From positions 124,001-188,000 of the forward strand of contig NZ_LPXO01000004.1 in the NCBI RefSeq assembly GCF_001482405.1: DNA of 64,000 nucleotides. Reading direction: 5' to 3'. The notes beneath the pieces were generated by a model. That model did not search any database. It had not been told where the DNA came from and saw only the letters and a list, made by a program, of their open reading frames with translations. Positions 1-64,000 of the stretch are shown here, piece by piece. The position numbers and the translations under genes were made by a program. Position 1 is the stretch's first letter; each line of letters starts with the position of its first letter. The stretch is from Pseudoponticoccus marisrubri. Lineage in GTDB: Bacteria > Pseudomonadota > Alphaproteobacteria > Rhodobacterales > Rhodobacteraceae.

Positions 1-206
1 GCCTGTTCGGCGCCGAAGGTGCTCCAGAGCTTGTCCTCGATCCAGCGGCGCGGGCGGGTCATGCCGGGGCTGAGCGCCAGCAGCGCCATCAGCGCCTGGT
101 TCTTGGCGCCCTTGGGCGTGACATCCGTCCCCGCGGCATCCGCGACCGAGAAGGGACCGAGCATGCTGATCCGAAGCCTGACTCGTTTTTCCGACATGCC
201 CGCCAT
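1..206 (-). CDS. SARP/BTAD-like transcriptional regulator, N-terminal fragment
   Basis: A reading frame starts at the ATG whose complement is 204-206 and runs off the left edge, so only the first 68 residues are seen. They begin MAGMSEKRVRLRISMLGPF and continue through KGAKNQALMALLALSPG and RRWIEDKLWS. This resembles the winged-helix DNA-binding domain at the start of SARP/BTAD regulators, where a beta strand (LRISMLGPF) precedes a helix ending near a DKLW motif. A second ATG three codons in (complement of 195-197) is an alternative start. The gene is divergent from the PAP2-type gene at 367, with about 160 bp of shared upstream DNA, so it may control that gene. The family call rests on one short segment; the C-terminal TPR-like part expected of the family lies outside the window. 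Confidence 0.6.
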   Translation of the reverse strand, partial: MAGMSEKRVRLRISMLGPFSVADAAGTDVTPKGAKNQALMALLALSPGMTRPRRWIEDKLWSTFGAEQ

Positions 207-366
207 CACCAACTGACCCCGAGTGAGGCTAGCACCGCCCCGACGGCGCGACAACCGGCGTGAATTCTGCGTAAATGCCTGCGGGGGCCCGGTGAAAGCT
301 TTGACGCAGGAACCGGCCGTCCCGCAAGAACTGGACAAGACCACGGACGACACGGGGGATGAGGGC

Positions 367-1413
367 ATGCCGACATACGGTTGGGAGGGCTGGGAAGGCT
401 GGGAAGGCTGGGAGGGGTGGGAAGGCTGGGAAAGCCGCCCGCGCCGCGCGCCCGCCGCCGCGCTCGGCTCGGCCCGCGACGGCACGGTGGGACATTGGGA
501 CGGCTCGGCCGATCGCAGCCCGGTGCAGGCCGGGCGCGACAGCTGGACCGCCTTCCGCAGCATGGGCGCCCGGCCCCGGCGCATCGTGACCGACCGCGCG
601 CTCGGCGACCTCTTCGCCGTGGACCTGGGCGACACGGGGCTTGCCAATGCCGAGGGGCACGTGACCTGCCGGGCCCGGCGCATCGTGACGCTGACCCGGC
701 CCGACGACGCGCTGCTGGCCGAGCACCAGTTGCACTACCTGCGCAGCTATGCCGACCTGCGCCCGGACCGGCTGGGCGAAATCAACAGCCAGATCGGTGA
801 TCTGCAATCCTTCTACGCCATGGTCGGCTACATGTCGCCCGAGGCCACACCCTGGACCATCGCGCTGAACCTCGCCGTACTGCGGCTTTGCGCGGCGATC
901 GAGATGCCGCTCAAGCACGGGTTCGACGTGCCCCGCCCGATCGCGATGTCCTACAAGGTCCAGCCGGTGATCCAGACGCCGGGCCACGGGGCCTGGCCCT
1001 CGGGACACGCGACCGAGGCCTTCGCCACCGCCACGCTGCTGACACGGCTGTTCTACAATCGCGGCTTCGACCCGGTGGCCGAGATCCATGGCGAGAACGA
1101 GCTCTACCGCCACGCCGCGCGCATCGCGATGAACCGGACCGTGGCGGGCGTGCATTTCCCGACCGACAGCATGGCCGGGGCCGTGCTGGGCATCACCCTG
1201 GCCGAAGCGCTGGTGCGCCTGCTGGATGCCGAGCCCACGACCCCGGCGCGCCGCTTCCGCGGCGACAGCTATCAAGGGGATTTCAATCTTTTCCTGCTTT
1301 CCTCCGCGCTGGGCGATGACGCGGTGATCGAGACGACCAGCGCCCCGTGTGACGGGCCCGCCCTGCCGGCCTGGCTGCGCCGCATGTGGTCCGAGGCGCA
1401 GGGCGAATGGTGA
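367..1413 (+). CDS. PAP2/vanadium-haloperoxidase-fold protein with N-terminal GWE repeats
   Basis: This 348-residue protein carries the three-part signature of the PAP2 phosphatase/vanadium haloperoxidase superfamily: K183-x6-RP (190-191), PSGH (211-214) and R257-x5-H263-x3-D267. In this family the residues bind phosphate or vanadate, and H263 would be the nucleophile or vanadate ligand. Whether the enzyme is a phosphatase or a haloperoxidase cannot be told from the motifs. No signal peptide or obvious membrane helices are seen, unlike lipid phosphatases, which favours a soluble enzyme. Residues 5-22 are six perfect Gly-Trp-Glu units. ATG 367 was chosen because GGGGGA precedes it at good spacing and the upstream in-frame sequence is not family-like. 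It is divergent from the regulator at 206 and convergent with the S8 protease. Confidence 0.8.
   Translation: MPTYGWEGWEGWEGWEGWEGWESRPRRAPAAALGSARDGTVGHWDGSADRSPVQAGRDSWTAFRSMGARPRRIVTDRALGDLFAVDLGDTGLANAEGHVTCRARRIVTLTRPDDALLAEHQLHYLRSYADLRPDRLGEINSQIGDLQSFYAMVGYMSPEATPWTIALNLAVLRLCAAIEMPLKHGFDVPRPIAMSYKVQPVIQTPGHGAWPSGHATEAFATATLLTRLFYNRGFDPVAEIHGENELYRHAARIAMNRTVAGVHFPTDSMAGAVLGITLAEALVRLLDAEPTTPARRFRGDSYQGDFNLFLLSSALGDDAVIETTSAPCDGPALPAWLRRMWSEAQGEW
379..432 (+). repeat. Six in-frame 9-bp tandem repeats encoding (GWE)6
   Basis: Six consecutive copies of a 9-bp unit, consensus GGCTGGGAA with variants GGTTGGGAG and GGGTGGGAA, lie just inside the PAP2-type gene and encode Gly-Trp-Glu six times. 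The unit length is a multiple of three, so copy-number change by slippage would alter the protein without breaking the frame. Confidence 0.95.
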
Positions 1414-1530
1414 CAGGTTTAAACGGTGACATGGCGCCAGCCGGTGCCATGTAGGGTGTGAGTGGACCGGGGCCGCCGCGGCGCGCCCCGGCTTCCGTTT
1501 TTCTGCGTGGGTATTGCCACCAGAGGTTTC

Positions 1531-1573
1531 GGATCGCCTGCGCGATCCGACCGGCCGGGGGCTGCGCCCCCGG
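1531..1573. terminator. Two GC-rich hairpins in the convergent gap
   Basis: Two stems lie back to back after the PAP2-type gene: GGATCGC/GCGATCC within 1531-1548, and CCGGGGGC (1555-1562) pairing with GCCCCCGG (1566-1573) around a 3-base loop. They sit between convergent genes, as expected of terminators, but no clear T tract follows either one. Confidence 0.45.
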
Positions 1574-1583
1574 ACCCCCGCTT

Positions 1584-1656
1584 GAGTATTTTCGGAAAGA
1601 TGAAAGGGGCCGGGGACAATGACCCGACGTGCACTTTCATCTTTCCACAAATACTC
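1584..1656. repeat. Long inverted repeat, Rhodobacteraceae-type intergenic element
   Basis: Bases 1584-1606 and the complement of 1634-1656 match at 21 of 23 positions (GAGTATTT..GGAAAGATGAAAG), separated by 27 bases. Together with the GC hairpins just before it, this fills the roughly 316-bp gap 1414-1729, which holds no gene that I can support. From memory, similar GAGTATTT...AGATGAA elements following a CCCCCGGACCCCC segment recur between genes in Rhodobacteraceae. The placement between convergent genes suggests a two-way terminator or mRNA-end structure. Confidence 0.7.
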
Positions 1657-1729
1657 GAAAGCGCGTTTTCCGGCTTGCCGTCCGGTTGGCGTGATGCGCG
1701 GCCGGCTGGGTTCTCCGGGTTGCCTCGTA

Positions 1730-3787
1730 TCAGCAGGGCAGGCGCGTGGGGTCGTGGGCCGAGACGATCACGGCGCTCATCCGGTCTGACAGCTCTTGCG
1801 GCACGGGGATCAGGGTCACGACCTCCGGATCGAAATCCTCGAGGTGTCCGGAGCCGCCTCGGGGCTGCCCCGAGGTCGCGAGGGAGAGGGCGAGGGCGCG
1901 GCTGAGGCGGCCGGCAGCCGCGCTCGTGCCACCTTGGTGCCGCGCCGAGCCGGACAGGGTGCCGCTGCCGAGACTGCCCGGCCGGAAGGGCGGGCCTTCG
2001 GCGATGCAGGCGAGGGTGGGGCCTGGCACGGACCACGCCGCGCCCTGCGCGCTGTAGCGGGCGGGGCGAAGGTTCTCGGCAGACATGCCCACGGTGCGCG
2101 GAGACCACTGCGCGGCCCCGACGGAAAAGACCTGTCGCGCGGGTGCCGTGACAAGCGCGCTGTGCGAGCCGGCAGGCGTGACGGGGCAGCCGGCGGCATG
2201 GCCCGCATGGGACGCGGTCTCGTCCTCCCAGGCATGGGCGGCCGGGTCGTCGAAATAGGATTGGCGGGCCTGCAGGGAGCCACCGCCGCGGCTGTCGTCG
2301 CGCTGAATCTGCAACAGGACCTCTGCTGCGTCCGGAGAGGTCAGCCGGGTGTGCACCTGCCAGGCGCCATGCGGGGCGGTGGGCTCGCCCCGGCGCCGGC
2401 CAGCCGTGGGCGCGAGCGCCAAAACGTAATGCGCCGGTTGCTGGACGCCCGTGCCGAAATCCCGGGAGGGCACGTGGTAGATCCGCGCGACCGGGCTCTC
2501 TCCATCCAAAAGGCTGCGCATCTCGCCGGGCCGCAGAGCATGGAAGCCCGAGCCGGTCCCGTCCGGGGCGGTCAGCGCCACCTGAAGCTGGCCGCTCTCG
2601 GCGCCTCTGGGATGGATCTCGACGAAGCTCGCACTGTGGTCATCGGGCTGCACGCGCCATGTCACCTCGCGGTCGGTGGCATGGCGCGGCGCCGCGGCCT
2701 CGTAGGGGAAGGCGGCCACCAGCCTGCTGCGCCGGTTGTTGCCGAAGGCCCAGACCAGCCGCACGGGCTGGCCGGTCGCGGCCTCCCAGAGCGATGCCTC
2801 GCGGGCCATCTGGTATTCGATGAAGCGGCTGCCATCCTTGGGGCCTGCCACGATGCCGAGCGAGAGATTGACGATCACTGGCGCGGCGGGGTCGACCTTG
2901 CGGGCGGCCTGCAGAATCCAGCGCAGCCCCTGCAGCATGTAGCTTTCCAGCCGCGTGCCGGACGTGTCCTCGACCGCCTCGGGGGGCAGTTGCACGCCGA
3001 GCAGCGGCCAGCGGGCCGCCGGGGTGTCGGGTGTCTCGGCGTCGGCCCCGGCGGCGAGGTCCAGCACATGGGTGCCGTGGCTGGTGCCGAAATTCGTGGC
3101 CCGGCGCGTGCCGCAGGGGAAGAGACGCGCGTTCAGCGCCGCGTAGTGATCGCCCTCGGCGCCGGCCTGCAGCAGGACGTCGATCTCGGGCTTGCCCAGC
3201 ACATCGCCGGCCAGAACGCGGCGCCTTGCATCATGGCCGCGCTCCTGCGCCTGCAGCCAGATCGCGTGAAAGCGGCTCTCATACCCGCCCGAGGGCAGGC
3301 GGCGGCGGAAGCGCGCGTTCAGGAAGCCGATCCCGTCGTCGATCAGCGCGACGATCGGCGCGCCGGGATGGGGGCTGGGCGGGATCTCGGCCGTCTCAAC
3401 CGGGCCGGCGGGGGCCGTGTCCAGCCAGACCGGGCTGCCCGTGTCGAGAACGGTGAAGAGGTCATGGTGGTCGCTGTCCGGCGTGCCCATTGGCCGGTAG
3501 AGCGCGTATTCCTCGGCCAGACCGGGCAGCGGGGCTGGATCGGTCAGCCGCTCATGTTCATGGGCGTCCATCAGCAGCGGGCCTTCGGGATCCTCGACCG
3601 CCTGCCGCAGCCGCTGGCGCTGGGTGGCCGGGGCGTGATCCGTGGTCAGCCGGACAAAGATCGGCTCATACTCGATGCCGCGGACCGGTCGGGCCGGGGG
3701 CAGGGCGTCGCGCCGCCGCTGCAAGAGGCGCGCCCAGTCGAGATAGGCATCGCGGAAGCCGCCGGTCTCGGGGTCGGTCCAATGCAT
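1730..3787 (-). CDS. S8 (subtilisin-like) serine peptidase
   Basis: This 685-residue protein has the subtilase catalytic triad in order: Asp150 in VALIDDGI, His237 in SHGTH and Ser622 in GGTSAAA, with Asn350 in WAFGNN as the oxyanion residue. The wide spacing between His and Ser and an inserted beta-rich segment at about 370-500 make it larger than classic subtilisins. No signal peptide is seen, so it may act in the cytoplasm or be exported by another route. ATG at 3787 is preferred because GGAG sits six bases upstream. An in-frame ATG at 3892 would add 35 residues of non-conserved-looking sequence and has no clear ribosome site. The gene is divergent from the unrecognised gene at 4042 and convergent with the PAP2-type gene. 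Confidence 0.8.
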   Translation of the reverse strand: MHWTDPETGGFRDAYLDWARLLQRRRDALPPARPVRGIEYEPIFVRLTTDHAPATQRQRLRQAVEDPEGPLLMDAHEHERLTDPAPLPGLAEEYALYRPMGTPDSDHHDLFTVLDTGSPVWLDTAPAGPVETAEIPPSPHPGAPIVALIDDGIGFLNARFRRRLPSGGYESRFHAIWLQAQERGHDARRRVLAGDVLGKPEIDVLLQAGAEGDHYAALNARLFPCGTRRATNFGTSHGTHVLDLAAGADAETPDTPAARWPLLGVQLPPEAVEDTSGTRLESYMLQGLRWILQAARKVDPAAPVIVNLSLGIVAGPKDGSRFIEYQMAREASLWEAATGQPVRLVWAFGNNRRSRLVAAFPYEAAAPRHATDREVTWRVQPDDHSASFVEIHPRGAESGQLQVALTAPDGTGSGFHALRPGEMRSLLDGESPVARIYHVPSRDFGTGVQQPAHYVLALAPTAGRRRGEPTAPHGAWQVHTRLTSPDAAEVLLQIQRDDSRGGGSLQARQSYFDDPAAHAWEDETASHAGHAAGCPVTPAGSHSALVTAPARQVFSVGAAQWSPRTVGMSAENLRPARYSAQGAAWSVPGPTLACIAEGPPFRPGSLGSGTLSGSARHQGGTSAAAGRLSRALALSLATSGQPRGGSGHLEDFDPEVVTLIPVPQELSDRMSAVIVSAHDPTRLPC

Positions 3788-4041
3788 CGCCATCTCCATC
3801 CGCTGCGCGCCTTGGCCGCCAGCAGAGGCGAGGGGGCGCGCCGGGTCAAGCGCCTCGCGCGCCGGGCGGGTCCGATTCACGCTCTGTTTCATGCAAAGGG
3901 GCGGGCAGGGGCCGGGATTGACGCAAGTCTTGCGCGGGATTTGCGGCCGCTTTGCGCTGCACTCACGGGGGATGGGCATGGTGCCGTTAACCTATGGTCA
4001 CTCTCCGCCGACGGGGCGGCACGGATCGGGAAGGGGGATGC

Positions 4042-5493
4042 ATGCAACAGGATGCGAAAGACGGGATGGCCTGCCTGCGGGTCATCGAAGGCGGGGCCGC
4101 GGCGCCGGTGCCCGACCGGGCCCTGCCACGGCCCGAGACGCCACGGCCGGGCGCGGCCGAACTGGCCGGCAACATGGCCGAGATGTTCGCCGTGGCGCTG
4201 ATGGCGCCAGTGCCGCTGGAGGCTTTGGGCGATCCGCATCACCGGATCACGGGACCCGGTCGGGCGCGGCCGGCCTTGTCCGAGGTTCTGGGCGCCCTGC
4301 GCAGCCTGGCCTGGTTCGACGGGGCGGCCCTGCCGGACGGGACGTTGGGGGCCGCCGAGACACGGCGGCGCCGGCTGGCCTGGAACGGGCAGGGGCAGTT
4401 GACCCTGTCCACTTTGCTGGCCTCGGGCGTGCGGGCGCACGCCTTGGGCGGGCCGGTCTCGCGACTGTGGCGGGTCGATCACGTCGTGGGCACGCCGCAG
4501 CCGGGCGCGGGCCGGCCCGGCGAGGATGCGCCCATGTCCGACTGGATCCGCTGGTGCGCCCGGCACAGCGGGGCGGGGCTTGCCCTGCCGGGACGCAGCG
4601 CGGCGGCGGCGCGTCCCGCAACGCTGGGCGCGCTCTCGGCCCATGCGCTGGCCGCCCCGCCATCTCGCCCCTTTCACAACGTGGCGCTTTCGGCGCTGGC
4701 CAAGGGCGTGCCGCTGGCACTGGAGGCCGCCGGGATCCGGGGCGGGGCGCGTCTGCTGGCGCTGATGGCCGAGGCAGAGGCCCGCGCGGCCCACGTCGCC
4801 TTCGGCGCGGCCGGGCGCGGCGACCGGCTGGCGCGCCCGGCGGTCACCGCCGCGCGGATGAGCGTCTGGCTGGCGCAGGGCGAGCGGGGGGCGGCGCCTG
4901 CGACCCATCGCGCCGCCGCGGCCGAACTGGCCGAGAGCGCCCCCGAACTGCTGGGATGGATGACCGCCGCGCATGACGGGCTGCGCCGCCGTCCGCGCTG
5001 CCGGCCGGCGCTGTTCCTGCCGCTGGCGCCGCGCGACGCGCTGCCGGCACATCCCGCGGATTGCGCCTCTCACGCGGTGGTGGCGGGGGCGCTGGCCACG
5101 CTGCTCAAGGCCATGCTGGACACGCGCGCCCCGGCGGTGCTCGAGCTTGGCCCGCGTCCCGGCCCGGCGCTCGACCTTGGCATCGAGCTCGACCGGCTGG
5201 CCGCCGACATCGCCCGCGCCCGGCTGAGCGCGGCGACCCATCGGCCGGCCGAGAACATCCATGATCTGCGCACCGGCGAAGCCATCGCGCTGCAGGTGCT
5301 GCGCGACGCGGTGGAGACCGGGAATCGCGATACGGTGCTGGAGCTGCGCGATTTCGACGGGCGGGCGCTGCGCCTTGTGGGTCATGCGCGGCATGTCGGC
5401 CGCGGGCGCGCGACGCTGCAGGTGGATCGCCAGGCCGCCTGCTGGCCGCAACAGGCCGCGCCCCCGGCGGCGCATCTGACGGCCGTGGTCTGA
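4042..5493 (+). CDS. Conserved-looking protein of unknown function
   Basis: This 483-residue protein starts at an ATG with GGAAGGGGG directly upstream. I do not recognise the family. It is Ala/Arg/Leu-rich and looks soluble, with no signal peptide or membrane helix. A possible landmark is the segment near residue 45 containing NMAEMFAVALM. The C-terminal part (about 390-470) looks beta-strand-rich (ALRLVGHARHVG) and could be a small binding domain. It shares a divergent upstream region of about 250 bp with the S8 peptidase, which suggests joint control. It ends only 4 bases before the convergent DUF1194 gene. Codon use matches its neighbours, so it is very likely a real gene. Confidence 0.7.
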   Translation: MQQDAKDGMACLRVIEGGAAAPVPDRALPRPETPRPGAAELAGNMAEMFAVALMAPVPLEALGDPHHRITGPGRARPALSEVLGALRSLAWFDGAALPDGTLGAAETRRRRLAWNGQGQLTLSTLLASGVRAHALGGPVSRLWRVDHVVGTPQPGAGRPGEDAPMSDWIRWCARHSGAGLALPGRSAAAARPATLGALSAHALAAPPSRPFHNVALSALAKGVPLALEAAGIRGGARLLALMAEAEARAAHVAFGAAGRGDRLARPAVTAARMSVWLAQGERGAAPATHRAAAAELAESAPELLGWMTAAHDGLRRRPRCRPALFLPLAPRDALPAHPADCASHAVVAGALATLLKAMLDTRAPAVLELGPRPGPALDLGIELDRLAADIARARLSAATHRPAENIHDLRTGEAIALQVLRDAVETGNRDTVLELRDFDGRALRLVGHARHVGRGRATLQVDRQAACWPQQAAPPAAHLTAVV

Positions 5494-5497
5494 GCGG

Positions 5498-6199
5498 CTA
5501 CTCGGCGCGGGCCATGCGGCGGGCCGGCTCGCGCCCCGAGATCTCGAGGATCAGCTTCCGCTTGACCGCCTCGGCAAAGGAGGCGCGGTTCTCGGCGGTG
5601 ACGACGAAGGCGCCGGGCCCGCCGACGATCAGCTCTTCGTAGCGCGCCTCCAGCCCGCCATGCGCGCGGCCGGGATCGGTGGGGCGCAGGATGGGCAGGG
5701 CGTTGATCGTGACGCCGGCGGCCAGGACCTGGTCGCGCGCCTCGCGGATCGGCGGGCCGGAATAGGAATTGGCGCTGTCGCCCGAGAAATCGATCACCCG
5801 TCGCCAGCCGTCATGCGCATTGGTGTCCATCAGGCGCAGCGCGTCCAGCAGGGCCGACCCGATGGCGTTGCGCCCGTAGGCCTGTCGCGGCTTGTCCAGC
5901 AGGCTGGCGGCAAAGGCGGCTGCCGTCTCGGCGCTGTCGATCTTTTGCCAATCGGCGACCACCGCGGTATTGGCGGCCCACTCCACATAGGTCACCGCGA
6001 TCGAGCCGTAAGCGGTGTTGGCGATGGCTGCCAGCACCTCGGGATCGGTGATCGCGCTGGCATAGCCCTGACGCTGAAAGGCGATCTCGGTCGCGTCGAT
6101 GCTGCCCGAGGCATCGGCCAGCAGCACCAGTTCGAGATCCGTGTCCTGCGCCGCGGCCGTCCCGGCCCAGAGCCCCGCCGCCAAGATCATCCACCGCAT
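5498..6199 (-). CDS. Secreted DUF1194 (von Willebrand A-like) protein
   Basis: This 233-residue protein has a signal peptide (about 1-18, cleaved after AAA-Q) followed by VLLADASGSID, where DASGS (29-33) is the metal-ion-dependent adhesion site of von Willebrand A domains. The remainder, including DFSGDSANS, fits the DUF1194 family of alphaproteobacterial periplasmic proteins. The function is not established for the family; a role in protein-protein contact in the periplasm is inferred from the fold. AAGGAGG precedes the ATG at ideal spacing. Stand-alone gene. Confidence 0.85.
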   Translation of the reverse strand: MRWMILAAGLWAGTAAAQDTDLELVLLADASGSIDATEIAFQRQGYASAITDPEVLAAIANTAYGSIAVTYVEWAANTAVVADWQKIDSAETAAAFAASLLDKPRQAYGRNAIGSALLDALRLMDTNAHDGWRRVIDFSGDSANSYSGPPIREARDQVLAAGVTINALPILRPTDPGRAHGGLEARYEELIVGGPGAFVVTAENRASFAEAVKRKLILEISGREPARRMARAE

Positions 6200-6328
6200 G
6201 ACACCCTCCTTGCTAGTATGCGCTTTACCTTAGGGCAGCGGCGGCGCGCTTCCAGCGATTGACGCGGATCAATGTTCCGGCAGGGTTTCCCTGCCACTCT
6301 GACATGCAGGGAAACCGCGGAGGATCCG

Positions 6329-6730
6329 ATGCGCCTTGTTCTTGCCCTTTCACTGGCCGTGCTGGCCGCGCCGACGCTGGCGCAGGATGCCGATATCGGC
6401 CGGTCGCATTACCACACGCATTGCGCCACCTGCCATGGGCTGGAGGGGCGCGGCGACGGCCCCATGGCCGGCGTGCTGATGATCAAGCCGGTCAACCTGA
6501 CCGAGCTGGCCGCCCAGAATGGCGGCACCTTCCCGCTGGAGCGCGTGATCAAGCGGATCGACGGGCGCGACCCGCTGGTCAGCCACGGCTCGCCCATGCC
6601 GGTCTACGGCGATTTCTTCGAGGGCAGCTACGACGTGCCGATGAAGGCACCCTCGGGCCAGCCGGTGCTGGCCTCGCAGCCGGTCGTGGACCTCGTGACC
6701 TACCTGCGCGAGATCCAGCGCCAGGAGTGA
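6329..6730 (+). CDS. Periplasmic class I cytochrome c
   Basis: This 133-residue protein has a signal peptide (1-18, ending TLA-QD) and one haem-attachment motif, CATCH at 32-36. Met90 in SPMPVYG is a plausible sixth haem ligand. The size fits a small soluble monohaem c-type cytochrome or a dehydrogenase electron acceptor. The ATG is preceded by GGAGGA. No partner oxidoreductase is adjacent, so its redox partner is unknown. Confidence 0.85.
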   Translation: MRLVLALSLAVLAAPTLAQDADIGRSHYHTHCATCHGLEGRGDGPMAGVLMIKPVNLTELAAQNGGTFPLERVIKRIDGRDPLVSHGSPMPVYGDFFEGSYDVPMKAPSGQPVLASQPVVDLVTYLREIQRQE

Positions 6731-6735
6731 ACGCG

Positions 6736-6761
6736 GGAACCTTGCCCCGCCCCCGACGGTT
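6736..6761 (+). promoter_or_regulatory. Possible stress-type promoter upstream of csbD-like gene
   Basis: GGAAC at 6736-6740 and GGTT at 6758-6761 are separated by 17 bases, which resembles the GGAAC-N17-CGTT pattern of EcfG-type general-stress promoters, though the second box differs. CsbD proteins are typically stress-induced. Many Rhodobacteraceae lack EcfG, so this is only a suggestion. Confidence 0.2.
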
Positions 6762-6797
6762 GGTCCGTTGAAGATCAACCGAACGGGAGAGATCACG

Positions 6798-7016
6798 ATG
6801 AATTGGGACCAGATCGAAGGCAGATGGGAACAGCTCAAGGGCCGTGCCCGCGAACGCTGGGGCGAGATGACCGAGGACGAGGTGCAGAAGGCCCGCGGCG
6901 ACCGCGAGCAGATGATCGGCCTCATCCAGGAGAAGTACGGCCGCACCCGCGAAGAGGCCGAGCAGGAGCTGGCCAAGTGGCAGAACGACGTTCTGTCCGA
7001 CGAGAAGTCCCAGTGA
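6798..7016 (+). CDS. CsbD family stress protein
   Basis: This 72-residue, strongly charged, helical protein begins MNWDQIEGRWEQLKG, the hallmark start of the CsbD/YjbJ family (Pfam CsbD), and runs through KARERWG-like and EEAEQELAKW repeats. The family is induced by general stress; the molecular role is unknown. GGGAGAG lies at suitable distance before the ATG. It is followed at 7035-7059 by a strong hairpin. Confidence 0.9.
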   Translation: MNWDQIEGRWEQLKGRARERWGEMTEDEVQKARGDREQMIGLIQEKYGRTREEAEQELAKWQNDVLSDEKSQ

Positions 7017-7034
7017 CAGAACCAGTGACACGAC

Positions 7035-7059
7035 CGGCCCGGGCACGTCGCCCGGGCCG
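7035..7059. terminator. Bidirectional hairpin terminator
   Basis: A perfect 10-bp stem, CGGCCCGGGC (7035-7044) with GCCCGGGCCG (7050-7059), encloses a 5-base loop and is followed by TTGTCTT on the plus strand. It sits between the convergent csbD-like gene and the lipoprotein gene and can serve both. Confidence 0.8.
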
Positions 7060-7064
7060 TTGTC

Positions 7065-7751
7065 TTATCGGCAGATGCCCTCGGTCTCGGCGCCGGCCCA
7101 TGGCAGCCGCACGCGCGGCCGGGTGATTGCCGCATCCAGCCCCGCGATGGGCATTTCCTTCGAGATCATCGCCCGCAGCCGCGCCGTCCGCGGCGCCTCG
7201 GGGTCCAGCAACCGGCAGCAGACATATTCCTCGACGATGCTGCCCTGCTGTTCATACCCGTAATCCAAGAAATTGCCGGTCGTGTCGGGATCGAACAGGT
7301 AGGGATCGGGGCTGGCCCCGTGTTCTGCCAGCGCCTTCAGCGGGGTATAGCCCGTGCGATGCCGGTTCTGCCATTGCCAGACATGCACCGCCTCGTGCGC
7401 GAGCAGCATGGCCTGGAACAGGTCGATCCGGTCCGGCCAGCCGGCCATCATGTCGTCGCTGTAGATATCCTTGCGCAGCAGCACCGTGTTGAACACCACC
7501 GTGGCGGCGGGCGAGACCTCGACCGTCTTCGCCTCGTCCAGGGGCGGCCAGAGCCGTTCCTGGCAGGTCGTGCGCGGCCGTACCGGGATGTGATACCTGA
7601 TCGAGCCGGCGAAATGCCCGTCATGCAGCCGCACCTTCGAGGCATCCAGCTGATCGCCCTTGAGCGCCTGCAGATAGGCGGTCTCGTTCGAGGTGAGCGG
7701 CCGGCCACAGGCCGCTGCGAGGACTAGGAAAGCAAGCAGGATCAGGCGCAT
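7065..7751 (-). CDS. Lipoprotein with HExxH metallopeptidase-like motif
   Basis: This 228-residue protein starts with a lipoprotein signal ending LAAAC, so Cys15 would be lipidated. Residues 119-123 read HEAVH, an HExxH zinc-binding pattern, inside the helix-like segment MLLAHEAVHVWQWQNR. A Glu-rich stretch further on (GSIVEEYVC) could supply a third ligand. The motif suggests a minimal metallopeptidase of the cell envelope, but no peptidase family can be named with confidence. The ATG giving MRLILLAFLV was chosen over an upstream start because the signal peptide then begins correctly. Confidence 0.7.
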   Translation of the reverse strand: MRLILLAFLVLAAACGRPLTSNETAYLQALKGDQLDASKVRLHDGHFAGSIRYHIPVRPRTTCQERLWPPLDEAKTVEVSPAATVVFNTVLLRKDIYSDDMMAGWPDRIDLFQAMLLAHEAVHVWQWQNRHRTGYTPLKALAEHGASPDPYLFDPDTTGNFLDYGYEQQGSIVEEYVCCRLLDPEAPRTARLRAMISKEMPIAGLDAAITRPRVRLPWAGAETEGICR

Positions 7752-7958
7752 GGGACGGACGATAGGCCGGAGCGTGGCACAAGGGAAGCGCTTCCCGGCA
7801 GGGTGCACCGTATCGGCGCATTAACCCTCTTGCCGATTCTTCTTGCCGCAACCGCCCCTGAAGGCCGAAACTGTTAACGCAGGGTTAATGCGCCGGCCGA
7901 GTCGCGAGATCGTGAGGCGCGTGGCCCGTTTACGGCAGTGCTGCCACTGGGGGTTGAA

Positions 7959-8258
7959 ATGAAAGCTATTGTCTTGAGCCTGGCCTTGGCCGGGCTGGCC
8001 GCGCCGGCCTTTGCCTGGACCGCGGGCGAGGTGCATATCAGTTGTTTCCGCGGGCCGTGGAAAGAGGTCATCTGGGACCGTCCCAACCCGGAATTCATCG
8101 ACAGCCTGGTGAATCAGGGCTACTCGCTGACCACCGCGACCGATCTCGCCCACCGCATCTGCCGCGACCCGGGCCTGGTGAACAACCGCGGCGCGCTCAG
8201 AAGCGAGACCGTCCGCATCATCAACCGCACCCCGCGCGATTCCGGCTACGGGTACTGA
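7959..8258 (+). CDS. Small secreted protein of unknown function
   Basis: This 99-residue protein has a clear signal peptide (1-20, AFA-W) and a mature part with two cysteines (ISCFRG and HRICRD) that may form a disulfide. The family is not recognised. GGGGGTTGA precedes the ATG. A 9-bp hairpin follows at 8278-8299. The upstream region is shared divergently with the HExxH lipoprotein gene. Confidence 0.7.
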   Translation: MKAIVLSLALAGLAAPAFAWTAGEVHISCFRGPWKEVIWDRPNPEFIDSLVNQGYSLTTATDLAHRICRDPGLVNNRGALRSETVRIINRTPRDSGYGY

Positions 8259-8277
8259 ACAAGGCGGCTGAGGCGTG

Positions 8278-8299
8278 GCCCTGTGCTGAAGCGCAGGGC
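8278..8299 (+). terminator. Hairpin after the small secreted protein gene
   Basis: GCCCTGTGC (8278-8286) pairs with GCGCAGGGC (8291-8299), with one G-U pair and a TGAA loop. It lies 20 bases after the stop codon at 8258. No T run follows, so termination is likely partial or factor-assisted. Confidence 0.4.
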
Positions 8300-8377
8300 G
8301 GCGCGGCCAGCGCTTGCCGTGCGCCCAAGATCGGGGCAGCATGTCGCGTAGATCTGGTTGATGAATTACGGTTTCCC

Positions 8378-8932
8378 ATGGGTTCTTTTCTGACGCGGTA
8401 TTCTTCCGCTCTGCTCCCCGTTTGGTTCTGCTGGCTGTTCCAAGGCGTCGCATGGGCGCAGGAGCGCCCGGTGTTTCTCGATCCGAACTGGCACTTCGTT
8501 CAACGCGACATGCTGTTCGAGATCCGTAAATATGACGAGGTCACCAACGGCTGCTGGCGGAACACGCAGACCTCGGTGGACCGGGTGAGCCTCGAACTCG
8601 TGCGCAGCCAGGCCTCGATCGTCGAAGTTCAGTTGCGCGCGGCAACCGTTGTCATCACGGCGCTGGGCTACGAGATCAATTCCACCAACTGTGCCGTGAC
8701 GGTCCGCACCGAGGTCTACGCGCCGCACCGGGTGGATGCCTCGGTCGACGGCTATCCGATCACCGCCGTCTTTCCATCCTTGCTGTGGGAGCAGACGGCC
8801 ATCCTGACGGGCCCCAAGCGCACGATGAGTGGACGGGTCGCGGAGACCCATACCAAGCATATCCGCAAGTTCCTGATAGAGCTCAGCCAGAAGGCACGGG
8901 AGTTGCGGACGACCGCACTTGGCACCCGCTGA
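8378..8932 (+). CDS. Secreted protein of unknown function
   Basis: This 184-residue protein begins MGSFLTRYSS and has a signal peptide ending at about residue 27 (AWA-QE). The mature part is a mixed alpha/beta sequence with two cysteines (NGCWRN and NCAVTV) and no recognised motif. It ends 3 bases before the stop of the convergent parE gene. The upstream ribosome site is weak, and in-frame codons upstream are open, but the signal peptide fixes the start. Confidence 0.6.
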   Translation: MGSFLTRYSSALLPVWFCWLFQGVAWAQERPVFLDPNWHFVQRDMLFEIRKYDEVTNGCWRNTQTSVDRVSLELVRSQASIVEVQLRAATVVITALGYEINSTNCAVTVRTEVYAPHRVDASVDGYPITAVFPSLLWEQTAILTGPKRTMSGRVAETHTKHIRKFLIELSQKARELRTTALGTR

Positions 8933-8935
8933 GGC

Positions 8936-10894
<1,959 letters not shown>

Positions 10895-11012
10895 GGGTGG
10901 GTGCTCGGTTTGTTCTTGGTTGACCGTCAGTATGACAGAGCCACCCGATGGTGCAAGCCATGAGCCCGACGCGGCCGCGCCGGGGTGGTTCGACGGCCGT
11001 CAAAGTGCCTCC

Positions 11013-11059
11013 GCAAATTCCGTGTACGGAATTTGCAAATTTCATCCGATGAAATTTGC
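11013..11059. repeat. Tandem pair of perfect palindromes
   Basis: GCAAATTCCG (11013-11022) pairs perfectly with 11027-11036 around TGTA. Sharing the GC at 11035-11036, a second palindrome has GCAAATTTCAT (11035-11045) pairing with 11049-11059 around CCG. The pair lies just past the flavin reductase stop and upstream of parE. I recall near-identical AAATTCCG/AAATTTCAT palindromes between genes in other Rhodobacteraceae. It could act as terminator for the flavin reductase gene or as a mobile intergenic repeat. Confidence 0.75.
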
Positions 11060-11063
11060 CGCC

Positions 11064-11669
11064 TCATTCCCCCGGGCGTTTGAGGGAGAACTTCTCGCGC
11101 ACGACCGTGTAGTCGCGGTAGCCCATGCGGGAGAGGGGGTTGAAGCGCAGCACGTCGAACATCCCGTCCACGAGGCAGTCGTCGCGCATGTGCACGCCCG
11201 TCACCTCGCCCAGCACCAGGAAGTTGGCCGCGCCTTCCAGCGGCACGATCTGCGTCAGCCGGCATTCCAGGTTGGCGGGCGCGTTCGCCACGCGGGCGCA
11301 GTCGATCGTCTCGCAGGCGGCCTTCTCGATGTCGGCCAGGTCGAACTCGTCCACGTCCCTGTCCCAGGATCCCGAGGTCGTGTTCATCGCGTCGCGCATC
11401 GCGTATTCCACGATGTTTACGCAAAACACGCCCGTCTCGCGGATCTGCGCGACGCTGTCCTTGGTGTCGCCGCGGTCCGGCTTGGCCGAGGTCGAGGCGA
11501 ACATCACCTGCGGCGGCACATAGGCGACCGCGTTGAAGAAGGAATAGGGCGCGAGATTGTCATGCCCGTCACTGCCCCGTGACGAGATCCAGCCGATCGG
11601 GCGCGGCGTGACGATGGCGTTGAACGGGTTGTGGGGCAGGCCGTGGCCGTTCTCGGGGCGGTAGAACAT
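11064..11669 (-). CDS. Flavin reductase-like FMN-binding protein
   Basis: This 201-residue protein matches the flavin reductase (DIM6/NTAB-like) family: an N-terminal ITPRPIGWIS-type strand (IVTPRPIGWISSRG), the conserved NLAPYSFFNAV segment that packs on FMN, and a later NIVEYAMRD motif. Members bind FMN and either reduce flavins or act on small aromatic substrates; the substrate is unknown here. Monocistronic, divergent from the GNAT gene. Confidence 0.85.
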   Translation of the reverse strand: MFYRPENGHGLPHNPFNAIVTPRPIGWISSRGSDGHDNLAPYSFFNAVAYVPPQVMFASTSAKPDRGDTKDSVAQIRETGVFCVNIVEYAMRDAMNTTSGSWDRDVDEFDLADIEKAACETIDCARVANAPANLECRLTQIVPLEGAANFLVLGEVTGVHMRDDCLVDGMFDVLRFNPLSRMGYRDYTVVREKFSLKRPGE

Positions 11670-11704
11670 CGGGTCTTTCTCCGGTTTGCGCAGGCGTTTG
11701 CCGC

Positions 11705-12229
11705 GTGATAGGCGAAGCGGCGCGAATTTGCACGGGGGCGCAACTGTTCACGCTTGCACAGGAAACTGGCGCGGACTGGTGGGAGGTCGAGGCGCTGTTC
11801 GACACCGCCTTCGCGCCGGGGCGCGGCGCGCTGTCCTCGTACCGCCTGCGCGAGGGCGTGGCGCCTGTTGCCGCGCTCTGCCGCGTGGCGCGCGATTCCG
11901 AGGGCATCCTGGGCGGAGCGATCCGGTTCTGGCCGGTCTGCGTGGGCCCGCATCCAACGCTGCTTCTGGGGCCCGTGGCGGTGCACCCCACGGCACAGGG
12001 CGAGGGGCTGGGCGCCGCGCTGATCCGGGACACGCTGGCCCGCGCCGCCGAACTGGGCCATGCGCGCGTGCTGCTGGTGGGCGATGCACCCTATTACGCG
12101 CGGTTCGGCTTCCACCGGCTGGAGGGGGTCGAGATGCCGCCGCCGACCAATCCCGACCGCATCCTCGGGGCCGCTTTGCGTCCCGGGGCATGGGACGGTG
12201 TCACGGGGGTCGTGGCGCGGGCGGCTTGA
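11705..12229 (+). CDS. GNAT family N-acetyltransferase
   Basis: This 174-residue protein carries the acetyl-CoA-binding motif of GNAT enzymes in LLLGPVAVHPTAQGEGLGAALI, with the Q/R-x2-G-x-G/A loop, followed by the YYARFGF motif common in YhbS-type acetyltransferases. The substrate is unknown. The start is GTG at 11705; the ribosome site is weak, but no better in-frame start precedes the conserved ADWWEVEALFD region. It is separated by about 50 bp from the EcsC gene. Confidence 0.85.
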   Translation: MIGEAARICTGAQLFTLAQETGADWWEVEALFDTAFAPGRGALSSYRLREGVAPVAALCRVARDSEGILGGAIRFWPVCVGPHPTLLLGPVAVHPTAQGEGLGAALIRDTLARAAELGHARVLLVGDAPYYARFGFHRLEGVEMPPPTNPDRILGAALRPGAWDGVTGVVARAA

Positions 12230-12281
12230 AGCCATGCACCCGGGGACACATCTTTCCTCAAGGCCACCCGGAGGACACGCG

Positions 12282-13040
12282 ATGACCCAGACCACCCTGC
12301 CCACTGCCTCGCTCGATGCCGAGATCGCGGCGCTCGGCGCGCGGCACCAGGCAGCGCACAATGTCGGGATGCAGGTTCTGAACCTGGTCGGCAGCCAGGC
12401 CGAGAACCTGCTGGAGCGCCTGCCCGACAGCGTCAAGGACCGGCTGGAAGAGACCACGCGCGGCGCGCTGGAACTGGCCTTCCGCGCGGCGCGCCAGTCG
12501 CGCGGCGTGGTGCCGGACCAGAAGGGCTGGCTGAACACCGCGGTTGCCACGGCGATGGGGGCGGCCGGCGGGGCCGGGGGGCTGCCCTCGGCGCTGGCCG
12601 AGCTGCCGGTGACCACCACGGTGCTGTTCCGCGCCATCCAGGGCATCGCCACTGAATACGGCTATGACCCGGCCGATCCGCAGATCGCCAAGGAATGCCT
12701 GACCGTCTTCGCCTCGGCCGGCCCGCTCAGCCAGGATGACGGGGCCGAGCTGGCCTTCCTGTCGGCGCGTGTCACGTTGACCGGGTCCACGGTGCACGGG
12801 GTGATCGCCAAGGTGGTGCCGCGCCTGTCCACCGTCTTGGGGCAGAAACTGGCCGCGCAGACCGTGCCTGTGATCGGCGCCGCGGCGGGGGCGGCCACCA
12901 ACTATGCCTATACCAGCTATTACCAGCAGATGGCGCATGTGCATTTCGGCCTGATGGCGCTGGCCGAGCGGACGGGCCGGCCGCGCGCCGCGCTGGTCGA
13001 GGACCTTCGCGCGGCTTTGAAACAAAACCATTTCAATTAA
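12282..13040 (+). CDS. EcsC family protein
   Basis: This 252-residue protein aligns by eye to the EcsC family: an N-terminal helical region, a Gly/Ala-rich central segment (AMGAAGGAGGLPSALAELPVTTTVLFRAIQGIA), and a C-terminal IGAAAGAATNYAYTSYYQ stretch. The two hydrophobic Gly-rich segments suggest membrane association. In Bacillus, EcsC accompanies an ABC exporter; the function in proteobacteria is unclear and no transporter is adjacent here. GGAGGA sits before the ATG. Confidence 0.85.
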   Translation: MTQTTLPTASLDAEIAALGARHQAAHNVGMQVLNLVGSQAENLLERLPDSVKDRLEETTRGALELAFRAARQSRGVVPDQKGWLNTAVATAMGAAGGAGGLPSALAELPVTTTVLFRAIQGIATEYGYDPADPQIAKECLTVFASAGPLSQDDGAELAFLSARVTLTGSTVHGVIAKVVPRLSTVLGQKLAAQTVPVIGAAAGAATNYAYTSYYQQMAHVHFGLMALAERTGRPRAALVEDLRAALKQNHFN

Positions 13041-13248
13041 CCGCGGCTTAGGGCGAATCCCCTAGACAGGATCCCGGAACGGGCGGAAGCCCCGTCAACG
13101 GAAACCGGACCCGCCCGGATGTCGGAGACGACGCGCCTCGAACGGGCGCAGATGGGCGGGACACCCGGGAACAGGTGCGCAGAAGGTGCACCGGAATGCC
13201 TCTGGCCAGAACGGCGGGGGCCTTGGAACTGATCGCCATGGACCTTGT
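13041..13248 (+). ncRNA. Candidate small RNA or long 3' UTR ending at the 13249 terminator
   Basis: This 208-base gap has no convincing gene, yet it ends in a textbook terminator on the plus strand. The terminator is too far from the EcsC stop to be a typical gene-end structure, so a separate short transcript or a processed 3'-UTR RNA is possible. A weak palindrome (TTAGGG...CCCTAG) lies near 13048-13066. I could not match it to 6S, SRP, RNase P or tmRNA. Confidence 0.25.
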
Positions 13249-13284
13249 CCCGGCCGCGGCTGATTGCCGTGGCCGGGTTTTTTT
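13249..13284 (+). terminator. Strong Rho-independent terminator
   Basis: CCCGGCCGCGGC (13249-13260) pairs with GCCGTGGCCGGG (13266-13277), giving a 12-bp stem with one G-U pair and a TGATT loop, followed by seven T. It terminates plus-strand transcription coming from the EcsC gene or from a small RNA in the gap. Confidence 0.9.
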
Positions 13285-13303
13285 GCGGGCCATCCTGCCC
13301 GGA

Positions 13304-14122
13304 TCAGGCGGCGCTGTCGGTGCCGTCCAGCTGCTCGAGGCCCGGGCGCGGCACGCGGGACAGGATGCGGGCGACCTCGGCGCGGCATGCCTCGCCCGAC
13401 CAGCCCTCGGGGTAGAACTCGCGCGGCACCTCGGGATGTTTCAGCACCAGCCGGCGCCAGTTATGCACCACCAGCATGCGCAAGGTCGCGGCCTCCAGCG
13501 GCGCCAGCACGGGCGCGGGGCCAAGGCTCTCGGCCACTTCGCGCAGCGCGTCGTGCAGCCGGTCATAGGCGGCGCGCAGATCGGCAGGGAAGACGCGCTC
13601 GCGCGCCCAGTCGGGCACCCCGAACCGCGCGGTGTCGAAGGACAGCAGGTCGGCGCAGCCCTCGGGCACGGGGCCCGGGCCCAGCGCGGCCTGCGGCGAG
13701 ACCGAGATGTAGTCGCCGGTCAGCAGCACCGCGTCCAGCGCCTCGCGGGCGGCCTCCTCGCCGCCGGCGATCAGCACGTGCCAGCGGGCGGGCGGGTCGA
13801 TTCGCTCGGCATAGATGCGCGGCGTCGCCTCGGCGCTGAGCGCGCGGCCGAAGGCGGTCAGCCGGTGATGGCTGAGCCGCCCGACCCGGGCGCTCTCGAT
13901 CCAGCCATCCTTGCGCAAGCGGTGCAGCGCCACGCGCTGCGCCTCGGGCTTGATGCCGGCCAGCTCGGTGATCCGCGACAGCACGGCGCCCGAGATCGTG
14001 TCGCCGGGCGCCTGGGCCAGGTCGCCGAAGATCGTGATGATCACCGACCAGACCCGCGGCTGGCGCGGCCCGGCCAGCGCCGCGGCGCAGGCGGAAAAGA
14101 CGGGGGAGGTCTCGCTGTGCAT
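13304..14122 (-). CDS. paaX: PaaX family transcriptional repressor
   Basis: This 272-residue protein has an N-terminal winged helix (RVWSVIITIFGD...ALHRLRKDGWIESARVGR), the PaaX-type central domain and the C-terminal segment RMLVVHNWRRLVLKHPEVPREFYPEGW, which is typical of PaaX. In E. coli PaaX represses phenylacetate genes and is released by phenylacetyl-CoA. Here it lies 50 bp downstream of paaZ on the same strand, so it may be co-transcribed with it. The TetR regulator at 18861 is a second candidate controller of the same pathway. Confidence 0.9.
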   Translation of the reverse strand: MHSETSPVFSACAAALAGPRQPRVWSVIITIFGDLAQAPGDTISGAVLSRITELAGIKPEAQRVALHRLRKDGWIESARVGRLSHHRLTAFGRALSAEATPRIYAERIDPPARWHVLIAGGEEAAREALDAVLLTGDYISVSPQAALGPGPVPEGCADLLSFDTARFGVPDWARERVFPADLRAAYDRLHDALREVAESLGPAPVLAPLEAATLRMLVVHNWRRLVLKHPEVPREFYPEGWSGEACRAEVARILSRVPRPGLEQLDGTDSAA

Positions 14123-14172
14123 GTCTCCTTTTAGAAAAGAGGCGCGCCCGGCACCATCCCCCGCGTGGCCGA

Positions 14173-16203
14173 CTAGTAGGCGTTCATGGTCAGCAGCTCG
14201 TATTCCGCGACCTGCGCGTCGTCCTGGTTGGTCAGGGTCACGTGCCAGCGCACCTCGCCATATTCCTCGGTGCGGCCGGTCTTGGCCTTGACGGTCAGGC
14301 GCACCTTGACGCGGTCGCCCGGCACGACCGGCTGCATGAAGCGCAGCCCGTCCAGCCCGGTATTGGCCAGCACCGGCCCCTCGTCCGGCATCACGAACTG
14401 GCCCGCGGCGAAGGAGAGCAGCAGGTAGCCATGCGCCACCCGGCCGGGGAAGAACGGGTTCCGGGCCGCGGCCTCCTCGTCCATGTGGGCATAGAAGGTG
14501 TCGCCGGTGAACTCGGCGAAATGCTCGATATCCTCCAGCGTGACCTCGCGCGGCTCGGTATGCAGCGTCTCGCCGATCTGCAGCTCGCCGAAGCGGCGGG
14601 TGAAGGGATGCGCGGGCGCGGGGATCTCGGTCGCGCCGGGCACCCAGCGATTGCCGATGGCCGAGAGCATGTCGGGGCTGCCCTGGATCGCGGTGCGCTG
14701 CATGTAATGCATCACGCCGCGCACGCCGCCCAGCTCCTCGCCGCCGCCGGCCCGGCCGGGGCCGCCATGCACCATGTGGGGCAGGGGAGAGCCGTGGCCG
14801 GTGCTTTCCTTCATCGACACGCGGTCATTGATGTAGATCCGCCCGTGATAGGCGCCCGACCCGATCGCCACGTGGCGCGCGACCTCGGGGTCATGGGTGA
14901 TGACCGAGGCGACGAGGCTGCCCTCGCCGCGATTGGCCAGCGCGACGGCGTGGTCGAGATCGCGGTAGCCCAGCACGGTCGAGACCGGGCCGAAGGCCTC
15001 GGTGTCATGGACGCGCAGCGCGCTGTCGGGATCGGCGCAGTGGAACAACATGGGCGGCAGGAAGGCGCCCTTCTCGGCATCGGCGCCCTGTACCTCGAAG
15101 GCGTCGGGGTCACCGAAGACGCGGGTCGCCTCCTGCCCGAGGATGGCAGCCTTTTCCAGCACGTCGCGGCGCTGCGCGTCCGAGACCAGCGCGCCCATGC
15201 GCGTCGCCTCGTTGCGGGGATCACCGATCACCGTCTTGCCCAGCCGGGCCGAGAGCGCTTCGATCAGGTCGCCGGTGCGCTCGGCCGGGGCGATGACGCG
15301 GCGAATCGCCGTGCATTTCTGCCCCGCCTTGGCGGTCATCTCGCGGCAGACCTCCTTGACGAAAAGGTCGAATTCCGGCGTGCCGGGCACCGAGTCGGGG
15401 CCGAGGATCGAGGCGTTCAGGCTGTCCTGCTCGGCCACGAAGCGCACCGAGCGTTCCATCAGCAGGCGATTCGAGCGCAGCTTGAGCGCGGTGTCGGCCG
15501 AGCCGGTAAAGCTGACCACGTCCTGGCAGCCCAGGTGGTCCAGCATGTCGCCAAGCCCCCCGGTCACCAGTTGCAGCGCGCCCTCGGGCAGCAGGCCGCT
15601 CTCCAGCATCAGCCGCACGCAGGCCTCGGTCACGTAGCAGCTGGCCGTGGCCGGCTTGACGATGGCCGGCACGCCCGCCAGCAGGGTGGGGGCCAGCTTT
15701 TCCAGCATGCCCCAGACGGGGAAGTTGAAGGCGTTGATGTGCACAGCCACCCCCTGCAGCGGCGTGCAGATATGCTGGCCGAGGAACTGCCCGGTGCGGC
15801 CCAGCTGCTCGACCCCGCCATCGAGATAGACATGCCCGTCCGGCATCTCGCGCCGGCCCTTGGAGGCGATGACGAACATCGTGCCGATGCCGCCGTCGAT
15901 GTCGATCAGGTTGTCGGCCTGCGTCGCGCCGGTGTCGAAGGACAGGTCATACATCGCCTGCCGGTTCTGGTGCAGATGCGTGGCCAGCGCCTTGAGCATC
16001 TTGGCACGCTGGTGGAACGTCATCTGCCGCAGCGCCGGGCCGCCTGTGTCGCGGGCAAAGCCCAGCATGGCCTGCACGTCCAGCGCGTCGTTGCCGGCGG
16101 TGGCGATCACCTCGCCGGTGATGGCGCTGGCGATCTGCCGTGCGCCGGCCCCCGGTGCCAGCCACTGGCCCGCGGCGAAACTGTGGATCTGTTGAACACT
16201 CAT
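14173..16203 (-). CDS. paaZ: Bifunctional oxepin-CoA hydrolase / semialdehyde dehydrogenase PaaZ
   Basis: This 676-residue fusion has an aldehyde dehydrogenase domain (about 1-520) with Glu258 in AEQDS and catalytic Cys297 in [10 protein letters not shown], and a C-terminal MaoC hot-dog hydratase domain (about 535-676) with FGELQIGE and the ArgVAHGYL segment. PaaZ opens the oxepin-CoA ring and oxidises the resulting semialdehyde to 3-oxo-5,6-dehydrosuberyl-CoA. It is divergent from paaG, with a shared 114-bp promoter region holding a candidate TetR operator. The ring epoxidase paaABCDE is not in the window. Confidence 0.95.
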
Positions 16204-16261
16204 GCGCTCTCCCCCCGATTGGCAATCTTCCGGCCGCTGTGGCCGCCTGCATTAATAATTG

Positions 16262-16271
16262 ACCGTCCGGT
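16262..16271. promoter_or_regulatory. Candidate TetR (PaaR-type) operator in paaZ-paaG promoter
   Basis: ACCGTCCGGT, a perfect ACCG/CGGT inverted repeat flanked by partly symmetrical A/T-rich arms (AATTG on the left, TGGTTT on the right), sits between the divergent paaZ and paaG starts. TetR regulators of acyl-CoA and phenylacetate genes often bind such ACCG-N2-CGGT cores. The tetR gene that closes the paaG operon is the natural candidate binder; this link is inference. Confidence 0.5.
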
Positions 16272-16317
16272 TGGTTTATGCAAGTTTAATCTTGGTTTGA
16301 GGAGGAGAGCCGCAGCG

Positions 16318-17109
16318 ATGACCGACACGATTCTGGTGCAGGATCACGGGACCTGGACCGAGATCACGCTCAACCGGCCGGACCGGCTGAACAGCTTCAA
16401 CGACGAGATGCACCTTGCGCTGCGGGCGGCGATCGAGGCGGCGCGCGAGGGCGGGGCGCGGGCGATCCTGCTGACCGGTGCCGGGCGCGGCTTCTGCGCG
16501 GGGCAGGACCTGGGCGACCGGGACCCGTCCAAGATGGACGGCCCGCCGGACCTGAGCCGCGCCCTGACCGAGTTCTACAACCCGCTGGTTCGGTTGATCC
16601 GCGGCCTCGATTTCCCGGTGGTCTGCGCGGTGAACGGCGTGGCGGCGGGGGCGGGGGCCAACGTGGCCTTCGGCAGCGACATCGTGCTGGCCGCGGAAAG
16701 CGCGAAGTTCATCCAGTCCTTCGCCAAGGTCGGGCTGGGCCCGGATGCCGGCGGCTCCTACCACCTGACACGGCTGCTGGGCGAGGCGCGCGCCAAGGCG
16801 CTGGCCCTGACGGCCGAGCCGCTGCCCGCAACGACCGCCGCCGAATGGGGCCTGATCTGGAAGGCGCTGCCCGATGATGCGCTGATGGACGAGGCCCGCG
16901 CCCTGACCGCGCGGCTGGCCGAGGGGCCGACGCTGGGGCTGGGCCGGATCAAGCACCTGATCCACGCCGCCGCGACAAACGATCTGGATACGCAGCTGGA
17001 CGAAGAGGCGCGCTCGCAGAAGATCTGCGGCGAGAGCCCGGATTACGCCGAGGGCGTCAGCGCCTTTCTGAACAAGCGCGCGCCGCGCTTCACGGGGCGC
17101 AAGCCATGA
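16318..17109 (+). CDS. paaG: 2-(1,2-epoxyphenyl)acetyl-CoA isomerase
   Basis: This 263-residue crotonase-fold protein has the acyl-CoA oxyanion-hole segments LLTGAGRGFCAGQDL and VNGVAAGAGANVA, and the DAGGSYHLTRLLG segment that carries the catalytic Asp in PaaG. It converts the ring epoxide of phenylacetyl-CoA to the oxepin for PaaZ. GAGGAGAG precedes the ATG at 16318. It leads the plus-strand operon paaG-paaI-paaK-tetR and overlaps paaI by 4 bp. Confidence 0.92.
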   Translation: MTDTILVQDHGTWTEITLNRPDRLNSFNDEMHLALRAAIEAAREGGARAILLTGAGRGFCAGQDLGDRDPSKMDGPPDLSRALTEFYNPLVRLIRGLDFPVVCAVNGVAAGAGANVAFGSDIVLAAESAKFIQSFAKVGLGPDAGGSYHLTRLLGEARAKALALTAEPLPATTAAEWGLIWKALPDDALMDEARALTARLAEGPTLGLGRIKHLIHAAATNDLDTQLDEEARSQKICGESPDYAEGVSAFLNKRAPRFTGRKP

Positions 17110-17534
17110 CCCCGAAGGAGCGCGCCGAGCGCAGCGCAGCGGCCATGTGGGACAGCGACGGCGCCTCGCAATGGCTGGGGATGGAGCTGGTCTCGGTCGA
17201 CGAGGGGCAGGCCGAACTGCGCCTGACCGTGCAGCGCCACCATGCCAACGGTCACGGGGTCTGCCATGGTGGCATCACCTTCGCGCTGGCCGACAGTGCC
17301 TTTGCCTTTGCCTGCAACAGCCGCAACCGCTCGACGCTCGCCCAGCACAACCTGATCAGCTACCTCGCGCCGGGGCAGGTGGGCGACGTGCTGACCGCGA
17401 CCGCGCGCGAGGTCTCGCTGACCGGGCGCAGCGGCATCTACGACGTGACAGTGACCAACCAGGACGGCCGCGCGATCGCCGAGTTCCGGGGCTTTTCCCG
17501 GCAGATCCAGGGCCAGCTTTTCGACGAGACGTGA
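17106..17534 (+). CDS. paaI: Hydroxyphenylacetyl-CoA thioesterase PaaI
   Basis: This 142-residue hot-dog thioesterase contains HHANGHGVCHGGITFALADSAFAFACN, where the HGG(I/M)xFxLAD pattern carries the catalytic Asp and the CoA-binding glycines of the PaaI family. It releases stalled acyl-CoA intermediates of the phenylacetate pathway. It starts inside the end of paaG (ATGA overlap) and is 12 bp ahead of paaK. Confidence 0.93.
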   Translation: MTPKERAERSAAAMWDSDGASQWLGMELVSVDEGQAELRLTVQRHHANGHGVCHGGITFALADSAFAFACNSRNRSTLAQHNLISYLAPGQVGDVLTATAREVSLTGRSGIYDVTVTNQDGRAIAEFRGFSRQIQGQLFDET

Positions 17535-17546
17535 GGGGAGGACATC

Positions 17547-18857
17547 ATGAAAGACCTGACACCGCAGGCCGGGGACCTTGAGCCGATCGAGACCGCCTCG
17601 ATCGACGAGATCCGCGCGCTGCAGCTGGACCGGCTGAAATGGTCGCTGCGCCATGCCTATGACAACGTGCCGATGTATCGCGAGCGCTTCGAGGCCGCCG
17701 GCGTGCATCCCGACGACGTGACCAGCCTGGCGGACCTGGCGAAATTCCCCTTCACCTACAAGAACGACCTGCGCGACCACTACCCGTTCGGCCTGTTCGC
17801 GGTGCCGCGCGATCAGATCCTGCGGGTGCATGCCTCCTCCGGCACCACCGGCAAGCCGACCGTGGTGGGCTATACCAAGGGCGATATCGACATGTGGGCC
17901 GACATGCTGGCGCGCAGCCTGCGCGCCTCGGGCCTGCGCGCCGGCGACATGGTGCACAATGCCTATGGCTACGGGCTGTTCACCGGCGGGCTGGGCGCGC
18001 ATTACGGGATCGAGCGGCTGGGCGCCACGGTGGTGCCCATGGGCGGCGGGCAGACCGAGAAGCAGGTCGGGCTGATCACCGATTTCAAGCCCGACGGCAT
18101 CATGGTCACGCCCTCCTACATGCTCAACATCCTCGAGCAGTTCCACAAGCAGGGGCTCGACCCGCGCGCGTGCTCGCTCAAGGTGGGGGTGTTCGGCGCC
18201 GAGCCCTGGACCGATGCCATGCGCCGCGAGATCGAGGCCGCTTTCGACATGCATGCGGTGGACATCTACGGGCTATCCGAGATCATGGGCCCGGGCGTCG
18301 CCAATGAATGCGTCGAGACCAAGGACGGGCTGCATGTCTGGGAGGATCACTTCTATCCCGAGATCATCGACCCCGAGACCGGCGAGGTGCTGCCCGATGG
18401 CGAGATGGGCGAGCTGGTCTTCACCACGCTGACCAAGGAAGGCCTGCCGATGATCCGCTACCGCACGCGCGACCTGACGCGGCTCTTGCCGGGCACGGCG
18501 CGCTCGATGCGGCGGATGGAGAAGATCACCGGACGCTCGGACGACATGATCATCCTGCGCGGCGTCAACGTCTTCCCGACCCAGATCGAGGAACAGGTGC
18601 TGGCCACCGGCGGGCTGGCCAACCATTTCCAGATCGAGCTCTACCGCGCCGGGCGGCTGGACGCGATGCGGGTGCACGTGGAATGCGCGCCCGATTCGAC
18701 GGACGAGGCCTCCAAGACCGCGGCGGCACGCATGCTGACCAAGCGGATCAAGGACATCGTCGGCATCTCGACCGAGATCGACATCCGCGATCCCGGCGAG
18801 GTCGAGCGCAGCCAGGGCAAGGCCAAGCGCGTCGTCGACAACCGCCCCAAGGAGTGA
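17547..18857 (+). CDS. paaK: Phenylacetate-CoA ligase
   Basis: This 436-residue adenylate-forming enzyme has the ATP-binding P-loop SSGTTGKPTVVGYT, the GYGLFTGG and YGLSEIMGPGV motifs, and the C-terminal hinge GRSDDMIILRGVNVFP typical of PaaK. It activates phenylacetate with ATP and CoA as the first pathway step. Full-length for the family. Its last codons contain the AAGGAG ribosome site of the downstream tetR gene. Confidence 0.95.
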   Translation: MKDLTPQAGDLEPIETASIDEIRALQLDRLKWSLRHAYDNVPMYRERFEAAGVHPDDVTSLADLAKFPFTYKNDLRDHYPFGLFAVPRDQILRVHASSGTTGKPTVVGYTKGDIDMWADMLARSLRASGLRAGDMVHNAYGYGLFTGGLGAHYGIERLGATVVPMGGGQTEKQVGLITDFKPDGIMVTPSYMLNILEQFHKQGLDPRACSLKVGVFGAEPWTDAMRREIEAAFDMHAVDIYGLSEIMGPGVANECVETKDGLHVWEDHFYPEIIDPETGEVLPDGEMGELVFTTLTKEGLPMIRYRTRDLTRLLPGTARSMRRMEKITGRSDDMIILRGVNVFPTQIEEQVLATGGLANHFQIELYRAGRLDAMRVHVECAPDSTDEASKTAAARMLTKRIKDIVGISTEIDIRDPGEVERSQGKAKRVVDNRPKE

Positions 18858-18860
18858 CGC

Positions 18861-19457
18861 TTGGCCCGGACCATCGCAAAGGACCATGACGCCAAGCGCG
18901 GTCAGATCGTCTCCTGCGCGGCAAAGATCTTTGCCGAGCAGGGGTTCGACCGCGCGTCGATGAACCAGGTCGCGCGGGAAGTCGGGATCTCGAAGGCCAA
19001 TATCTATCACTATTACGGCAGCAAGGACGCGATCCTCTACGACCTGCTGGACGGCTACCTGCAGGATTTGCGCGACGAGATCTGCGGCAAGGACGACCCG
19101 GACCTGCCGCCCGAGACGCGGCTGCACCAGGCCGTGGCGCGGATCCTGCTGGCCTACCAGGGCGCCGATAACGAGCACAAGGTCCAGATCGGCGCCATGT
19201 CGGCCCTGCCCGAGGACCAGCAGCGCGTGCTGCGTGGCTACCAGCGGGACATGGTCACCCGGATGAGCGACATCCTCGCCGCCGTCGCGCCCGAGGTCTT
19301 CGCGCAGGACGCGGCCCGGCTGCGCGCCACGACCATGTCGGTCTTCGGCATGCTGAACTGGTACTACATGTGGAATGGCGGGGCCGGGACCCAAGCGCGC
19401 GAGGACTACGCGCGGCTGGTCACCGACCTGACGCTGAACGGGCTCCGGGGGCTCTAG
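18861..19457 (+). CDS. TetR family regulator of the paa operon
   Basis: This 198-residue protein has an N-terminal TetR helix-turn-helix (IVSCAAKIFAEQGFDRASMNQVAREVGISKANIYHYYGSKDAI, residues about 14-58) and a helical ligand domain. It starts at TTG 18861, supported by AAGGAG seven bases upstream. As the last gene of the paa operon it probably represses the divergent paaZ/paaG promoter with phenylacetyl-CoA as inducer (a PaaR-like role). This is inferred from position and from the ACCG-N2-CGGT site. Confidence 0.85.
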   Translation: MARTIAKDHDAKRGQIVSCAAKIFAEQGFDRASMNQVAREVGISKANIYHYYGSKDAILYDLLDGYLQDLRDEICGKDDPDLPPETRLHQAVARILLAYQGADNEHKVQIGAMSALPEDQQRVLRGYQRDMVTRMSDILAAVAPEVFAQDAARLRATTMSVFGMLNWYYMWNGGAGTQAREDYARLVTDLTLNGLRGL

Positions 19458-19472
19458 CCCGCCGGAGCTGGC

Positions 19473-19493
19473 GGACCGGCGCGTCGCCGGTCC
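19473..19493. terminator. Hairpin between convergent tetR and RNA helicase genes
   Basis: GGACCGGC (19473-19480) pairs with GCCGGTCC (19486-19493) around GCGTC. It lies in the 45-bp gap between two convergent genes and is followed by GGTCCTGTC rather than a pure T run. Confidence 0.6.
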
Positions 19494-19502
19494 GGTCCTG
19501 TC

Positions 19503-20759
19503 TCAGGCCGCGCGGCGGCGGCGCGGGCGACGGCCCTTCGAGGGGGCGGCCGATGCCGGCTTGCCCTGGCCGCGATTGCCGCGGCGCTGGCCGCCCGGGC
19601 GGCGCCCGGTGCCGGCCCCGGCCTCGCCCTCGGGGAAGGTGCCGCTGGCCACCGGCACCTCAGTCTTCATGACCTTCTGGATCTGGCGCAGCAGATCGCC
19701 CTCGTCCGGGGCGCAGAAGGCGATCGCCTCGCCCTCGCGCCCGGCGCGCGCGGTCCGGCCGATCCGGTGCACGTAATTGTCGGGCGTGTCGGGCAGGTCA
19801 TAGTTGATGACATAGGCCACGCCGGGAATGTCGATCCCGCGCGCCGCCACATCCGTCGCCACCAGCACCGAGATGTCGCCCGCACGGAAGCCCTTGATGG
19901 CGCGGTCACGCTGGCCCTGGCTCTTGTTGCCGTGGATCGAGGCGGCATTGTAGCCATCTGCCACCAGACCCTTCATCAGCTTCTCGGCCCCGTGCTTGGT
20001 GCGCGAAAAGACCAGCGTTAGCGCGCCGGGATCGCGGTCGAGAATCTCGCGCAGCTTGCCGGGCTTCTCGGCCTTGGGCAGGAAATGCACCGATTGCGTG
20101 ATCTTGTCGGCCGCCTTGCCCGGCGGGGCGACCTGCACGCGCTTGGGATCCTTCAGATAGGCGCGCGACAGCTCTTCCATCTGCTTGGGCATGGTGGCCG
20201 AGAACAGCATGGTCTGGCGCGGCGTGCCCAGACGGGGCGCGATCTTCCGCAGCGCGTGGATGAAGCCCATGTCCAGCATCTGGTCGGCCTCGTCCAGCAC
20301 GAGGTGACGCACCTCGCCCAAATCGACGGCGCGACGATCCATCAGGTCGATCAGCCGCCCCGGCGTGGCGACAAGGATGTCGGTGCCCCGGGCCAGCAGG
20401 TTGATCTGGCGGCCGATGGACTGCCCGCCCACCACGGTGGCGATGCGCAGCTTGGAGCCGGCGACCAGCGGGCGCAGGCTCTCGGCGATCTGGTTGACCA
20501 GCTCGCGCGTGGGCGCCAGCACCAGCGCCTTGGCGGTCTTGGGGGCAGGCTTGCCCGGCTCGGCCAGCAGGTGGTCGATCAGCGGCAGGCCGAAGGCCAG
20601 CGTCTTGCCGGTGCCGGTCTGGGCCAGGCCCATGATGTCGTGGCCCGCCAAGGCCAGCGGAACGGCCTGGTTCTGGATCGGCGTGGGCTGTGTGAAGTTT
20701 GCGTTCTGCAGCGCGGTATTCAGGCTTGGCGACAGGCCGAGCATATCGAAGTCGAACAA
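19503..20759 (-). CDS. DEAD-box ATP-dependent RNA helicase (RhlE-like)
   Basis: This 418-residue protein has the full motif set: Q-motif F-TQPTPIQ, AQTGTGKT (I), PTRELVNQI (Ia), TPGRLIDL (Ib), DEAD (II), SAT (III), ATDVAARGIDI (V) and HRIGRTARAG (VI). A basic, Gly/Arg-rich tail (about 375-418) ending RRPRRRRAA is typical of RhlE-type helicases of ribosome assembly or cold response. The start is TTG at 20759, with AGGA six bases upstream (AAAGGATAGAAT). An ATG 15 bases further in is the alternative. Confidence 0.93.
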   Translation of the reverse strand: MFDFDMLGLSPSLNTALQNANFTQPTPIQNQAVPLALAGHDIMGLAQTGTGKTLAFGLPLIDHLLAEPGKPAPKTAKALVLAPTRELVNQIAESLRPLVAGSKLRIATVVGGQSIGRQINLLARGTDILVATPGRLIDLMDRRAVDLGEVRHLVLDEADQMLDMGFIHALRKIAPRLGTPRQTMLFSATMPKQMEELSRAYLKDPKRVQVAPPGKAADKITQSVHFLPKAEKPGKLREILDRDPGALTLVFSRTKHGAEKLMKGLVADGYNAASIHGNKSQGQRDRAIKGFRAGDISVLVATDVAARGIDIPGVAYVINYDLPDTPDNYVHRIGRTARAGREGEAIAFCAPDEGDLLRQIQKVMKTEVPVASGTFPEGEAGAGTGRRPGGQRRGNRGQGKPASAAPSKGRRPRRRRAA

Positions 20760-21059
20760 ATTCTATCCTTTGCGGGGCGCGCCGGAGCTTCGGACGCGGC
20801 CGCGTGCTTGCCGCCCGGCGGGCAGCGGGTGAGGGTCCGCGCGGCCTCTGGACGGGCGGGCGTGTCCCGCGCCATCCGGCCGTCGCGTCAGGAACCCTGC
20901 GTGATGGGGAACTGAGATCGGTGTGCGCTGATGGCCCGGACCGGGCACGGCATGCTCACGCGGCAGCGCAGCGCTGCGGGACAGATGCATGTTCGGTGCG
21001 GCAATGTCAAGCCTTGGCACGGATCGCCCGCCCCGGCGGGGGCGGGCCGGGGGGATGGC
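20760..21059. other. 300-bp gap upstream of the helicase; no gene seen
   Basis: This holds the promoter and a possibly long 5' leader of the helicase gene on the minus strand, plus the 3' end of the cytochrome transcript. Long leaders are common for cold-responsive helicase mRNAs, but I see no conserved cold-box. The only clear structure is the hairpin at 21027-21046. Confidence 0.5.
21027..21046 (-). terminator. GC-rich hairpin after the multihaem cytochrome gene
   Basis: CCCGCCCC (21027-21034) pairs perfectly with GGGGCGGG (21039-21046) around GGCG, 14 bases beyond the cytochrome stop. No T tract is present on the minus strand. Confidence 0.5.
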
Positions 21060-22229
21060 TCAGCGCAGGATGTCCAGCGCCTCGCCCCCCATCGCGGTGT
21101 TCAGATCCTCGATGGAATCATAGAGCAGCTCCAGCGCATAGGGCGGGTTATGCGCGAAGTTGCCCGGATCGGCGGTCACCAGCTTCCAGTTATAGGCCGT
21201 GCGCAGGCTGCGCGGGGTCCAGGCGTCATAGGCCACCGGCTTGCCGTCGGTCATGTCGGCCCGGCCGTCGCCATTGGCGTCGGTGAAGAAATACGGATAG
21301 CGCCCGCCATCATAGACCACCGGCACGCCGGCCACCTCGGCGGTATAGGCCTCGATCAGGTCCATCAGCCGCGCCGCGTTGGCCGCGATGTCCGAGCGGA
21401 TGCCGACCGAGGTGTTGCCGCTGCCGTCATAGCTTTGCCGGGCGATGCGGATCGCCTCGGGGCTGTCGGCCTGGTGACAGGTCAGGCAGGGCTCGAAGGC
21501 CACTTCCAGCGTGTGCGGCTCGTGGCAGGAATTGCAGGTCGAGACCGGTCGCGCGTGGAAGAACCGGCCTGAATAATCCTGCCCCTCGTACTGGTAGCCG
21601 GCCCCGCCATAGCCGCCCAGCCAGGTCGCCGCGGCGGTGGCGTAGTGCGGGTTGATGAAGCGCAGCGACGGGTCGGTCGTGTCCAGCGGCTTGTCCGCGA
21701 TGGCCGCCATCACGTCGGTGCCGGCCGTGCGGCCCTGGTGGCAGGTCATGCACGAGGCCTCGACCCCGGTGACCGGATGGTTGAGCCCGCTGGGAAAGGT
21801 CACGGTCTCGATCTCGGCCAGCCCCGAATGGTGGCAGGTGCCGCAATCCACCACGCCGCCCGGCTCGATCGGGCCGTCGACCATGCCGGCCTGCGTGCCG
21901 TCCAGCCCGTGGAAATCGCGGAAGCCCTCGCCGGAATGGCAGGTGGCGCAGGCGGGGCGGATCTCTTCATCCTCGTCCCAGTGGCGGAACGCCTCGGCCG
22001 CCGCATCGGCATGGGCCGAGCGGAACCAGTCGCTGATCGCCTTGTTGTTGTCGATCGAGATCTCGGCCGGCGTGAAGGGCCCGGCCTGCGGCAGGGCAAA
22101 GGGAATCTCGGTCCCGTCCTCCGGCGCGTCGACGCTGTCCTGCGCCCGGGCCGGTTCGCTGCCCGTGAGCAGCACGAGACACGCGGCGGCGGTAATCGTG
22201 ATCAAAGAAAATGCAGATTGTTTGCGCAT
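21060..22229 (-). CDS. Periplasmic pentahaem c-type cytochrome
   Basis: This 389-residue protein has a signal peptide (about 1-30, ending ARA-QD) and five CxxCH haem motifs: CATCH 94-98, CGTCH 129-133, CMTCH 160-164, CNSCH 232-236 and CLTCH 248-252. The C-terminal 140 residues lack haem motifs and contain YFFTDANGDGRADMTDG, an EF-hand-like calcium loop. I cannot name a substrate. Its start region faces nqrA across about 125 bp, so the cytochrome and the Nqr complex may be co-regulated, but a direct electron-transfer link is speculation. AGGGGTGGG precedes the ATG. Confidence 0.8.
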   Translation of the reverse strand: MRKQSAFSLITITAAACLVLLTGSEPARAQDSVDAPEDGTEIPFALPQAGPFTPAEISIDNNKAISDWFRSAHADAAAEAFRHWDEDEEIRPACATCHSGEGFRDFHGLDGTQAGMVDGPIEPGGVVDCGTCHHSGLAEIETVTFPSGLNHPVTGVEASCMTCHQGRTAGTDVMAAIADKPLDTTDPSLRFINPHYATAAATWLGGYGGAGYQYEGQDYSGRFFHARPVSTCNSCHEPHTLEVAFEPCLTCHQADSPEAIRIARQSYDGSGNTSVGIRSDIAANAARLMDLIEAYTAEVAGVPVVYDGGRYPYFFTDANGDGRADMTDGKPVAYDAWTPRSLRTAYNWKLVTADPGNFAHNPPYALELLYDSIEDLNTAMGGEALDILR

Positions 22230-22262
22230 GTTCCCACCCCTGATGAAAATGCGAAATGGACG

Positions 22263-22286
22263 CTTTCAAGAAAGCATATACATGCT
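22263..22286. promoter_or_regulatory. Two small inverted repeats in the cytochrome/nqrA divergent promoter
   Basis: CTTTC-AA-GAAAG (22263-22274) overlaps AGCAT-ATAC-ATGCT (22273-22286). The stretch is the AT-richest part of this divergent region, so it probably includes promoter or operator elements. No regulator can be assigned. Confidence 0.35.
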
Positions 22287-22353
22287 AAGATTGCACGTAA
22301 TTTCGGGCCGGAGCCGTGGTCCACAAATGTGATTGTAGCGTAACGGGGAAGGC

Positions 22354-23622
22354 ATGATCAGTCTCGCGGTCCGCGCCGGTCTGAGCCCGGGGTTTTCGCC
22401 CACACCACCCGATGACAGCGCGATCGAGGAGGTCGTGACCGCCGAGGCCGGGCTGCGGCCGCCTGCACATGTGACGTTGCGCGTGACCCCGCTGGTCGAG
22501 GAAGACGCCTGCGTGCCCCGTGGCGCCCCGGTCGCCTGCCTGCGCGACGCACCCGACATCTGCCTTGTCGCGCCCATGCCGGCCCGGGTGGCCCGGATCA
22601 CCCTGCAGCCCGGGCGCAAGCTGACGGAGATCGTTCTGTTCCACGACGAGGGCGGTGGCGTGCAGCGCCACGACGTCTCGGGCTCCAGCAGACCGGCCGG
22701 GCTGCGCGCGCTGATGCAGCGGGCCGGGCTCTGGCCCTGGCTGCGCCGGCGGCCCTTCGGCGGCATGCCCGCGGTGGACGAGGTGCCGGCGGCGATCCTC
22801 GTGATGGCGGTCGACACCCGCCCCGCGGCACCGGATCCGCTGGTCGCCATCGCCGGGCGCGAGGAGTCCTTCGAACGCGGGCTGCGGGCGCTGAAACGGC
22901 TGACCGAGGGGCCCGTGCTGGTCTGCCACGCTGCCGGCCGCGAGGACGCGATCCCGGCCATGGGCGTGCGCGTGCAGCCCGTGCCCGTCGGGCCGCGCCA
23001 TCCGCAGGGCGCGGCCGGGATCCGGCTGCACGAGGCGTGGCCCGCCGGCCTGGACGCCCCGGTCTGGGACCTGCATGCCGAGGACGTGGCCGCGCTGGGA
23101 CGACTGCTCGAGACCGGCACCCTGCCGATGAACCGGCTGGTCAGCGTTGCCGGTCCCGCCCTGCGCGCGCCGCGGCTGGTGCGCACGCAGCCGGGCGCCT
23201 CGCTGCGGGGGCTGAGTTTCCACGATCTGCACCCGGGCGCGCATGTCCTTTTGTCGGGCGATCCGCTGGGCGGGCACCCGGCCGAGTGGCTGGCCCCGCG
23301 CGACCGGCAGGTCAGCGCCTTGTCGCGGCCCGAGGCGGCCGCCCCGCCGCATTGGCTGATCCGCGCGCTGACCCGCTCGGCCCGGCCGCGCCCGGTCATC
23401 CCCACCGCCGCGCTGGACCAGGCCTTTGGCGCGCAGATCCCCGCCGCCGCCTTCGTGCGCGCGCTGAGTGCCGGCGATGACGAGATGGCGATGAAGCTGG
23501 GCGCCCTGTCGCTTCTGGAAGAGGACGTGGCGCTGGCCGATTACGTGCTGGGCGGCGAGGCCGACCTGCAGGGCATGCTGCGCGTCATGCTGGACCGCAT
23601 CCGCACCGAGTTCGCGGCATGA
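22354..23622 (+). CDS. nqrA: Na+-translocating NADH:quinone reductase subunit A
   Basis: This 422-residue protein matches NqrA, with the family N-terminal barrel region (APMPARVARITLQPGRKLTEIVL) and the conserved HDLHPGAHVLLSGDPLGG segment. NqrA is the cytoplasmic quinone-proximal subunit without cofactor of its own. Length is close to usual (about 445). GGGGAAGG lies just before the ATG. It is the first cistron of nqrABCDEF-apbE-nqrM-CBS, with 4-bp or shorter junctions throughout, and overlaps nqrB by 4 bp. Confidence 0.88.
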   Translation: MISLAVRAGLSPGFSPTPPDDSAIEEVVTAEAGLRPPAHVTLRVTPLVEEDACVPRGAPVACLRDAPDICLVAPMPARVARITLQPGRKLTEIVLFHDEGGGVQRHDVSGSSRPAGLRALMQRAGLWPWLRRRPFGGMPAVDEVPAAILVMAVDTRPAAPDPLVAIAGREESFERGLRALKRLTEGPVLVCHAAGREDAIPAMGVRVQPVPVGPRHPQGAAGIRLHEAWPAGLDAPVWDLHAEDVAALGRLLETGTLPMNRLVSVAGPALRAPRLVRTQPGASLRGLSFHDLHPGAHVLLSGDPLGGHPAEWLAPRDRQVSALSRPEAAAPPHWLIRALTRSARPRPVIPTAALDQAFGAQIPAAAFVRALSAGDDEMAMKLGALSLLEEDVALADYVLGGEADLQGMLRVMLDRIRTEFAA

Positions 23623-24401
23623 TCCGGGGGCTCTGGACGCGCGAGACCGTGGCTCTGATGCTGCTGGCCGCCTACCTGCCGCTGGCGGTATTCTGGCTGG
23701 GCCATGGCGGCGGCGCTGCGGCGCTGCGCCTGGCGCTGGCCGTGCTGGTCATCGCGGGCTGGAACCTCGTCTTCATGCTGGCCCGGGCGCAGCCGCCCTC
23801 GGCCGCGGCGCTGGTCACCGCGCTGGCCGTGGCCATGCTGGCACCCGAGGGGCTGAGCGTGGTGCAGATGGTGCTGGGGATCAGCTTCGGCACCGTCATG
23901 GGCGAGCTGGTCTTCGGCGGCTGGGGGCGCAACGTGGTCAACCCGGCCACGGTCACGCTGTCCTTCCTGGGCTTCGGCTTTCCCGGTGCGCCCTGGCCGG
24001 ATTTCGTCGACCCGGTGGCCTGGGCCGCGATCCCCGCCGCGCTGATCGGCCTGGCCAGTGGCACGCTGCCGGGCGCGCTGCTGGTCTCGGCCGCGCTGGC
24101 CGGGGGCGGGCTGGCCTGGGCCGGGCTGCTCGACCCCGATGTGCTGCCGGCCGCGGGCATCGTGCTGGTGCTGCTGGTGGCCGACCCGGTGACCAGTGCC
24201 GCCACCACGCTGGGGCGCTGGCTGAACGGCGCGCTCTACGCGGGCCTGATGGCGCTTTTCGCCACCGGCTGGGCGGGCGCCGCGCCGGTGCAGATGGCCG
24301 TGGCCGCCGCGCTGCTGGCGGCGCTGGCCGCGCCGCTGCTGGACGAGACCGCCCTGACAATCTGGTTTGCCCGACGCAGGAGACGCCATGGCCGGCTCTG
24401 A
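23619..24401 (+). CDS. nqrB: NqrB-like membrane subunit, short and lacking the SGAT motif
   Basis: This 260-residue polytopic membrane protein shows NqrB landmarks: GTVMGELVFGGWGRNVVNPA (91-110) and the C-terminal ADPVTSAATTLGRWLNGAL (188-206). Usual NqrB is about 400 residues and carries a covalent FMN on Thr in a D-G-x-S/T-G-A-T motif. Here no SGAT-like motif occurs in the expected region after residue 115, and about 150 residues are absent, mostly at the N terminus. The start is fixed by the ATGA overlap with nqrA, so this is not an assembly truncation. It is either a divergent Nqr variant or an RnfD/NqrB intermediate form. Confidence 0.8.
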   Translation: MIRGLWTRETVALMLLAAYLPLAVFWLGHGGGAAALRLALAVLVIAGWNLVFMLARAQPPSAAALVTALAVAMLAPEGLSVVQMVLGISFGTVMGELVFGGWGRNVVNPATVTLSFLGFGFPGAPWPDFVDPVAWAAIPAALIGLASGTLPGALLVSAALAGGGLAWAGLLDPDVLPAAGIVLVLLVADPVTSAATTLGRWLNGALYAGLMALFATGWAGAAPVQMAVAAALLAALAAPLLDETALTIWFARRRRRHGRL

Positions 24402-25182
24402 GTGGAACCCCTGGCGGCGCTTCCTCGCGCTGCCCAATGACAGCCGCACCAAGACGATCGGCATGGCCTTCCTCGTCTCGGCGCTCTGCGCGGTGATGGT
24501 CAGCGGCGCGACGGTCGTCCTACGCCCGATCCAGGCCGCCAACCGCGCGCAAGAGGAACAGGCCAGGATCGAGGCGCTGGTGCGCGGCATTCCCGGCATG
24601 GCGCCGCTGCTCGAGGCCTCGGGCGGGGCGCTCAGCACCGTGGTGATCGACCTCGACACCGGGCGCGCGGCTGAGGATGTCAGCCCCGCCACGCTGTCCA
24701 CCGCGCTGGACGATCCCGCGAATTGGACCGCGCTGGACCCCGGGGCCGACCCGGCCGGGCTGGGCCGGCGACCCGACCTTGCGCAGATCTTCCTGCTGCG
24801 CGAGGGCGACGCAGTGTCGCTGGCGCTGCTGCCGGTGACCGGCACGGGTTATGGCGGGCGCATCGACGCGATCCTTGCGCTGTCGGGCGACATGAACACC
24901 GTGGCGGGCATCGCCGTCACCAGCCATTCGGAGACGCCGGGCCTGGGCGGGCGCATCGACGAGCGCGCCTGGCAGCTGGATTTCGCGGGCACCGAGATCC
25001 GCGACGAGACCGGCGAGATCCGCTTCCAGGTGGCGCATGGCGCGGCCACCACGCCCTACGAGGTCGACGGCATCACCGGCGCCACGCGCACCGGGGGCGG
25101 CGTCACACGGATGGTGCGGTTCTGGCTGGGCCCCGAGGGCTACGGGCCGTTCCTGCGCGCGGTGCAGCGCGGGGAGTTCTGA
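24388..25182 (+). CDS. nqrC: Na+-translocating NADH:quinone reductase subunit C
   Basis: This 264-residue protein has one N-terminal membrane helix (about 25-47) and a periplasmic FMN-binding domain. DGITGAT at 227-233 is the flavinylation motif, with FMN expected on Thr233 through a phosphoester bond made by ApbE. GYGGRIDAIL and TPGLGGRI are conserved around the flavin. The ATG at 24388 has AGGAG six bases upstream and lies inside the end of nqrB. Confidence 0.92.
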   Translation: MAGSEWNPWRRFLALPNDSRTKTIGMAFLVSALCAVMVSGATVVLRPIQAANRAQEEQARIEALVRGIPGMAPLLEASGGALSTVVIDLDTGRAAEDVSPATLSTALDDPANWTALDPGADPAGLGRRPDLAQIFLLREGDAVSLALLPVTGTGYGGRIDAILALSGDMNTVAGIAVTSHSETPGLGGRIDERAWQLDFAGTEIRDETGEIRFQVAHGAATTPYEVDGITGATRTGGGVTRMVRFWLGPEGYGPFLRAVQRGEF

Positions 25183-25185
25183 GCC

Positions 25186-25845
25186 ATGGCCACCGATTAC
25201 CGCGCCATCCTGACCGACCCGCTGATCCGGCAGAACCCGGTGACGCTGCAGATCCTCGGCATCTGCTCGGCCTTGGCGGTGACCACCTCGCTGGCCACGG
25301 CGCTGACCATGTCGGTCTCGCTGACCGTGGTGCTGACGCTGGCCGCCGGCATCATCAGCGCGATCCGGCGCCACATCCCCGACAGCATCCGGCTGATCGT
25401 GCAGATCGTTATTGTCGCCTCGCTGGTCATCGTCATCGACGAGATCCTGCAGGCCTACCTGGCCGAGATCAGCCGCGCCCTGTCGGTCTATGTCGGGCTG
25501 ATCACTACCAACTGCCTCGTGCTGGGCCGGACCGAGGCCTATGCCCGCCACAATGCCCCGCCCGCGGCGATGGTCGACGCCTTCGGCAACGGGCTGGGCT
25601 ATTCGCTGGTGCTGATCGTGATCGGCGGGCTGCGCGAGCTCTTTGGCAAGGGCGAGCTGTTCGGCATCCAGGTGCTGCCGCTGGCCGAGGCAGGCGGCTG
25701 GTTCACGCCGCTCAGCCTGATGCTGCTGGCGCCCTCGGCCTTCTTCCTGCTGGGCGGGCTGGTCTGGGCGGTGCGCAGCCTCTGGCCCGCGCAGGCCGAG
25801 GCGCCCGAGCACACGCCGCCCCTGCGCAACGAGCCCGCGGAATGA
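25186..25845 (+). CDS. nqrD: Na+-translocating NADH:quinone reductase subunit D
   Basis: This 219-residue six-helix membrane protein of the NqrDE/RnfAE family has the conserved cysteines in QILGICSALAVTT and ITTNCLVLGR that help hold the intramembrane 2Fe-2S cluster shared with NqrE. The EAYARHN segment is typical. Three bases separate it from nqrC, and it overlaps nqrE by 4 bp. Confidence 0.93.
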   Translation: MATDYRAILTDPLIRQNPVTLQILGICSALAVTTSLATALTMSVSLTVVLTLAAGIISAIRRHIPDSIRLIVQIVIVASLVIVIDEILQAYLAEISRALSVYVGLITTNCLVLGRTEAYARHNAPPAAMVDAFGNGLGYSLVLIVIGGLRELFGKGELFGIQVLPLAEAGGWFTPLSLMLLAPSAFFLLGGLVWAVRSLWPAQAEAPEHTPPLRNEPAE

Positions 25846-26456
25846 GCGATCTGTGGTCCCTCTTCCTGTCGGCCGCCTTCGTCGACAACATGCCGCTGGC
25901 GCTGTTCCTCGGCCTGTGCACCTTTCTTGCCCTGTCGCGCCGCACCGAGAGCGCGCTGGGTCTCGGCATCGCGATGACCGGCGTGCTGGGCGTGACCGTG
26001 CCGCTGAACCAGCTGATCCATGACGGGCTGCTGGCCCCCGGCGCCTGGGCCTGGGCCGGGCTGCCGGATCTCGACCTGTCCTACCTCGCGCTCATCGCCT
26101 TCATCGGGGTGATCGCGGCCACGGTGCAGCTGCTGGAGATGGTGCTCGACCGCTTCTTCCCGGCGATCCACGCGGCTTTCGGGGTCTTCCTGCCGCTGCT
26201 GACGGTGCAATGCGCGATCCTCGCCGGCAGCCTCTTCATGGTCGAACGTGACTATACGCTGGCGCAATCGGCGGTGTTCGGGCTGGGCAGCGGGGCGGGC
26301 TTTGCCGTCGCGGTCGTCATGCTCAGCGCGATCCGGGCGCGGCTGGCCTATGCCGACCTGCCCGACGGGTTGCGGGGCCTCGGCATCGCCTTCGTGCTGG
26401 CCGGGCTGATGTCGCTGGGCTTTGCCGCCTTCGGCCAGATGGCGGCGGGCCAATGA
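25842..26456 (+). CDS. nqrE: Na+-translocating NADH:quinone reductase subunit E
   Basis: This 204-residue membrane protein is the partner of NqrD. Conserved cysteines occur in LFLGLCTFLALS and LTVQCAILAGSLFM. The segment LALIAFIGVIAATVQLLEM matches the family. It starts at ATG 25842 in an ATGA overlap with nqrD and overlaps nqrF by 4 bp. Confidence 0.93.
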   Translation: MSDLWSLFLSAAFVDNMPLALFLGLCTFLALSRRTESALGLGIAMTGVLGVTVPLNQLIHDGLLAPGAWAWAGLPDLDLSYLALIAFIGVIAATVQLLEMVLDRFFPAIHAAFGVFLPLLTVQCAILAGSLFMVERDYTLAQSAVFGLGSGAGFAVAVVMLSAIRARLAYADLPDGLRGLGIAFVLAGLMSLGFAAFGQMAAGQ

Positions 26457-27676
26457 CCGAGGTGCTGGTCGGATGCGCCATCATCGCGGCGCTGGTGGTC
26501 GGGCTGACCGTGCTGTTGCTGCTGGCGCGGCGCGGGTTGATCCCGCAGGGCGGCATCATGGTGACGGTCAACCGCGCCATGCCCGTGGCGGCCAAGCGCG
26601 GTGACAAGCTCTTAGGCGTGCTGCACGGGGCGGGCGTGGCGATCCCGGCGGCCTGCGGCGGATCGGGCACCTGCGGGCTCTGCCGCGTTACCGCCACGGG
26701 CGAGGGGGCAGGTGCCCCCCAGGCGACCGAGCGCGGCGTGCTGTCACCGCGCGAACGCCGTGACCACGTGCGGCTGGCCTGCCAGACCACGCTGCGCGGC
26801 GATTGCGCGGTCGAGGTGCCCGATGACATCCTCAGCGCGGGCGGGGGGTATGTCGCCACCGTCGCCGCGACCCGGATGCTGGCGCCGCTGATCCGCGAGA
26901 TTGTGCTGGACCTGCCGCCCGAGCGGCCCGCGACCTTCCATGCCGGCGACTTCATGCAGATCACCGCGCCGCCTTTCACGCTGGATTTCGCCGCGCTGGA
27001 CCTGCCCGAGGCCTTCCGCGAGACATGGCACGCCAATGGCTGGCGCACGCTGCGCGCGCAGTCCGAGACCTCGGTCACCCGGGCCTATTCGCTGGCCACA
27101 CGGCCGCAGGATACGGGGCGCGCAGTGTTCAACATCCGTCTCGCCGTGCCGCCCGCGGGGCATGAGCACGAGCTGCCGCCGGGCGTGGTGTCCTCGTGGC
27201 TCTTCTCGCTGCAGCCGGGCGATCCGGTCACCGTGTCCGGCCCGTTCGGAGAGTTCCACGTCCAGCCCACCGAGCGCGAGATGGTCTTTGTCGGCGGCGG
27301 GGTCGGCATGGCGCCGCTGCGCGCGATGATCCACCAGCAGCTGGACCGCGGGACCGGGAGGCGCATCCGCTATTTCTATGGCGCGCGCAGCGGCGCCGAC
27401 CTGTTCTATGTCGAGGAGTTCGAGGCGCTGGCCCGGCAGCATGGGAATTTCACCTTCACCCCGGCCCTGTCGGACCCGGCGCCGGGCGACCAGTGGCGCG
27501 GGGCGACGGGCTTCATCCACCAGACGCTGCGCGCCGAGATGGCCGGCCACCCCGCGCCGGAGGAGTGCGAGTACTACCTCTGCGGGCCGCCGGTGATGAT
27601 CTCGGCGGTGCTCTCGACGCTCGACCGGCTGGGGGTCGAGCCCAGCTCCATCTTCTACGACGATTTCGGGACCTGA
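26453..27676 (+). CDS. nqrF: Na+-translocating NADH:quinone reductase subunit F
   Basis: This 407-residue NADH-oxidising subunit has an N-terminal membrane helix (about 5-25), a plant-type 2Fe-2S ferredoxin domain with Cys68, Cys74, Cys77 and Cys110 (ACGGSGTCGLCR ... LAC), an FAD domain with RAYSLAT, and an NADH domain with GGGVGMAPLRAM and YYLCGPPVM. Presence of this subunit with NqrA separates the complex from Rnf. It ends 3 bases before apbE. Confidence 0.95.
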   Translation: MTEVLVGCAIIAALVVGLTVLLLLARRGLIPQGGIMVTVNRAMPVAAKRGDKLLGVLHGAGVAIPAACGGSGTCGLCRVTATGEGAGAPQATERGVLSPRERRDHVRLACQTTLRGDCAVEVPDDILSAGGGYVATVAATRMLAPLIREIVLDLPPERPATFHAGDFMQITAPPFTLDFAALDLPEAFRETWHANGWRTLRAQSETSVTRAYSLATRPQDTGRAVFNIRLAVPPAGHEHELPPGVVSSWLFSLQPGDPVTVSGPFGEFHVQPTEREMVFVGGGVGMAPLRAMIHQQLDRGTGRRIRYFYGARSGADLFYVEEFEALARQHGNFTFTPALSDPAPGDQWRGATGFIHQTLRAEMAGHPAPEECEYYLCGPPVMISAVLSTLDRLGVEPSSIFYDDFGT

Positions 27677-27679
27677 GCC

Positions 27680-28648
27680 ATGCGTGACCTTCCTCTCTCC
27701 CTCTCCCGACGCCGCGCGCTGGGCCTTGCTGGCGCTGCCGCGCTGTGCCCGAAGGCCGCGCTGGCCGAGGGGCTGGAGCATCTTTCCGGCCGGGCCTTCG
27801 GCACCTCCTGGCAGATCGTCGCGCCGCGGGGCGCCGGGCTGGCCCGGTTGCGGCCCGGGATCACGGCGCTGTTCGACGCGATCGATGCCGAGATGTCGCC
27901 CTGGCGGGCCGACAGCACCCTGTCGCGCTTCAACGCCGCACCGGTCGGCACACATGCCACGGGGCCGGGGCTGCGCGCGGTCACGGAGGCCGCGCTGCAG
28001 ATCGCGCGGGCCAGCGACGGCGCTTTCGACCCCACGGTTGGCCCGCTCGTGGCGCGCTGGGGCTTCGGGCCGATCCCGGGTGCGGGGGCAGGCGACTGGC
28101 GCGCGCTGCACGTGGCGCCGGGCGGGCTGGCCAAGGGAGAGGGCGCGGGCACGCTGGATCTCTGCGGCATCGCCAAGGGCCACGCGCTGGACCGCGCGGT
28201 GGAATTGGCCGCGGCGGCGGGCGTGACCTCGGCGCTCTTCGATCTGGGGGGCGAGCTGAAGACGCTGGGCCATCACCCGTCCGGGCGCGACTGGCGCGTC
28301 GCGGTCGACACCCCGGCCGGTGCCGCGCGCATGGCACTACGCCTGCCCCCGGGCCGGGCCGTCGCCACCTCGGGGCAGGCGGCGCAGGGCTATGTGCTGA
28401 ACGGTGTGCTCTACAGCCACATCATCGACCCCGCCGCCGGGCAGCCGGCCCGCAGCGCGCTGCACGGCGTCACCGTCACCGGACCGGACGCGATGGTGGC
28501 GGATGGCTGGGCCACGGCGCTCTTTGCCGCGGGGGCCGATCGCGGCACGGCGCTGGCCCGGTCGCTTGGGCTGGCCGCGCTCTTTGTGCCGGCCGATCCG
28601 GCGCGCGCACCGGTCGCCACCGGCGCCATGAAGGAGGTACTTCTGTGA
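27680..28648 (+). CDS. apbE: FAD:protein FMN transferase
   Basis: This 322-residue ApbE family protein begins with a twin-arginine-type signal (SRRRALGLAGAAAL) and contains FGTSWQIV, LDLCGIAKGHALDRAVE and FDLGGELKTLG, the FAD/Mg-binding blocks. ApbE transfers FMN from FAD to Thr in D-G-x-S/T-G-A-T motifs of NqrC (and normally NqrB). In this operon only NqrC has a visible target motif. It overlaps nqrM by 4 bp. Confidence 0.92.
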   Translation: MRDLPLSLSRRRALGLAGAAALCPKAALAEGLEHLSGRAFGTSWQIVAPRGAGLARLRPGITALFDAIDAEMSPWRADSTLSRFNAAPVGTHATGPGLRAVTEAALQIARASDGAFDPTVGPLVARWGFGPIPGAGAGDWRALHVAPGGLAKGEGAGTLDLCGIAKGHALDRAVELAAAAGVTSALFDLGGELKTLGHHPSGRDWRVAVDTPAGAARMALRLPPGRAVATSGQAAQGYVLNGVLYSHIIDPAAGQPARSALHGVTVTGPDAMVADGWATALFAAGADRGTALARSLGLAALFVPADPARAPVATGAMKEVLL

Positions 28649-28824
28649 TCGAGATGCTCTTTGCCATCGGGATCTTCGCGCTGGGCGCCGCTGGGCTGGG
28701 CCTCGGGCTTGCGCTGGGGCGCGATGCGCCGCGCACCTCCTGCGGGGCGGCCGCGCGCCATGCCGGGGCGCGCTGCGCCGATTGCCCGCTGCGCCATGCG
28801 GGCGATGCGGAGCCGGGGTCATGA
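28645..28824 (+). CDS. nqrM: Nqr maturation protein NqrM
   Basis: This 59-residue protein has one N-terminal membrane helix (about 5-24), then LGRDAPRTSCG and CADCPLRH. The arrangement of helix, GR, SCG and CxxC matches NqrM, a small protein reported to be needed for assembly of the iron-sulfur centre between NqrD and NqrE. It is slightly shorter than usual. The start is GTG 28645, overlapping the apbE stop; AAGGAGG lies nearby upstream. Too small to call without the operon context. Confidence 0.8.
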   Translation: MIEMLFAIGIFALGAAGLGLGLALGRDAPRTSCGAAARHAGARCADCPLRHAGDAEPGS

Positions 28825-29213
28825 GCGCGATCCCCATCCAGTCCATCATGCGCCGTGACGTGCCCTTCGTGATGCCCGGTGACCCGATCCGCCGCGCCGT
28901 GGCCCAGCTGGTCGCGGCGGACAGCCCGGTCGCCGTGGTGCGCGACGCGGGCGGTGCGATGGTCGGCCTGCTGACGCAGAAGGACTGCTTCCGCCCTGTG
29001 CTGCATGCCGGCTATTATCAGGAATGGACGGGCCAGGTGGCCGATTTCATGTCGCCCGAGGTCGTCTCGGTCGCGGCCGACGAGGACCTGATGCACGTGG
29101 CCGAGATGTTCCAGGCGCACCCGCACCGGGTCTTCCCGGTCCTGTCCGCGGGGCAGGTCGTGGGGCTGGTCCATCGCTCCGACGTGCTGGCCCGCCTGCT
29201 GCGCGAGGGCTGA
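28821..29213 (+). CDS. CBS-domain protein at the end of the nqr operon
   Basis: This 130-residue protein consists of two CBS motifs and nothing else: IQSIMRRDVPFVMPGDPI...GLLTQKDCF and VADFMSPEVVSVAADEDL...VVGLVHRSDVL. Stand-alone CBS pairs sense adenosine nucleotides or similar ligands and regulate partner proteins. Starting in an ATGA overlap with nqrM, it should be made with the Nqr complex and might tune it to energy state; this role is inference. Confidence 0.88.
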   Translation: MSAIPIQSIMRRDVPFVMPGDPIRRAVAQLVAADSPVAVVRDAGGAMVGLLTQKDCFRPVLHAGYYQEWTGQVADFMSPEVVSVAADEDLMHVAEMFQAHPHRVFPVLSAGQVVGLVHRSDVLARLLREG

Positions 29214-29283
29214 GCGCCCCTCTGGCCATTCCCGCGCGCCCGGTCGATACTGCCGCCAAGGGCAGGATGGGAGGACGACCCCG

Positions 29284-30015
29284 ATGGAGAGCAGGAAAAG
29301 CGCGCTGGTGATCAGCGCCCATGCGGCCGATTTCGTCTGGCGCTGCGGCGGGGCCATCGCGCTGCATGCCGAGAAGGGCATGGATGTCACCGTGGTCTGC
29401 CTGTCCTTCGGCGAGCGTGGCGAAAGCGCCCGGCTGTGGAAGGAGGGCAGGACCCTGGACGAGGTCAAGGCGATCCGCCGGGCCGAGGCCGAGGCGGCCG
29501 CCGCGGCGCTGGGTGTGCATCGGCTGGACTGTTTCGACCTTGGCGACTACCCGCTGGAGCTGACCCGCGCCGACAAGGACCGCCTCGTCGCGCTGATCCG
29601 CGAGGTGCAGCCCGCCTTCATGCTCAGCCATTCGCAATACGATCCCTACAACACCGACCACATGTACACCACGCAGGTGGCGCTGGAATGCCGCATGATC
29701 GCGCAGGCCTGGGGGCACGAGCCCGGCCAGCAGGTGCTGGGCGCGCCGCAGCTCTACCTGTTCGAGCCGCACCAGACCGAGCAGATGGGCTGGAAGCCCG
29801 ACACGTTCCTCGACATCACCCCGGTCTGGGAGCGCAAGCGCGCCGCGATGGAGGCGATGCAGGGGCAGGTCCACCTGTGGGACTACTACACCCGCGTGGC
29901 CGAGCAGCGCGCCAACCATTTCAAGCGCAATTCCGGCGGGCAGGCGGGCGGGCGCGACTGCCGCTATGCCGAGGCGTTCCAGTCTGTCTTTCCGCGCACC
30001 GTGGACGCGCTCTGA
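29284..30015 (+). CDS. galB: 4-oxalomesaconate hydratase-like PIG-L family protein
   Basis: This 243-residue PIG-L/LmbE-fold metalloenzyme has [18 protein letters not shown] in place of the usual AHPDDE, with His13 and Asp16 as likely metal ligands, and [11 protein letters not shown] further on. The HxADFVWR variant is the mark of GalB, which hydrates 4-oxalomesaconate to 4-carboxy-4-hydroxy-2-oxoadipate in gallate and protocatechuate 4,5-cleavage. The two following genes encode the matching aldolase and tautomerase, which supports the call. First gene of a tightly spaced run 29284-32671. Confidence 0.82.
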
Positions 30016-30037
30016 CCTCGTCACGAAAGGAGATCCC

Positions 30038-30709
30038 ATGGCCGTTGTCGTGCAGACCCCCGACCGCGCCGCACCCGATCTGGTCGCCCGGCTGGGCGCC
30101 GCGGGCGTGGCCACCGTGCACGAGGCGCAGGGCCGCACCGGGCTGATGTCGGCGCGCATGCGCCCGATCCAGCAGGATTTCGGCCTGGCCGGCACCGCCG
30201 TGACGATCAGCGCACCGCCCGGCGACAACTGGATGGTGCATGTGGCGATCGAGCAGCTGCGCGACGGCGACATCCTTGTCCTCGCGCCCACCGCGCCCTG
30301 CGACATGGGCTATTTCGGCGACCTGCTGGCCAGCTCGGCCATGGCGCGGGGCTGCCGGGGGCTGGTGATCGACGCGGGCGTGCGTGACACCCGCGAGTTG
30401 CGCGCTATGGGTTTTGCCGTCTGGTCCACCGCGATCTCGGCGCAGGGCACGGTCAAGGAGACGCCGGGCTCGGTCAACGTGCCGGTGGTCTGCGCGGGGG
30501 CGCTTGTGCATCCCGGTGACGTGATCGTGGCCGATGATGACGGGGTCTGCGTGGTCCCGCACGCGCAGGCCGCTACGGTGGCCGAGGCCGCCGAGGCGCG
30601 GCTGGACGCCGAGGCCGCCAAGCGCGCCCGACTGGAGGCGGGCGAGCTGGGGCTCGAACTCTATGACATGCGCGGAAGGCTGGCCGAGAAGGGCCTGCGC
30701 TATGAGTGA
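30038..30709 (+). CDS. galC: 4-carboxy-4-hydroxy-2-oxoadipate aldolase / oxaloacetate decarboxylase
   Basis: This 223-residue protein of the RraA/HMG-CHA aldolase fold has [19 protein letters not shown] at the N terminus, [12 protein letters not shown], and [19 protein letters not shown], whose Arg and Asp bind substrate and metal. It splits 4-carboxy-4-hydroxy-2-oxoadipate into pyruvate and oxaloacetate (LigK/ProA/GalC). AAGGAG precedes ATG 30038, and it overlaps the next gene by 8 bp. Confidence 0.88.
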
Positions 30710-31766
30710 CGGGGTCCGCTGCATGTGGATGCGCGGCGGCACCTCCAAGGGGGGCTATTTCCTGGCCGGTGACCTGCCGGCCGACCCGGCGGCGCGCGAC
30801 GCGCTGCTGCTGGGGATCATGGGCTCGCCCGATCCGCGCCAGATCGACGGCATGGGCGGCGCCGATCCGCTGAGCTCCAAGGTGGCGGTGGTGCGCCCCT
30901 CTGCGCGGGAGGGGGTCGATCTGGACTATCTCTTCCTCCAGGTCTTCGTCGACCGGGCCGTGGTCTCGGACGCGCAGAACTGCGGCAACATTCTTGCCGG
31001 CGTCGCACCCTTCGGGATCGAGCGCGGGCTGGTCGTGGCGCGGGACGGCGAGACGCCCGTGACCATCCACATGGAAAACAGCGGCCAGACCGCCGTGGCG
31101 CGCGTGCAGACCCCGGGCGGACGGGTCAGCTATGATGGCACGGCCCGGATCGACGGCGTGCCGGGCCAGGCCGCGCCGGTGCCAATCGCCTTTCGCGACA
31201 CGGCGGGCGCCAGCTGCGGCGCGCTCTTCCCCACGGGCCATGTCATCGACCGGATCGAGGGGGTGGAGGTCACGCTGATCGACAACGGCATGCCCTGCGT
31301 CCTGCTGCGTGCCGCGGATCTCGGGCTGCGCGGCGACGAGGCGCCGGAGGTGCTGGAGGGTGATGCCAAGCTGCGCGCCCGGCTCGAGGCGATCCGCCGT
31401 GCCGCTGGACCGATGATGGCCCTGGGCGATGTCACGGATGCCTCGGTGCCCAAGATGACGCTGGTCAGCCCGCCCCGCGCGGGCGGGGCGATCGCAACCC
31501 GGACCTTCATCCCGCATCGCTGCCACAAGGCGATCGGCGTGCTGGGCGCGGTCAGCGTGGCCACGGCCTGCCTGACACCGGGCGCCGTTGGCCACGACAT
31601 GGCCGCGATCCCCGAGGGGCCGGTCAAGGCGCTGCCGATCGAGCATCCGACCGGGGAAATGACGGTGCTGGGCCACGTGGAGGACGGCGAGGTCCGGCTT
31701 GCGGAGGTGCTGCGCACGGCGCGCAAGCTGATGGACGGCGTGGTCTTTCCCGCGCCGCCGCGGTGA
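30702..31766 (+). CDS. galD: PrpF-fold 4-oxalomesaconate tautomerase
   Basis: This 354-residue protein of the PrpF/DUF453 diaminopimelate-epimerase-like fold begins [20 protein letters not shown]; the MRGGTSKG segment and [16 protein letters not shown] with its Cys are the active-site blocks. Together with galB and galC next door it most likely isomerises 4-oxalomesaconate (GalD/LigU), rather than acting in methylcitrate metabolism, because no prpB/C/D genes are near. A second PrpF-like gene occurs at 43384. Confidence 0.85.
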
Positions 31767-31783
31767 GACAGGGGGACAGGGAC

Positions 31784-32671
31784 ATGCGGATCGCGTTCAT
31801 CGGGCTGGGCGAGGCGGCCAGCGCCTTCATCACCGGCTGGGGGCCGGAGCGCGCCGGGCAGATCACGGCGTTCGACCGCAAGACGGCCGATCCGGCCACG
31901 GCGGAGGAAATCACGGATCGGGCCGCGTCGCTGGGCGTGACCGCCTGCGCCAGCCCGGCCGAGGCGCTGGCAGGGGCCGAGCTGGTCTTCTCGACCGTCA
32001 CCGCCGATCAGGCCATCGCCGCGGCCGAGGCCTGTGCCCCGCACCTGCCGGAGGGCGCGCAATGGTGCGACCTGAACAGCTGCGCGCCGGCCTCCAAGGT
32101 GCATGCGGCGGGGCTCATCACCCGAGCCGGCGGGCGGTATCTCGACGTGGCGGTCATGGCGCCGGTGCATCCCCGGCTGAACATGGTGCCCTGCCTCGTC
32201 TCGGGGCCCGAGGCGCGGGCCATGGCGCCGGTGCTGGACGGTTTGCCCATGGCGCTGCGCGTGGTGGGCGACGCGGTCGGGCGTGCGTCCTCGATCAAGA
32301 TGGTGCGTTCGATCATGGTCAAGGGGCTGGAGGCGCTGACCGCGGAATGCACGCTGGCCGCGCAGGCCGCGGGGGTGGCGGACGAGGTGTTTCCCTCGCT
32401 GGCCGCCGCCTCGCCGCCCATCGACGTGCCCGCCCGCGCCGCCTACAATTTCGAACGCAGCCTGCGCCACGGCGCCCGGCGGGCCGCCGAGATGGACGAG
32501 GTCGCTCGGATGCTGCGCGACCTCGGCCTGCCCGATGCCATGGCGCGGGCCACCTCGGAGTGGCAGGCGCGGCTGGCCGCGACCGGCGTGACCCCGCCCG
32601 AGGGCGCGGATTTGCCTGACCATGACTGGTTTGCCGAGGCGATCCTGCAGGCCTTCGGACGAAAAGGCTGA
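31784..32671 (+). CDS. NAD(P)-dependent dehydrogenase with DUF1932 C-terminal domain
   Basis: This 295-residue protein has an N-terminal Rossmann fold (MRIAFIGLGEAASAF, GxGxxx) of the 6-phosphogluconate/3-hydroxyisobutyrate dehydrogenase family. The catalytic-region helix SSIKMVRSIMVKGLEALTAE holds a Lys in the expected place, and DUF1932-type sequence forms the C-terminal part. The substrate is not known. Its position right after galBCD suggests oxidation or reduction of a 2-oxo/2-hydroxy acid linked to that pathway. It ends 8 bp before a convergent gene. Confidence 0.8.
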   Translation: MRIAFIGLGEAASAFITGWGPERAGQITAFDRKTADPATAEEITDRAASLGVTACASPAEALAGAELVFSTVTADQAIAAAEACAPHLPEGAQWCDLNSCAPASKVHAAGLITRAGGRYLDVAVMAPVHPRLNMVPCLVSGPEARAMAPVLDGLPMALRVVGDAVGRASSIKMVRSIMVKGLEALTAECTLAAQAAGVADEVFPSLAAASPPIDVPARAAYNFERSLRHGARRAAEMDEVARMLRDLGLPDAMARATSEWQARLAATGVTPPEGADLPDHDWFAEAILQAFGRKG

Positions 32672-32679
32672 GCGCCGGC

Positions 32680-33357
32680 TCAGCCGCTTAAGGCGCGCGA
32701 GACAAAGCCGTCCTGCAAGGCCTCGGCCACGAAGGCGTCCAGCGCGGTGATAGCCGGATTGTCCGGGCCGGGCAGGACCATGGCCTGCTCCACCCGGGTC
32801 AGCACGCCGGGCAGGATGCGGATCTCGGGACCCTCTGCGAAGAAACGGTCCAGCGAGGCGCGCACGCCAGCCACGACATCTGCCCGCCCGTCGCGGAAGG
32901 CGGCGAAGCTCTCGGGCGGGGTGCCGAAACGGTCCAGCGTCGCGTCGCGCAGGTTGGCGGTCAGGTACATGTCATAGGCCGAGCCGATCGAGGTCAGCAC
33001 GCGCAGCCCGGGCCGGTCGATCTCGTCGACGTCGCGGATCGGTGCGTCGGCGCGCACCGCGCAGGTTGCCTCGATCACGTGGTAGGGGCGGGTGAAGCTG
33101 ACACGCGCGGCTCGCAGCGGGTCGATGGCGAGGAAGGCCACGTCCCACCGGTCCTGCAGCGCATCGTCGAAGACGCGGCCCGCGCCGGGATAGACCACCG
33201 GCTCCAGCCGCGCGCCGATCCGCTCGGCCAGCCGCGCCGCCAGCGCCGGGCTGACGCCGCCCAGCTGCGCGCCCTCGACCCGGACCAGCGCCCGGTTCCC
33301 GGTGTTGATCGCGGCGCGCAACACGCCGTTGCGCGCGAGGCCGTGCAGGGCGCTCAT
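32680..33357 (-). CDS. Periplasmic-binding-protein-like (SBP_bac_3) protein without signal peptide
   Basis: This 225-residue protein shows the extracellular solute-binding family 3 pattern: GVLRAAINTGN at the start, DALQDRWDVAFLAIDPLRAARVSFTRPYH and DGRADVVAGVRASLDRF. The N terminus goes straight into the binding domain with no signal sequence, so it should stay in the cytoplasm unless the true start is elsewhere. It overlaps the IPMDH-like gene by 4 bp and is third in the gntR operon. It might be a ligand sensor rather than a transporter part; no ABC partner genes are adjacent. Confidence 0.75.
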   Translation of the reverse strand: MSALHGLARNGVLRAAINTGNRALVRVEGAQLGGVSPALAARLAERIGARLEPVVYPGAGRVFDDALQDRWDVAFLAIDPLRAARVSFTRPYHVIEATCAVRADAPIRDVDEIDRPGLRVLTSIGSAYDMYLTANLRDATLDRFGTPPESFAAFRDGRADVVAGVRASLDRFFAEGPEIRILPGVLTRVEQAMVLPGPDNPAITALDAFVAEALQDGFVSRALSG

Positions 33358-34427
33358 GTGCCGCCCATCCGCGCCACGAGTCGCGCCGCAAAGCCCGAGG
33401 TCGTGCCTTGCCCGCCAAGGTCGGGCGTGCGCGCCTCCGGTTCGGCCAGCACCGAGTCCAGCGCCGCCGCGATCTCCTGCGCGGCCTCGTGAAAGCGGGC
33501 TTGTCCAGAGCGCGTGCCCAGCCAGTCCAGCAGCATCGCCGCCGAGCCGATCAGCGCCGCCGGGTTCGCCCGGTCCTGCCCGGCAATGTCAGGCGCCGAG
33601 CCGTGCTGGGCCTGCGCCATGGCGCGGGCTTCCCCGGCGTTCAAAGAGGAGGCCACCCCGAGGCTGCCCGACAGTTCCGAGGCGAGGTCGGACAGGATGT
33701 CGCCATACATGTTCGTGGTCACGATGACGTCGTAGCGCTCGGGCGCGCGCACCAGATGCGCGGCCATCGCATCGACCAGCACCTCGTCATAGGTGATGCC
33801 GGGACAGCGCGCGGCGACCTTGCGGGTCTCTTCCAGGAACAGCCCGTCGGACAGGCGCAGCACATTGGCCTTGTGCACCGCCGTCACATGGGCCGCCGGG
33901 CGGGTGGCCGCGGCGGCAAAGGCGGCCTCGGCAATCCGGGCCGAGGCGCGGCGGGTGATCTTGCGCAGGGCCAGCGCCATGTCCGGGTCGGGCATCACCT
34001 CGCCCGGGCCCGTGGCCATGTTGCGGTCGGCATAGAAGCCTTCGGTGTTCTCGCGGAAGATCACCAGGTCGAAATCCGTGCGCGCCGGGGCGGGCAGGGC
34101 GGCACGGGTGCGGGCGGGGCGGATATTGGCGAAGAGGTCCAGCCGGATGCGCAGCGCGCCCGAGGGGTTCACCCCGCCCTCGGCCACCGGCGGGTAGGCA
34201 TTGTGAGAGACCGGCCCCAGCACCACGCCATCGGCCGCCAGGGCCTGCGCCACAACCGCGTCGGACAGGGTGGTGCCGTGGCGCTCCAGCGCGGCAAAGC
34301 CGATCGCTGCGGTCTCGAAACGCAGGCCAAGGCCGTGGCGCGCATCGGCTGCCTCCAGCACGGTGCGGGTGGCGGCGACGATCTCGGGGCCGATCCCGTC
34401 GCCGTCGAGCATCAAGAGCCGTGTCAT
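33354..34427 (-). CDS. Isocitrate/isopropylmalate dehydrogenase family protein
   Basis: This 357-residue beta-decarboxylating dehydrogenase has LDGDGIGPEIV at the N terminus, the FRENTEGFYAD motif, Lys in HKANVLRLSDGLF, and the metal-binding TTNMYGDILSDLASEL block. It belongs with the tartrate/isopropylmalate-like branch acting on 2-hydroxy dicarboxylates or tricarboxylates; sequence alone does not fix the substrate. In the operon gntR-this gene-SBP, overlapping both neighbours by 4 bp, it probably serves the nearby tricarboxylate pathway. Confidence 0.85.
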   Translation of the reverse strand: MTRLLMLDGDGIGPEIVAATRTVLEAADARHGLGLRFETAAIGFAALERHGTTLSDAVVAQALAADGVVLGPVSHNAYPPVAEGGVNPSGALRIRLDLFANIRPARTRAALPAPARTDFDLVIFRENTEGFYADRNMATGPGEVMPDPDMALALRKITRRASARIAEAAFAAAATRPAAHVTAVHKANVLRLSDGLFLEETRKVAARCPGITYDEVLVDAMAAHLVRAPERYDVIVTTNMYGDILSDLASELSGSLGVASSLNAGEARAMAQAQHGSAPDIAGQDRANPAALIGSAAMLLDWLGTRSGQARFHEAAQEIAAALDSVLAEPEARTPDLGGQGTTSGFAARLVARMGGT

Positions 34428-35086
34428 GTGGCATCTCCCGTTCGCAATTGCCGCAGCCGCGCGCGATGCGCCGCCTCGATATGGGCGCGCATGCTGGCCT
34501 CGGCCCGGTCGCCGTCGCGGGCGCGCAGCGCGTCCAGAAGCGCCGCGTGCTCTTCCATGGCGCGCTCGGCGCGGTCGCCTTCCTCCATGGTCGAGGGGCC
34601 GAGGATCAGCATGGTCTTCTGCAGGCTGTCCACGGATTTCACCAGAAAGCGGTTGCGCGCGGCGTTCAGCAGCACCCGGTGAAACTGGCGGTTGGCCTCG
34701 TAGAGCTGCGCCGTGTCGCGCCCGGCGCGCATCTCGTCATTGATGGTGGCCAGCTCCGACAGCTCGATCTCGGAGGCCGCGCGGGCGGCAAAGCGCGCCG
34801 CCGTGCCCTCCAGCACCGAGCGCATCTCGTAGAGCTCGGTGATCTCGGCATAGTCCAGCCGCCGCACCGTGGCGCCCGAGCGGGGCTGGTGGCTGACCAG
34901 CCCGTCGGATTCCAGCTGGCGGATCGCCTCGCGGATCGGCGTGCGCGAGATGCCAAGCCGCTTGGCCAGCTCGGTCTCGATCAGCCGCGCGCCGGGCTTC
35001 AGCTCGCCCGCGCGGATCGCCTCGACCAGCCGGTCATGGGCATCCTGCCCCTGCCGCGTGACCCCCTTGTCCTGTCCGGCGGTCAT
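34424..35086 (-). CDS. GntR family regulator with FCD ligand domain
   Basis: This 220-residue regulator has an N-terminal winged helix (LKPGARLIETELAKRLGISRTPIREAIRQLESDGLV, about residues 30-66) and a helical FCD domain with Asp/His metal-binding residues (YEANRQFHRVLL, MEEHAALLDAL). FCD regulators usually bind GTATAC-containing palindromes and respond to organic acids. Such a site lies 28 bp upstream of its start at 35114-35129, so autoregulation and control of the divergent transporter are likely. Confidence 0.9.
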   Translation of the reverse strand: MTAGQDKGVTRQGQDAHDRLVEAIRAGELKPGARLIETELAKRLGISRTPIREAIRQLESDGLVSHQPRSGATVRRLDYAEITELYEMRSVLEGTAARFAARAASEIELSELATINDEMRAGRDTAQLYEANRQFHRVLLNAARNRFLVKSVDSLQKTMLILGPSTMEEGDRAERAMEEHAALLDALRARDGDRAEASMRAHIEAAHRARLRQLRTGDAT

Positions 35087-35113
35087 TTTCGCCTCTCCCT
35101 CTTTCGTTTATGG

Positions 35114-35129
35114 ATACACGTGTATACAC
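35114..35129. promoter_or_regulatory. Overlapping GntR-type palindromes
   Basis: ATACACGTGTAT (35114-35125) and GTGTATACAC (35120-35129) are both perfect palindromes and overlap by six bases. The second contains TGTATACA, a typical FCD-GntR operator core. The site lies between the divergent gntR and AbrB-type genes. The regulator at 34424 is the obvious candidate binder. Confidence 0.6.
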
Positions 35130-35166
35130 TCGAATGCAATCCACCCGGACAGAGGAGGGCGACAGG

Positions 35167-35187
35167 ATGGACCCTTGGCCGCGATGA
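35167..35187 (+). CDS. Six-codon leader ORF coupled to the AbrB-type gene
   Basis: ATG at 35167 follows GGAGGGCGACAGG, the best ribosome site in the region, and encodes only MDPWPR. Its TGA overlaps the ATG of the membrane-protein gene (ATGA, 35184-35187). The main gene has no good ribosome site of its own, so it may be translated by coupling. The alternative is that the strong site serves a TTG start at 35175 of the main gene, though the spacing is long. Confidence 0.4.
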   Translation: MDPWPR

Positions 35188-36245
35188 CGCCGCTTTCGAC
35201 CGGTGCGAAACGCGCCATGACCGTTGCGCTGGCCGCGGCCGGCACCGCGCTGTTCTGGGCGCTGTCGCTGCCGCTGCCCTTCCTCTTCGGCCCGCTGGCC
35301 GCCTGCCTGATCGCCGCACTGGTGGGGGCGCCCTTGCGCGGGCTGGGGCAGGTCAGCACCGGGATGCGCACCATCCTCGGCGTGGCGGTGGGGGCCTCCT
35401 TCACGCCCGACGTCGTCAGCCAGCTTCCGCAGATGGCGGCCTCGGTCGCGCTGATCCCGCTCTATATCGGGGTGATCGGGCTGGTCGGCGTGCCCTATTT
35501 CCGGCGGGTCTGCGGGTTCGACTGGGCCACCTCGTGGTACGCGGCCATGCCCGGCGGGCTGCAGGACATGATCCTCTTCGGGCAGGAGGCCGGCGGCGAC
35601 GTGCGTGCGCTGTCGCTGATCCATGCCACGCGCGTGCTGATCATCGTGACGCTGGCGCCGGTGATCCTGGTACAGGGCTTCGGCAGTTCGCTCGACAACC
35701 CGATCGGCGCCCCGGCGGCCGAGCTGCCCCCGGGCGAGCTGGTGCTGATGGTCGCCGCGGCGCTGATCGGCTGGAAGGGAGGCGAGCGGATCGGGCTGTT
35801 CGGCGCCTCGATCCTCGGGCCGATGATCCTGACCGGGGCGCTGGCGCAGCTGGGCCTGATCCATTTCCGCCCGCCGGCCGAGGCGATCCTTGCGGCGCAG
35901 TTCTTCATCGGGATCGGCATCGGCGTGGGCTATGTCGGCGTGACCCTGCACGAGATCCGCCGCGACGTACTGGCCGGTCTGGTCTTCGTGGTGATCCTCG
36001 CCGCGCTGGCCGCCGTCTTCACCGAGGTCGTCGTGGCCTTCGGCATGGCCGGCCCGGTCGAGGGGTTCCTGGCCTTCGCGCCGGGCGGGCAGGCGGAAAT
36101 GACGGTGCTGGCGATTATCGTCGGCGCCGATCTGGGCTATGTCATCGTGCATCACCTTTCGCGCGTGCTGCTGGTGATCACCGGGGCGCCCATTGCGGCG
36201 CGGCTGCTGCGCGTCAAGACACGGACAGACGAGGAAGACAGATGA
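35184..36245 (+). CDS. AbrB family (AimB-like) membrane protein
   Basis: This 353-residue polytopic membrane protein shows the duplicated AbrB membrane domain: LPLPFLFGPLAACLIAALVGAPL and MRTILGVAVGASFTPDVV in the first half, and GASILGPMILTGAL and FAPGGQAEMTVLAIIVGADLGYVIVHH in the second. Members are putative transporters of small metabolites; the old name ammonia monooxygenase is not meaningful. It is divergent from gntR and overlaps the gamma-glutamyltransferase-like gene by 4 bp, suggesting joint use of one substrate. Confidence 0.85.
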   Translation: MTPLSTGAKRAMTVALAAAGTALFWALSLPLPFLFGPLAACLIAALVGAPLRGLGQVSTGMRTILGVAVGASFTPDVVSQLPQMAASVALIPLYIGVIGLVGVPYFRRVCGFDWATSWYAAMPGGLQDMILFGQEAGGDVRALSLIHATRVLIIVTLAPVILVQGFGSSLDNPIGAPAAELPPGELVLMVAAALIGWKGGERIGLFGASILGPMILTGALAQLGLIHFRPPAEAILAAQFFIGIGIGVGYVGVTLHEIRRDVLAGLVFVVILAALAAVFTEVVVAFGMAGPVEGFLAFAPGGQAEMTVLAIIVGADLGYVIVHHLSRVLLVITGAPIAARLLRVKTRTDEEDR

Positions 36246-38032
36246 CGTTCACGACCCGACCCGAGTTGCAGGGCACCTACGGCATGACGGCCTCGACCCA
36301 TTGGATCGCCTCGGCCGTGGGGATGAAACTGCTGGAAGCGGGCGGCACCGCCAGCGACGCGGCCGTCGGCATGGCCTTCGTGCTGAACGTGGTGGAGCCG
36401 CATCTGAACGGGCCGCTGGGCGACATGCCGGCGCTGGTCTGGCCGGCCGGGGCCGAGGCGCCCACCGTCTATTGCGGGCAGGGCACCGCGCCGGCCGGCG
36501 CCACCATCGCGCATTACCGCGCCGAGGGGCTGGAGATCGTCCCGGGCTCGGGCCTGCTGGCCACCGTGGTTCCGGGGGCGTTCGATGCGCTGATGCTGAT
36601 GCTGCGCGATCACGGGCGGCTGTCGCTGCGCGAGGTCATGGAGCCGGCGATCCACTATGCCGCGCATGGCCACCCGCTGCTGGCCCGCGTTGCCGCCGAG
36701 ATCGACCAGCTGGCGCCGGTCTTCCGCGACGAATGGCCCAGCTCGGCGCCGGTCTGGCTGCCTGGCGGGTCCGTGCCGCAAGCGGGCGAGTTGTTCCGCA
36801 ACCCCGACCTGGCCGCCTACTGGACCCGGCTGGTGGACGAGGCCGAGGCGGCCGAGGGTCGCGAGGCGCAGATCGAGGCCGCCCGGCGCACCTTCTACGA
36901 GGGGTTCGTGGCCGAGGCGATCGACGATTACCTGCGCGAGGCCTGCGTGATCGACGCTACGGGCGGGCATCGCAAGGGCGTGCTGACCGGGCAGGACATG
37001 GCCGCGTGGCGTGCCTCGACCGAGGATGCGCTGGCTGCCGACACCCATGGCGCGCGGGTATTCAAATGCGGGCCTTGGACGCAGGGCCCGGTGCTGATCC
37101 AGGCGCTGCGCATCCTCGAGGACGTGCCGCTGGGCGAGATGGACCCCGATGGCGATGCCTTCGTGCATCACGTGGTCGAGGCGCTGAAGCTCGCCTTTGC
37201 CGACCGCGAGGCCTATTACGGCGATCCCGATTTCGCGGAGATCCCGCTGGAGACGCTGCTGTCGTCGAAGTACGCGCAGGCGCGCCTTGCGCAGATCGGC
37301 GAAGAGGCCTCGCTCGACCAGCGGCCGGGCGCGCTGCCGGGTCTGGAGCATCTTGCGCAGGCCTTCCTGGAGCGCGCCGCGCGCACCGTCGCACCGGATG
37401 CCGGGATCGGCACGGGCGAGCCGACCATGGCGCACCTGACCAACCAGGACCGCGACACGGTGCATATCGACGTGGTCGACCGCTGGGGCAACGCGGTCTC
37501 GGCCACGCCCTCGGGCGGGTGGCTGAAATCCAACCCGGTGATCCCCGGTCTTGGCGTGCCGCTGAACAGCCGGGCGCAGATGTTCTGGCTGGACGAGGGG
37601 CTGCCCAGCTCGCTTGCGCCGGGGCGGCGGCCGCGCACCACGCTGTCGCCCTCGATGGCGCGGATGCCGGACGGCACGCGGCTGGCCTTCGGCACGCCGG
37701 GCGGTGACCAGCAGGACCAGTGGCAGCTGGCCTTCCTGCTGCGCCACCTGCATCACGGTCACAACCTGCAGGAGGCGATCGACGCGCCGTTGTTCCACAC
37801 CGCGCATCTACAGGCCAGCTTCTTCCCGCGTGGCACGCGGCCGGGGCACCTGGCGATCGAGCCGGCCATCGGCGACGAGACCATCGCCCGGCTGCGCGCC
37901 CGCGGGCACCGGGTCGAGGTCACCGCGCCCTGGGCGGCCGGCCGGCTGAGCGCCGCCAGCCGTCGTCCCGACGGGCTGCTGCGCGCGGCGGCCACGCCGC
38001 GGCTGATGCAGGCCTACGCGGTCGGGCGCTGA
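36242..38032 (+). CDS. Gamma-glutamyltransferase family protein
   Basis: This 596-residue Ntn-hydrolase of the gamma-glutamyltranspeptidase family has THWIASAVGMKLLEAGGTASDAAVG at the N terminus, and Thr406 in DRDTVHIDVVDRWGNAVS as the expected autocleavage nucleophile. The GG loop is changed: GPLGDMPALVW is seen where classic enzymes have a GIGGGGF-like loop. No signal peptide is present, so it is probably cytoplasmic, unlike periplasmic Ggt. It follows the AbrB-type gene and may hydrolyse a gamma-glutamyl or related amide. Its 3' end overlaps the convergent sensor kinase gene by 19 bp. Confidence 0.85.
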   Translation: MTFTTRPELQGTYGMTASTHWIASAVGMKLLEAGGTASDAAVGMAFVLNVVEPHLNGPLGDMPALVWPAGAEAPTVYCGQGTAPAGATIAHYRAEGLEIVPGSGLLATVVPGAFDALMLMLRDHGRLSLREVMEPAIHYAAHGHPLLARVAAEIDQLAPVFRDEWPSSAPVWLPGGSVPQAGELFRNPDLAAYWTRLVDEAEAAEGREAQIEAARRTFYEGFVAEAIDDYLREACVIDATGGHRKGVLTGQDMAAWRASTEDALAADTHGARVFKCGPWTQGPVLIQALRILEDVPLGEMDPDGDAFVHHVVEALKLAFADREAYYGDPDFAEIPLETLLSSKYAQARLAQIGEEASLDQRPGALPGLEHLAQAFLERAARTVAPDAGIGTGEPTMAHLTNQDRDTVHIDVVDRWGNAVSATPSGGWLKSNPVIPGLGVPLNSRAQMFWLDEGLPSSLAPGRRPRTTLSPSMARMPDGTRLAFGTPGGDQQDQWQLAFLLRHLHHGHNLQEAIDAPLFHTAHLQASFFPRGTRPGHLAIEPAIGDETIARLRARGHRVEVTAPWAAGRLSAASRRPDGLLRAAATPRLMQAYAVGR

Positions 38033-39393
38033 GCCGCCGCGGGCAGGCGCAGCCGGACCGTCAGACCAGGACCCGCGGCATCGAGGTCCAGCGCGCCGCC
38101 ATGGCGCCGGGCCACCGCCTCGGCGATGGACAGACCCAGCCCGCTGCCTTCGCCCGGGCTGGCCTGCCCGAAACGGGCCAGCACGACGGGCACCTGTTCC
38201 GGGGTCACGCCGGCGCCGTCATCGCTCACCGCGATCTCGACCACGCGGTTGCGGCGGCTGACCGAGACCGTAATCCGCGAAAGCTCCGGCCCGCCATGGC
38301 GCAGCGCGTTGTCCACGAGGTTGGCCAGCGCTTCGCGCAGCATCACCGCGTCACCGGGGATCACCGCCGGCATGCGGTCGAGACGGGCGCCCAGCGTCAC
38401 GCCGCGCGCCGCGGCCGCCTGTTCGTGGCTGTCCACCACCTCGCGCACCACCCCGTCCAGCGCGACAGGGTCGGTGGGCAGGGCGTCGGGATCGGCGCGC
38501 AGCCGCTCCAGCGTCAGCAGCTTGTTGGCAAGGTCGGCGGCGTGGCGCGCGGTGCCCACCAGCTCGCCCGCGCGGCGCTGCGCGGCGGCCGGGCTGGGCG
38601 CGGCCTCCACCGCCTCGGCCATGGCCAGCACGCCGGCGATCGGGTTGCGCAGCTGGTGCGCGGCGTTCGAGATGAACTCGTTCTGCCGCTCCATCGCCTG
38701 TTCCACCTGCGCGAAGAGCGAATTCAGCCGGCTGACCAGCCCCATCGTCTCGGCCGGGACCTTGCGGCGGATCGGGCGGAGGTCGGTGGAACTGCGCGCC
38801 GAGATCGCGTCCTCGAGATCCAGCAGCGGGCGCAGGCCGCGATTGACGCCGAACCACACGACCAGCGCCACCGTGCCGATCAGCGCCGCCATCACCACCA
38901 GCGACCGGTTCGACAGGTCCTGCACGAAGGCCTCGCGCAGGGCGACATCCTGCCAGACCGTGTAGGTGAACTCGCCCGTGACACGGTCGATCGTGGTCAC
39001 GTCGCGCAGGGTCAGCACCCGCACCTCGCGCCCGTAATAGAGCGCGTTGTAGACGGCGATCTCGGCATCGGGATCGGGTCGGGTGCCCACCGGCACTGGC
39101 GGGGTGGCATAGCCGGTGACAAAGACCCCGTCGGGCGCGTAGGCATGGTAGAAGACCGGCCCGCCCGAGGTATCGGCCAGCAGGTCGCGCGTCTCGATCG
39201 ACAGCGCGTCCCCGTTCGAGCGCGCGACGTCGGCCGAGATCGCCAGCGCGATGGACAGCAGCGTGCGGTCGAAGAGATCCGCCGCCTGCCGGCGCGCGTC
39301 CTGCGCCTGCCAGATGCCCACGGCCACGGCGATCACCAGCAGAGGCACGAGGATGATCAGCGTCAGCCGCAGGCGCAGCGAGGCCGCGGTCAT
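38014..39393 (-). CDS. tctE: TctE-type sensor histidine kinase
   Basis: This 459-residue sensor has two membrane helices (about 8-27 and 165-185) flanking a periplasmic domain of about 135 residues, a HAMP-like linker, the phosphoacceptor box FISNAAHQLRNPIAG, and ATPase motifs LVDNALRHG, DDGAGV and GEGSGLGLSIAEAV. Domain layout and the downstream tripartite tricarboxylate transporter genes fit TctE, which senses external tricarboxylates. It overlaps its response regulator gene by 4 bp (ATGA). Confidence 0.85.
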   Translation of the reverse strand: MTAASLRLRLTLIILVPLLVIAVAVGIWQAQDARRQAADLFDRTLLSIALAISADVARSNGDALSIETRDLLADTSGGPVFYHAYAPDGVFVTGYATPPVPVGTRPDPDAEIAVYNALYYGREVRVLTLRDVTTIDRVTGEFTYTVWQDVALREAFVQDLSNRSLVVMAALIGTVALVVWFGVNRGLRPLLDLEDAISARSSTDLRPIRRKVPAETMGLVSRLNSLFAQVEQAMERQNEFISNAAHQLRNPIAGVLAMAEAVEAAPSPAAAQRRAGELVGTARHAADLANKLLTLERLRADPDALPTDPVALDGVVREVVDSHEQAAAARGVTLGARLDRMPAVIPGDAVMLREALANLVDNALRHGGPELSRITVSVSRRNRVVEIAVSDDGAGVTPEQVPVVLARFGQASPGEGSGLGLSIAEAVARRHGGALDLDAAGPGLTVRLRLPAAAQRPTA

Positions 39394-40064
39394 GGCGCGG
39401 GCTCCTCCGGGGACAGGCTGTAGCCCAGCCCGCGCTGCACGCGGATCGCCAGCCCGTGCGGCCGCAGCCGCTTGCGCAGCCGCGAGATCAGCACCTCGAT
39501 GGCGCTTTCCTCGACATCGGCGCCCACGCCGTAGGTGTGATCCAGCAGATCGGCCTTCGAGACGGTGCGCCCCTCGGCCGAGAGCAGCAGCTCCAGCACG
39601 CTGACCTCGCGCCGTGGGAAAGTCTGGGGATCGCCGTCGATCTCGATCTGGCGCGAGCCGAGATCCAGCTCCAGCGGGCCGAGACGCAGGCTGTCGCGGA
39701 TCTCGCGCGGCTTGCGCCGGGCCAGTGCGCGCACCCGCGCTTCCAGCTCGGCCATGGCGAAGGGCTTGGCAAGGTAGTCGTCGGCGCCGCTGTCCAGCCC
39801 CTGGACCAGTTCCTCGGTGCCCGAGCGCGCGGTCAGCAGGATCACCGGGCGCTGGTCGCCGCGCTCGCGCATCCGGCGCAACAGGCTCAGCCCGTCCAGC
39901 CCGGGCAGGTTGATGTCGAGGATCACCACGTCGCCGCCATCGCTTTGCAGATGGGCATCGGCCTGCAACCCGTCATCCAGGATGTCGACCGCGTGACCGG
40001 CATCCTCGAGCCGGTACGAGATGCCCTTTGCGAGCCCCGCGTTGTCCTCGACCAATACAATGCG
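39390..40064 (-). CDS. tctD: TctD-type OmpR family response regulator
   Basis: This 224-residue regulator has a receiver domain (MRIVLVEDN; Asp in VVILDINLPG; Thr in LLTARSG; Lys in DYLAKPF) and an OmpR winged-helix domain (SRRQ-like strand, EESAIEVLISRLRKRL, GLGYSL). TTG at 40064 is chosen as start because GGAG lies nine bases upstream and it gives the canonical MRIVLVEDN beginning; another in-frame TTG at 40097 would add 11 residues. A perfect inverted repeat in the intergenic region is a likely binding site. Confidence 0.88.
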   Translation of the reverse strand, partial: RIVLVEDNAGLAKGISYRLEDAGHAVDILDDGLQADAHLQSDGGDVVILDINLPGLDGLSLLRRMRERGDQRPVILLTARSGTEELVQGLDSGADDYLAKPFAMAELEARVRALARRKPREIRDSLRLGPLELDLGSRQIEIDGDPQTFPRREVSVLELLLSAEGRTVSKADLLDHTYGVGADVEESAIEVLISRLRKRLRPHGLAIRVQRGLGYSLSPEEPAP

Positions 40065-40096
40065 CAAAACGACCCGCTCCGTGATAGGTTGCCGCA

Positions 40097-40119
40097 AGGT
40101 TCACAGCGTAACTGAACCT
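40097..40119. promoter_or_regulatory. AGGTTCA-N9-TGAACCT inverted repeat between tctD and tctC
   Basis: AGGTTCA (40097-40103) and TGAACCT (40113-40119) form a perfect 7-bp inverted repeat with 9-base spacing in the divergent tctDE/tctC promoter region. It is a good candidate operator for TctD or for a carbon-source regulator. Confidence 0.5.
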
Positions 40120-40188
40120 CACTCAACGGGGAATCCCCCCGATTTGTGTCGAACAGCGCGGAGGAGACCGCGCACATGGGAGGACAAC

Positions 40189-41301
40189 ATGACCGATATC
40201 GAAACCACGCGCCGCGCGGCGCTGGGTGTGCTTGGCGCATCCGCACTGGCCTTTGCCGCAGCCCCGGCCACCGCCGGTGGCCATGGCGGCGTCGACATGA
40301 GCGGCAAGACCGTCGAATGGGTGATCCCGTTCTCGGAATCGGGCGGCTCGGCCCGCTGGGCGAACTTCTACGCGCCGCTCCTGAGCGAGCAGCTGCCCGG
40401 AAACCCTACCGTGGTGGTGCGCTACCGTCCCGGCGCGGGCTCGACCGCCGGCGCCAACTGGTTCCAGGAGCAGGACACCGCGGATGGCACGCTGGTCTTC
40501 GGCACCTCCGGCTCGACCCAGTTCCCCTACCTGCTGGGCGATCCGCGCGTGCGCTACGAGTACAATGACTGGCAGGTCGTGCTGGCCTCGGGCGTGGGCG
40601 GTGTCGCCTACCTGCCGCCGGACCTGGCCGGCATGATGGACGGGCTGGACGCCACGCCGCTGCAGGACACCGATTTCCTGTGGGGCAGCCAGGGCGCAAC
40701 GCGCCTGGACCTGGTGGCCAACCTGGCCTGGAAGATGCTGGGCATGACCGTCGACCCGATCTTCGGCATCGAGGGGCGCGGCGACGGCCGCCTGATGTTC
40801 GAGCGCGGTGAGGCCAATATCGACTACCAGACCTCGCCCGCCTACCTGCGCTCGGTCGTGCCGATGGTCGAGGACGGGCTGGCCGTGCCGATGATGACCT
40901 GGGGCGCGCTGGACGATGACGGCAACATCGTGCGCGACCCGACCTTCCCGGACATCCCGACCTTCAAGGAGGTCTGCGAGGCCACCCCGGCCTGCGAGAC
41001 CGAGGGCGACGCATGGGATGCGTGGAAGGCGTTCTTCATCGCCGGCTTCCCGGCGCAGAAGATGGTCTTCCTGCCCGCCACGGCCGATGCGGACGTGGTC
41101 GCGACCTTCGACAAGGCGTTCAAGGACGTGATCGCGCAGCCCGACTTTGCCGAGAAGGCGGCCACCACGCTGGGGATCTACCCGCAGATGACCGGCCAGG
41201 CGGCCGAGAACGCCAAGTCGCTGGCCACCGAGGTACCGGACAGCGCCAAGGCCTTCGTGGTCGACTGGCTGCAGGAGGCCTACGGCGTCTCGCTGGACTG
41301 A
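40189..41301 (+). CDS. tctC: Tripartite tricarboxylate transporter binding protein (Bug family)
   Basis: This 370-residue periplasmic protein has a signal with an RR motif (TTRRAALGVLGASALAFAAAPATA, about 6-29) and Bug-family features: VEWVIPFSESGGSARWANFYAPLL, VVVRYRPGAGSTAGANWF and a C-terminal PQMTGQAAENAKSLATEV. It captures a carboxylate, probably a tricarboxylate, for the TctAB permease. GGAGGA precedes the ATG. A stable hairpin separates it from tctAB, which usually allows more binding protein than permease. Confidence 0.9.
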   Translation: MTDIETTRRAALGVLGASALAFAAAPATAGGHGGVDMSGKTVEWVIPFSESGGSARWANFYAPLLSEQLPGNPTVVVRYRPGAGSTAGANWFQEQDTADGTLVFGTSGSTQFPYLLGDPRVRYEYNDWQVVLASGVGGVAYLPPDLAGMMDGLDATPLQDTDFLWGSQGATRLDLVANLAWKMLGMTVDPIFGIEGRGDGRLMFERGEANIDYQTSPAYLRSVVPMVEDGLAVPMMTWGALDDDGNIVRDPTFPDIPTFKEVCEATPACETEGDAWDAWKAFFIAGFPAQKMVFLPATADADVVATFDKAFKDVIAQPDFAEKAATTLGIYPQMTGQAAENAKSLATEVPDSAKAFVVDWLQEAYGVSLD

Positions 41302-41322
41302 ACCGACCTGATCCCGAACATC

Positions 41323-41348
41323 GGTCCGGCGCCCACGGGCGCCGGACC
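41323..41348 (+). promoter_or_regulatory. Intercistronic hairpin between tctC and tctAB
   Basis: GGTCCGGCGCC (41323-41333) pairs perfectly with GGCGCCGGACC (41338-41348) around CACG. It lies 22 bases after the tctC stop, with no T tract. Such hairpins protect binding-protein mRNA 3' ends and lower read-through into permease genes. Confidence 0.7.
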
Positions 41349-41371
41349 CGCACAGCAGGAAGTCCCGTCTC

Positions 41372-43387
41372 ATGGATATCATGGCCACCGCGCTGCCCGC
41401 CCTGGGTGAAGCGCTGTCCCTCATCTTCCAGCCCGCGCAGCTGATGTACCTCGTGATCGGGGTGCTGCTGGGCCTGTCGGTCGGGGTGTTCCCCGGGCTC
41501 GGCGGGATCGCCGGCCTGTCGCTGGTGCTGCCCTTCATGTTCGGCATGGACCCGGTCTCGGGCCTGGCCCTGATGGTCGGGCTGATCGCGGTGGTGCCGA
41601 CCTCGGACACCTTCGCCTCGGTGATGCTGGGCATCCCCGGATCCACCGCCAGCCAGGCCACCGTGCTGGACGGGTTCCCGCTGTCCAAGAAGGGCGAGGC
41701 GGCGCGCGCGCTGTCGGCGGCCTTCATCTCGTCGCTGTTCGGCGGGTTGATGGGGGCGGTCATCCTGACCTTCTTCCTGCTGATCGCGCGGCCGCTGATC
41801 CTGGCCTTCGGTCTGCCCGAGATGCTGCTGATCACCGTCCTGGGCCTGTCCATGGTGGCGATCCTCGCCGGGCGCATCCCGCTCAAGGGTGTCGCCGCCG
41901 CGGGGCTTGGACTGATGATCGGCACGATCGGCGAATCCGACGCGTCGGGCAGCCTGCGCATGGCGACCTATGACATTCCCTATCTGGTCGACGGGCTGAA
42001 GCTGGTCATCGTCGGCCTCGGCATCTTCGCGGTGCCCGAGATCGTGGCGCTGCTGCGCCAGGACCGGGCGATCTCCAAGACCGGCGGTCTGGGCTCGGGC
42101 TGGCTGCGCGGCATCCGCGACTGGGCGGCCAATATCTGGCTGTCGATCCGTTCCGCCTGCATCGGCGTGATCGTCGGCGTGATCCCGGGCCTCGGCGGGT
42201 CGGTCGTGGACTGGATCACCTACGGCTTCACCGTGCAGGGCGCCAAGGACAAGTCCCAGTTCGGCCAGGGCGACATCCGCGGCGTGATCGGGCCGGAAAG
42301 CTCGAACAACGCCAAGGAGGGCGGGGGCCTCGTGCCGACGCTGATCTTCGGCATTCCCGGCTCGGGCTCCATGGCGGTCTTTCTCGGCGGCATCGCGCTG
42401 CTGGGCTATGATCCGGGCCCGCACATGGTGCGCCACAATCTCGACATCACCTACACGATCGTCTGGTCGCTGGCGCTGGCCAACGTGGTGGGCGCGGGGC
42501 TGTGCATCCTGCTGTCCAACCAGATCGCGCGGGTCACCACGATCCGCTTCACGCTGGTGGCGCCCTTCCTGTTCACCATCATCGCCTTCGCCGCCTTCCA
42601 GTCCAGCCAGACGCTGGAGGATCTCGCGGCGCTGATCGCGATCGGCATCATCGGCATCATGCTGCGCCGGTTCGAATGGTCGCGCCCCGCCTTCCTGATC
42701 GGCTTCGTGCTGTCCAGCCAGGCGGAATCCTTCGCCAACCAGGCGGTGCAGATCGCCACGGTGCGCTTCAACCGCGGCTTCTGGGACGGCATGGAATACA
42801 TCGCCTCGCCGGTGAGCATCGGCATCCTCGCGCTGACCATCATCTCGATCGTGGTGGGCGTCCGGCAGGGCAAGCAGATCCTCGGTTCGGGCACGCCACC
42901 GGTGGCGGGACGCCGCGCGCCGCTGATCTTCCTGCTGGCGGTGACCGCCTATGTCGCCGTGGCCGTCTGGGACGCCTCGCAGATCTCGATCATGCGCGAC
43001 AAGATCTTCCCCGTGACCATCGGGCTGGTGACCCTGGCCGCCTGCGCCCTGCTCTTGCTGCGCATGTCGCGCGCGCCGGCCGGCGATCCGGTCTATGCCG
43101 ATCTCGAGGCCGGCGAGGAGGACGGGCAGGCGCCCCACGGGCTGTGGGGCACGCTGGGCTGGTTCGCCCTGCTGCTGGGGCTGTCGGCCCTTCTGGGCTT
43201 CATCCTGGCGCTGGGGATCTTCTTCATCCTGTTCCTGCGCGAACGCGCCGGGCTGGGCTGGACCCGGACCCTGATCCTGACCGCCGCGGCCATTGGCCTG
43301 ATGTGCTTCCTCGGCGGCGTGCTCGGCCGCGACTTCCCGCCGGGCCTCCTGCAATCCTACTTCGACCTGCCATGGCCCCTGACATGA
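41372..43387 (+). CDS. Fused TctA-TctB permease
   Basis: This 671-residue membrane protein has TctA features in about the first 500 residues: GVFPGLGGIAGLSLVLPF, VMLGIPGSTASQATVLDGFPL, PGLGGSVVDWITYG and TLIFGIPGSGSMAVFLGG. The remaining 160 residues, with helices near LLAVTAYVAVAVW, KIFPVTIGLVTLAACALLLL, LGLSALLGFILALGIFFILF and the final segment, match the small TctB subunit. Normally these are two genes (about 500 and 150 residues), so this is a natural fusion. No separate tctB gene is present. It overlaps the PrpF-like gene by 4 bp. Confidence 0.85.
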   Translation: MDIMATALPALGEALSLIFQPAQLMYLVIGVLLGLSVGVFPGLGGIAGLSLVLPFMFGMDPVSGLALMVGLIAVVPTSDTFASVMLGIPGSTASQATVLDGFPLSKKGEAARALSAAFISSLFGGLMGAVILTFFLLIARPLILAFGLPEMLLITVLGLSMVAILAGRIPLKGVAAAGLGLMIGTIGESDASGSLRMATYDIPYLVDGLKLVIVGLGIFAVPEIVALLRQDRAISKTGGLGSGWLRGIRDWAANIWLSIRSACIGVIVGVIPGLGGSVVDWITYGFTVQGAKDKSQFGQGDIRGVIGPESSNNAKEGGGLVPTLIFGIPGSGSMAVFLGGIALLGYDPGPHMVRHNLDITYTIVWSLALANVVGAGLCILLSNQIARVTTIRFTLVAPFLFTIIAFAAFQSSQTLEDLAALIAIGIIGIMLRRFEWSRPAFLIGFVLSSQAESFANQAVQIATVRFNRGFWDGMEYIASPVSIGILALTIISIVVGVRQGKQILGSGTPPVAGRRAPLIFLLAVTAYVAVAVWDASQISIMRDKIFPVTIGLVTLAACALLLLRMSRAPAGDPVYADLEAGEEDGQAPHGLWGTLGWFALLLGLSALLGFILALGIFFILFLRERAGLGWTRTLILTAAAIGLMCFLGGVLGRDFPPGLLQSYFDLPWPLT

Positions 43388-44469
43388 CCCAGAGAGCAAT
43401 CCCCTTCCACTTCATGCGCGGCGGAACCTCGCGCGGGCCCTATTTCCGGCGGAGCGATCTGCCGGAGGACCTCGACACCCTGTCGCGGGTGCTGTCCCAC
43501 GCGGTGGGCGCCGGCCATCCCAACAATATCGACGGGCTGGGCGGCGGCGTGGCGGTGACCACCAAGGTGGCGATTCTGAACGCCTCCGAGGATGCGTCGG
43601 CCGATGTCGACTATTTCTTCGCGCAGGTCTCGGTCGACGAGGCAAAGGTCGACTACAAGCCCACCTGCGGCAACATCCTGGTGGGCGTCGGCCCGGCGGC
43701 GATCGAGATGGGGCTGGTCGAGGCGACCGACCCCGTCACCCGCGTGCGCATCCGCGCCGTGAACACCGGCGCGCTGGTCGAGGCCGAGGTCCAGACCCCG
43801 GGCGGGCGGGTCAGCTACGAGGGCGACGAGGCGATCGACGGCGTGGCGGGCACCGCCGCGCCGGTGGGGCTGAATTTCCTCGACGTGGTCGGCTCGCGCA
43901 CCGGGGCGCTGTTTCCCACCGGCCAGCCGAAGGACGAGATCGAGGGGATCGAGGTCTCCTGCGTCGACGTGGCCATGCCGATGATGATCGCGCGGGCCGC
44001 GGATTTCGGCGTGACCGGCTATGAGAGCCGCGACGAGTTGGAGGCGAACAAAGCGCTGTTCGAGCGGATGGAGCGGATCCGGATCGAGGCCGGGCGCCGC
44101 ATGGGGATGGGCGATGTCTCGGGCTCGGTCACGCCCAAGATCGGCTTGATCGCGCCGCCGCGCGCCGGTGGCCACTTCGCCACGCGCTACTTCATGCCCT
44201 GGTCGACGCATCCGACGCTGGCGGTGACCGGCTCGCAATGCCTCGCCGCCTGCGCCATGGCCCCCGGCACCGTGGCCGAGGGGCTGGTGGCCCCGGTCGA
44301 CCCCTCGCCGGCGGTGATCCGCATCGAGCACCCGATCGGCCAGATGGAGGTGACGGTCACCTATGCGCAGGGCGCGGACGGCTTCGCCTTCCACTCGGCC
44401 GGGCTGGTGCGCACGGCGCGGCTGATCGCGCGGGGCGAACTGATGATCCCCGAGGCCGCCTTCTCATGA
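43384..44469 (+). CDS. Second PrpF-fold isomerase (4-oxalomesaconate tautomerase-like)
   Basis: This 361-residue protein begins MTQRAIPFHFMRGGTSRGPYF and has KPTCGNILVGVGPAAIE, the same active-site blocks as the tautomerase at 30702; the two are paralogues rather than near-identical copies. The second, GAGHPNNIDGLGGGVAVTTK, matches the PrpF family. Being embedded in the tct operon by ATGA overlaps on both sides, it probably isomerises the imported unsaturated tricarboxylate, such as an aconitate or oxalomesaconate type. The exact substrate is not determined. Confidence 0.82.
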   Translation: MTQRAIPFHFMRGGTSRGPYFRRSDLPEDLDTLSRVLSHAVGAGHPNNIDGLGGGVAVTTKVAILNASEDASADVDYFFAQVSVDEAKVDYKPTCGNILVGVGPAAIEMGLVEATDPVTRVRIRAVNTGALVEAEVQTPGGRVSYEGDEAIDGVAGTAAPVGLNFLDVVGSRTGALFPTGQPKDEIEGIEVSCVDVAMPMMIARAADFGVTGYESRDELEANKALFERMERIRIEAGRRMGMGDVSGSVTPKIGLIAPPRAGGHFATRYFMPWSTHPTLAVTGSQCLAACAMAPGTVAEGLVAPVDPSPAVIRIEHPIGQMEVTVTYAQGADGFAFHSAGLVRTARLIARGELMIPEAAFS

Positions 44470-46133
44470 GCGGGCCCGGGCCCAAGGTCTTCGACATCCT
44501 CGCCCGGAGCGTCCGGCAGGAGGGAGTCGAGACCTGTTTCGCGCTGTTGGGCGACGCCAACATGAACTTCGCCACGCGGCTGGCCGAAACCGGCTGCCGC
44601 ATGATCCACGTCCGGCACGAGCATTGCGCGGTGGCTGCCGCCATGGCCCATGCCCGCAAGGCCGGCACGGTCGGCATGGCCACGGTCACCTGCGGCCCGG
44701 GCCTGACCCAGCTGATGACGGCGCTGCCGGCGGCGGTGCGGGCGCATCTGCCGCTGGTGGTCTTCGCTGGCGAGGCGCCGCTGAAATCGGGCTGGTACAA
44801 CCAGGCCATCGACCAGGCGCCCTTCGTCACCGCGACCGGGGCGGCCTATCACAGCCTGCACCACCCCGAGCGCATGCCCACGGCGCTTCGCGACGCCTTT
44901 CTGCAGGCGCGGGTGGAGCGGCGGCCGGTGGTGCTGGGCGTGCCTTTCGATCTGCAGAACCGCGACTGGACGGGCCCCGAGGCGCTGCCCGAGCCTTCGG
45001 CCGCGTTGTTGCCGCAGGTCTCGCCCCTGCCGCCCCATCCCGACGATCTCGCGCAGGCGGTGTCGCTGGTGCAGGGCGCGCGCCGCGTCGTTGTCATGGC
45101 CGGGCTTGGCGCCGTCGAGGCCGGCGCCGGGCCGGCCTGCCGCGCGCTGGCCGAGGCCTGCGATGGGCTGCTGGCGACCACCCTGCCGGCGCGGGGGCTG
45201 TTTCACGACGATCCCTACTCGATCGGGATCGCGGGGGGCTTTTCCACCGATCTCGCCCGCGCCTGCCTGGCCGAGGCGGACCTCGTCATCGCGGTGGGCG
45301 GCTCGCTGGCGCATCACAATTCCGATGCGGGCAAGCTCTGGCCCGGGGCGCAGGTCCTGCAGATCGACACGCACCCCGTTGCGGTCAGCCAGGGCCGGGT
45401 GGCCGCCCGGGCGCATCTGCGTGCCGATGCCCGGTTGGGGGTCGAGGCGCTGAGCGCCGCGCTGTCGCCCCGGCCCGCGGACTGGCGCAGCGCCGATCTG
45501 GCTCGGCGCATCGCGACCGAGCCGCCCTATGGCGCCGATTTCCCGGCCGAGCCCGGTGTGCATGACCCGCGCGAGGTGGTGGCCGCGCTCGAGGCCGCGC
45601 TGCCCGGTGACTGGGAGATGGTCAATTCCTCGGGGCATTGCTCGTTCTTCTTCGCGCAGATGCCCTCGCGCCCGCAGTCGCATTTCCTGACGATCCGCGA
45701 GTTCGGCGCGATCGGCAACGGCATCTCGTTCGCGATGGGCGTGGCCGCGGCGCGGCCCGACAGCACCGTGGTGCTGTTCGACGGCGATGGCAGCCTGCTG
45801 ATGCATGTGCAGGAGTTGGAGACGATCCGGCGGACAGGCATGAACATCCTGATCGTGGCGATGAATGACGGCGCCTATGGCTCCGAGATCCACAAGCTGC
45901 GCGCCGAGGGGCTGGACGATGCGGGCGCGGTCTTTGGCCGGACGGACCTTGCGTCCATCGCGCGCGGCTTCGGCATCGGTGGCGAGACAATCACCGACCT
46001 GTCCGCCATCCCCGAGATGGTGGCGCGCTTTGCCGTGACGGGCGGGGCGGCGGTTTGGGACATCCCCGTCTCGGACCGCGTCTACTCCCCCGTCATCGCG
46101 CGGGCCCATCCCGAGATTGCCGACAGGGGCTGA
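44466..46133 (+). CDS. Thiamine-diphosphate-dependent enzyme of the acetolactate synthase superfamily
   Basis: This 555-residue three-domain ThDP enzyme has Glu in VRHEHCAVAAAMAHARK for cofactor activation, a central domain with VVMAGLGAVEAG, and the ThDP/Mg motif GDGSLLMHVQELETIRRTGMNILIVAMND. Members are acetolactate synthase-like lyases or 2-oxo acid decarboxylases. Position after the tautomerase suggests decarboxylation or cleavage of a 2-oxo acid from the imported substrate. It lacks a companion small regulatory subunit, arguing against a biosynthetic acetolactate synthase. Confidence 0.8.
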   Translation: MSGPGPKVFDILARSVRQEGVETCFALLGDANMNFATRLAETGCRMIHVRHEHCAVAAAMAHARKAGTVGMATVTCGPGLTQLMTALPAAVRAHLPLVVFAGEAPLKSGWYNQAIDQAPFVTATGAAYHSLHHPERMPTALRDAFLQARVERRPVVLGVPFDLQNRDWTGPEALPEPSAALLPQVSPLPPHPDDLAQAVSLVQGARRVVVMAGLGAVEAGAGPACRALAEACDGLLATTLPARGLFHDDPYSIGIAGGFSTDLARACLAEADLVIAVGGSLAHHNSDAGKLWPGAQVLQIDTHPVAVSQGRVAARAHLRADARLGVEALSAALSPRPADWRSADLARRIATEPPYGADFPAEPGVHDPREVVAALEAALPGDWEMVNSSGHCSFFFAQMPSRPQSHFLTIREFGAIGNGISFAMGVAAARPDSTVVLFDGDGSLLMHVQELETIRRTGMNILIVAMNDGAYGSEIHKLRAEGLDDAGAVFGRTDLASIARGFGIGGETITDLSAIPEMVARFAVTGGAAVWDIPVSDRVYSPVIARAHPEIADRG

Positions 46134-46162
46134 GCTTTCGCTGGCCAGCGGGTGTCATGCTT

Positions 46163-46185
46163 GGTATGCAAAGGTATACAGGTAT
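46163..46185 (+). promoter_or_regulatory. GGTAT repeats with a GTATAC core upstream of the TauE-type gene
   Basis: GGTAT occurs at 46163-46167, 46173-46177 and 46181-46185, and the middle copy extends to GTATAC (46174-46179). The stretch resembles the GTATAC-containing site at 35114-35129 and may be bound by the same FCD regulator. Equally, TATACA could be a -10 promoter element; the two readings are compatible. Confidence 0.4.
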
Positions 46186-46196
46186 GAGGGTGAGCC

Positions 46197-46259
46197 ATGG
46201 ACAGCGTTGAGACGGCCCGCGGCAAAGACCACGTCACCGGGCACGGGGCCAGCGCATGA
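46197..46259 (+). CDS. 20-codon leader ORF coupled to the TauE-type gene
   Basis: ATG 46197 follows GAGGGTGAGCC and opens a 20-residue frame (MDSVETARGKDHVTGHGASA) whose TGA overlaps the ATG of the exporter gene (ATGA, 46256-46259). The main gene has no independent ribosome site. The same arrangement occurs before the AbrB-type gene at 35184. The peptide may serve only for translational coupling. Confidence 0.45.
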   Translation: MDSVETARGKDHVTGHGASA

Positions 46260-47008
46260 TCGCCGGGCTGTCGGTGATCCCCGAGGGGCTGGACCAGTTG
46301 GTGGTGCTGACCCTGCTGGCCACCAGCTTTGCGTCCTCCTTCATTACCGTGGCCTTCGGGATCGGCGGCGGCGCACTGCTATTGGCGGTGATGGCCACGC
46401 TGGTGCCCATCGCCGCGCTGATCCCGGTGCACGGGCTGATCCAGCTGGGCTCCAATGCGGGGCGCATGGCGCTGCTGCTGCGCGCCGTCTCCTGGCCGGC
46501 GTTGCCGGGCTTTGCGGCCGGATCGGTGGCCGGCTGCCTGCTGGGCGGGGTGATGGTGGTGGAACTGCCCGCCGCCATCGTGCAGGTCGGCGTGGGCGCC
46601 TTCGTGATCTGGTCGGTCTTTGCGCGCCCGCCGCGCTGGCTGCGCAACATGCCCGTGGTGACAGGCGCGATCTCCAGCTTTCTGACCATGTTCTTCGGCG
46701 CCACGGGCCTGTTCGTCGCCAGCTATACCAAGTCGCTGTCCCTGCCGCGGCACGGCCATGTCGCGACCCACGCGGCGCTGATGACCCTGCAGCACGGGCT
46801 GAAGGTGGCGGTGTTCGGCCTGCTGGGCTTTGCCTTTGCCGAATGGGGCCTGTTCGTGCTGGCGATGATCCTGGCGGGGCTGGCGGGCACCGCCTCGGGG
46901 CGGCTGTTCCTCGACCGGCTGGACGATGCGCTGTTCCGGCGGGCGCTGGACGTGCTGCTTGTGCTGATCTCGTTGCGGCTGATCCTGGGCGGGCTGGGCG
47001 TGATCTAG
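46256..47008 (+). CDS. TauE/SafE family membrane exporter
   Basis: This 250-residue protein with about seven to eight membrane helices is typical of the TauE/SafE (sulfite exporter-like) family, including ITVAFGIGGGALLLAVMATLVP, where the G-I-G-G-G pattern is characteristic, and the second-half repeat SFLTMFFGATGLFVASY. Members move sulfite, sulfoacetate or other organic anions. It lies 120 bp after the ThDP enzyme with its own possible operator and leader ORF, so it may export or import a product of the locus. Confidence 0.85.
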   Translation: MIAGLSVIPEGLDQLVVLTLLATSFASSFITVAFGIGGGALLLAVMATLVPIAALIPVHGLIQLGSNAGRMALLLRAVSWPALPGFAAGSVAGCLLGGVMVVELPAAIVQVGVGAFVIWSVFARPPRWLRNMPVVTGAISSFLTMFFGATGLFVASYTKSLSLPRHGHVATHAALMTLQHGLKVAVFGLLGFAFAEWGLFVLAMILAGLAGTASGRLFLDRLDDALFRRALDVLLVLISLRLILGGLGVI

Positions 47009-47092
47009 CACTGCTGCGCGGTTCTGCGCGCTTGCCCCGGGTGACGGGCCCGCGCAACGATGGCGCGCAGGGCATCAGCAGGGGGCGCCGCC

Positions 47093-47713
47093 ATGAGCAA
47101 CCGCATCGACACGCTGCTGGCACGGATCGACGCGCTGACGGACGAGCTCGAGGACGAGATCGCACAGCGCCGCAAGGTCTTTGCCTACCGGATGGAGGGG
47201 CGACGCGCCCGGTTCGAGGCCGGCGTGCTGCAGCGCCACCGCGCGATCCGGCAGGGCTGGCTGAGCTTCCTCGCCCGGGCGCGCCTGTCCCATGTGATCA
47301 CCGCGCCGGTGATCTACTCGCTGATCGTGCCTTTCGTGCTGCTGGATCTCTGGGTCAGCCTCTACCAGGCGATCTGTTTCCGCGCCTACGGCATCCCGCG
47401 CGTGCGGCGCGCCGATCACATCCGCATCGACCGGCACCGGCTGGCCTATCTGAACGCGTTGCAGAAGCTGAACTGCATCTATTGCGGCTATTGCAACGGG
47501 CTGATCTCTTACGTGCGCGAGATCGCCTCGCGGACCGAGGCCTTCTGGTGCCCGATCAAGCATGCCGGCCCGGTGCGCCACCCGCACCGGCGCTATGCGC
47601 AGTTCATGGATTACGGCGATGGCGAGGGGTTCCACGAAGGTCTGGCCGCCTCGCGCAAAGACGTCACGCGCCCCGACCCGCCCGGCGCAGCACGCGCGGG
47701 TGACGAGGGCTGA
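47093..47713 (+). CDS. Membrane-associated protein with conserved-looking cysteines, unknown function
   Basis: This 206-residue protein has an N-terminal coiled-coil-like segment (about 1-30), a hydrophobic stretch near 80-105 (VITAPVIYSLIVPFVLLDLWVSLYQ) and the cysteine motif LNCIYCGYCNGL followed by FWCPIKHA. The four cysteines could bind a metal or iron-sulfur centre. I recall similar proteins of unknown function in other bacteria but cannot name a family. AGGGGGCG precedes ATG 47093. Monocistronic, convergent with irr. Confidence 0.7.
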   Translation: MSNRIDTLLARIDALTDELEDEIAQRRKVFAYRMEGRRARFEAGVLQRHRAIRQGWLSFLARARLSHVITAPVIYSLIVPFVLLDLWVSLYQAICFRAYGIPRVRRADHIRIDRHRLAYLNALQKLNCIYCGYCNGLISYVREIASRTEAFWCPIKHAGPVRHPHRRYAQFMDYGDGEGFHEGLAASRKDVTRPDPPGAARAGDEG

Positions 47714-47728
47714 AGGGACCGAGTGTGC

Positions 47729-48148
47729 CTATTTGCGCCGCAGCCGGATCACCACCTCGACCGAGGCGATCTCGGTCCCCTCAGGCGGTTCGGGCACGCG
47801 CACGATCTGCAGCTCGTCCGAGGGCGCGTCGGTCAGGGCGTGATCGTCTTCCCAGAAGAAATGCGGGTGGTCATGGGTGTTGGTGTCGAAATAGCTTTTC
47901 GACCCGTCGACCGTGACCTCCTGCATCAGCCCGGCGTCGCAGAACGCCTTGAGCGTGTTGTAGACCGTCGCGAGCGAGACGGGCTCGCCCCGCTCCTTGG
48001 CGGCGGCAAAGAGGCTTTCTGCGGTCACGTGCCGGTTCTGGCCGTCGCCCACCAGAAGCGCGGCCAGCGCGATGCGCTGGCGGGTCGGGCGCAGATCGCT
48101 GCCGCCCAGCCAGTCCTTGCCACGGTCGATCGCTTCAGACTTGATCAT
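47729..48148 (-). CDS. irr: Iron response regulator Irr (Fur family)
   Basis: This 139-residue Fur-family protein has GGSDLRPTRQRIALAALL, RHVTAESLF, PVSLATVYNTLKAFCDAGLM and the C-terminal PEPPEGTEIASVEVVIRLRRK, which together are the signature of alphaproteobacterial Irr rather than Fur or Zur. Irr controls iron and haem genes in response to haem. No N-terminal GCPW-type haem motif is seen, as in rhodobacterial Irr. The start at ATG 48148 is preferred; another ATG at 48178 would add 10 residues. It is divergent from fabA. Confidence 0.88.
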   Translation of the reverse strand: MIKSEAIDRGKDWLGGSDLRPTRQRIALAALLVGDGQNRHVTAESLFAAAKERGEPVSLATVYNTLKAFCDAGLMQEVTVDGSKSYFDTNTHDHPHFFWEDDHALTDAPSDELQIVRVPEPPEGTEIASVEVVIRLRRK

Positions 48149-48333
48149 TTGACTCTGCCATTGCGTAGTACCTGTCATATAATGCGTCCGGTGGGCGTTT
48201 TTCAAACGAATTTGCCGCGCGCGGGCCGCTGCGGCGGCGGGTGCGACCTCCTGACCCGACCCTTGCATGCCGCGAAGGCCGGGTGATAGAGGATTGCGGA
48301 CCGCAACGGACAACAGCAAAGGGGCAGGGCTGC

Positions 48334-48843
48334 ATGGCCGATTACCCGACCAGCTTCGGCAAGGACGACCTACTGAAATGCGCGCGCGGCGAGCTGTTCG
48401 GCCCGGGCAACGCGCAACTGCCCGAGCCGCCCATGCTGATGATGGACCGCATCACCGATATCTCGGGCGATGGCGGGGTGCATGGCAAGGGCCACGTGCT
48501 GGCCGAATTCGACATCCATCCCGACCTGTGGTTCTTCGAATGCCACTTTCCCGGCAACCCGATCATGCCGGGCTGCCTGGGCCTGGACGGGCTGTGGCAG
48601 CTGACCGGGTTCAACCTGGGCTGGCGCGGCTGGCAGGGCCGCGGCTATGCGCTGGGCGTGGGCGAGGTCAAGCTGAAGGGCATGGTGCGCCCCGACCGCA
48701 AGATGCTGACCTACAAGGTGGACTTCACCAAGGCCGTGCAGACCCGCCGGCTGACCATGGGCGTGGCCGACGGCATCGTCGAGGCCGATGGCGAGGTCAT
48801 CTACGAGGTCAAGGACATGAAGGTCGCGCTGAGCGAAAGCTGA
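48334..48843 (+). CDS. fabA: 3-hydroxydecanoyl-ACP dehydratase/isomerase FabA
   Basis: This 169-residue hot-dog fold enzyme has its active-site His71 in [14 protein letters not shown] and Asp85 in CLGLDGLWQ. It dehydrates 3-hydroxydecanoyl-ACP and isomerises it to the cis-3 form, starting unsaturated fatty acid synthesis. GGGGCAGGGC lies upstream of ATG 48334. In many alphaproteobacteria fabA is followed directly by fabB; here an HWE kinase gene intervenes. Confidence 0.96.
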
Positions 48844-49027
48844 GCGCCGCCTCAGGGGGCAAACCCGCCCCGACAGTTGCGTCAACCGCGGAATCTCGCC
48901 GGTGCCGCTTGGCACCGCGGGGTTTCTGTCCGATATTGTGCAAGAGCGACAGGACACGAAACGCGCAAACCCTCCGGGCGCCGCTGCCATTAGATGCCGG
49001 CCCCGAACGGAGGGAAAGGACGGATAC

Positions 49028-50431
49028 ATGCGGAATGACCGCATCGCTGCGCCGGATCATCTGGATCTGGCCATCTTCATGGACTCCCTGCCGGACGAGG
49101 TTGCCATTCTTGATTCCGACGGGGTCGTCGTGGCCGCCAACGCGGCCTGGCGCCGGTTCAGTCAGGAGAACGGGGGCGATCCCTCGCATTACCTTGGCGT
49201 GAACTACATCGATGTCTGTCGTGGTGCGGCGGGCGAATCGAGCGTCGAGGCCGGGCTGATCCCCGACGGGCTGCTGGGCACGCTTCAGACGGGTGAGCCG
49301 TTCTTCTGCGAGTATCCCTGCGACAGCCCCTCGGTCAAACGCTGGTTCGAGATGAGCGCCACGCGCATCATGGTCAACGACCACGCCTACCTGACCGTCC
49401 AGCACCGCAACATCACCACGCGGCGCGTGAACCAGGACGCGGTGGAGCAGGCCTTCATCGACAACAGCGCCATGTCGGCGCTGGTGGCCGGCACCTCGGA
49501 CGCGATCCTGACCTATGACCTGAACGGCTGCATCACCACATGGAACCCGGCGGCCGAGAAGCTCTACGGCTATCCCGCCGAGGAGATCATCGGCCAGAGC
49601 CTCGAGGTCCTCTACCCGCCGGACTGGCCGCACGGGGTGGCGCATTACCGCGACGAGATCGTGGCCGGCCGGCTGGAGCGGTTCGAGGCGACCCGCATGG
49701 CCCGTGATGGCCAGATGCACGAGGTCTGGATCAGCTGCGCCCCGATCCGGTCGTCGCGCGGCGACGTGGTGGCGATCTCGAACATCCACCGCGACGTGAC
49801 CGATCTGCGCAAGGCCGAGAAGGCGCGCGAGACCATCGCCCGCGAGGTCATCCACCGCGCCAAGAACATGCTCAGCATCGTCTCGGCCATCCAGCGCCAG
49901 ACCGCGCGCAGCGCCGGGTCGCTGGACGAGTTCAACCGTGCTTTCGGCGCGCGCATCAAGGCGCTGTCCAAGTCGACCGACATGCTGGTCGACGGCGCCT
50001 GGACCACGGTGCGGCTGGGGGATTTGCTGCGCGATCACCTGTCGCCCTTCATCCCCGAAGGCGACCCGCGGGTCGAGATCGCGGGTCCTTCGGTCGAGCT
50101 GGTGCCGCAGGCGGTGCAGACGCTGGGCATCGCGGTGCACGAGCTCGCCACCAACTCGGCCAAGTACGGCGCGTTGGCCCATCCGCACGGGCGCATCACG
50201 CTGCGCTGGCAGCTGGTCGCCAGCGATGCGGGCGGACGGGTGCTGGACCTCGTCTGGGACGAGCAGGGGCTGGCGACCATGCCCAGCACCGACCAGAGCG
50301 GGTTCGGCAGCACCGTGCTGATGTCGCTGGCGCCCTCGATGCTGGACACCAGCTCGGCGCTGGAGATCGGCGAGGATGCCGTGCGCTGGCAGATCGGCGT
50401 GCCCGAGTCGCATTTCGACCCCGCCCCCTGA
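49028..50431 (+). CDS. HWE-family sensor histidine kinase with two PAS domains
   Basis: This 467-residue kinase lacks membrane helices. PAS-like regions span about 12-130 and 142-262, the second with [28 protein letters not shown]. The phosphoacceptor is His276 in [23 protein letters not shown], and the ATPase has the HWE hallmark His371 in [16 protein letters not shown] with Trp410-x-Glu412. HWE kinases often use flavin or other PAS cofactors and lack an adjacent regulator, as here. No GxNCRFLQ-type LOV motif is seen. GGAGGGAAAGG precedes ATG 49028. It sits between fabA and fabB. Confidence 0.88.
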
Positions 50432-50523
50432 CGCGGCGGCGTCGGCCACCCCCTGTGGGGCGCCGCCTTGCGCCTGCCGCCCCGGATGCCCTAGTAAGGC
50501 AGGGCAACTTGAAGGGAGGCCGC

Positions 50524-51753
50524 ATGCGCCGTGTCGTCGTTACAGGATTGGGGATCGTGTCCAGCATCGGCAACTCTGCCGACGAGGTGCTCGACAGCCT
50601 CAAGGCAGGCCGGTCGGGCATCACCGCAAACGAGGATATGAAGGAGCACGGGTTCCGCAGCCAGATCGCGGGCGCGATCGACCTCGACGTGAGCCAGCAT
50701 ATCGACAAGCGGACCCTGCGCTTCATGGGGCCGGGCGCGGCCTATGCGCATATCGCCATGCAGCAGGCCATCGCCGATAGCGGGCTGGAGGAATCCGACA
50801 TCGTCAACCCGCGCACCGGGCTGGTCGCGGGATCGGGCGGGCCGTCCACCTCGGCCATGCTGGCCGCGCATCAGACCGTGCTGAAGACCGGCGGGACCAA
50901 GCGGGTCGGCCCCTTCGCGGTGCCGAAATGCATGTGCTCGACCGTCAGCGCCAACCTGTCCACCGCGTTCCGCATCAAGGGGATCAACTACTCGATCACC
51001 TCGGCCTGCTCGACCAGCCTGCATTGCATCGGCAACGCGGCCGAGCAGATCATGCTGGGCAAGCAGGACGTGATGTTCGCCGGCGGCGGGGAAGAGCTCG
51101 ACTGGACGCTCTCCTGCCTGTTCGACGCGATGGGCGCGATGTCGTCCAAGTTCAATGACACGCCCGACAAGGCCAGCCGCGCCTTCGACGCGGCGCGGGA
51201 CGGCTTCGTGATCTCGGGCGGCGGCGGCATCGTGGTGCTCGAGGATCTCGAGCACGCCAAGGCGCGGGGCGCCAAGATCTATGCCGAGGTCACGGGCTAC
51301 GGCGCCACTTCGGACGGCGCCGACATGGTGGCCCCCTCGGGCGAGGGCGGCGAACGCGCCATGCGGCTGGCGCTGGGCACGCTGCCCGAGGGCCGCAAGG
51401 TCAGCTACATCAACGCGCATGGCACCTCGACCCCGGTGGGCGACGTGGGCGAGATCGAGGCCGTGCGCCGCGTCTTCGGCGAGGGCACGACCCCGCCGGT
51501 CAGCTCGACCAAGTCGATGACCGGCCACAGCCAGGGTGCGACCGGCGCGCAGGAGGCGATTTACTGCCTGCTGGCACTGCAGCATGATTTCATCATCCCC
51601 TCGATCAATGTCGAGACGCTCGACCCGGCGCTGAAGCCGGAGGAGATCGCCACCGCGCGCGTCGACGCGGCAGGGCTGGATTCTGTGATGACCAACTCCT
51701 TCGGTTTCGGCGGCACCAACGGGTCGATGGTGCTGTCGAAACATCGAGACTGA
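50524..51753 (+). CDS. fabB: 3-oxoacyl-ACP synthase I FabB
   Basis: This 409-residue condensing enzyme has Cys162 in SACSTSLHC, His299 in [11 protein letters not shown] and His335 in [16 protein letters not shown], the CHH triad of KAS I. With FabA it elongates unsaturated acyl chains. Full-length for the family. GGGAGGCCGC precedes ATG 50524. Confidence 0.95.
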
Positions 51754-51872
51754 GACGCGCGGCTGATCGGCGCACGTATCGCTTGTGACCCCGTAAAGAT
51801 CACAGGTTCTGCGTGATCGCGCCATCATACCCGGCGAAACTGAGCCCCGAAAGAGTTCTGAGGGGCCGTATC

Positions 51873-52466
51873 ATGCGGAACACAAGGCCAATCACCTGGT
51901 TGGAGAGCAAGGCCATCGGATTTCTGGCGGTGGCCTTGCTGGCTGCCGACATGGGGGCCGCCGCGTCACACACCTCCCTGCGGCAGTATGCGGATACCTA
52001 TACCGACTATCACTTTGTGGCCGAAACGCCGCTGACCGACCCGCAAGGACTGTCCCAAAGCCTGTGCGTCGTCTACGAGCGCTCGAACCTCGCCAACGGG
52101 TACACGGTCAAGGGCTATGCGCTTTCGTCCAATCGCTGCCGACCGGTGACCCGCCTGCTGGGGCTGTTGCACTACCCGGATCCGTCGATTGTGACCTTGT
52201 CGATGGCGGATGTGACACGCATGCAGGTGCGCGGCGAACTACCGGAAGACCTGTCTGGCAGCCCCGGGCTTTCGCTCAAAGCGCGGATCCGGGCGAATTT
52301 CGTGCTGTACATGACGGGTGCGTTCGTCGCTCTGATCCTGACCGGTGCGATCTGGGCCTCGTGGCGTGAGCGGCGTAACCGACGGCAGCCTTCGGCCCGG
52401 CAGAAACTGACGTTCCAAGCAGCGCGACAGGTTGCACATCAGCGCGAAGACGAGACGCGCCCATGA
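51873..52466 (+). CDS. Membrane protein of unknown function, partner of the immunity-like gene
   Basis: This 197-residue protein has an N-terminal hydrophobic segment (about 14-32, either signal or anchor), a periplasmic region of about 110 residues with two cysteines (SLCVVYERS and SNRCRPVT), and a second hydrophobic helix near 147-166 (LYMTGAFVALILTGAIWASW) followed by a basic cytoplasmic tail. I do not recognise the family. It overlaps the next gene by 4 bp. Codon use is less GC-biased than in the flanking fab genes, hinting at later acquisition. Confidence 0.65.
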   Translation: MRNTRPITWLESKAIGFLAVALLAADMGAAASHTSLRQYADTYTDYHFVAETPLTDPQGLSQSLCVVYERSNLANGYTVKGYALSSNRCRPVTRLLGLLHYPDPSIVTLSMADVTRMQVRGELPEDLSGSPGLSLKARIRANFVLYMTGAFVALILTGAIWASWRERRNRRQPSARQKLTFQAARQVAHQREDETRP

Positions 52467-53095
52467 GGGAAAACGCCGTTGTCTGGGTCAGTGCCCTGTT
52501 GCACGACACACGCAATTTCGCGGCCTTCGAAGGGGTCGAGCCGGACAAGGACATGCCAGCTCTGATGCGGGTCAAGGCGTTGAATGAAAGCGGGCGCCCG
52601 CTTGTGGCCGACGCGTTCTTCACCACAACCCGGGCCAAGACACGGCGCGCTCCGAAACTGTCTGATCTGATGCTGATCACGGACGGGTTCGTTCTGGTCT
52701 CTGCAAGGCTGATGGCGGTGCTGTCCCGTTTTGACCTGGTCGATGGTGGGTTTCACGCCACACGCCTTTTGGCGGCCGAGGGTGATACCCAGTTGGCCAA
52801 TGGCTACGCCTACTGGAATTTCGGAAACCACAAGAAGACCTTCGTTCCGGACCAAAGCCCGGCGGTCACGCCGAGTCTCAATGGTCCGGACAAGTCGCAG
52901 CCAACGTCATGGTTTCCGCCCGCGTCGATACGCGATCACGAAATTACCCTCTCGGCACAAGGCTGCGCCGGACCCGATGTCTGGACAGAATGGCGCCTGC
53001 GCGGATGCGTTTTTTTCTCGGACCCGCTGGTTCAGGCCCTGCGCGATGCGGACCTGGACGCACCGTTCGGTTTTCGGGCCTGCCGGATCGTCTGA
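52463..53095 (+). CDS. DUF1629/Imm11-like immunity-type protein
   Basis: This 210-residue soluble protein has the layout seen in the DUF1629 (Imm11-like) family: a central LMLITDGFVLVSARLMAVLSRFDLVDGGFH, a middle NGYAYWNFGNHKKTFVPDQS, and a C-terminal CVFFSDPLVQALRDADLDAPFGFRACRI, where a xLVSxxLxxxL strand-helix and a final F-S-DPLVxALxxAxL segment recur. Such proteins are often immunity partners of polymorphic toxins. No toxin gene is recognised nearby. The match is by eye and moderate. It is co-transcribed with the membrane protein at 51873. Confidence 0.5.
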   Translation: MRENAVVWVSALLHDTRNFAAFEGVEPDKDMPALMRVKALNESGRPLVADAFFTTTRAKTRRAPKLSDLMLITDGFVLVSARLMAVLSRFDLVDGGFHATRLLAAEGDTQLANGYAYWNFGNHKKTFVPDQSPAVTPSLNGPDKSQPTSWFPPASIRDHEITLSAQGCAGPDVWTEWRLRGCVFFSDPLVQALRDADLDAPFGFRACRIV

Positions 53096-53158
53096 GCGCT
53101 CCAGCTTGACCTCTTCCCGCATTCCAGTCAGTTAAGAACAAAACGCCGGAGAGGGTCA

Positions 53159-53950
53159 ATGACGATTTCACTGAACGGCAAGCGCGGGCTTGTGATGGGC
53201 GTGGCCAATGAACGCTCGATCGCCTGGGGCATTGCCAAGGCCTGCGCCGAGGCGGGCGCAGAGCTGGCCTTCACCTACCAGGGCGAGGCCTTCGGCAAGC
53301 GGCTGGAGCCGCTGGCCGCCTCGGTGGGCAGCGATTTCATGGTCGACGTGGACGTTACCGACGATGCCTCGCTCGACGCTGCCTTCGAGGCTCTGGGCGC
53401 GCGCTGGGACAGCCTGGATTTCCTCGTCCATGCCATCGCCTATTCCGACAAGTCCGAGCTGCAGGGCCGGTTCATCAATACCAGCCGGGCGAATTTCAAG
53501 AACTCGCTCGACATCTCGGTCTACAGCTTCATCGAGGTGGCGCGCCGCGCGCATCCGCTGATGGTCGAGGGGGGCGGCACGCTGCTGACCCTGACCTACC
53601 AGGGGTCGAACCGCGTGGTGCCCAACTACAACGTCATGGGCGTGGCCAAGGCGGCGCTGGAATCGGCGACCCGCTACCTGGCCAATGACCTCGGCCCCGA
53701 GGGGATCCGCGTCAACGCGATCAGCCCGGGTCCGATGAAGACGCTGGCCGGGGCCGCGATCGGCGGCGCACGGCGCACCTACAAGCACACCGACATGAAC
53801 GCGCCGCTGCGCGCCAATGCCACGCTCGAGGCGGTGGGTGGCACCGCGGTCTGGCTGGTCTCGGATGCCGGGTCCTGCACCACGGGCGAGGTAATTCTGG
53901 TCGATGGCGGGTATCACGTGCTAGGAATGCCTCAATACGATAATCTTTGA
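53159..53950 (+). CDS. fabI: Enoyl-ACP reductase FabI
   Basis: This 263-residue short-chain dehydrogenase-type enzyme has the FabI cofactor motif GVANERSIAWGIAKA (14-28), Tyr147 and Tyr157-x6-Lys164 in the active site, and ISPGPMKTLAGAAI. It catalyses the last step of fatty acid elongation with NADH. Positions match E. coli FabI Tyr146/Tyr156/Lys163. GGAGAGGGTCA precedes the start. Confidence 0.96.
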   Translation: MTISLNGKRGLVMGVANERSIAWGIAKACAEAGAELAFTYQGEAFGKRLEPLAASVGSDFMVDVDVTDDASLDAAFEALGARWDSLDFLVHAIAYSDKSELQGRFINTSRANFKNSLDISVYSFIEVARRAHPLMVEGGGTLLTLTYQGSNRVVPNYNVMGVAKAALESATRYLANDLGPEGIRVNAISPGPMKTLAGAAIGGARRTYKHTDMNAPLRANATLEAVGGTAVWLVSDAGSCTTGEVILVDGGYHVLGMPQYDNL

Positions 53951-53961
53951 GGATATTTCCG

Positions 53962-54375
53962 ATGCTGCGCCTGGTCCTGATCGCGTCCCTGGGGTTTTCG
54001 GTCGGAGGCTGCGGCATCGGCGGTGGGGGCGGGGACGGCTTCCAGCCCTTCGCCTTTCTGCGCGGCGGCGGCGGTGCGGCAGAACCCGCCTCGCCGGCCT
54101 CGATGGACAACCCGCCGCGGCGCACCGGCGACAATGTCGCCCGCAAGCTGACCCCCGGCGTGACCAAGCCCGAGGTGGACGTGGCGCTGGGCAACGATGC
54201 CGGCTATGAACGCAACCCCGCCGATTTCGACGAGGCCTGCGCCAGCTACAATTACGGCACCGCGGACAGCCCGAAATACGTGCACGCAGTGTTCCGCAAC
54301 GGCCAGTTGCAGCGCGCCACGGACGGCCACCTTGTGCTGTGCAGCTATGACAGCGCCGCCGGGGCCGAGAGCTGA
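53962..54375 (+). CDS. Small lipoprotein of unknown function
   Basis: This 137-residue protein has a lipoprotein signal ending SVGGC, so Cys17 is the likely lipid site, then a Gly-rich linker and a domain containing RKLTPGVTKPEVDVALG and CASYNYG, which resembles SmpA/BamE-like small folds, though this is only an impression. ATG 53962 has TTGAGGA at ideal spacing; a TTG five codons upstream is less likely. It starts 12 bp after fabI and may be co-transcribed. Confidence 0.7.
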   Translation: MLRLVLIASLGFSVGGCGIGGGGGDGFQPFAFLRGGGGAAEPASPASMDNPPRRTGDNVARKLTPGVTKPEVDVALGNDAGYERNPADFDEACASYNYGTADSPKYVHAVFRNGQLQRATDGHLVLCSYDSAAGAES

Positions 54376-54436
54376 GCCTGACCGCGACCGCCATGCGACA
54401 CGATTGCGACCGTTCCGACCGTGACGGGGGCCGCCC

Positions 54437-54787
54437 GTGATCGAAAGGCTGCGGGCCCGGATGCGCGCGCGGCCCTGGCTGAGCCTGGGCTTTGCGCTGG
54501 CCATCGGGCTGACGGCCTTCTTTGCCGGGCGGGCGGTGCTGCACAGCGTCTACTGGGCCGATGCGCGCCATCTCGACCAGCCGATCGAGGGCTGGATGAC
54601 GCCGGGCTATGTCGCGCATTCCTGGCGGGTGCCCAAATCGGTGATGATCGAGGTGCTGGGCCCGCCCGAGGAGCCCGGTGACCGGCCGACCCTCAAGGAG
54701 ATCGCCGCCGCGCGCGGCATCCCGCTGGAGCAGCTGGTGGCCGAGATCCGCGCCGCGATCGCGCTTCACCGGGCCGGGGCGTCATGA
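54437..54787 (+). CDS. Single-pass membrane protein of unknown function
   Basis: This 116-residue protein has one membrane helix (about 15-37, LSLGFALAIGLTAFFAGRAVL) and an extracytoplasmic part with WMTPGYVAHSWRVP and PTLKEIAAARGIPLEQLVAEIRAAI. The last part looks like a short helix-turn-helix or SAM-like fold seen in membrane proteins fused to rhodanese or DedA partners. The start is GTG 54437. It overlaps the DedA gene by 4 bp, so the two probably act together. Confidence 0.7.
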   Translation: MIERLRARMRARPWLSLGFALAIGLTAFFAGRAVLHSVYWADARHLDQPIEGWMTPGYVAHSWRVPKSVMIEVLGPPEEPGDRPTLKEIAAARGIPLEQLVAEIRAAIALHRAGAS

Positions 54788-55365
54788 CCGAGACGCTCTT
54801 TGCGCTTGTGCCGGTCTATGGCGGCTGGATTCTGCTGGTGGGCACCTACCTGTCCTGCCTTGCCCTGCCGATCCCCGCCTCGCTCTTCATGCTGACCGCG
54901 GGCGCCTTTGCCGCGGCCGGGGACCTGGCCCTGTCCAGCAGCGCCGGTGCGGCACTGGCCGGCGCCATCGCGGGCGACCAGACCGGTTTTGCCATCGGGC
55001 GGCGAGGCGGCACGCCGCTGGTGCGGCGGCTCAAGGCGCGGCGGCGTACGGGCAGCACCGTGCGGCAGGCCGAGGCGATGCTGGACCGGCACGGGGTCGC
55101 CGCCGTCTTCCTGACGCGCTGGCTGTTCAGCCCGCTGGGCCCCTGGGTCAATTTCATCGGCGGCGCGCTGTCGCTGGGCTGGGCCCGGTTCACGCTGGGC
55201 AGCGTCGCGGGCGAGACGGTCTGGGTCTGCGTCTATGTGGGCCTCGGCTTTGCCTTTGCCGGCCAGATCGCGCTGGTGGCCGAGCTGGCGGCCGATTTCG
55301 CCGGGCTGCTGGCGGCCGGGGCGGTGGCGGTCCTGCTGGGCCGGCTGCTGTTTCGTCGCAGCTGA
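54784..55365 (+). CDS. DedA family membrane protein
   Basis: This 193-residue protein has the DedA/SNARE-associated domain pattern: LALPIPASLFMLTAGAFAAAGDLAL, AGAIAGDQTGFAIGRRGG, and the VAAVFLTRWLFSPLGPWVNFIGGALSLGW block, where the F-x3-R-x3-G/P motif is a DedA hallmark. DedA proteins support membrane homeostasis as proton-coupled lipid or undecaprenyl-phosphate flippases. It is translationally coupled to the gene before it. Confidence 0.88.
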   Translation: MTETLFALVPVYGGWILLVGTYLSCLALPIPASLFMLTAGAFAAAGDLALSSSAGAALAGAIAGDQTGFAIGRRGGTPLVRRLKARRRTGSTVRQAEAMLDRHGVAAVFLTRWLFSPLGPWVNFIGGALSLGWARFTLGSVAGETVWVCVYVGLGFAFAGQIALVAELAADFAGLLAAGAVAVLLGRLLFRRS

Positions 55366-55421
55366 GCCGCGGAACCTCTGTCCGGGCGGGGCGTTGGGCC
55401 GCGAAACCAGACGGAGAGACG

Positions 55422-56096
55422 ATGACCCACCAGTTGACGCTGCACGCGATCGAGCCGGTGACGCATGACACGCATCACCTGATCTTCGACAAGCCCAAGG
55501 GCCTGTCCTTCACCCCCGGGCAGGCCGTGGACCTGGCGCTGGACCGCGACGGCTGGCGCGAGGCCAAGCGGCCCTTCACCTTCACTAGCCTGCCATCCGA
55601 GGATCAGCTGCATTTCGTCATCAAGTCCTATCCCGACCATGACGGCGTGACCGAGCAGATCGGGCAGATGCGCGCCGGCGACACGGTGCTGGTCGACGAT
55701 CCCTGGGGCGCGATCGAGGACAAGGGCGACGGCGTCTTCATCGCCGGTGGCGCCGGGGTCACGCCCTTCATCGCCATCCTGCGCCAGAAGCTGCGCGACA
55801 AGGGCACGCTGAAGGGCAACACGCTGGTCTTTTCCAACAAGTCCGAGAAGGACATCATTCTGCGCGACCATTTCGAGGCGATGGCCGGGCTGTGCTGCAT
55901 CTGGACCGTGACGGACGAGCCCGACAGCACGCTGGCGCGCGGCCAGATCGACGCGCAGATGCTGAAGGATGTCGTCGATCCTTCGCGCGACGTCTGCTAC
56001 ATCTGCGGCCCTGACCCGATGGTCGAGGAGATGCCGCGCGTGCTGGACGGGCTGGGCGTGCCCGAGGGTCGTATCGTCACCGAGGAATTCGACTGA
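55422..56096 (+). CDS. Ferredoxin/flavodoxin-NADP reductase-like FAD oxidoreductase
   Basis: This 224-residue two-domain reductase has an FAD domain with RPFTFTSLPSE and an NAD(P) domain with GGAGVTPFIAIL, LVFSNKSEKDIIL and YICGPDPMVEEMPRVL. It lacks an iron-sulfur domain and is shorter than Fpr, resembling flavodoxin reductases of the 220-230-residue type in Rhodobacteraceae. The electron partner is unknown. GGAGAGACG precedes ATG 55422. Confidence 0.88.
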   Translation: MTHQLTLHAIEPVTHDTHHLIFDKPKGLSFTPGQAVDLALDRDGWREAKRPFTFTSLPSEDQLHFVIKSYPDHDGVTEQIGQMRAGDTVLVDDPWGAIEDKGDGVFIAGGAGVTPFIAILRQKLRDKGTLKGNTLVFSNKSEKDIILRDHFEAMAGLCCIWTVTDEPDSTLARGQIDAQMLKDVVDPSRDVCYICGPDPMVEEMPRVLDGLGVPEGRIVTEEFD

Positions 56097-56111
56097 CCCG
56101 CGCGGGCCCGG

Positions 56112-56981
56112 TCAGAACCACTGACCGGGCTCCATCAGGCCCAGGTCCAGCAGCTGGCGCGAATGCCACTCGAACGGGGTGGAATTGTGCCAGCGAAAGC
56201 TGTGGATGTCGAAGGTGCTGCCCGGGTTGCGCTTGAGCGCCTTGGCCGTGCGGAAGGACGCGATGGCTGCCGTCAGGTTGTTGTGCCACGGGCAGGCATA
56301 GGTGTTGTATTCCTCGTCCGAGAAGGTGTGATCGGCCCGCAGGGTCAGGTCGGGCTTGGCCCGGAACAGCCCGATCCGGTCAATCTTGCGCCGGTCGCTG
56401 GGCACGTGTTCCTCGTGCCGCCAGCGCAGCCCGCCGAAGAAATCCAGCTGCCGCTCTTTTGGATAGTTGTGATTGTCCGGGTCGGGCCGGGCCAGCGCGT
56501 AATACCCCGAGCGATCCAGGTAAGCCGCGTCCAGCGACACCGCGTCGGGGTAGCGGTCCAGATCCCCGGCATAGAGATCCACCACGTAAGTCAGCATCGC
56601 GTCGCGCCGTTCCTCGGTGTGGAAGCCCAGCAGCTCGCCCACGGTGCGCGTCTCGCAGAACGGGTAGAACAGGTATTCCGCGTTGAAGCAGTAATAGAGC
56701 CAGGTGCCGGTCGCGGCCTCGATGATGCGGTTGACGGTGGTCTGTACCACCGCCTCCTGTGTCATGTCGGTGGTGATGCGGTGCACCTTGTCGTGCAGGT
56801 CGGCCGGCATGTCATAGCGGTCGTCGACAAAGCACAGCACCGCGCGAAAGCCCAGGTGCCGGTGATGGCGCAGGGTGGTGTCCAGCTCCACGTGATCCTC
56901 GGCAAAGACCAGCGCGACCGGGCCCTTGGCCAGCACGGCACGCCCGCGATCGAGGAAGTCCTTGAGTGTCCGGTACTGCAT
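56112..56981 (-). CDS. Putative glycosyltransferase family 2-like protein
   Basis: This 289-residue protein begins [21 protein letters not shown] and contains [36 protein letters not shown] and [25 protein letters not shown]. The last two blocks correspond to the region after the acceptor site in glycosyl transferase family 2-like proteins of Rhodobacteraceae. The usual DxD is replaced by NAE, so activity is uncertain. GGAGGGAGGC precedes the ATG. It is divergent from miaB. Confidence 0.6.
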
Positions 56982-57115
56982 GCCGTGCCTCCCTCCGTGT
57001 TTTTGGCCGAGAATCGGTGAAAAACTCGTGCATTGCAAGACGCGGGCCGAATGCGGTATCTGCGGCGCCTGACACCGGGTCGGGGCATTGCCGGCCCAAG
57101 CGGAGGGCAGGGACC

Positions 57116-58441
57116 ATGACCGGCACGAAAAAGCTCTACATCAAGACCTATGGCTGTCAGATGAACGTCTATGACAGCGAGCGCATGGCCGAGGCCATGG
57201 GCGGGCAGGGCTATGAAGAGGTGTCCTCGCCGGAAGAGGCGGACATGATCCTGCTCAACACCTGCCATATCCGCGAGAAGGCGGCCGAGAAAGTATATTC
57301 CGAGCTTGGCCGTTACAAGGGACTGAAGGCCGAGAAGCCCGACCTGACCATCGGCGTCGCGGGCTGTGTCGCGCAGGCCGAGGGGGCCGAGATCATGCGC
57401 CGCCAGCCCATGGTCGACCTCGTGGTCGGCCCGCAAAGCTATCACAAGCTGCCACAGCTTGAGGCGCGCGCCCGCGAGGGGCACAAGGCGCTGGACACCG
57501 ATTTCCCCGAAGAGGACAAGTTCGACCATCTCAAGCGGCGCCCCAAGGCGCGGCGCGGGCCCACCGCCTTCCTGACCGTGCAGGAGGGCTGCGACAAGTT
57601 CTGCGCCTTCTGCGTGGTGCCCTATACCCGCGGCGCCGAGGTCTCGCGCCCGGCGGCGCGGATCATGGATGAGGCGCGCGACCTGGTCGAGCGGGGCGTG
57701 CGCGAGATCACGCTGCTGGGCCAGAACGTCAACGCCTATCACGGCCATGATGGCGGGCTGGCGGGGCTGATCCGCGAGCTGGCGACGATTGACGGGCTGG
57801 CGCGCATCCGCTTCACCACCAGCCACCCCAATGACATGGACGACGCGCTGATCGCCGCGCATGGCGAGGTGGACAAGCTGATGCCCTACCTGCACCTGCC
57901 CGTGCAGGCCGGCAGCGACCGCATCCTCAAGCGGATGAACCGCCAGCACACGGCCGAGCAGTATATCCGCCTGATCGAGCGGCTGCGCGACGCGCGCCCC
58001 GACCTGCACCTGTCGGGCGACTTCATCGTGGGCTTCCCCGAAGAGACCGAGGCCGATTTCCAGGCCACGCTCGACCTGATCGAGGCGGTGCGTTACGGCT
58101 CGGCCTTCTCCTTCAAGTATTCCGAGCGTCCCGGCACGCCGGCGGCCGAGCGCCCGCAGGTGGACGAGGCGGCCAAGGATGACCGGTTGCAGCGCCTGCA
58201 GGCGCTCCTGACCCGGCAGCAGCGCGAGTTGCAGGACGCCATGGTCGGCCGCGAGGTCGAGGTGCTGTTCGAAAAGCCCGGCCGACTGCCCGGCCAGATG
58301 GTCGGAAAGTCGGAATACCTGCACGCGGTGCATGTTCACGATGAGAGAATCGCTCCCGGAGATCTGGCGCGCGTGCGAATCGATCATTCGGGCCCGAACT
58401 CGCTCAGGGGCGTGGAAGCCGTGCTCCAAAAGCCTCAGTGA
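57116..58441 (+). CDS. miaB: tRNA-2-methylthio-N6-dimethylallyladenosine synthase MiaB
   Basis: This 441-residue methylthiotransferase has Cys14, Cys50 and Cys84 for the auxiliary 4Fe-4S cluster ([15 protein letters not shown] and AGCVAQ), the radical-SAM CxxxCxxC at Cys159, Cys163 and Cys166, and a C-terminal TRAM domain (about 375-438). It methylthiolates ms2i6A37 of tRNA. Full-length. ATG 57116 follows GGAGGGCAGGGACC. Confidence 0.96.
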
Positions 58442-58442
58442 A

Positions 58443-58460
58443 GCCTTTGTTCGCAAAGGC
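58443..58460 (+). terminator. UUCG-tetraloop hairpin directly after miaB
   Basis: GCCTTTG (58443-58449) pairs perfectly with CAAAGGC (58454-58460) around TTCG, an exceptionally stable tetraloop, starting two bases after the miaB stop. No T run follows; it may protect the 3' end or act with Rho. Confidence 0.5.
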
Positions 58461-58625
58461 AGTCCCGAATTATCCACATAAAACCAACGATCTTGCGGGA
58501 ATTGTTTCCGATTTCGGCACAATGGCAGCTCCTTTTCGCTTCACACACGAACAGGAATTGCTAATGTGTTGATTATAGTAAATTTGCGCGCCCCGCTGCC
58601 AAACCGGGCGCGCACTGGGGGAAAC

Positions 58626-59246
58626 ATGAACCAAGGGACAGAGGCTGTGGCGAACCGCATCACCAAGGCCGTCGGCGCGATTGCGCTTGCTGCTCTCGCA
58701 GGTCTGTCGGCCATGTCGCCGGCCATGGCTGACGAGGCTGGACAGAACGCACCTTTCATCTCGACGCAGAACACGCGGACGATCGTGGGGGAGCAGTACA
58801 TCCCCGGGATCTGGGTCGACCCCGACGGGTGCGAGCACTGGGTCATGGATGACGGGGTCGAGGGCTACATGACGCCGCATGTCGACCGCAAGGGCATCCC
58901 GGTCTGCAACCGCGGCAATGTCTGCGGGGTCATGAACACCGACCAGTTCTTTGCCACCGACAGCCACCGGATCTCCAAGCACGGCCGCCACCGGCTGGCC
59001 GAGTTCTTCCGCAGCGCCTCGGCCACGGCCTACATCATCGCCGGCCATACCGACAGCCGGGCCTCGGACGCCTATAACATGAAGCTCAGCTACAACCGCG
59101 CGCTGGCCGTGGCGGGCGTGGGCAAGTCGATCGGCGCCAATATCGTCGACGTGCGCGGCTATGGCGAACGCCAGCCCGTGGCCAGCAACGCCACCCATGA
59201 CGGCATGGCCCGCAACCGCCGCGTCGAAATCATCTGCATCCGCTAA
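58626..59246 (+). CDS. OmpA family outer-membrane-associated protein
   Basis: This 206-residue protein has a signal peptide ending at about residue 35 (AMA-DE), a Cys-bracketed module at 61-94 (GIWVDPDGCEHW ... IPVC), and an OmpA peptidoglycan-binding domain at 105-206 containing IIAGHTDSRASDAYNMKLSYNRALAV and a terminal RNRRVEI. The OmpA domain should tether it to peptidoglycan. The 61-94 module recurs in the lipoprotein encoded next. GGGGGAAAC precedes ATG 58626. Confidence 0.88.
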   Translation: MNQGTEAVANRITKAVGAIALAALAGLSAMSPAMADEAGQNAPFISTQNTRTIVGEQYIPGIWVDPDGCEHWVMDDGVEGYMTPHVDRKGIPVCNRGNVCGVMNTDQFFATDSHRISKHGRHRLAEFFRSASATAYIIAGHTDSRASDAYNMKLSYNRALAVAGVGKSIGANIVDVRGYGERQPVASNATHDGMARNRRVEIICIR

Positions 59247-59264
59247 GGCCCGGGGGACATACCG

Positions 59265-59579
59265 ATGCAATTTACCAAGATCTTCCTCGCCCTCGCCGCC
59301 GCGGGCAGCCTTGCCGGCTGCGTCGACGTGCCGATCGGCCCGGACAAGAGCCAGGACGTCAACCTGATCGACCGCGACGACCTGACCGGCATGAAGGCCG
59401 GCATCTGGGTCGACCCGAATGGCTGCGATCACTGGATCATCGATGACGGGGTCGAGGGCTATCTCTCGGCACGGCTCGACAAGTACGGCAAACCGGTCTG
59501 CTCGGGCACCGCGCCCCCGACCATCGCCACGGGCGATTTCAAGGGCGGCTCGACATCGGTGATCGGCGACCCGCTCTAG
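59265..59579 (+). CDS. Lipoprotein sharing a module with the OmpA protein
   Basis: This 104-residue protein has a lipobox ending LAGC (Cys19). Residues 46-79 (GIWVDPNGCDHW ... KPVC) match the 61-94 module of the OmpA protein at about 60% identity by eye, including both Cys and the HW-x-x-DDGVEGY core. The rest is a short Thr/Gly-rich tail. It follows the ompA-like gene by 18 bp and ends at a strong terminator, so the pair forms a two-gene operon. Confidence 0.8.
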   Translation: MQFTKIFLALAAAGSLAGCVDVPIGPDKSQDVNLIDRDDLTGMKAGIWVDPNGCDHWIIDDGVEGYLSARLDKYGKPVCSGTAPPTIATGDFKGGSTSVIGDPL

Positions 59580-59600
59580 GCCCGGCCACAGGACATGACG

Positions 59601-59637
59601 GGACCGCGCCGGTGTGCTGCCGGCGCGGTCCTTTTTT
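59601..59637 (+). terminator. Strong Rho-independent terminator
   Basis: GGACCGCGCCGG (59601-59612) pairs perfectly with CCGGCGCGGTCC (59620-59631) around a 7-base loop, followed by six T. It ends the ompA-like/lipoprotein operon. Confidence 0.92.
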
Positions 59638-59813
59638 GTCTCAGGCGGGTGACATTTTCGCGCCGAGCCTTGCGTGACCCCGCCCGGCTTGGCACCATAT
59701 CTTGTAACAGCGCTGTCCGGTCGGATTCGACGCGTCGCGGTCTGCCCGGATCGGGCCGCGACAGCCGTGTCGGGCCGGGCAGGCGCGCACCGCTTCTTGC
59801 GCCGGAGACATGC

Positions 59814-60791
59814 GTGACCACAGGCACCCTGACCAATGCCGTTCTCGAATTTCCAGACAACCGACTGCTGATCGACCTGTGCGGCGAGTATGACCGCAAC
59901 CTGACCGATATCGAAAGCCGCACCGGCGTGCAGATCCTGCGCCGCGGCAACCAGCTGGCGGTGCACGGAACCGAAGAGACCATCGCCGCCGCGACCGAGG
60001 TGTTGCAGGCGCTCTACGAACGGCTGGAGCAGGGCCGCGACGTGGATCCCGGCGATATCGACCGCGAGTTCCGCATGGGCGAGGAAGCGCAGCTTGACGA
60101 CCAGCTCGAGATGTTCGGCGCCGGCCCGGTCGAGATCAAGACCCGCAAGAAGCTGATCGAGCCGCGCACCGACGCGCAGAAGGCCTATGTCACGGCGCTA
60201 TTCGCCAACGAACTGGCCTTCGGCATCGGCCCGGCCGGCACCGGCAAGACCTACCTCGCCGTGGCGGTGGGGGTGAACATGCTGATCACCGGGCAGGTCG
60301 ACAAGATCATCCTGTCGCGCCCCGCGGTCGAGGCCGGCGAGAAGCTGGGCTATCTACCGGGTGACATGAAGGACAAGGTCGATCCCTACATGCAGCCGCT
60401 CTACGATGCGCTGAACGATTTTCTGCCGGGCAAGCAACTGGCCCGCATGCTCGAGGAGAAGGTGATCGAGATCGCGCCGCTGGCCTTCATGCGCGGGCGC
60501 ACCCTGTCCAATGCCTTCGTGGTGCTGGACGAGGCGCAGAACGCCACCTCGATGCAGATGAAGATGTTCCTGACCCGCCTGGGCGAGGGCTCGCGCATGG
60601 TGATCACCGGGGACCGCACGCAGGTCGACCTGCCGCGCGGCGTGCCCTCGGGGTTGGCGGACGCGGAACGGCTGCTCGACCGCATCAAGGGCATCTCGTT
60701 CAACTACTTCACCGGCAAGGACGTGGTCCGCCACCCGCTGGTCGCCGCCATCATCGAGGCCTACGAGGCCGATATCGCGCGCTCGTCCTGA
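59814..60791 (+). CDS. PhoH family ATPase
   Basis: This 325-residue protein has an N-terminal KH-like region (about 18-65), Walker A GPAGTGKT, the SRPAVEAGEKLGYLPGDMKDKVDPY block and Walker B FVVLDEAQN with GDRTQVDLP, all typical of PhoH/YbeZ. In E. coli YbeZ interacts with the endoribonuclease YbeY. GTG 59814 is the start, with GGAG six bases upstream. The partner ybeY lies 2.1 kb downstream, after an inserted gene. Confidence 0.92.
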   Translation: MTTGTLTNAVLEFPDNRLLIDLCGEYDRNLTDIESRTGVQILRRGNQLAVHGTEETIAAATEVLQALYERLEQGRDVDPGDIDREFRMGEEAQLDDQLEMFGAGPVEIKTRKKLIEPRTDAQKAYVTALFANELAFGIGPAGTGKTYLAVAVGVNMLITGQVDKIILSRPAVEAGEKLGYLPGDMKDKVDPYMQPLYDALNDFLPGKQLARMLEEKVIEIAPLAFMRGRTLSNAFVVLDEAQNATSMQMKMFLTRLGEGSRMVITGDRTQVDLPRGVPSGLADAERLLDRIKGISFNYFTGKDVVRHPLVAAIIEAYEADIARSS

Positions 60792-60994
60792 GCGCGCGTC
60801 CCGCCGGCGGTGATTCGTCCCGCGGCTGCGCGGTTGTCGCGCCTTCGGTCACAATGTCCGCGGAAGCGCCCGGGCTGTTTCCGCAGGCGCAACGACCTCC
60901 GGGTATTCCGAATATCCCTGCCATGATCCCGCCGCCTTCGGGTTAACGTTGCGGCAGCCAGTACGCTGTCACGCGCGCGCAAGGGGACAGGACC

Positions 60995-62842
60995 ATGCCG
61001 GAACTCTCGACGGGCGGAGCCCTTTCGATCGTCGCCCACCAGGACGATGACATCCTCTTCATGAACCCCGATATCGACGCCAGCATTGGCGCGGGCGAGG
61101 CCAACACCACGGTCTTCGTGACCGCAGGCGATGCCGGGCTTGGCGCTGCGTATTGGGGCGGGCGCGAGACCGGGGCCAAGGCCGCCTATTCGCTGATGAC
61201 TGGTGTGGAGGACTGGGTCGACGAGCTGGTGCCGGTCGAGATCGGGGGCCGCACGGTGGAGCTGGCCAGCAGCCATCCCGAGGGGATGCCCGAGGTGCGG
61301 CTCTACTTCATGCGCCTGCCCGATGGCGGCGGCAACCTTGCCCCGGATGACCAGCAGCAGCTGGCCCGGCTCGAGGCCGGCACGCTTGAAACCGTCACCG
61401 CTGTGGATGGCAGTGCCAGCTATGACCGCGACGAGCTGGTCGAGACGATGACCGCGCTGCTTGACCTGCACGCGCCAAACGAGGTGCGCCTGCAGATCGC
61501 CGACGGCGCGAATGCCGCGGGCGAGCATACCGATCATGTCAGCGCCACCCGTCTGGCCGAGGAGGCGCTGGAGGATCACGCGGGCGAGTCCTTTACCGTC
61601 ACGCAATACGTGCAATACGCCTCGCGCGACATGCCGGCCAATCTCGACCCGGCCGAGGCCGCCCGGTCGCTGGCGATCATGGAGGCTTATGCCGAACATG
61701 ATCCCGGCGTCTTCGACAGCAGCGGTGCGATGGCGCAGGTCTATGTCGACTGGACGGCGCGCCAATATATCGACCGGGTGGTCGAGGTCGATCCCGACAA
61801 CCCGTGGACCGTGGACGATACGGTGATCGACGCGCCGGAACTGCCCGAAGACGATGGCGCGGGGTTCGCGCTTTCCGGGCCCGACGGCTATCTTTTTGAC
61901 GTGAACGGCAGCGGAGAGATCACGCCGAAGGACTGGTTCACGCCCTCGCTCGACGATGCCTGGGACCGGAACGACGATTACATCTACGAGGTCACGCGCA
62001 TCCGCATCGACGAGGATGGCAGCCGCACCGAGGAGGCGCTGCGCTTCGACACGGTGGCAGAAGGCCGGCTGGCCCTGATGGACGGGGCGGAGGATGACGC
62101 CGATCCGGTGGAGCCCGATCCCGTCGATCCTGACCCGGTCGACCCCGTAGAGGCGGACCCGGTCGATCCGGACCCATTGCCGTTGTCCTACAGCCTTGAC
62201 GGGCCCGATGCCTTCCTCTTCACCATTGATGGCACCAGCGGGCAGATCGCACCGCAGGACTGGTTCACGCCGTCGCTGGACGATGCCTGGGACGCGGACG
62301 AGGATCACGTCTACGAGCTGACCCGCATCGCCACCGCCGAGGATGGCAGCCGCTCTGAAACAGCGCTGTCCTTCGAGACCACCGCCGAGGGCGAACTGAC
62401 GCTGCGGGGCGAGGCCGCGATCGATCCCGCGCTTGACCCCGATCCCACGCCCGAACCGGACCCGGACACCGACCCCGACCCGGGTGACAGCCCCGCGACC
62501 TACTCGCTGGACGGGCCGGATTCGCTGCTCTTCACCATTGCCGGGCAGACCGGCGAGATCGGCACCAAGGACTGGTTCATCCCCAGCTACGACGATGCCT
62601 GGGACCGGAACGAGGACCATGTCTACGAGATCGCGCGCGTGGCCACCTATGAGGACGGCGCGTCCACCGCGGAAGAGCTGCGCTTCGAGACGCTGCCGAA
62701 TGGCCGCTTCGTGCCCCTGACGGACGGGGCAGGCGAAGAGGCGGCGGCCGCGCTGATGTCCCTGATCGCCCTGCCCGGGGAGGGCGACATGCCGCCCGAG
62801 GACGCGGAAGAGGCGGACGAGACCATGGACCTCGCGCTGTGA
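60995..62842 (+). CDS. PIG-L-like domain fused to three C-terminal repeats
   Basis: This 615-residue acidic protein has an N-terminal PIG-L/LmbE-type deacetylase domain (about 1-265) with VAHQDDDILF (His15, Asp18) and GEHTDHVS (His178, His181) as likely zinc ligands. After it come three copies of a 73-residue repeat at about 290-363, 398-471 and 502-575. Each has LxGPDxxLF, an acidic turn, (K/Q)DWF(T/I)PSxDDAWD and xYExxRI...EDG. They are separated by Asp-Pro-rich linkers (364-397 and 472-501). The repeats look like small beta-sandwich, cadherin-like calcium-binding units. No N-terminal signal is seen, so type I secretion or a cytoplasmic role are both possible. GGGGACAGG precedes ATG 60995. 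It lies between phoH and ybeY. Confidence 0.82.
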   Translation: MPELSTGGALSIVAHQDDDILFMNPDIDASIGAGEANTTVFVTAGDAGLGAAYWGGRETGAKAAYSLMTGVEDWVDELVPVEIGGRTVELASSHPEGMPEVRLYFMRLPDGGGNLAPDDQQQLARLEAGTLETVTAVDGSASYDRDELVETMTALLDLHAPNEVRLQIADGANAAGEHTDHVSATRLAEEALEDHAGESFTVTQYVQYASRDMPANLDPAEAARSLAIMEAYAEHDPGVFDSSGAMAQVYVDWTARQYIDRVVEVDPDNPWTVDDTVIDAPELPEDDGAGFALSGPDGYLFDVNGSGEITPKDWFTPSLDDAWDRNDDYIYEVTRIRIDEDGSRTEEALRFDTVAEGRLALMDGAEDDADPVEPDPVDPDPVDPVEADPVDPDPLPLSYSLDGPDAFLFTIDGTSGQIAPQDWFTPSLDDAWDADEDHVYELTRIATAEDGSRSETALSFETTAEGELTLRGEAAIDPALDPDPTPEPDPDTDPDPGDSPATYSLDGPDSLLFTIAGQTGEIGTKDWFIPSYDDAWDRNEDHVYEIARVATYEDGASTAEELRFETLPNGRFVPLTDGAGEEAAAALMSLIALPGEGDMPPEDAEEADETMDLAL

Positions 62843-62883
62843 AGCGGGTACCGCACCGGCGCTGATCCCGTCCGGAGACCCGA

Positions 62884-63384
62884 ATGCTGACCGAAACCCT
62901 CTGCGAGGACGACCGCTGGCAGGCGGCCGACCTGCCAAGGCTGGCCGAGACCGGCGCGCAGGCGGCGCTGCGCCATCTGGGCCTCGACCCCGCCGAATTC
63001 GAGATCGCCGTGCTGGGTTGCGATGACGCGCGCATTGCCGAGCTGAACGGCGATTTCCGGGACAAGCCGCGGGCCACCAACGTGCTCAGCTGGCCCTCCG
63101 AGGATCTGGCCCCCGACACGCCCGGCGCCGCGCCACACCCGCCCGAACCGGACGGGTTCGGATCGCATCATCTGGGCGATCTGGCGCTGGCCTTCGACAC
63201 CTGTGCGCGGGAAGCCGCCGACCTGGGCTTGCCCCTGGGCGACCATGTCACACATTTGACGGTTCACGGGGTGTTACATCTTCTGGGTTACGACCATATG
63301 CGTGACGCGGAAGCCACGTTGATGGAACGGTTGGAGGGCGAGATACTTGGCAAATTGGGCCTCTCCGACCCATATAGGGACTAG
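62884..63384 (+). CDS. ybeY: Endoribonuclease YbeY
   Basis: This 166-residue protein has the metal site HLTVHGVLHLLGYDH (H-x3-H-x5-H), along with LNGDFRDKPRATNVLSWP, both diagnostic of YbeY, an rRNA-processing and quality-control endoribonuclease. A small insertion near 75-95 is family-variable. CGGAGACCCGA precedes the ATG. It is followed after 9 bp by corC. Confidence 0.94.
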   Translation: MLTETLCEDDRWQAADLPRLAETGAQAALRHLGLDPAEFEIAVLGCDDARIAELNGDFRDKPRATNVLSWPSEDLAPDTPGAAPHPPEPDGFGSHHLGDLALAFDTCAREAADLGLPLGDHVTHLTVHGVLHLLGYDHMRDAEATLMERLEGEILGKLGLSDPYRD

Positions 63385-63393
63385 AAGGGCCGG

Positions 63394-64000
63394 ATGGCTC
63401 GTGATTGGTACGGATTGATGGGCGAAACGGACGGATCGTCTAACGCGGCGCAGGGCGCGCCGACCGATGACATCGAAAGCGAAGAGGCACGGCCTCCGGG
63501 TATGTTCCGGCGGTTCGTGGGGTTGTTCAACGGGGGCGACGGGAACGGCGCCGAGGGCGATGACGACGCCCCGCGGCTCGAGCGCCCCTCGCACGGGTTG
63601 ATCAATCTGCGACGCATGCGGGTCGAAGACGTGGCCATCCCCAAGGCCGAGATCGTCGCCGTGCCCGACACCATCACCAAGGACGACCTGGTCAAGGTGT
63701 TCCGCGAAAGCGGGATGACCCGCCTGCCGGTCTATGACGGCACGCTCGACACGCCCGTGGGCATGGCGCATCTCAAGGATTTCGCGCTCAGCCACGGCTT
63801 CAACGGCACGTCCAGCCGATTCAACCTCAAGCGCATGGTGCGTCCGCTGCTCTTCGTGCCGCCCTCGATGCCGATCGGGGTGCTGCTGACCAAGATGCAG
63901 ACCGAACGGCGGCACATGGCGCTGGTCATCGACGAATATGGCGGCGTGGACGGGCTGGTCACGATCGAGGACCTGATCGAACAGGTTATCGGCGAGATCG
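63394..64000 (+). CDS. CorC/HlyC family CBS-domain protein, 3' end outside window
   Basis: The first 202 residues are visible. After an acidic N terminus, MRVEDVAIPKAEIVAVPDTITKDDLVKVFRESGMTRLPVYDGTLDTPVGMAHLKDF and PPSMPIGVLLTKMQTERRHMALVIDEYGGVDGLVTIEDLIEQVIGEI form the CBS pair of CorC (YbeX). It belongs to the phoH-ybeY-corC-lnt operon order common in proteobacteria. The open frame continues past base 64000. Confidence 0.92.
   Translation, partial: MARDWYGLMGETDGSSNAAQGAPTDDIESEEARPPGMFRRFVGLFNGGDGNGAEGDDDAPRLERPSHGLINLRRMRVEDVAIPKAEIVAVPDTITKDDLVKVFRESGMTRLPVYDGTLDTPVGMAHLKDFALSHGFNGTSSRFNLKRMVRPLLFVPPSMPIGVLLTKMQTERRHMALVIDEYGGVDGLVTIEDLIEQVIGEI

Follow-up and report, generated by a model that had tools for sequence, protein, structure and literature searches.

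What does the gene that separates phoH from ybeY in the genome of the alphaproteobacterium Pseudoponticoccus marisrubri encode, and does its location bear on its function? The gene lies close to the end of the window, that is, the whole stretch of 64,000 nucleotides analyzed here (contig NZ_LPXO01000004.1, positions 124,001 to 188,000). The first-pass annotation described it as a PIG-L-like enzyme with three repeats inserted in an RNA-processing operon and proposed that it could be a new class of exported deacetylase or a cargo acquired at this site. The reading favored here, which we regard as moderately probable when taken as a whole, is that of a sugar de-N-acetylase with cadherin-like modules that is exported by type I secretion.

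The gene and its place between phoH and ybeY

The end of the window comprises the following features:

59595..60791, +, phoH, flank (Pfam PhoH, 306 bits; longest ORF)
60792..60994, +, gap of 203 bases between the phoH stop and the gene (sequence)
60995..62842, +, PIG-L / cadherin-like repeat gene (ORF with ATG start, 615 aa; Pfam PIG-L above cut-off)
62884..63384, +, ybeY, flank (Pfam YbeY, 102 bits)
63394..64000, +, corC-like ORF, flank (opens at 63394 and is cut by the window end; named by place and look)

The Pfam matches confirm PhoH and YbeY as the neighbors, and the interruption of about 2 kb with an upstream region of about 200 bp, noticed at first pass, measures 2092 bases from the phoH stop to the ybeY start and 203 bases, respectively. 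The true phoH start is probably located downstream of the longest-ORF start, given that homology in relatives begins around residues 68-79. The gene is co-directional with phoH and ybeY and ends 41 bases ahead of the latter. That it is a real gene follows from the presence of the same start region, followed by PIG-L and then by the repeats, in five relatives at the same site. The 203-base gap shows little conservation among the five sequences compared, save near the start codon, and scans of this gap for promoters and terminators yielded no promoter-like or terminator-like match. Upstream of phoH, at 58566-59579 (+), the window encodes an OmpA-like protein and, next to it, a small protein with which it has in common a motif of the GIWVDP-GC-HW--DDGVEGY type (both named by eye); relatives of this pair sit between miaB and phoH in four of the same-site relatives (L053-L056).

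In a sample of 149 genomes compared for the phoH-ybeY interval, 138 carry both genes on one contig and strand. The distance between them is at most 400 bases in 123 genomes and 551-4240 bases in 13, with one pair far apart and one reversed; the two genes are thus normally adjacent, as had been stated, and most of the sampled genomes of the family lack the PIG-L/repeat gene here, as had been anticipated. Two of the 13 wide gaps hold this gene (genomes G000 and G093) and 11 hold other ORFs, as judged by eye, the shortest gap (G133) being without a long ORF. These 11 genomes do not overlap with the 18 in which a match to the protein was found among 394 genomes of the family. The other content in 11 of the 138 genomes (L155-L165) suggests that the phoH-ybeY junction is a tolerant insertion point.

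The phoH flank accompanies the gene in five relatives (L053-L057), in four of which ybeY then follows; in Marimonas lutisalis (L054), ybeY comes only after a further 1.6 kb. The fifth relative is that of Marimonas arenosa, whose contig breaks off within the gene; a second contig of this genome (L036) contains the repeats and then ybeY. In a phylogenetic tree of 42 PIG-L sequences, a single branch (SH-aLRT 90) separates the six sequences from the phoH site from all others, and one site change suffices; this grouping indicates that the gene's presence at the site predates this one genome. A recent arrival as mobile cargo at a tolerant position would agree with the varied content of the wide gaps and with the scattered distribution of the family within the Rhodobacteraceae sample, where the PIG-L part was matched in 15 of the 394 genomes; nevertheless, given the tree, we consider this explanation distinctly unlikely. 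Judged from the same tree, the gene is not a private recent acquisition of this genome.

Nine neighbors of three relatives located elsewhere (L058, L060, and L068) are housekeeping, regulatory, and transport genes with no common theme. An operon role was rejected as the explanation for the gene because it is absent from the operon in most of the sampled genomes and because these nine neighbors at three sites are unrelated. Taken together, the varied content of the gap, the unrelated neighbors elsewhere and the poorly conserved upstream region imply that the site tells little about function; the position between phoH and ybeY looks incidental, and the special meaning initially attached to it finds no support.

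The PIG-L domain and the cadherin-like repeats

The 615-residue protein consists of a PIG-L domain followed by three related repeats, with Asp/Pro linkers between the repeats, and an acidic tail:

60995..61792, +, PIG-L catalytic domain, residues 1-266 (Pfam match over residues 10-191; AlphaFold2; VIA)
61034..61051, +, AHQDDD motif, residues 14-19, including H15, D17 and D18 (H15, D17, D18 and D19 invariant in 28 aligned sequences)
61523..61537, +, EHTDH motif, residues 177-181, including H178, D180 and H181 (these three invariant in 28 aligned sequences)
61865..62071, +, cadherin-like repeat 1, residues 291-359 (repeat profile, alignment, AlphaFold2)
62072..62188, +, Asp/Pro linker 1 (composition; pLDDT <50 over residues 366-392)
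62189..62398, +, cadherin-like repeat 2, residues 399-468 (repeat profile, alignment; solo model with pLDDT 96.8)
62399..62500, +, Asp/Pro linker 2 (composition; pLDDT <50 over residues 481-497)
62501..62710, +, cadherin-like repeat 3, residues 503-572 (repeat profile, alignment, AlphaFold2)
62720..62839, +, acidic C-terminal tail, last 40 residues, candidate type I secretion signal (composition)

The Pfam PIG-L family (PF02585) matches the protein with 39.3 bits against a gathering cut-off of 28.2 (41.3 bits in the genome-wide search), and an NCBIfam search with the same protein gave zero matches above the cut-off. In an alignment of 28 PIG-L sequences, which includes the window protein together with sequences from Rhodobacteraceae, Actinomycetota, and Saccharibacteria, residues H15, D17, D18, H178, D180, and H181 show no variation, so that the active-site residues are intact and the proposed N-terminal PIG-L domain with plausible zinc ligands stands. 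We take these residues to correspond to the HxDD and HxDH metal and catalytic residues of PIG-L deacetylases. The AlphaFold2 model of the whole protein has a mean pLDDT of 82.8, with values mostly above 85 in the PIG-L domain. When this model was compared to known structures with VIA, the top 22 entries (Z 13.4-15.8) were PIG-L deacetylases, LnmX, GalB, and TT1542, the next entry having a Z of 8.0. Among these are BshB (6ull, Z 15.8), N,N'-diacetylchitobiose deacetylase (3wl3, Z 15.7), MshB (Z 14.2), and the hydratase GalB (Z 15.0); GalB and TT1542 are presumably kin of the PIG-L fold. A phmmer search of the PDB with the whole 615-aa protein found no match, and a profile of the PIG-L domain retrieved only a weak match to LnmX (E 0.15) amid unrelated chains; accordingly, the assignment of the fold rests on Pfam and structure.

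Given the match to GalB, this modeled fold alone need not mean deacetylation. The protein could be an exported adhesin or matrix lectin in which PIG-L catalysis has been lost or changed, for instance to a hydratase activity or a sugar-binding role, and cadherin-like modules do dominate other long proteins; but the HxDD and HxDH residues are invariant throughout the 28 aligned sequences, whereas the probable GalB of the window has AHAAD in place of the former, and we accordingly view such a loss or change as unlikely. The activity predicted for the protein is likely to be genuine de-N-acetylation, whereas for a polysaccharide as the substrate the chances appear to be about even. The GalB candidate is a second PIG-L-fold protein of the window (29284-30012, +; 243 aa), with AHAAD replacing HxDD. 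Its gene shares sequence with the longest ORF of the next one (29966-30706, +), which encodes a 4-carboxy-4-hydroxy-2-oxoadipate aldolase of the LigK type (338.5 bits, cut-off 304.5). The protein is probably a hydratase of the GalB type that acts in the gallate/protocatechuate 4,5 pathway.

Repeats 1 and 3 are, respectively, 62% and 59% identical to repeat 2 at the protein level, and at the DNA level the three repeats form a three-copy family of 180 nt, in which the reference copy has 76% and 68% identity with the two others; this likeness is well beyond chance. The three repeats of 73 residues initially described are thus correct in number, but the matched unit is 69-70 residues long; the two Asp/Pro-rich linkers are present between the repeats as described.

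Several lines of evidence, each of them weak on its own, relate the repeats to cadherins. A profile of the repeat compared to PDB sequences yielded 17 matches at E<=10, all to cadherins or protocadherins, with a best E of 0.037, although these matches are built from short weak stretches, the best single one in the top match having an i-E of 17. The structure of a single repeat was predicted with confidence (pLDDT 96.8) using 32 aligned copies. The 50 entries shown in the VIA comparison of this model are all chains of the cadherin family or complexes with one, the best match having Z 6.6 and an rmsd of 1.5 over 63 residues, a weak score if taken by itself, as values of Z below 8 may reflect no more than a widespread arrangement. 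Foldseek gave non-significant results for the isolated repeat, the first row being the unrelated 3h51 (E 0.82), followed by cadherin-23 (E 0.87, TMq 0.67), and with the model of the whole protein, the list at E<0.001 consisted of PIG-L-fold proteins and cadherins, including cadherin-23 (5un2, E 2.7e-5).

The Pfam cadherin search of the three window repeats gave zero matches at E<=10. PF00028 (Cadherin) matches 4 of the 32 aligned repeats at E<=1, and PepSY matches more of them (6 of 32), with a best E of 0.0049 that equals the best for Cadherin; in two repeat-bearing relatives, L048 and L068, Cadherin remains below its cut-off of 28.8 bits (25.9 and 27.2 bits, respectively). PepSY, SQAPI (5.8e-5, below the cut-off), Metal_resist, and EF-hand were set aside as identities, being in our judgment chance matches, since nothing else supports them. 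The 615-aa protein contains neither DRE nor DxNDN, the canonical calcium motifs of cadherins, and a WDx[DN]x[DN] motif is found instead in all 32 aligned repeats; the latter is a plausible calcium loop, and from its conservation we infer that the repeats may bind calcium. With the profile, the AlphaFold2 models, and the fold comparison taken together, the repeats, which by prediction adopt a cadherin-like fold, are classified here as cadherin-like and not as members of PF00028.

In a sample of 398 genomes of the phylum, the repeat profile detects 29 genomes at E<=0.001, in frames of 416 to 5783 codons, most of them long. Ten of these loci were taken up; L170, L173, L175, and L177 were left out, and the frames of four of the other six were analyzed with Pfam. 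Cadherin_4 is above the cut-off in all four, Cadherin in three. The expectation that the repeats also occur in other proteins of secreted type is therefore upheld by these four long frames, confirmed as cadherin-domain proteins, and by two relatives that combine PIG-L, RTX, and the repeats (see below); the idea that the repeats are a class of their own did not survive the comparisons above.

Predicted export and the protein family

The reading frame is open for just 16 codons upstream of the ATG (631 versus 615 codons), which leaves no room for an N-terminal signal peptide; this agrees with the earlier observation of a secreted-type layout that lacks an N-terminal signal, as do the relatives in which RTX and the same repeats occur. 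The protein contains no Cys and has a pI of 4.05. Cys-free proteins account for 23 of 35 relatives, some frames of which perhaps begin at too early a start, compared to 16 of 222 control proteins, and a pI below 4.2 is found in 5 of 181 codon-filtered control proteins from the loci. The last 40 residues include 12 acidic and 0 basic ones and end with MDLAL. Tails with at most one basic and at least eight acidic residues among the last 40 are found in 27 of 35 family members (8 fail) and in none of the codon-filtered controls (0 of 41 from the window and 0 of 181 from the loci). A looser definition (hydrophobic end with a nearby acid) captures 31 of the 35 tails of the family; of the controls, which here are longest ORFs, antisense frames included, it captures 81 of 236 as well. 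The 35 tails include the frame-broken L059 and the Hint-like L082; open 3' ends, frames shorter than 300 aa and the distant loci L086, L088, L095, L103, L120, and L131 are left out of the count. Recognized by composition only, the tail is a candidate type I secretion signal; no RTX nonapeptide is found in the 615-aa protein.

The genome encodes a type I secretion pair, PrtD (675 bits against a cut-off of 510) and the adjacent HlyD (357 bits against 209), with the PrtD gene (positions 30672-32297 of the contig) about 153 kb from the PIG-L/repeat gene on the same contig. Searches of 58 family loci (some overlapping) with PrtD and HlyD detected no type I secretion ATPase or HlyD next to the gene, the only hits being four partial ATPase matches (best E 2.7e-15). 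There are 119 RTX matches in this genome; of 13 closed RTX-rich frames read in it, 7 end with DDFVF, DASDFLF (two), DDLVLV, DDLVLA, SDDVIL, or VDDLSF, and the remaining 6 have other endings.

A scan of genome contigs with the PIG-L alignment produced 262 confirmed stretches, of which 80 were kept; among these 80, the closest come from Sagittula marina (76%), Marimonas, Thetidibacter, and other Rhodobacteraceae, with Actinomycetota and Saccharibacteria further down. The S. marina relative, located at the same site, is 76% identical in the PIG-L part and 62% over residues 1-612. In the relatives from Rhodobacteraceae, the same PIG-L domain is combined with RTX, FG-GAP, or cadherin-like modules. 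Thus, the protein of Sulfitobacter mediterraneus (L076) contains an N-terminal PIG-L domain, FG-GAP, 14 RTX stretches, three repeats and an acidic tail, and that of Oceaniglobus trochenteri (L068) an N-terminal PIG-L domain, 8 RTX stretches, three repeats and an acidic tail; these two proteins provide a link to type I secretion. L048 and L050 are RTX proteins that bear the repeat, with no PIG-L domain detected in them.

Several individual copies deserve mention. In Planktotalea (L059 and L061), stops or a frame change occur in or after the PIG-L part, so the gene may be decaying in some relatives, unless these are assembly errors. The PIG-L protein of Sulfitobacter undariae has an end that by eye resembles the C-terminal part of one of the RTX proteins encoded in the genome from which the window comes (L082 and L152); the segment shared by the two is, we presume, Hint-like. 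A contig labeled Enemella evansiae TN21-6 (Actinomycetota; L081) carries a relative of the Rhodobacteraceae type that is grouped among these in the tree, and the record is probably misnamed or contaminated. A plasmid search returned 24 records, matching the PIG-L part only, from Streptomyces, Paraburkholderia, and others.

Outside Rhodobacteraceae, all 16 rows from Actinomycetota show a strongly hydrophobic stretch ahead of the PIG-L domain, and in 20 of the 24 rows from Saccharibacteria and other Patescibacteria, 440-730 residues with strongly hydrophobic stretches precede it (both judged by hydropathy only). Pfam analysis of L095 and L103 (Actinomycetota) and L120 (titled Proteobacteria) revealed DUF7402 above the cut-off in all three and F5/8 type C also in L103 and L120, and no cadherin-like repeats were found in these three proteins. 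The hydrophobic N-terminal parts, together with DUF7402 and the F5/8 type C module, give this subfamily of PIG-L proteins an extracytoplasmic look, with export routes that differ. In proteins of Saccharibacteria and other Patescibacteria of about 710-1000 aa with strongly hydrophobic stretches (L088-L092, L097, L100, L101, and others), PIG-L is mostly placed at the extreme end; these are perhaps surface glycan enzymes fused to their own membrane part.

The absence of an N-terminal signal is also compatible with a cytoplasmic PIG-L enzyme or amidase that is co-expressed with phoH and ybeY and has a role in RNA processing, its repeats binding proteins inside the cell, and the shared direction of the three genes, the 41 bases before ybeY, and the occupation of this site in six sequences fit with it. 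Such a protein would, however, be difficult to reconcile with the RTX blocks and extracellular-type modules of the relatives, the low pI and lack of Cys, the 123 of 138 genomes in which phoH and ybeY lie within 400 bases with no such gene between them, and the unrelated neighbors elsewhere, and we regard it as highly improbable. Export of the type I kind is, conversely, the firmest of our predictions and is held with high confidence.

Under the preferred reading, a PIG-L-type, presumably zinc-dependent de-N-acetylase would be exported unfolded, from the cytoplasm straight to the outside, through the PrtD/HlyD type I system of the genome by means of an uncleaved C-terminal tail. Outside, the three cadherin-like modules, possibly stabilized by calcium and carried on the Asp/Pro linkers, would tether the enzyme to the cell surface or to a polysaccharide outside the cell, where its N-terminal PIG-L domain would remove N-acetyl groups from amino sugars. 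More tentatively, and with somewhat less than an even chance of being right, we propose that PIG-L deacetylases secreted by type I systems make up a modular family in Rhodobacteraceae that is as yet undescribed. Its catalytic domain would be constant and its further modules, among them cadherin-like, RTX, and FG-GAP ones, freely exchanged, and the acidic tail, which includes a short hydrophobic box (LM..L), might serve as an RTX-independent secretion signal.

Should these predictions be correct, sugar de-N-acetylases leave the cells of Rhodobacteraceae by a route, and have an architecture, on which no paper was found in the open-access literature, which yielded none on a PIG-L deacetylase with cadherin or on PIG-L with type I secretion. 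Removal of N-acetyl groups alters the charge of polysaccharides, and enzymes of this kind could serve to adjust the biofilm matrix or to attack polymers of amino sugars; the family would also supply RTX-free candidates for defining the requirements of the type I secretion signal. Specialists in PIG-L enzymes would find this mildly surprising; every part is already known.

Comparison with known systems

The protein is a new mix of known parts, and the new class of exported deacetylase suggested at first pass holds in part: PIG-L combined with secreted-type repeats stands, whereas a repeat class of its own does not. The known PIG-L/LmbE deacetylases are, as a rule, small single-domain enzymes that are not known to carry secretion parts. 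BshB, MshB, and N,N'-diacetylchitobiose deacetylase have the same fold (Z 14-16) and catalytic residues as the PIG-L domain of the 615-aa protein, in which, by contrast, repeats, linkers, and an acidic tail follow it in the same chain. The PIG-L proteins of Actinomycetota that bear DUF7402 and F5/8 type C modules belong to the same subfamily (35-42% identical over the domain) and, by hydropathy, also have an extracellular design, but differ in their hydrophobic N termini and the lack of a C-terminal tail of the type I secretion kind. The Pfam Cadherin and Cadherin_4 repeats of long surface-type bacterial proteins resemble the window repeats in sequence pattern and predicted fold; the latter differ from Pfam Cadherin in the shorter unit (~70 residues), the WF..P...WD core, scores below the cut-offs, and the Asp/Pro linkers in between.

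In overall design, the closest comparison is offered by the Rap family of Rhizobium leguminosarum. In the passages cited, the PrsDE type I system of this bacterium exports glycanases and lectins with cadherin-like domains, encoded by dispersed genes (PMC9298526, PMC2275737), and its substrates are many, unlinked, and partly RTX-free (PMC9298526, PMC2275737, PMC5061743). As described there, the Rap proteins (PlyA/PlyB, RapA2, RapD; PMC9298526, PMC2275737, PMC5061743) resemble the 615-aa protein in joining polysaccharide-active or lectin domains to cadherin-like ones, and their type I export without an N-terminal signal and scattered genes parallel its predicted route. RapA2 likewise has no Cys and no RTX match; the Rap family differs in that the catalytic domain is a glycanase and not PIG-L. 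Membership of the protein in this family was considered and dropped, as RapA2 (Ra/CHDL) shows no significant match to the repeat profile (0.8 bits, compared to 8.2 for the best of 1000 shuffles). With no detectable sequence kinship to RapA2, the likeness is one of design, not of membership.
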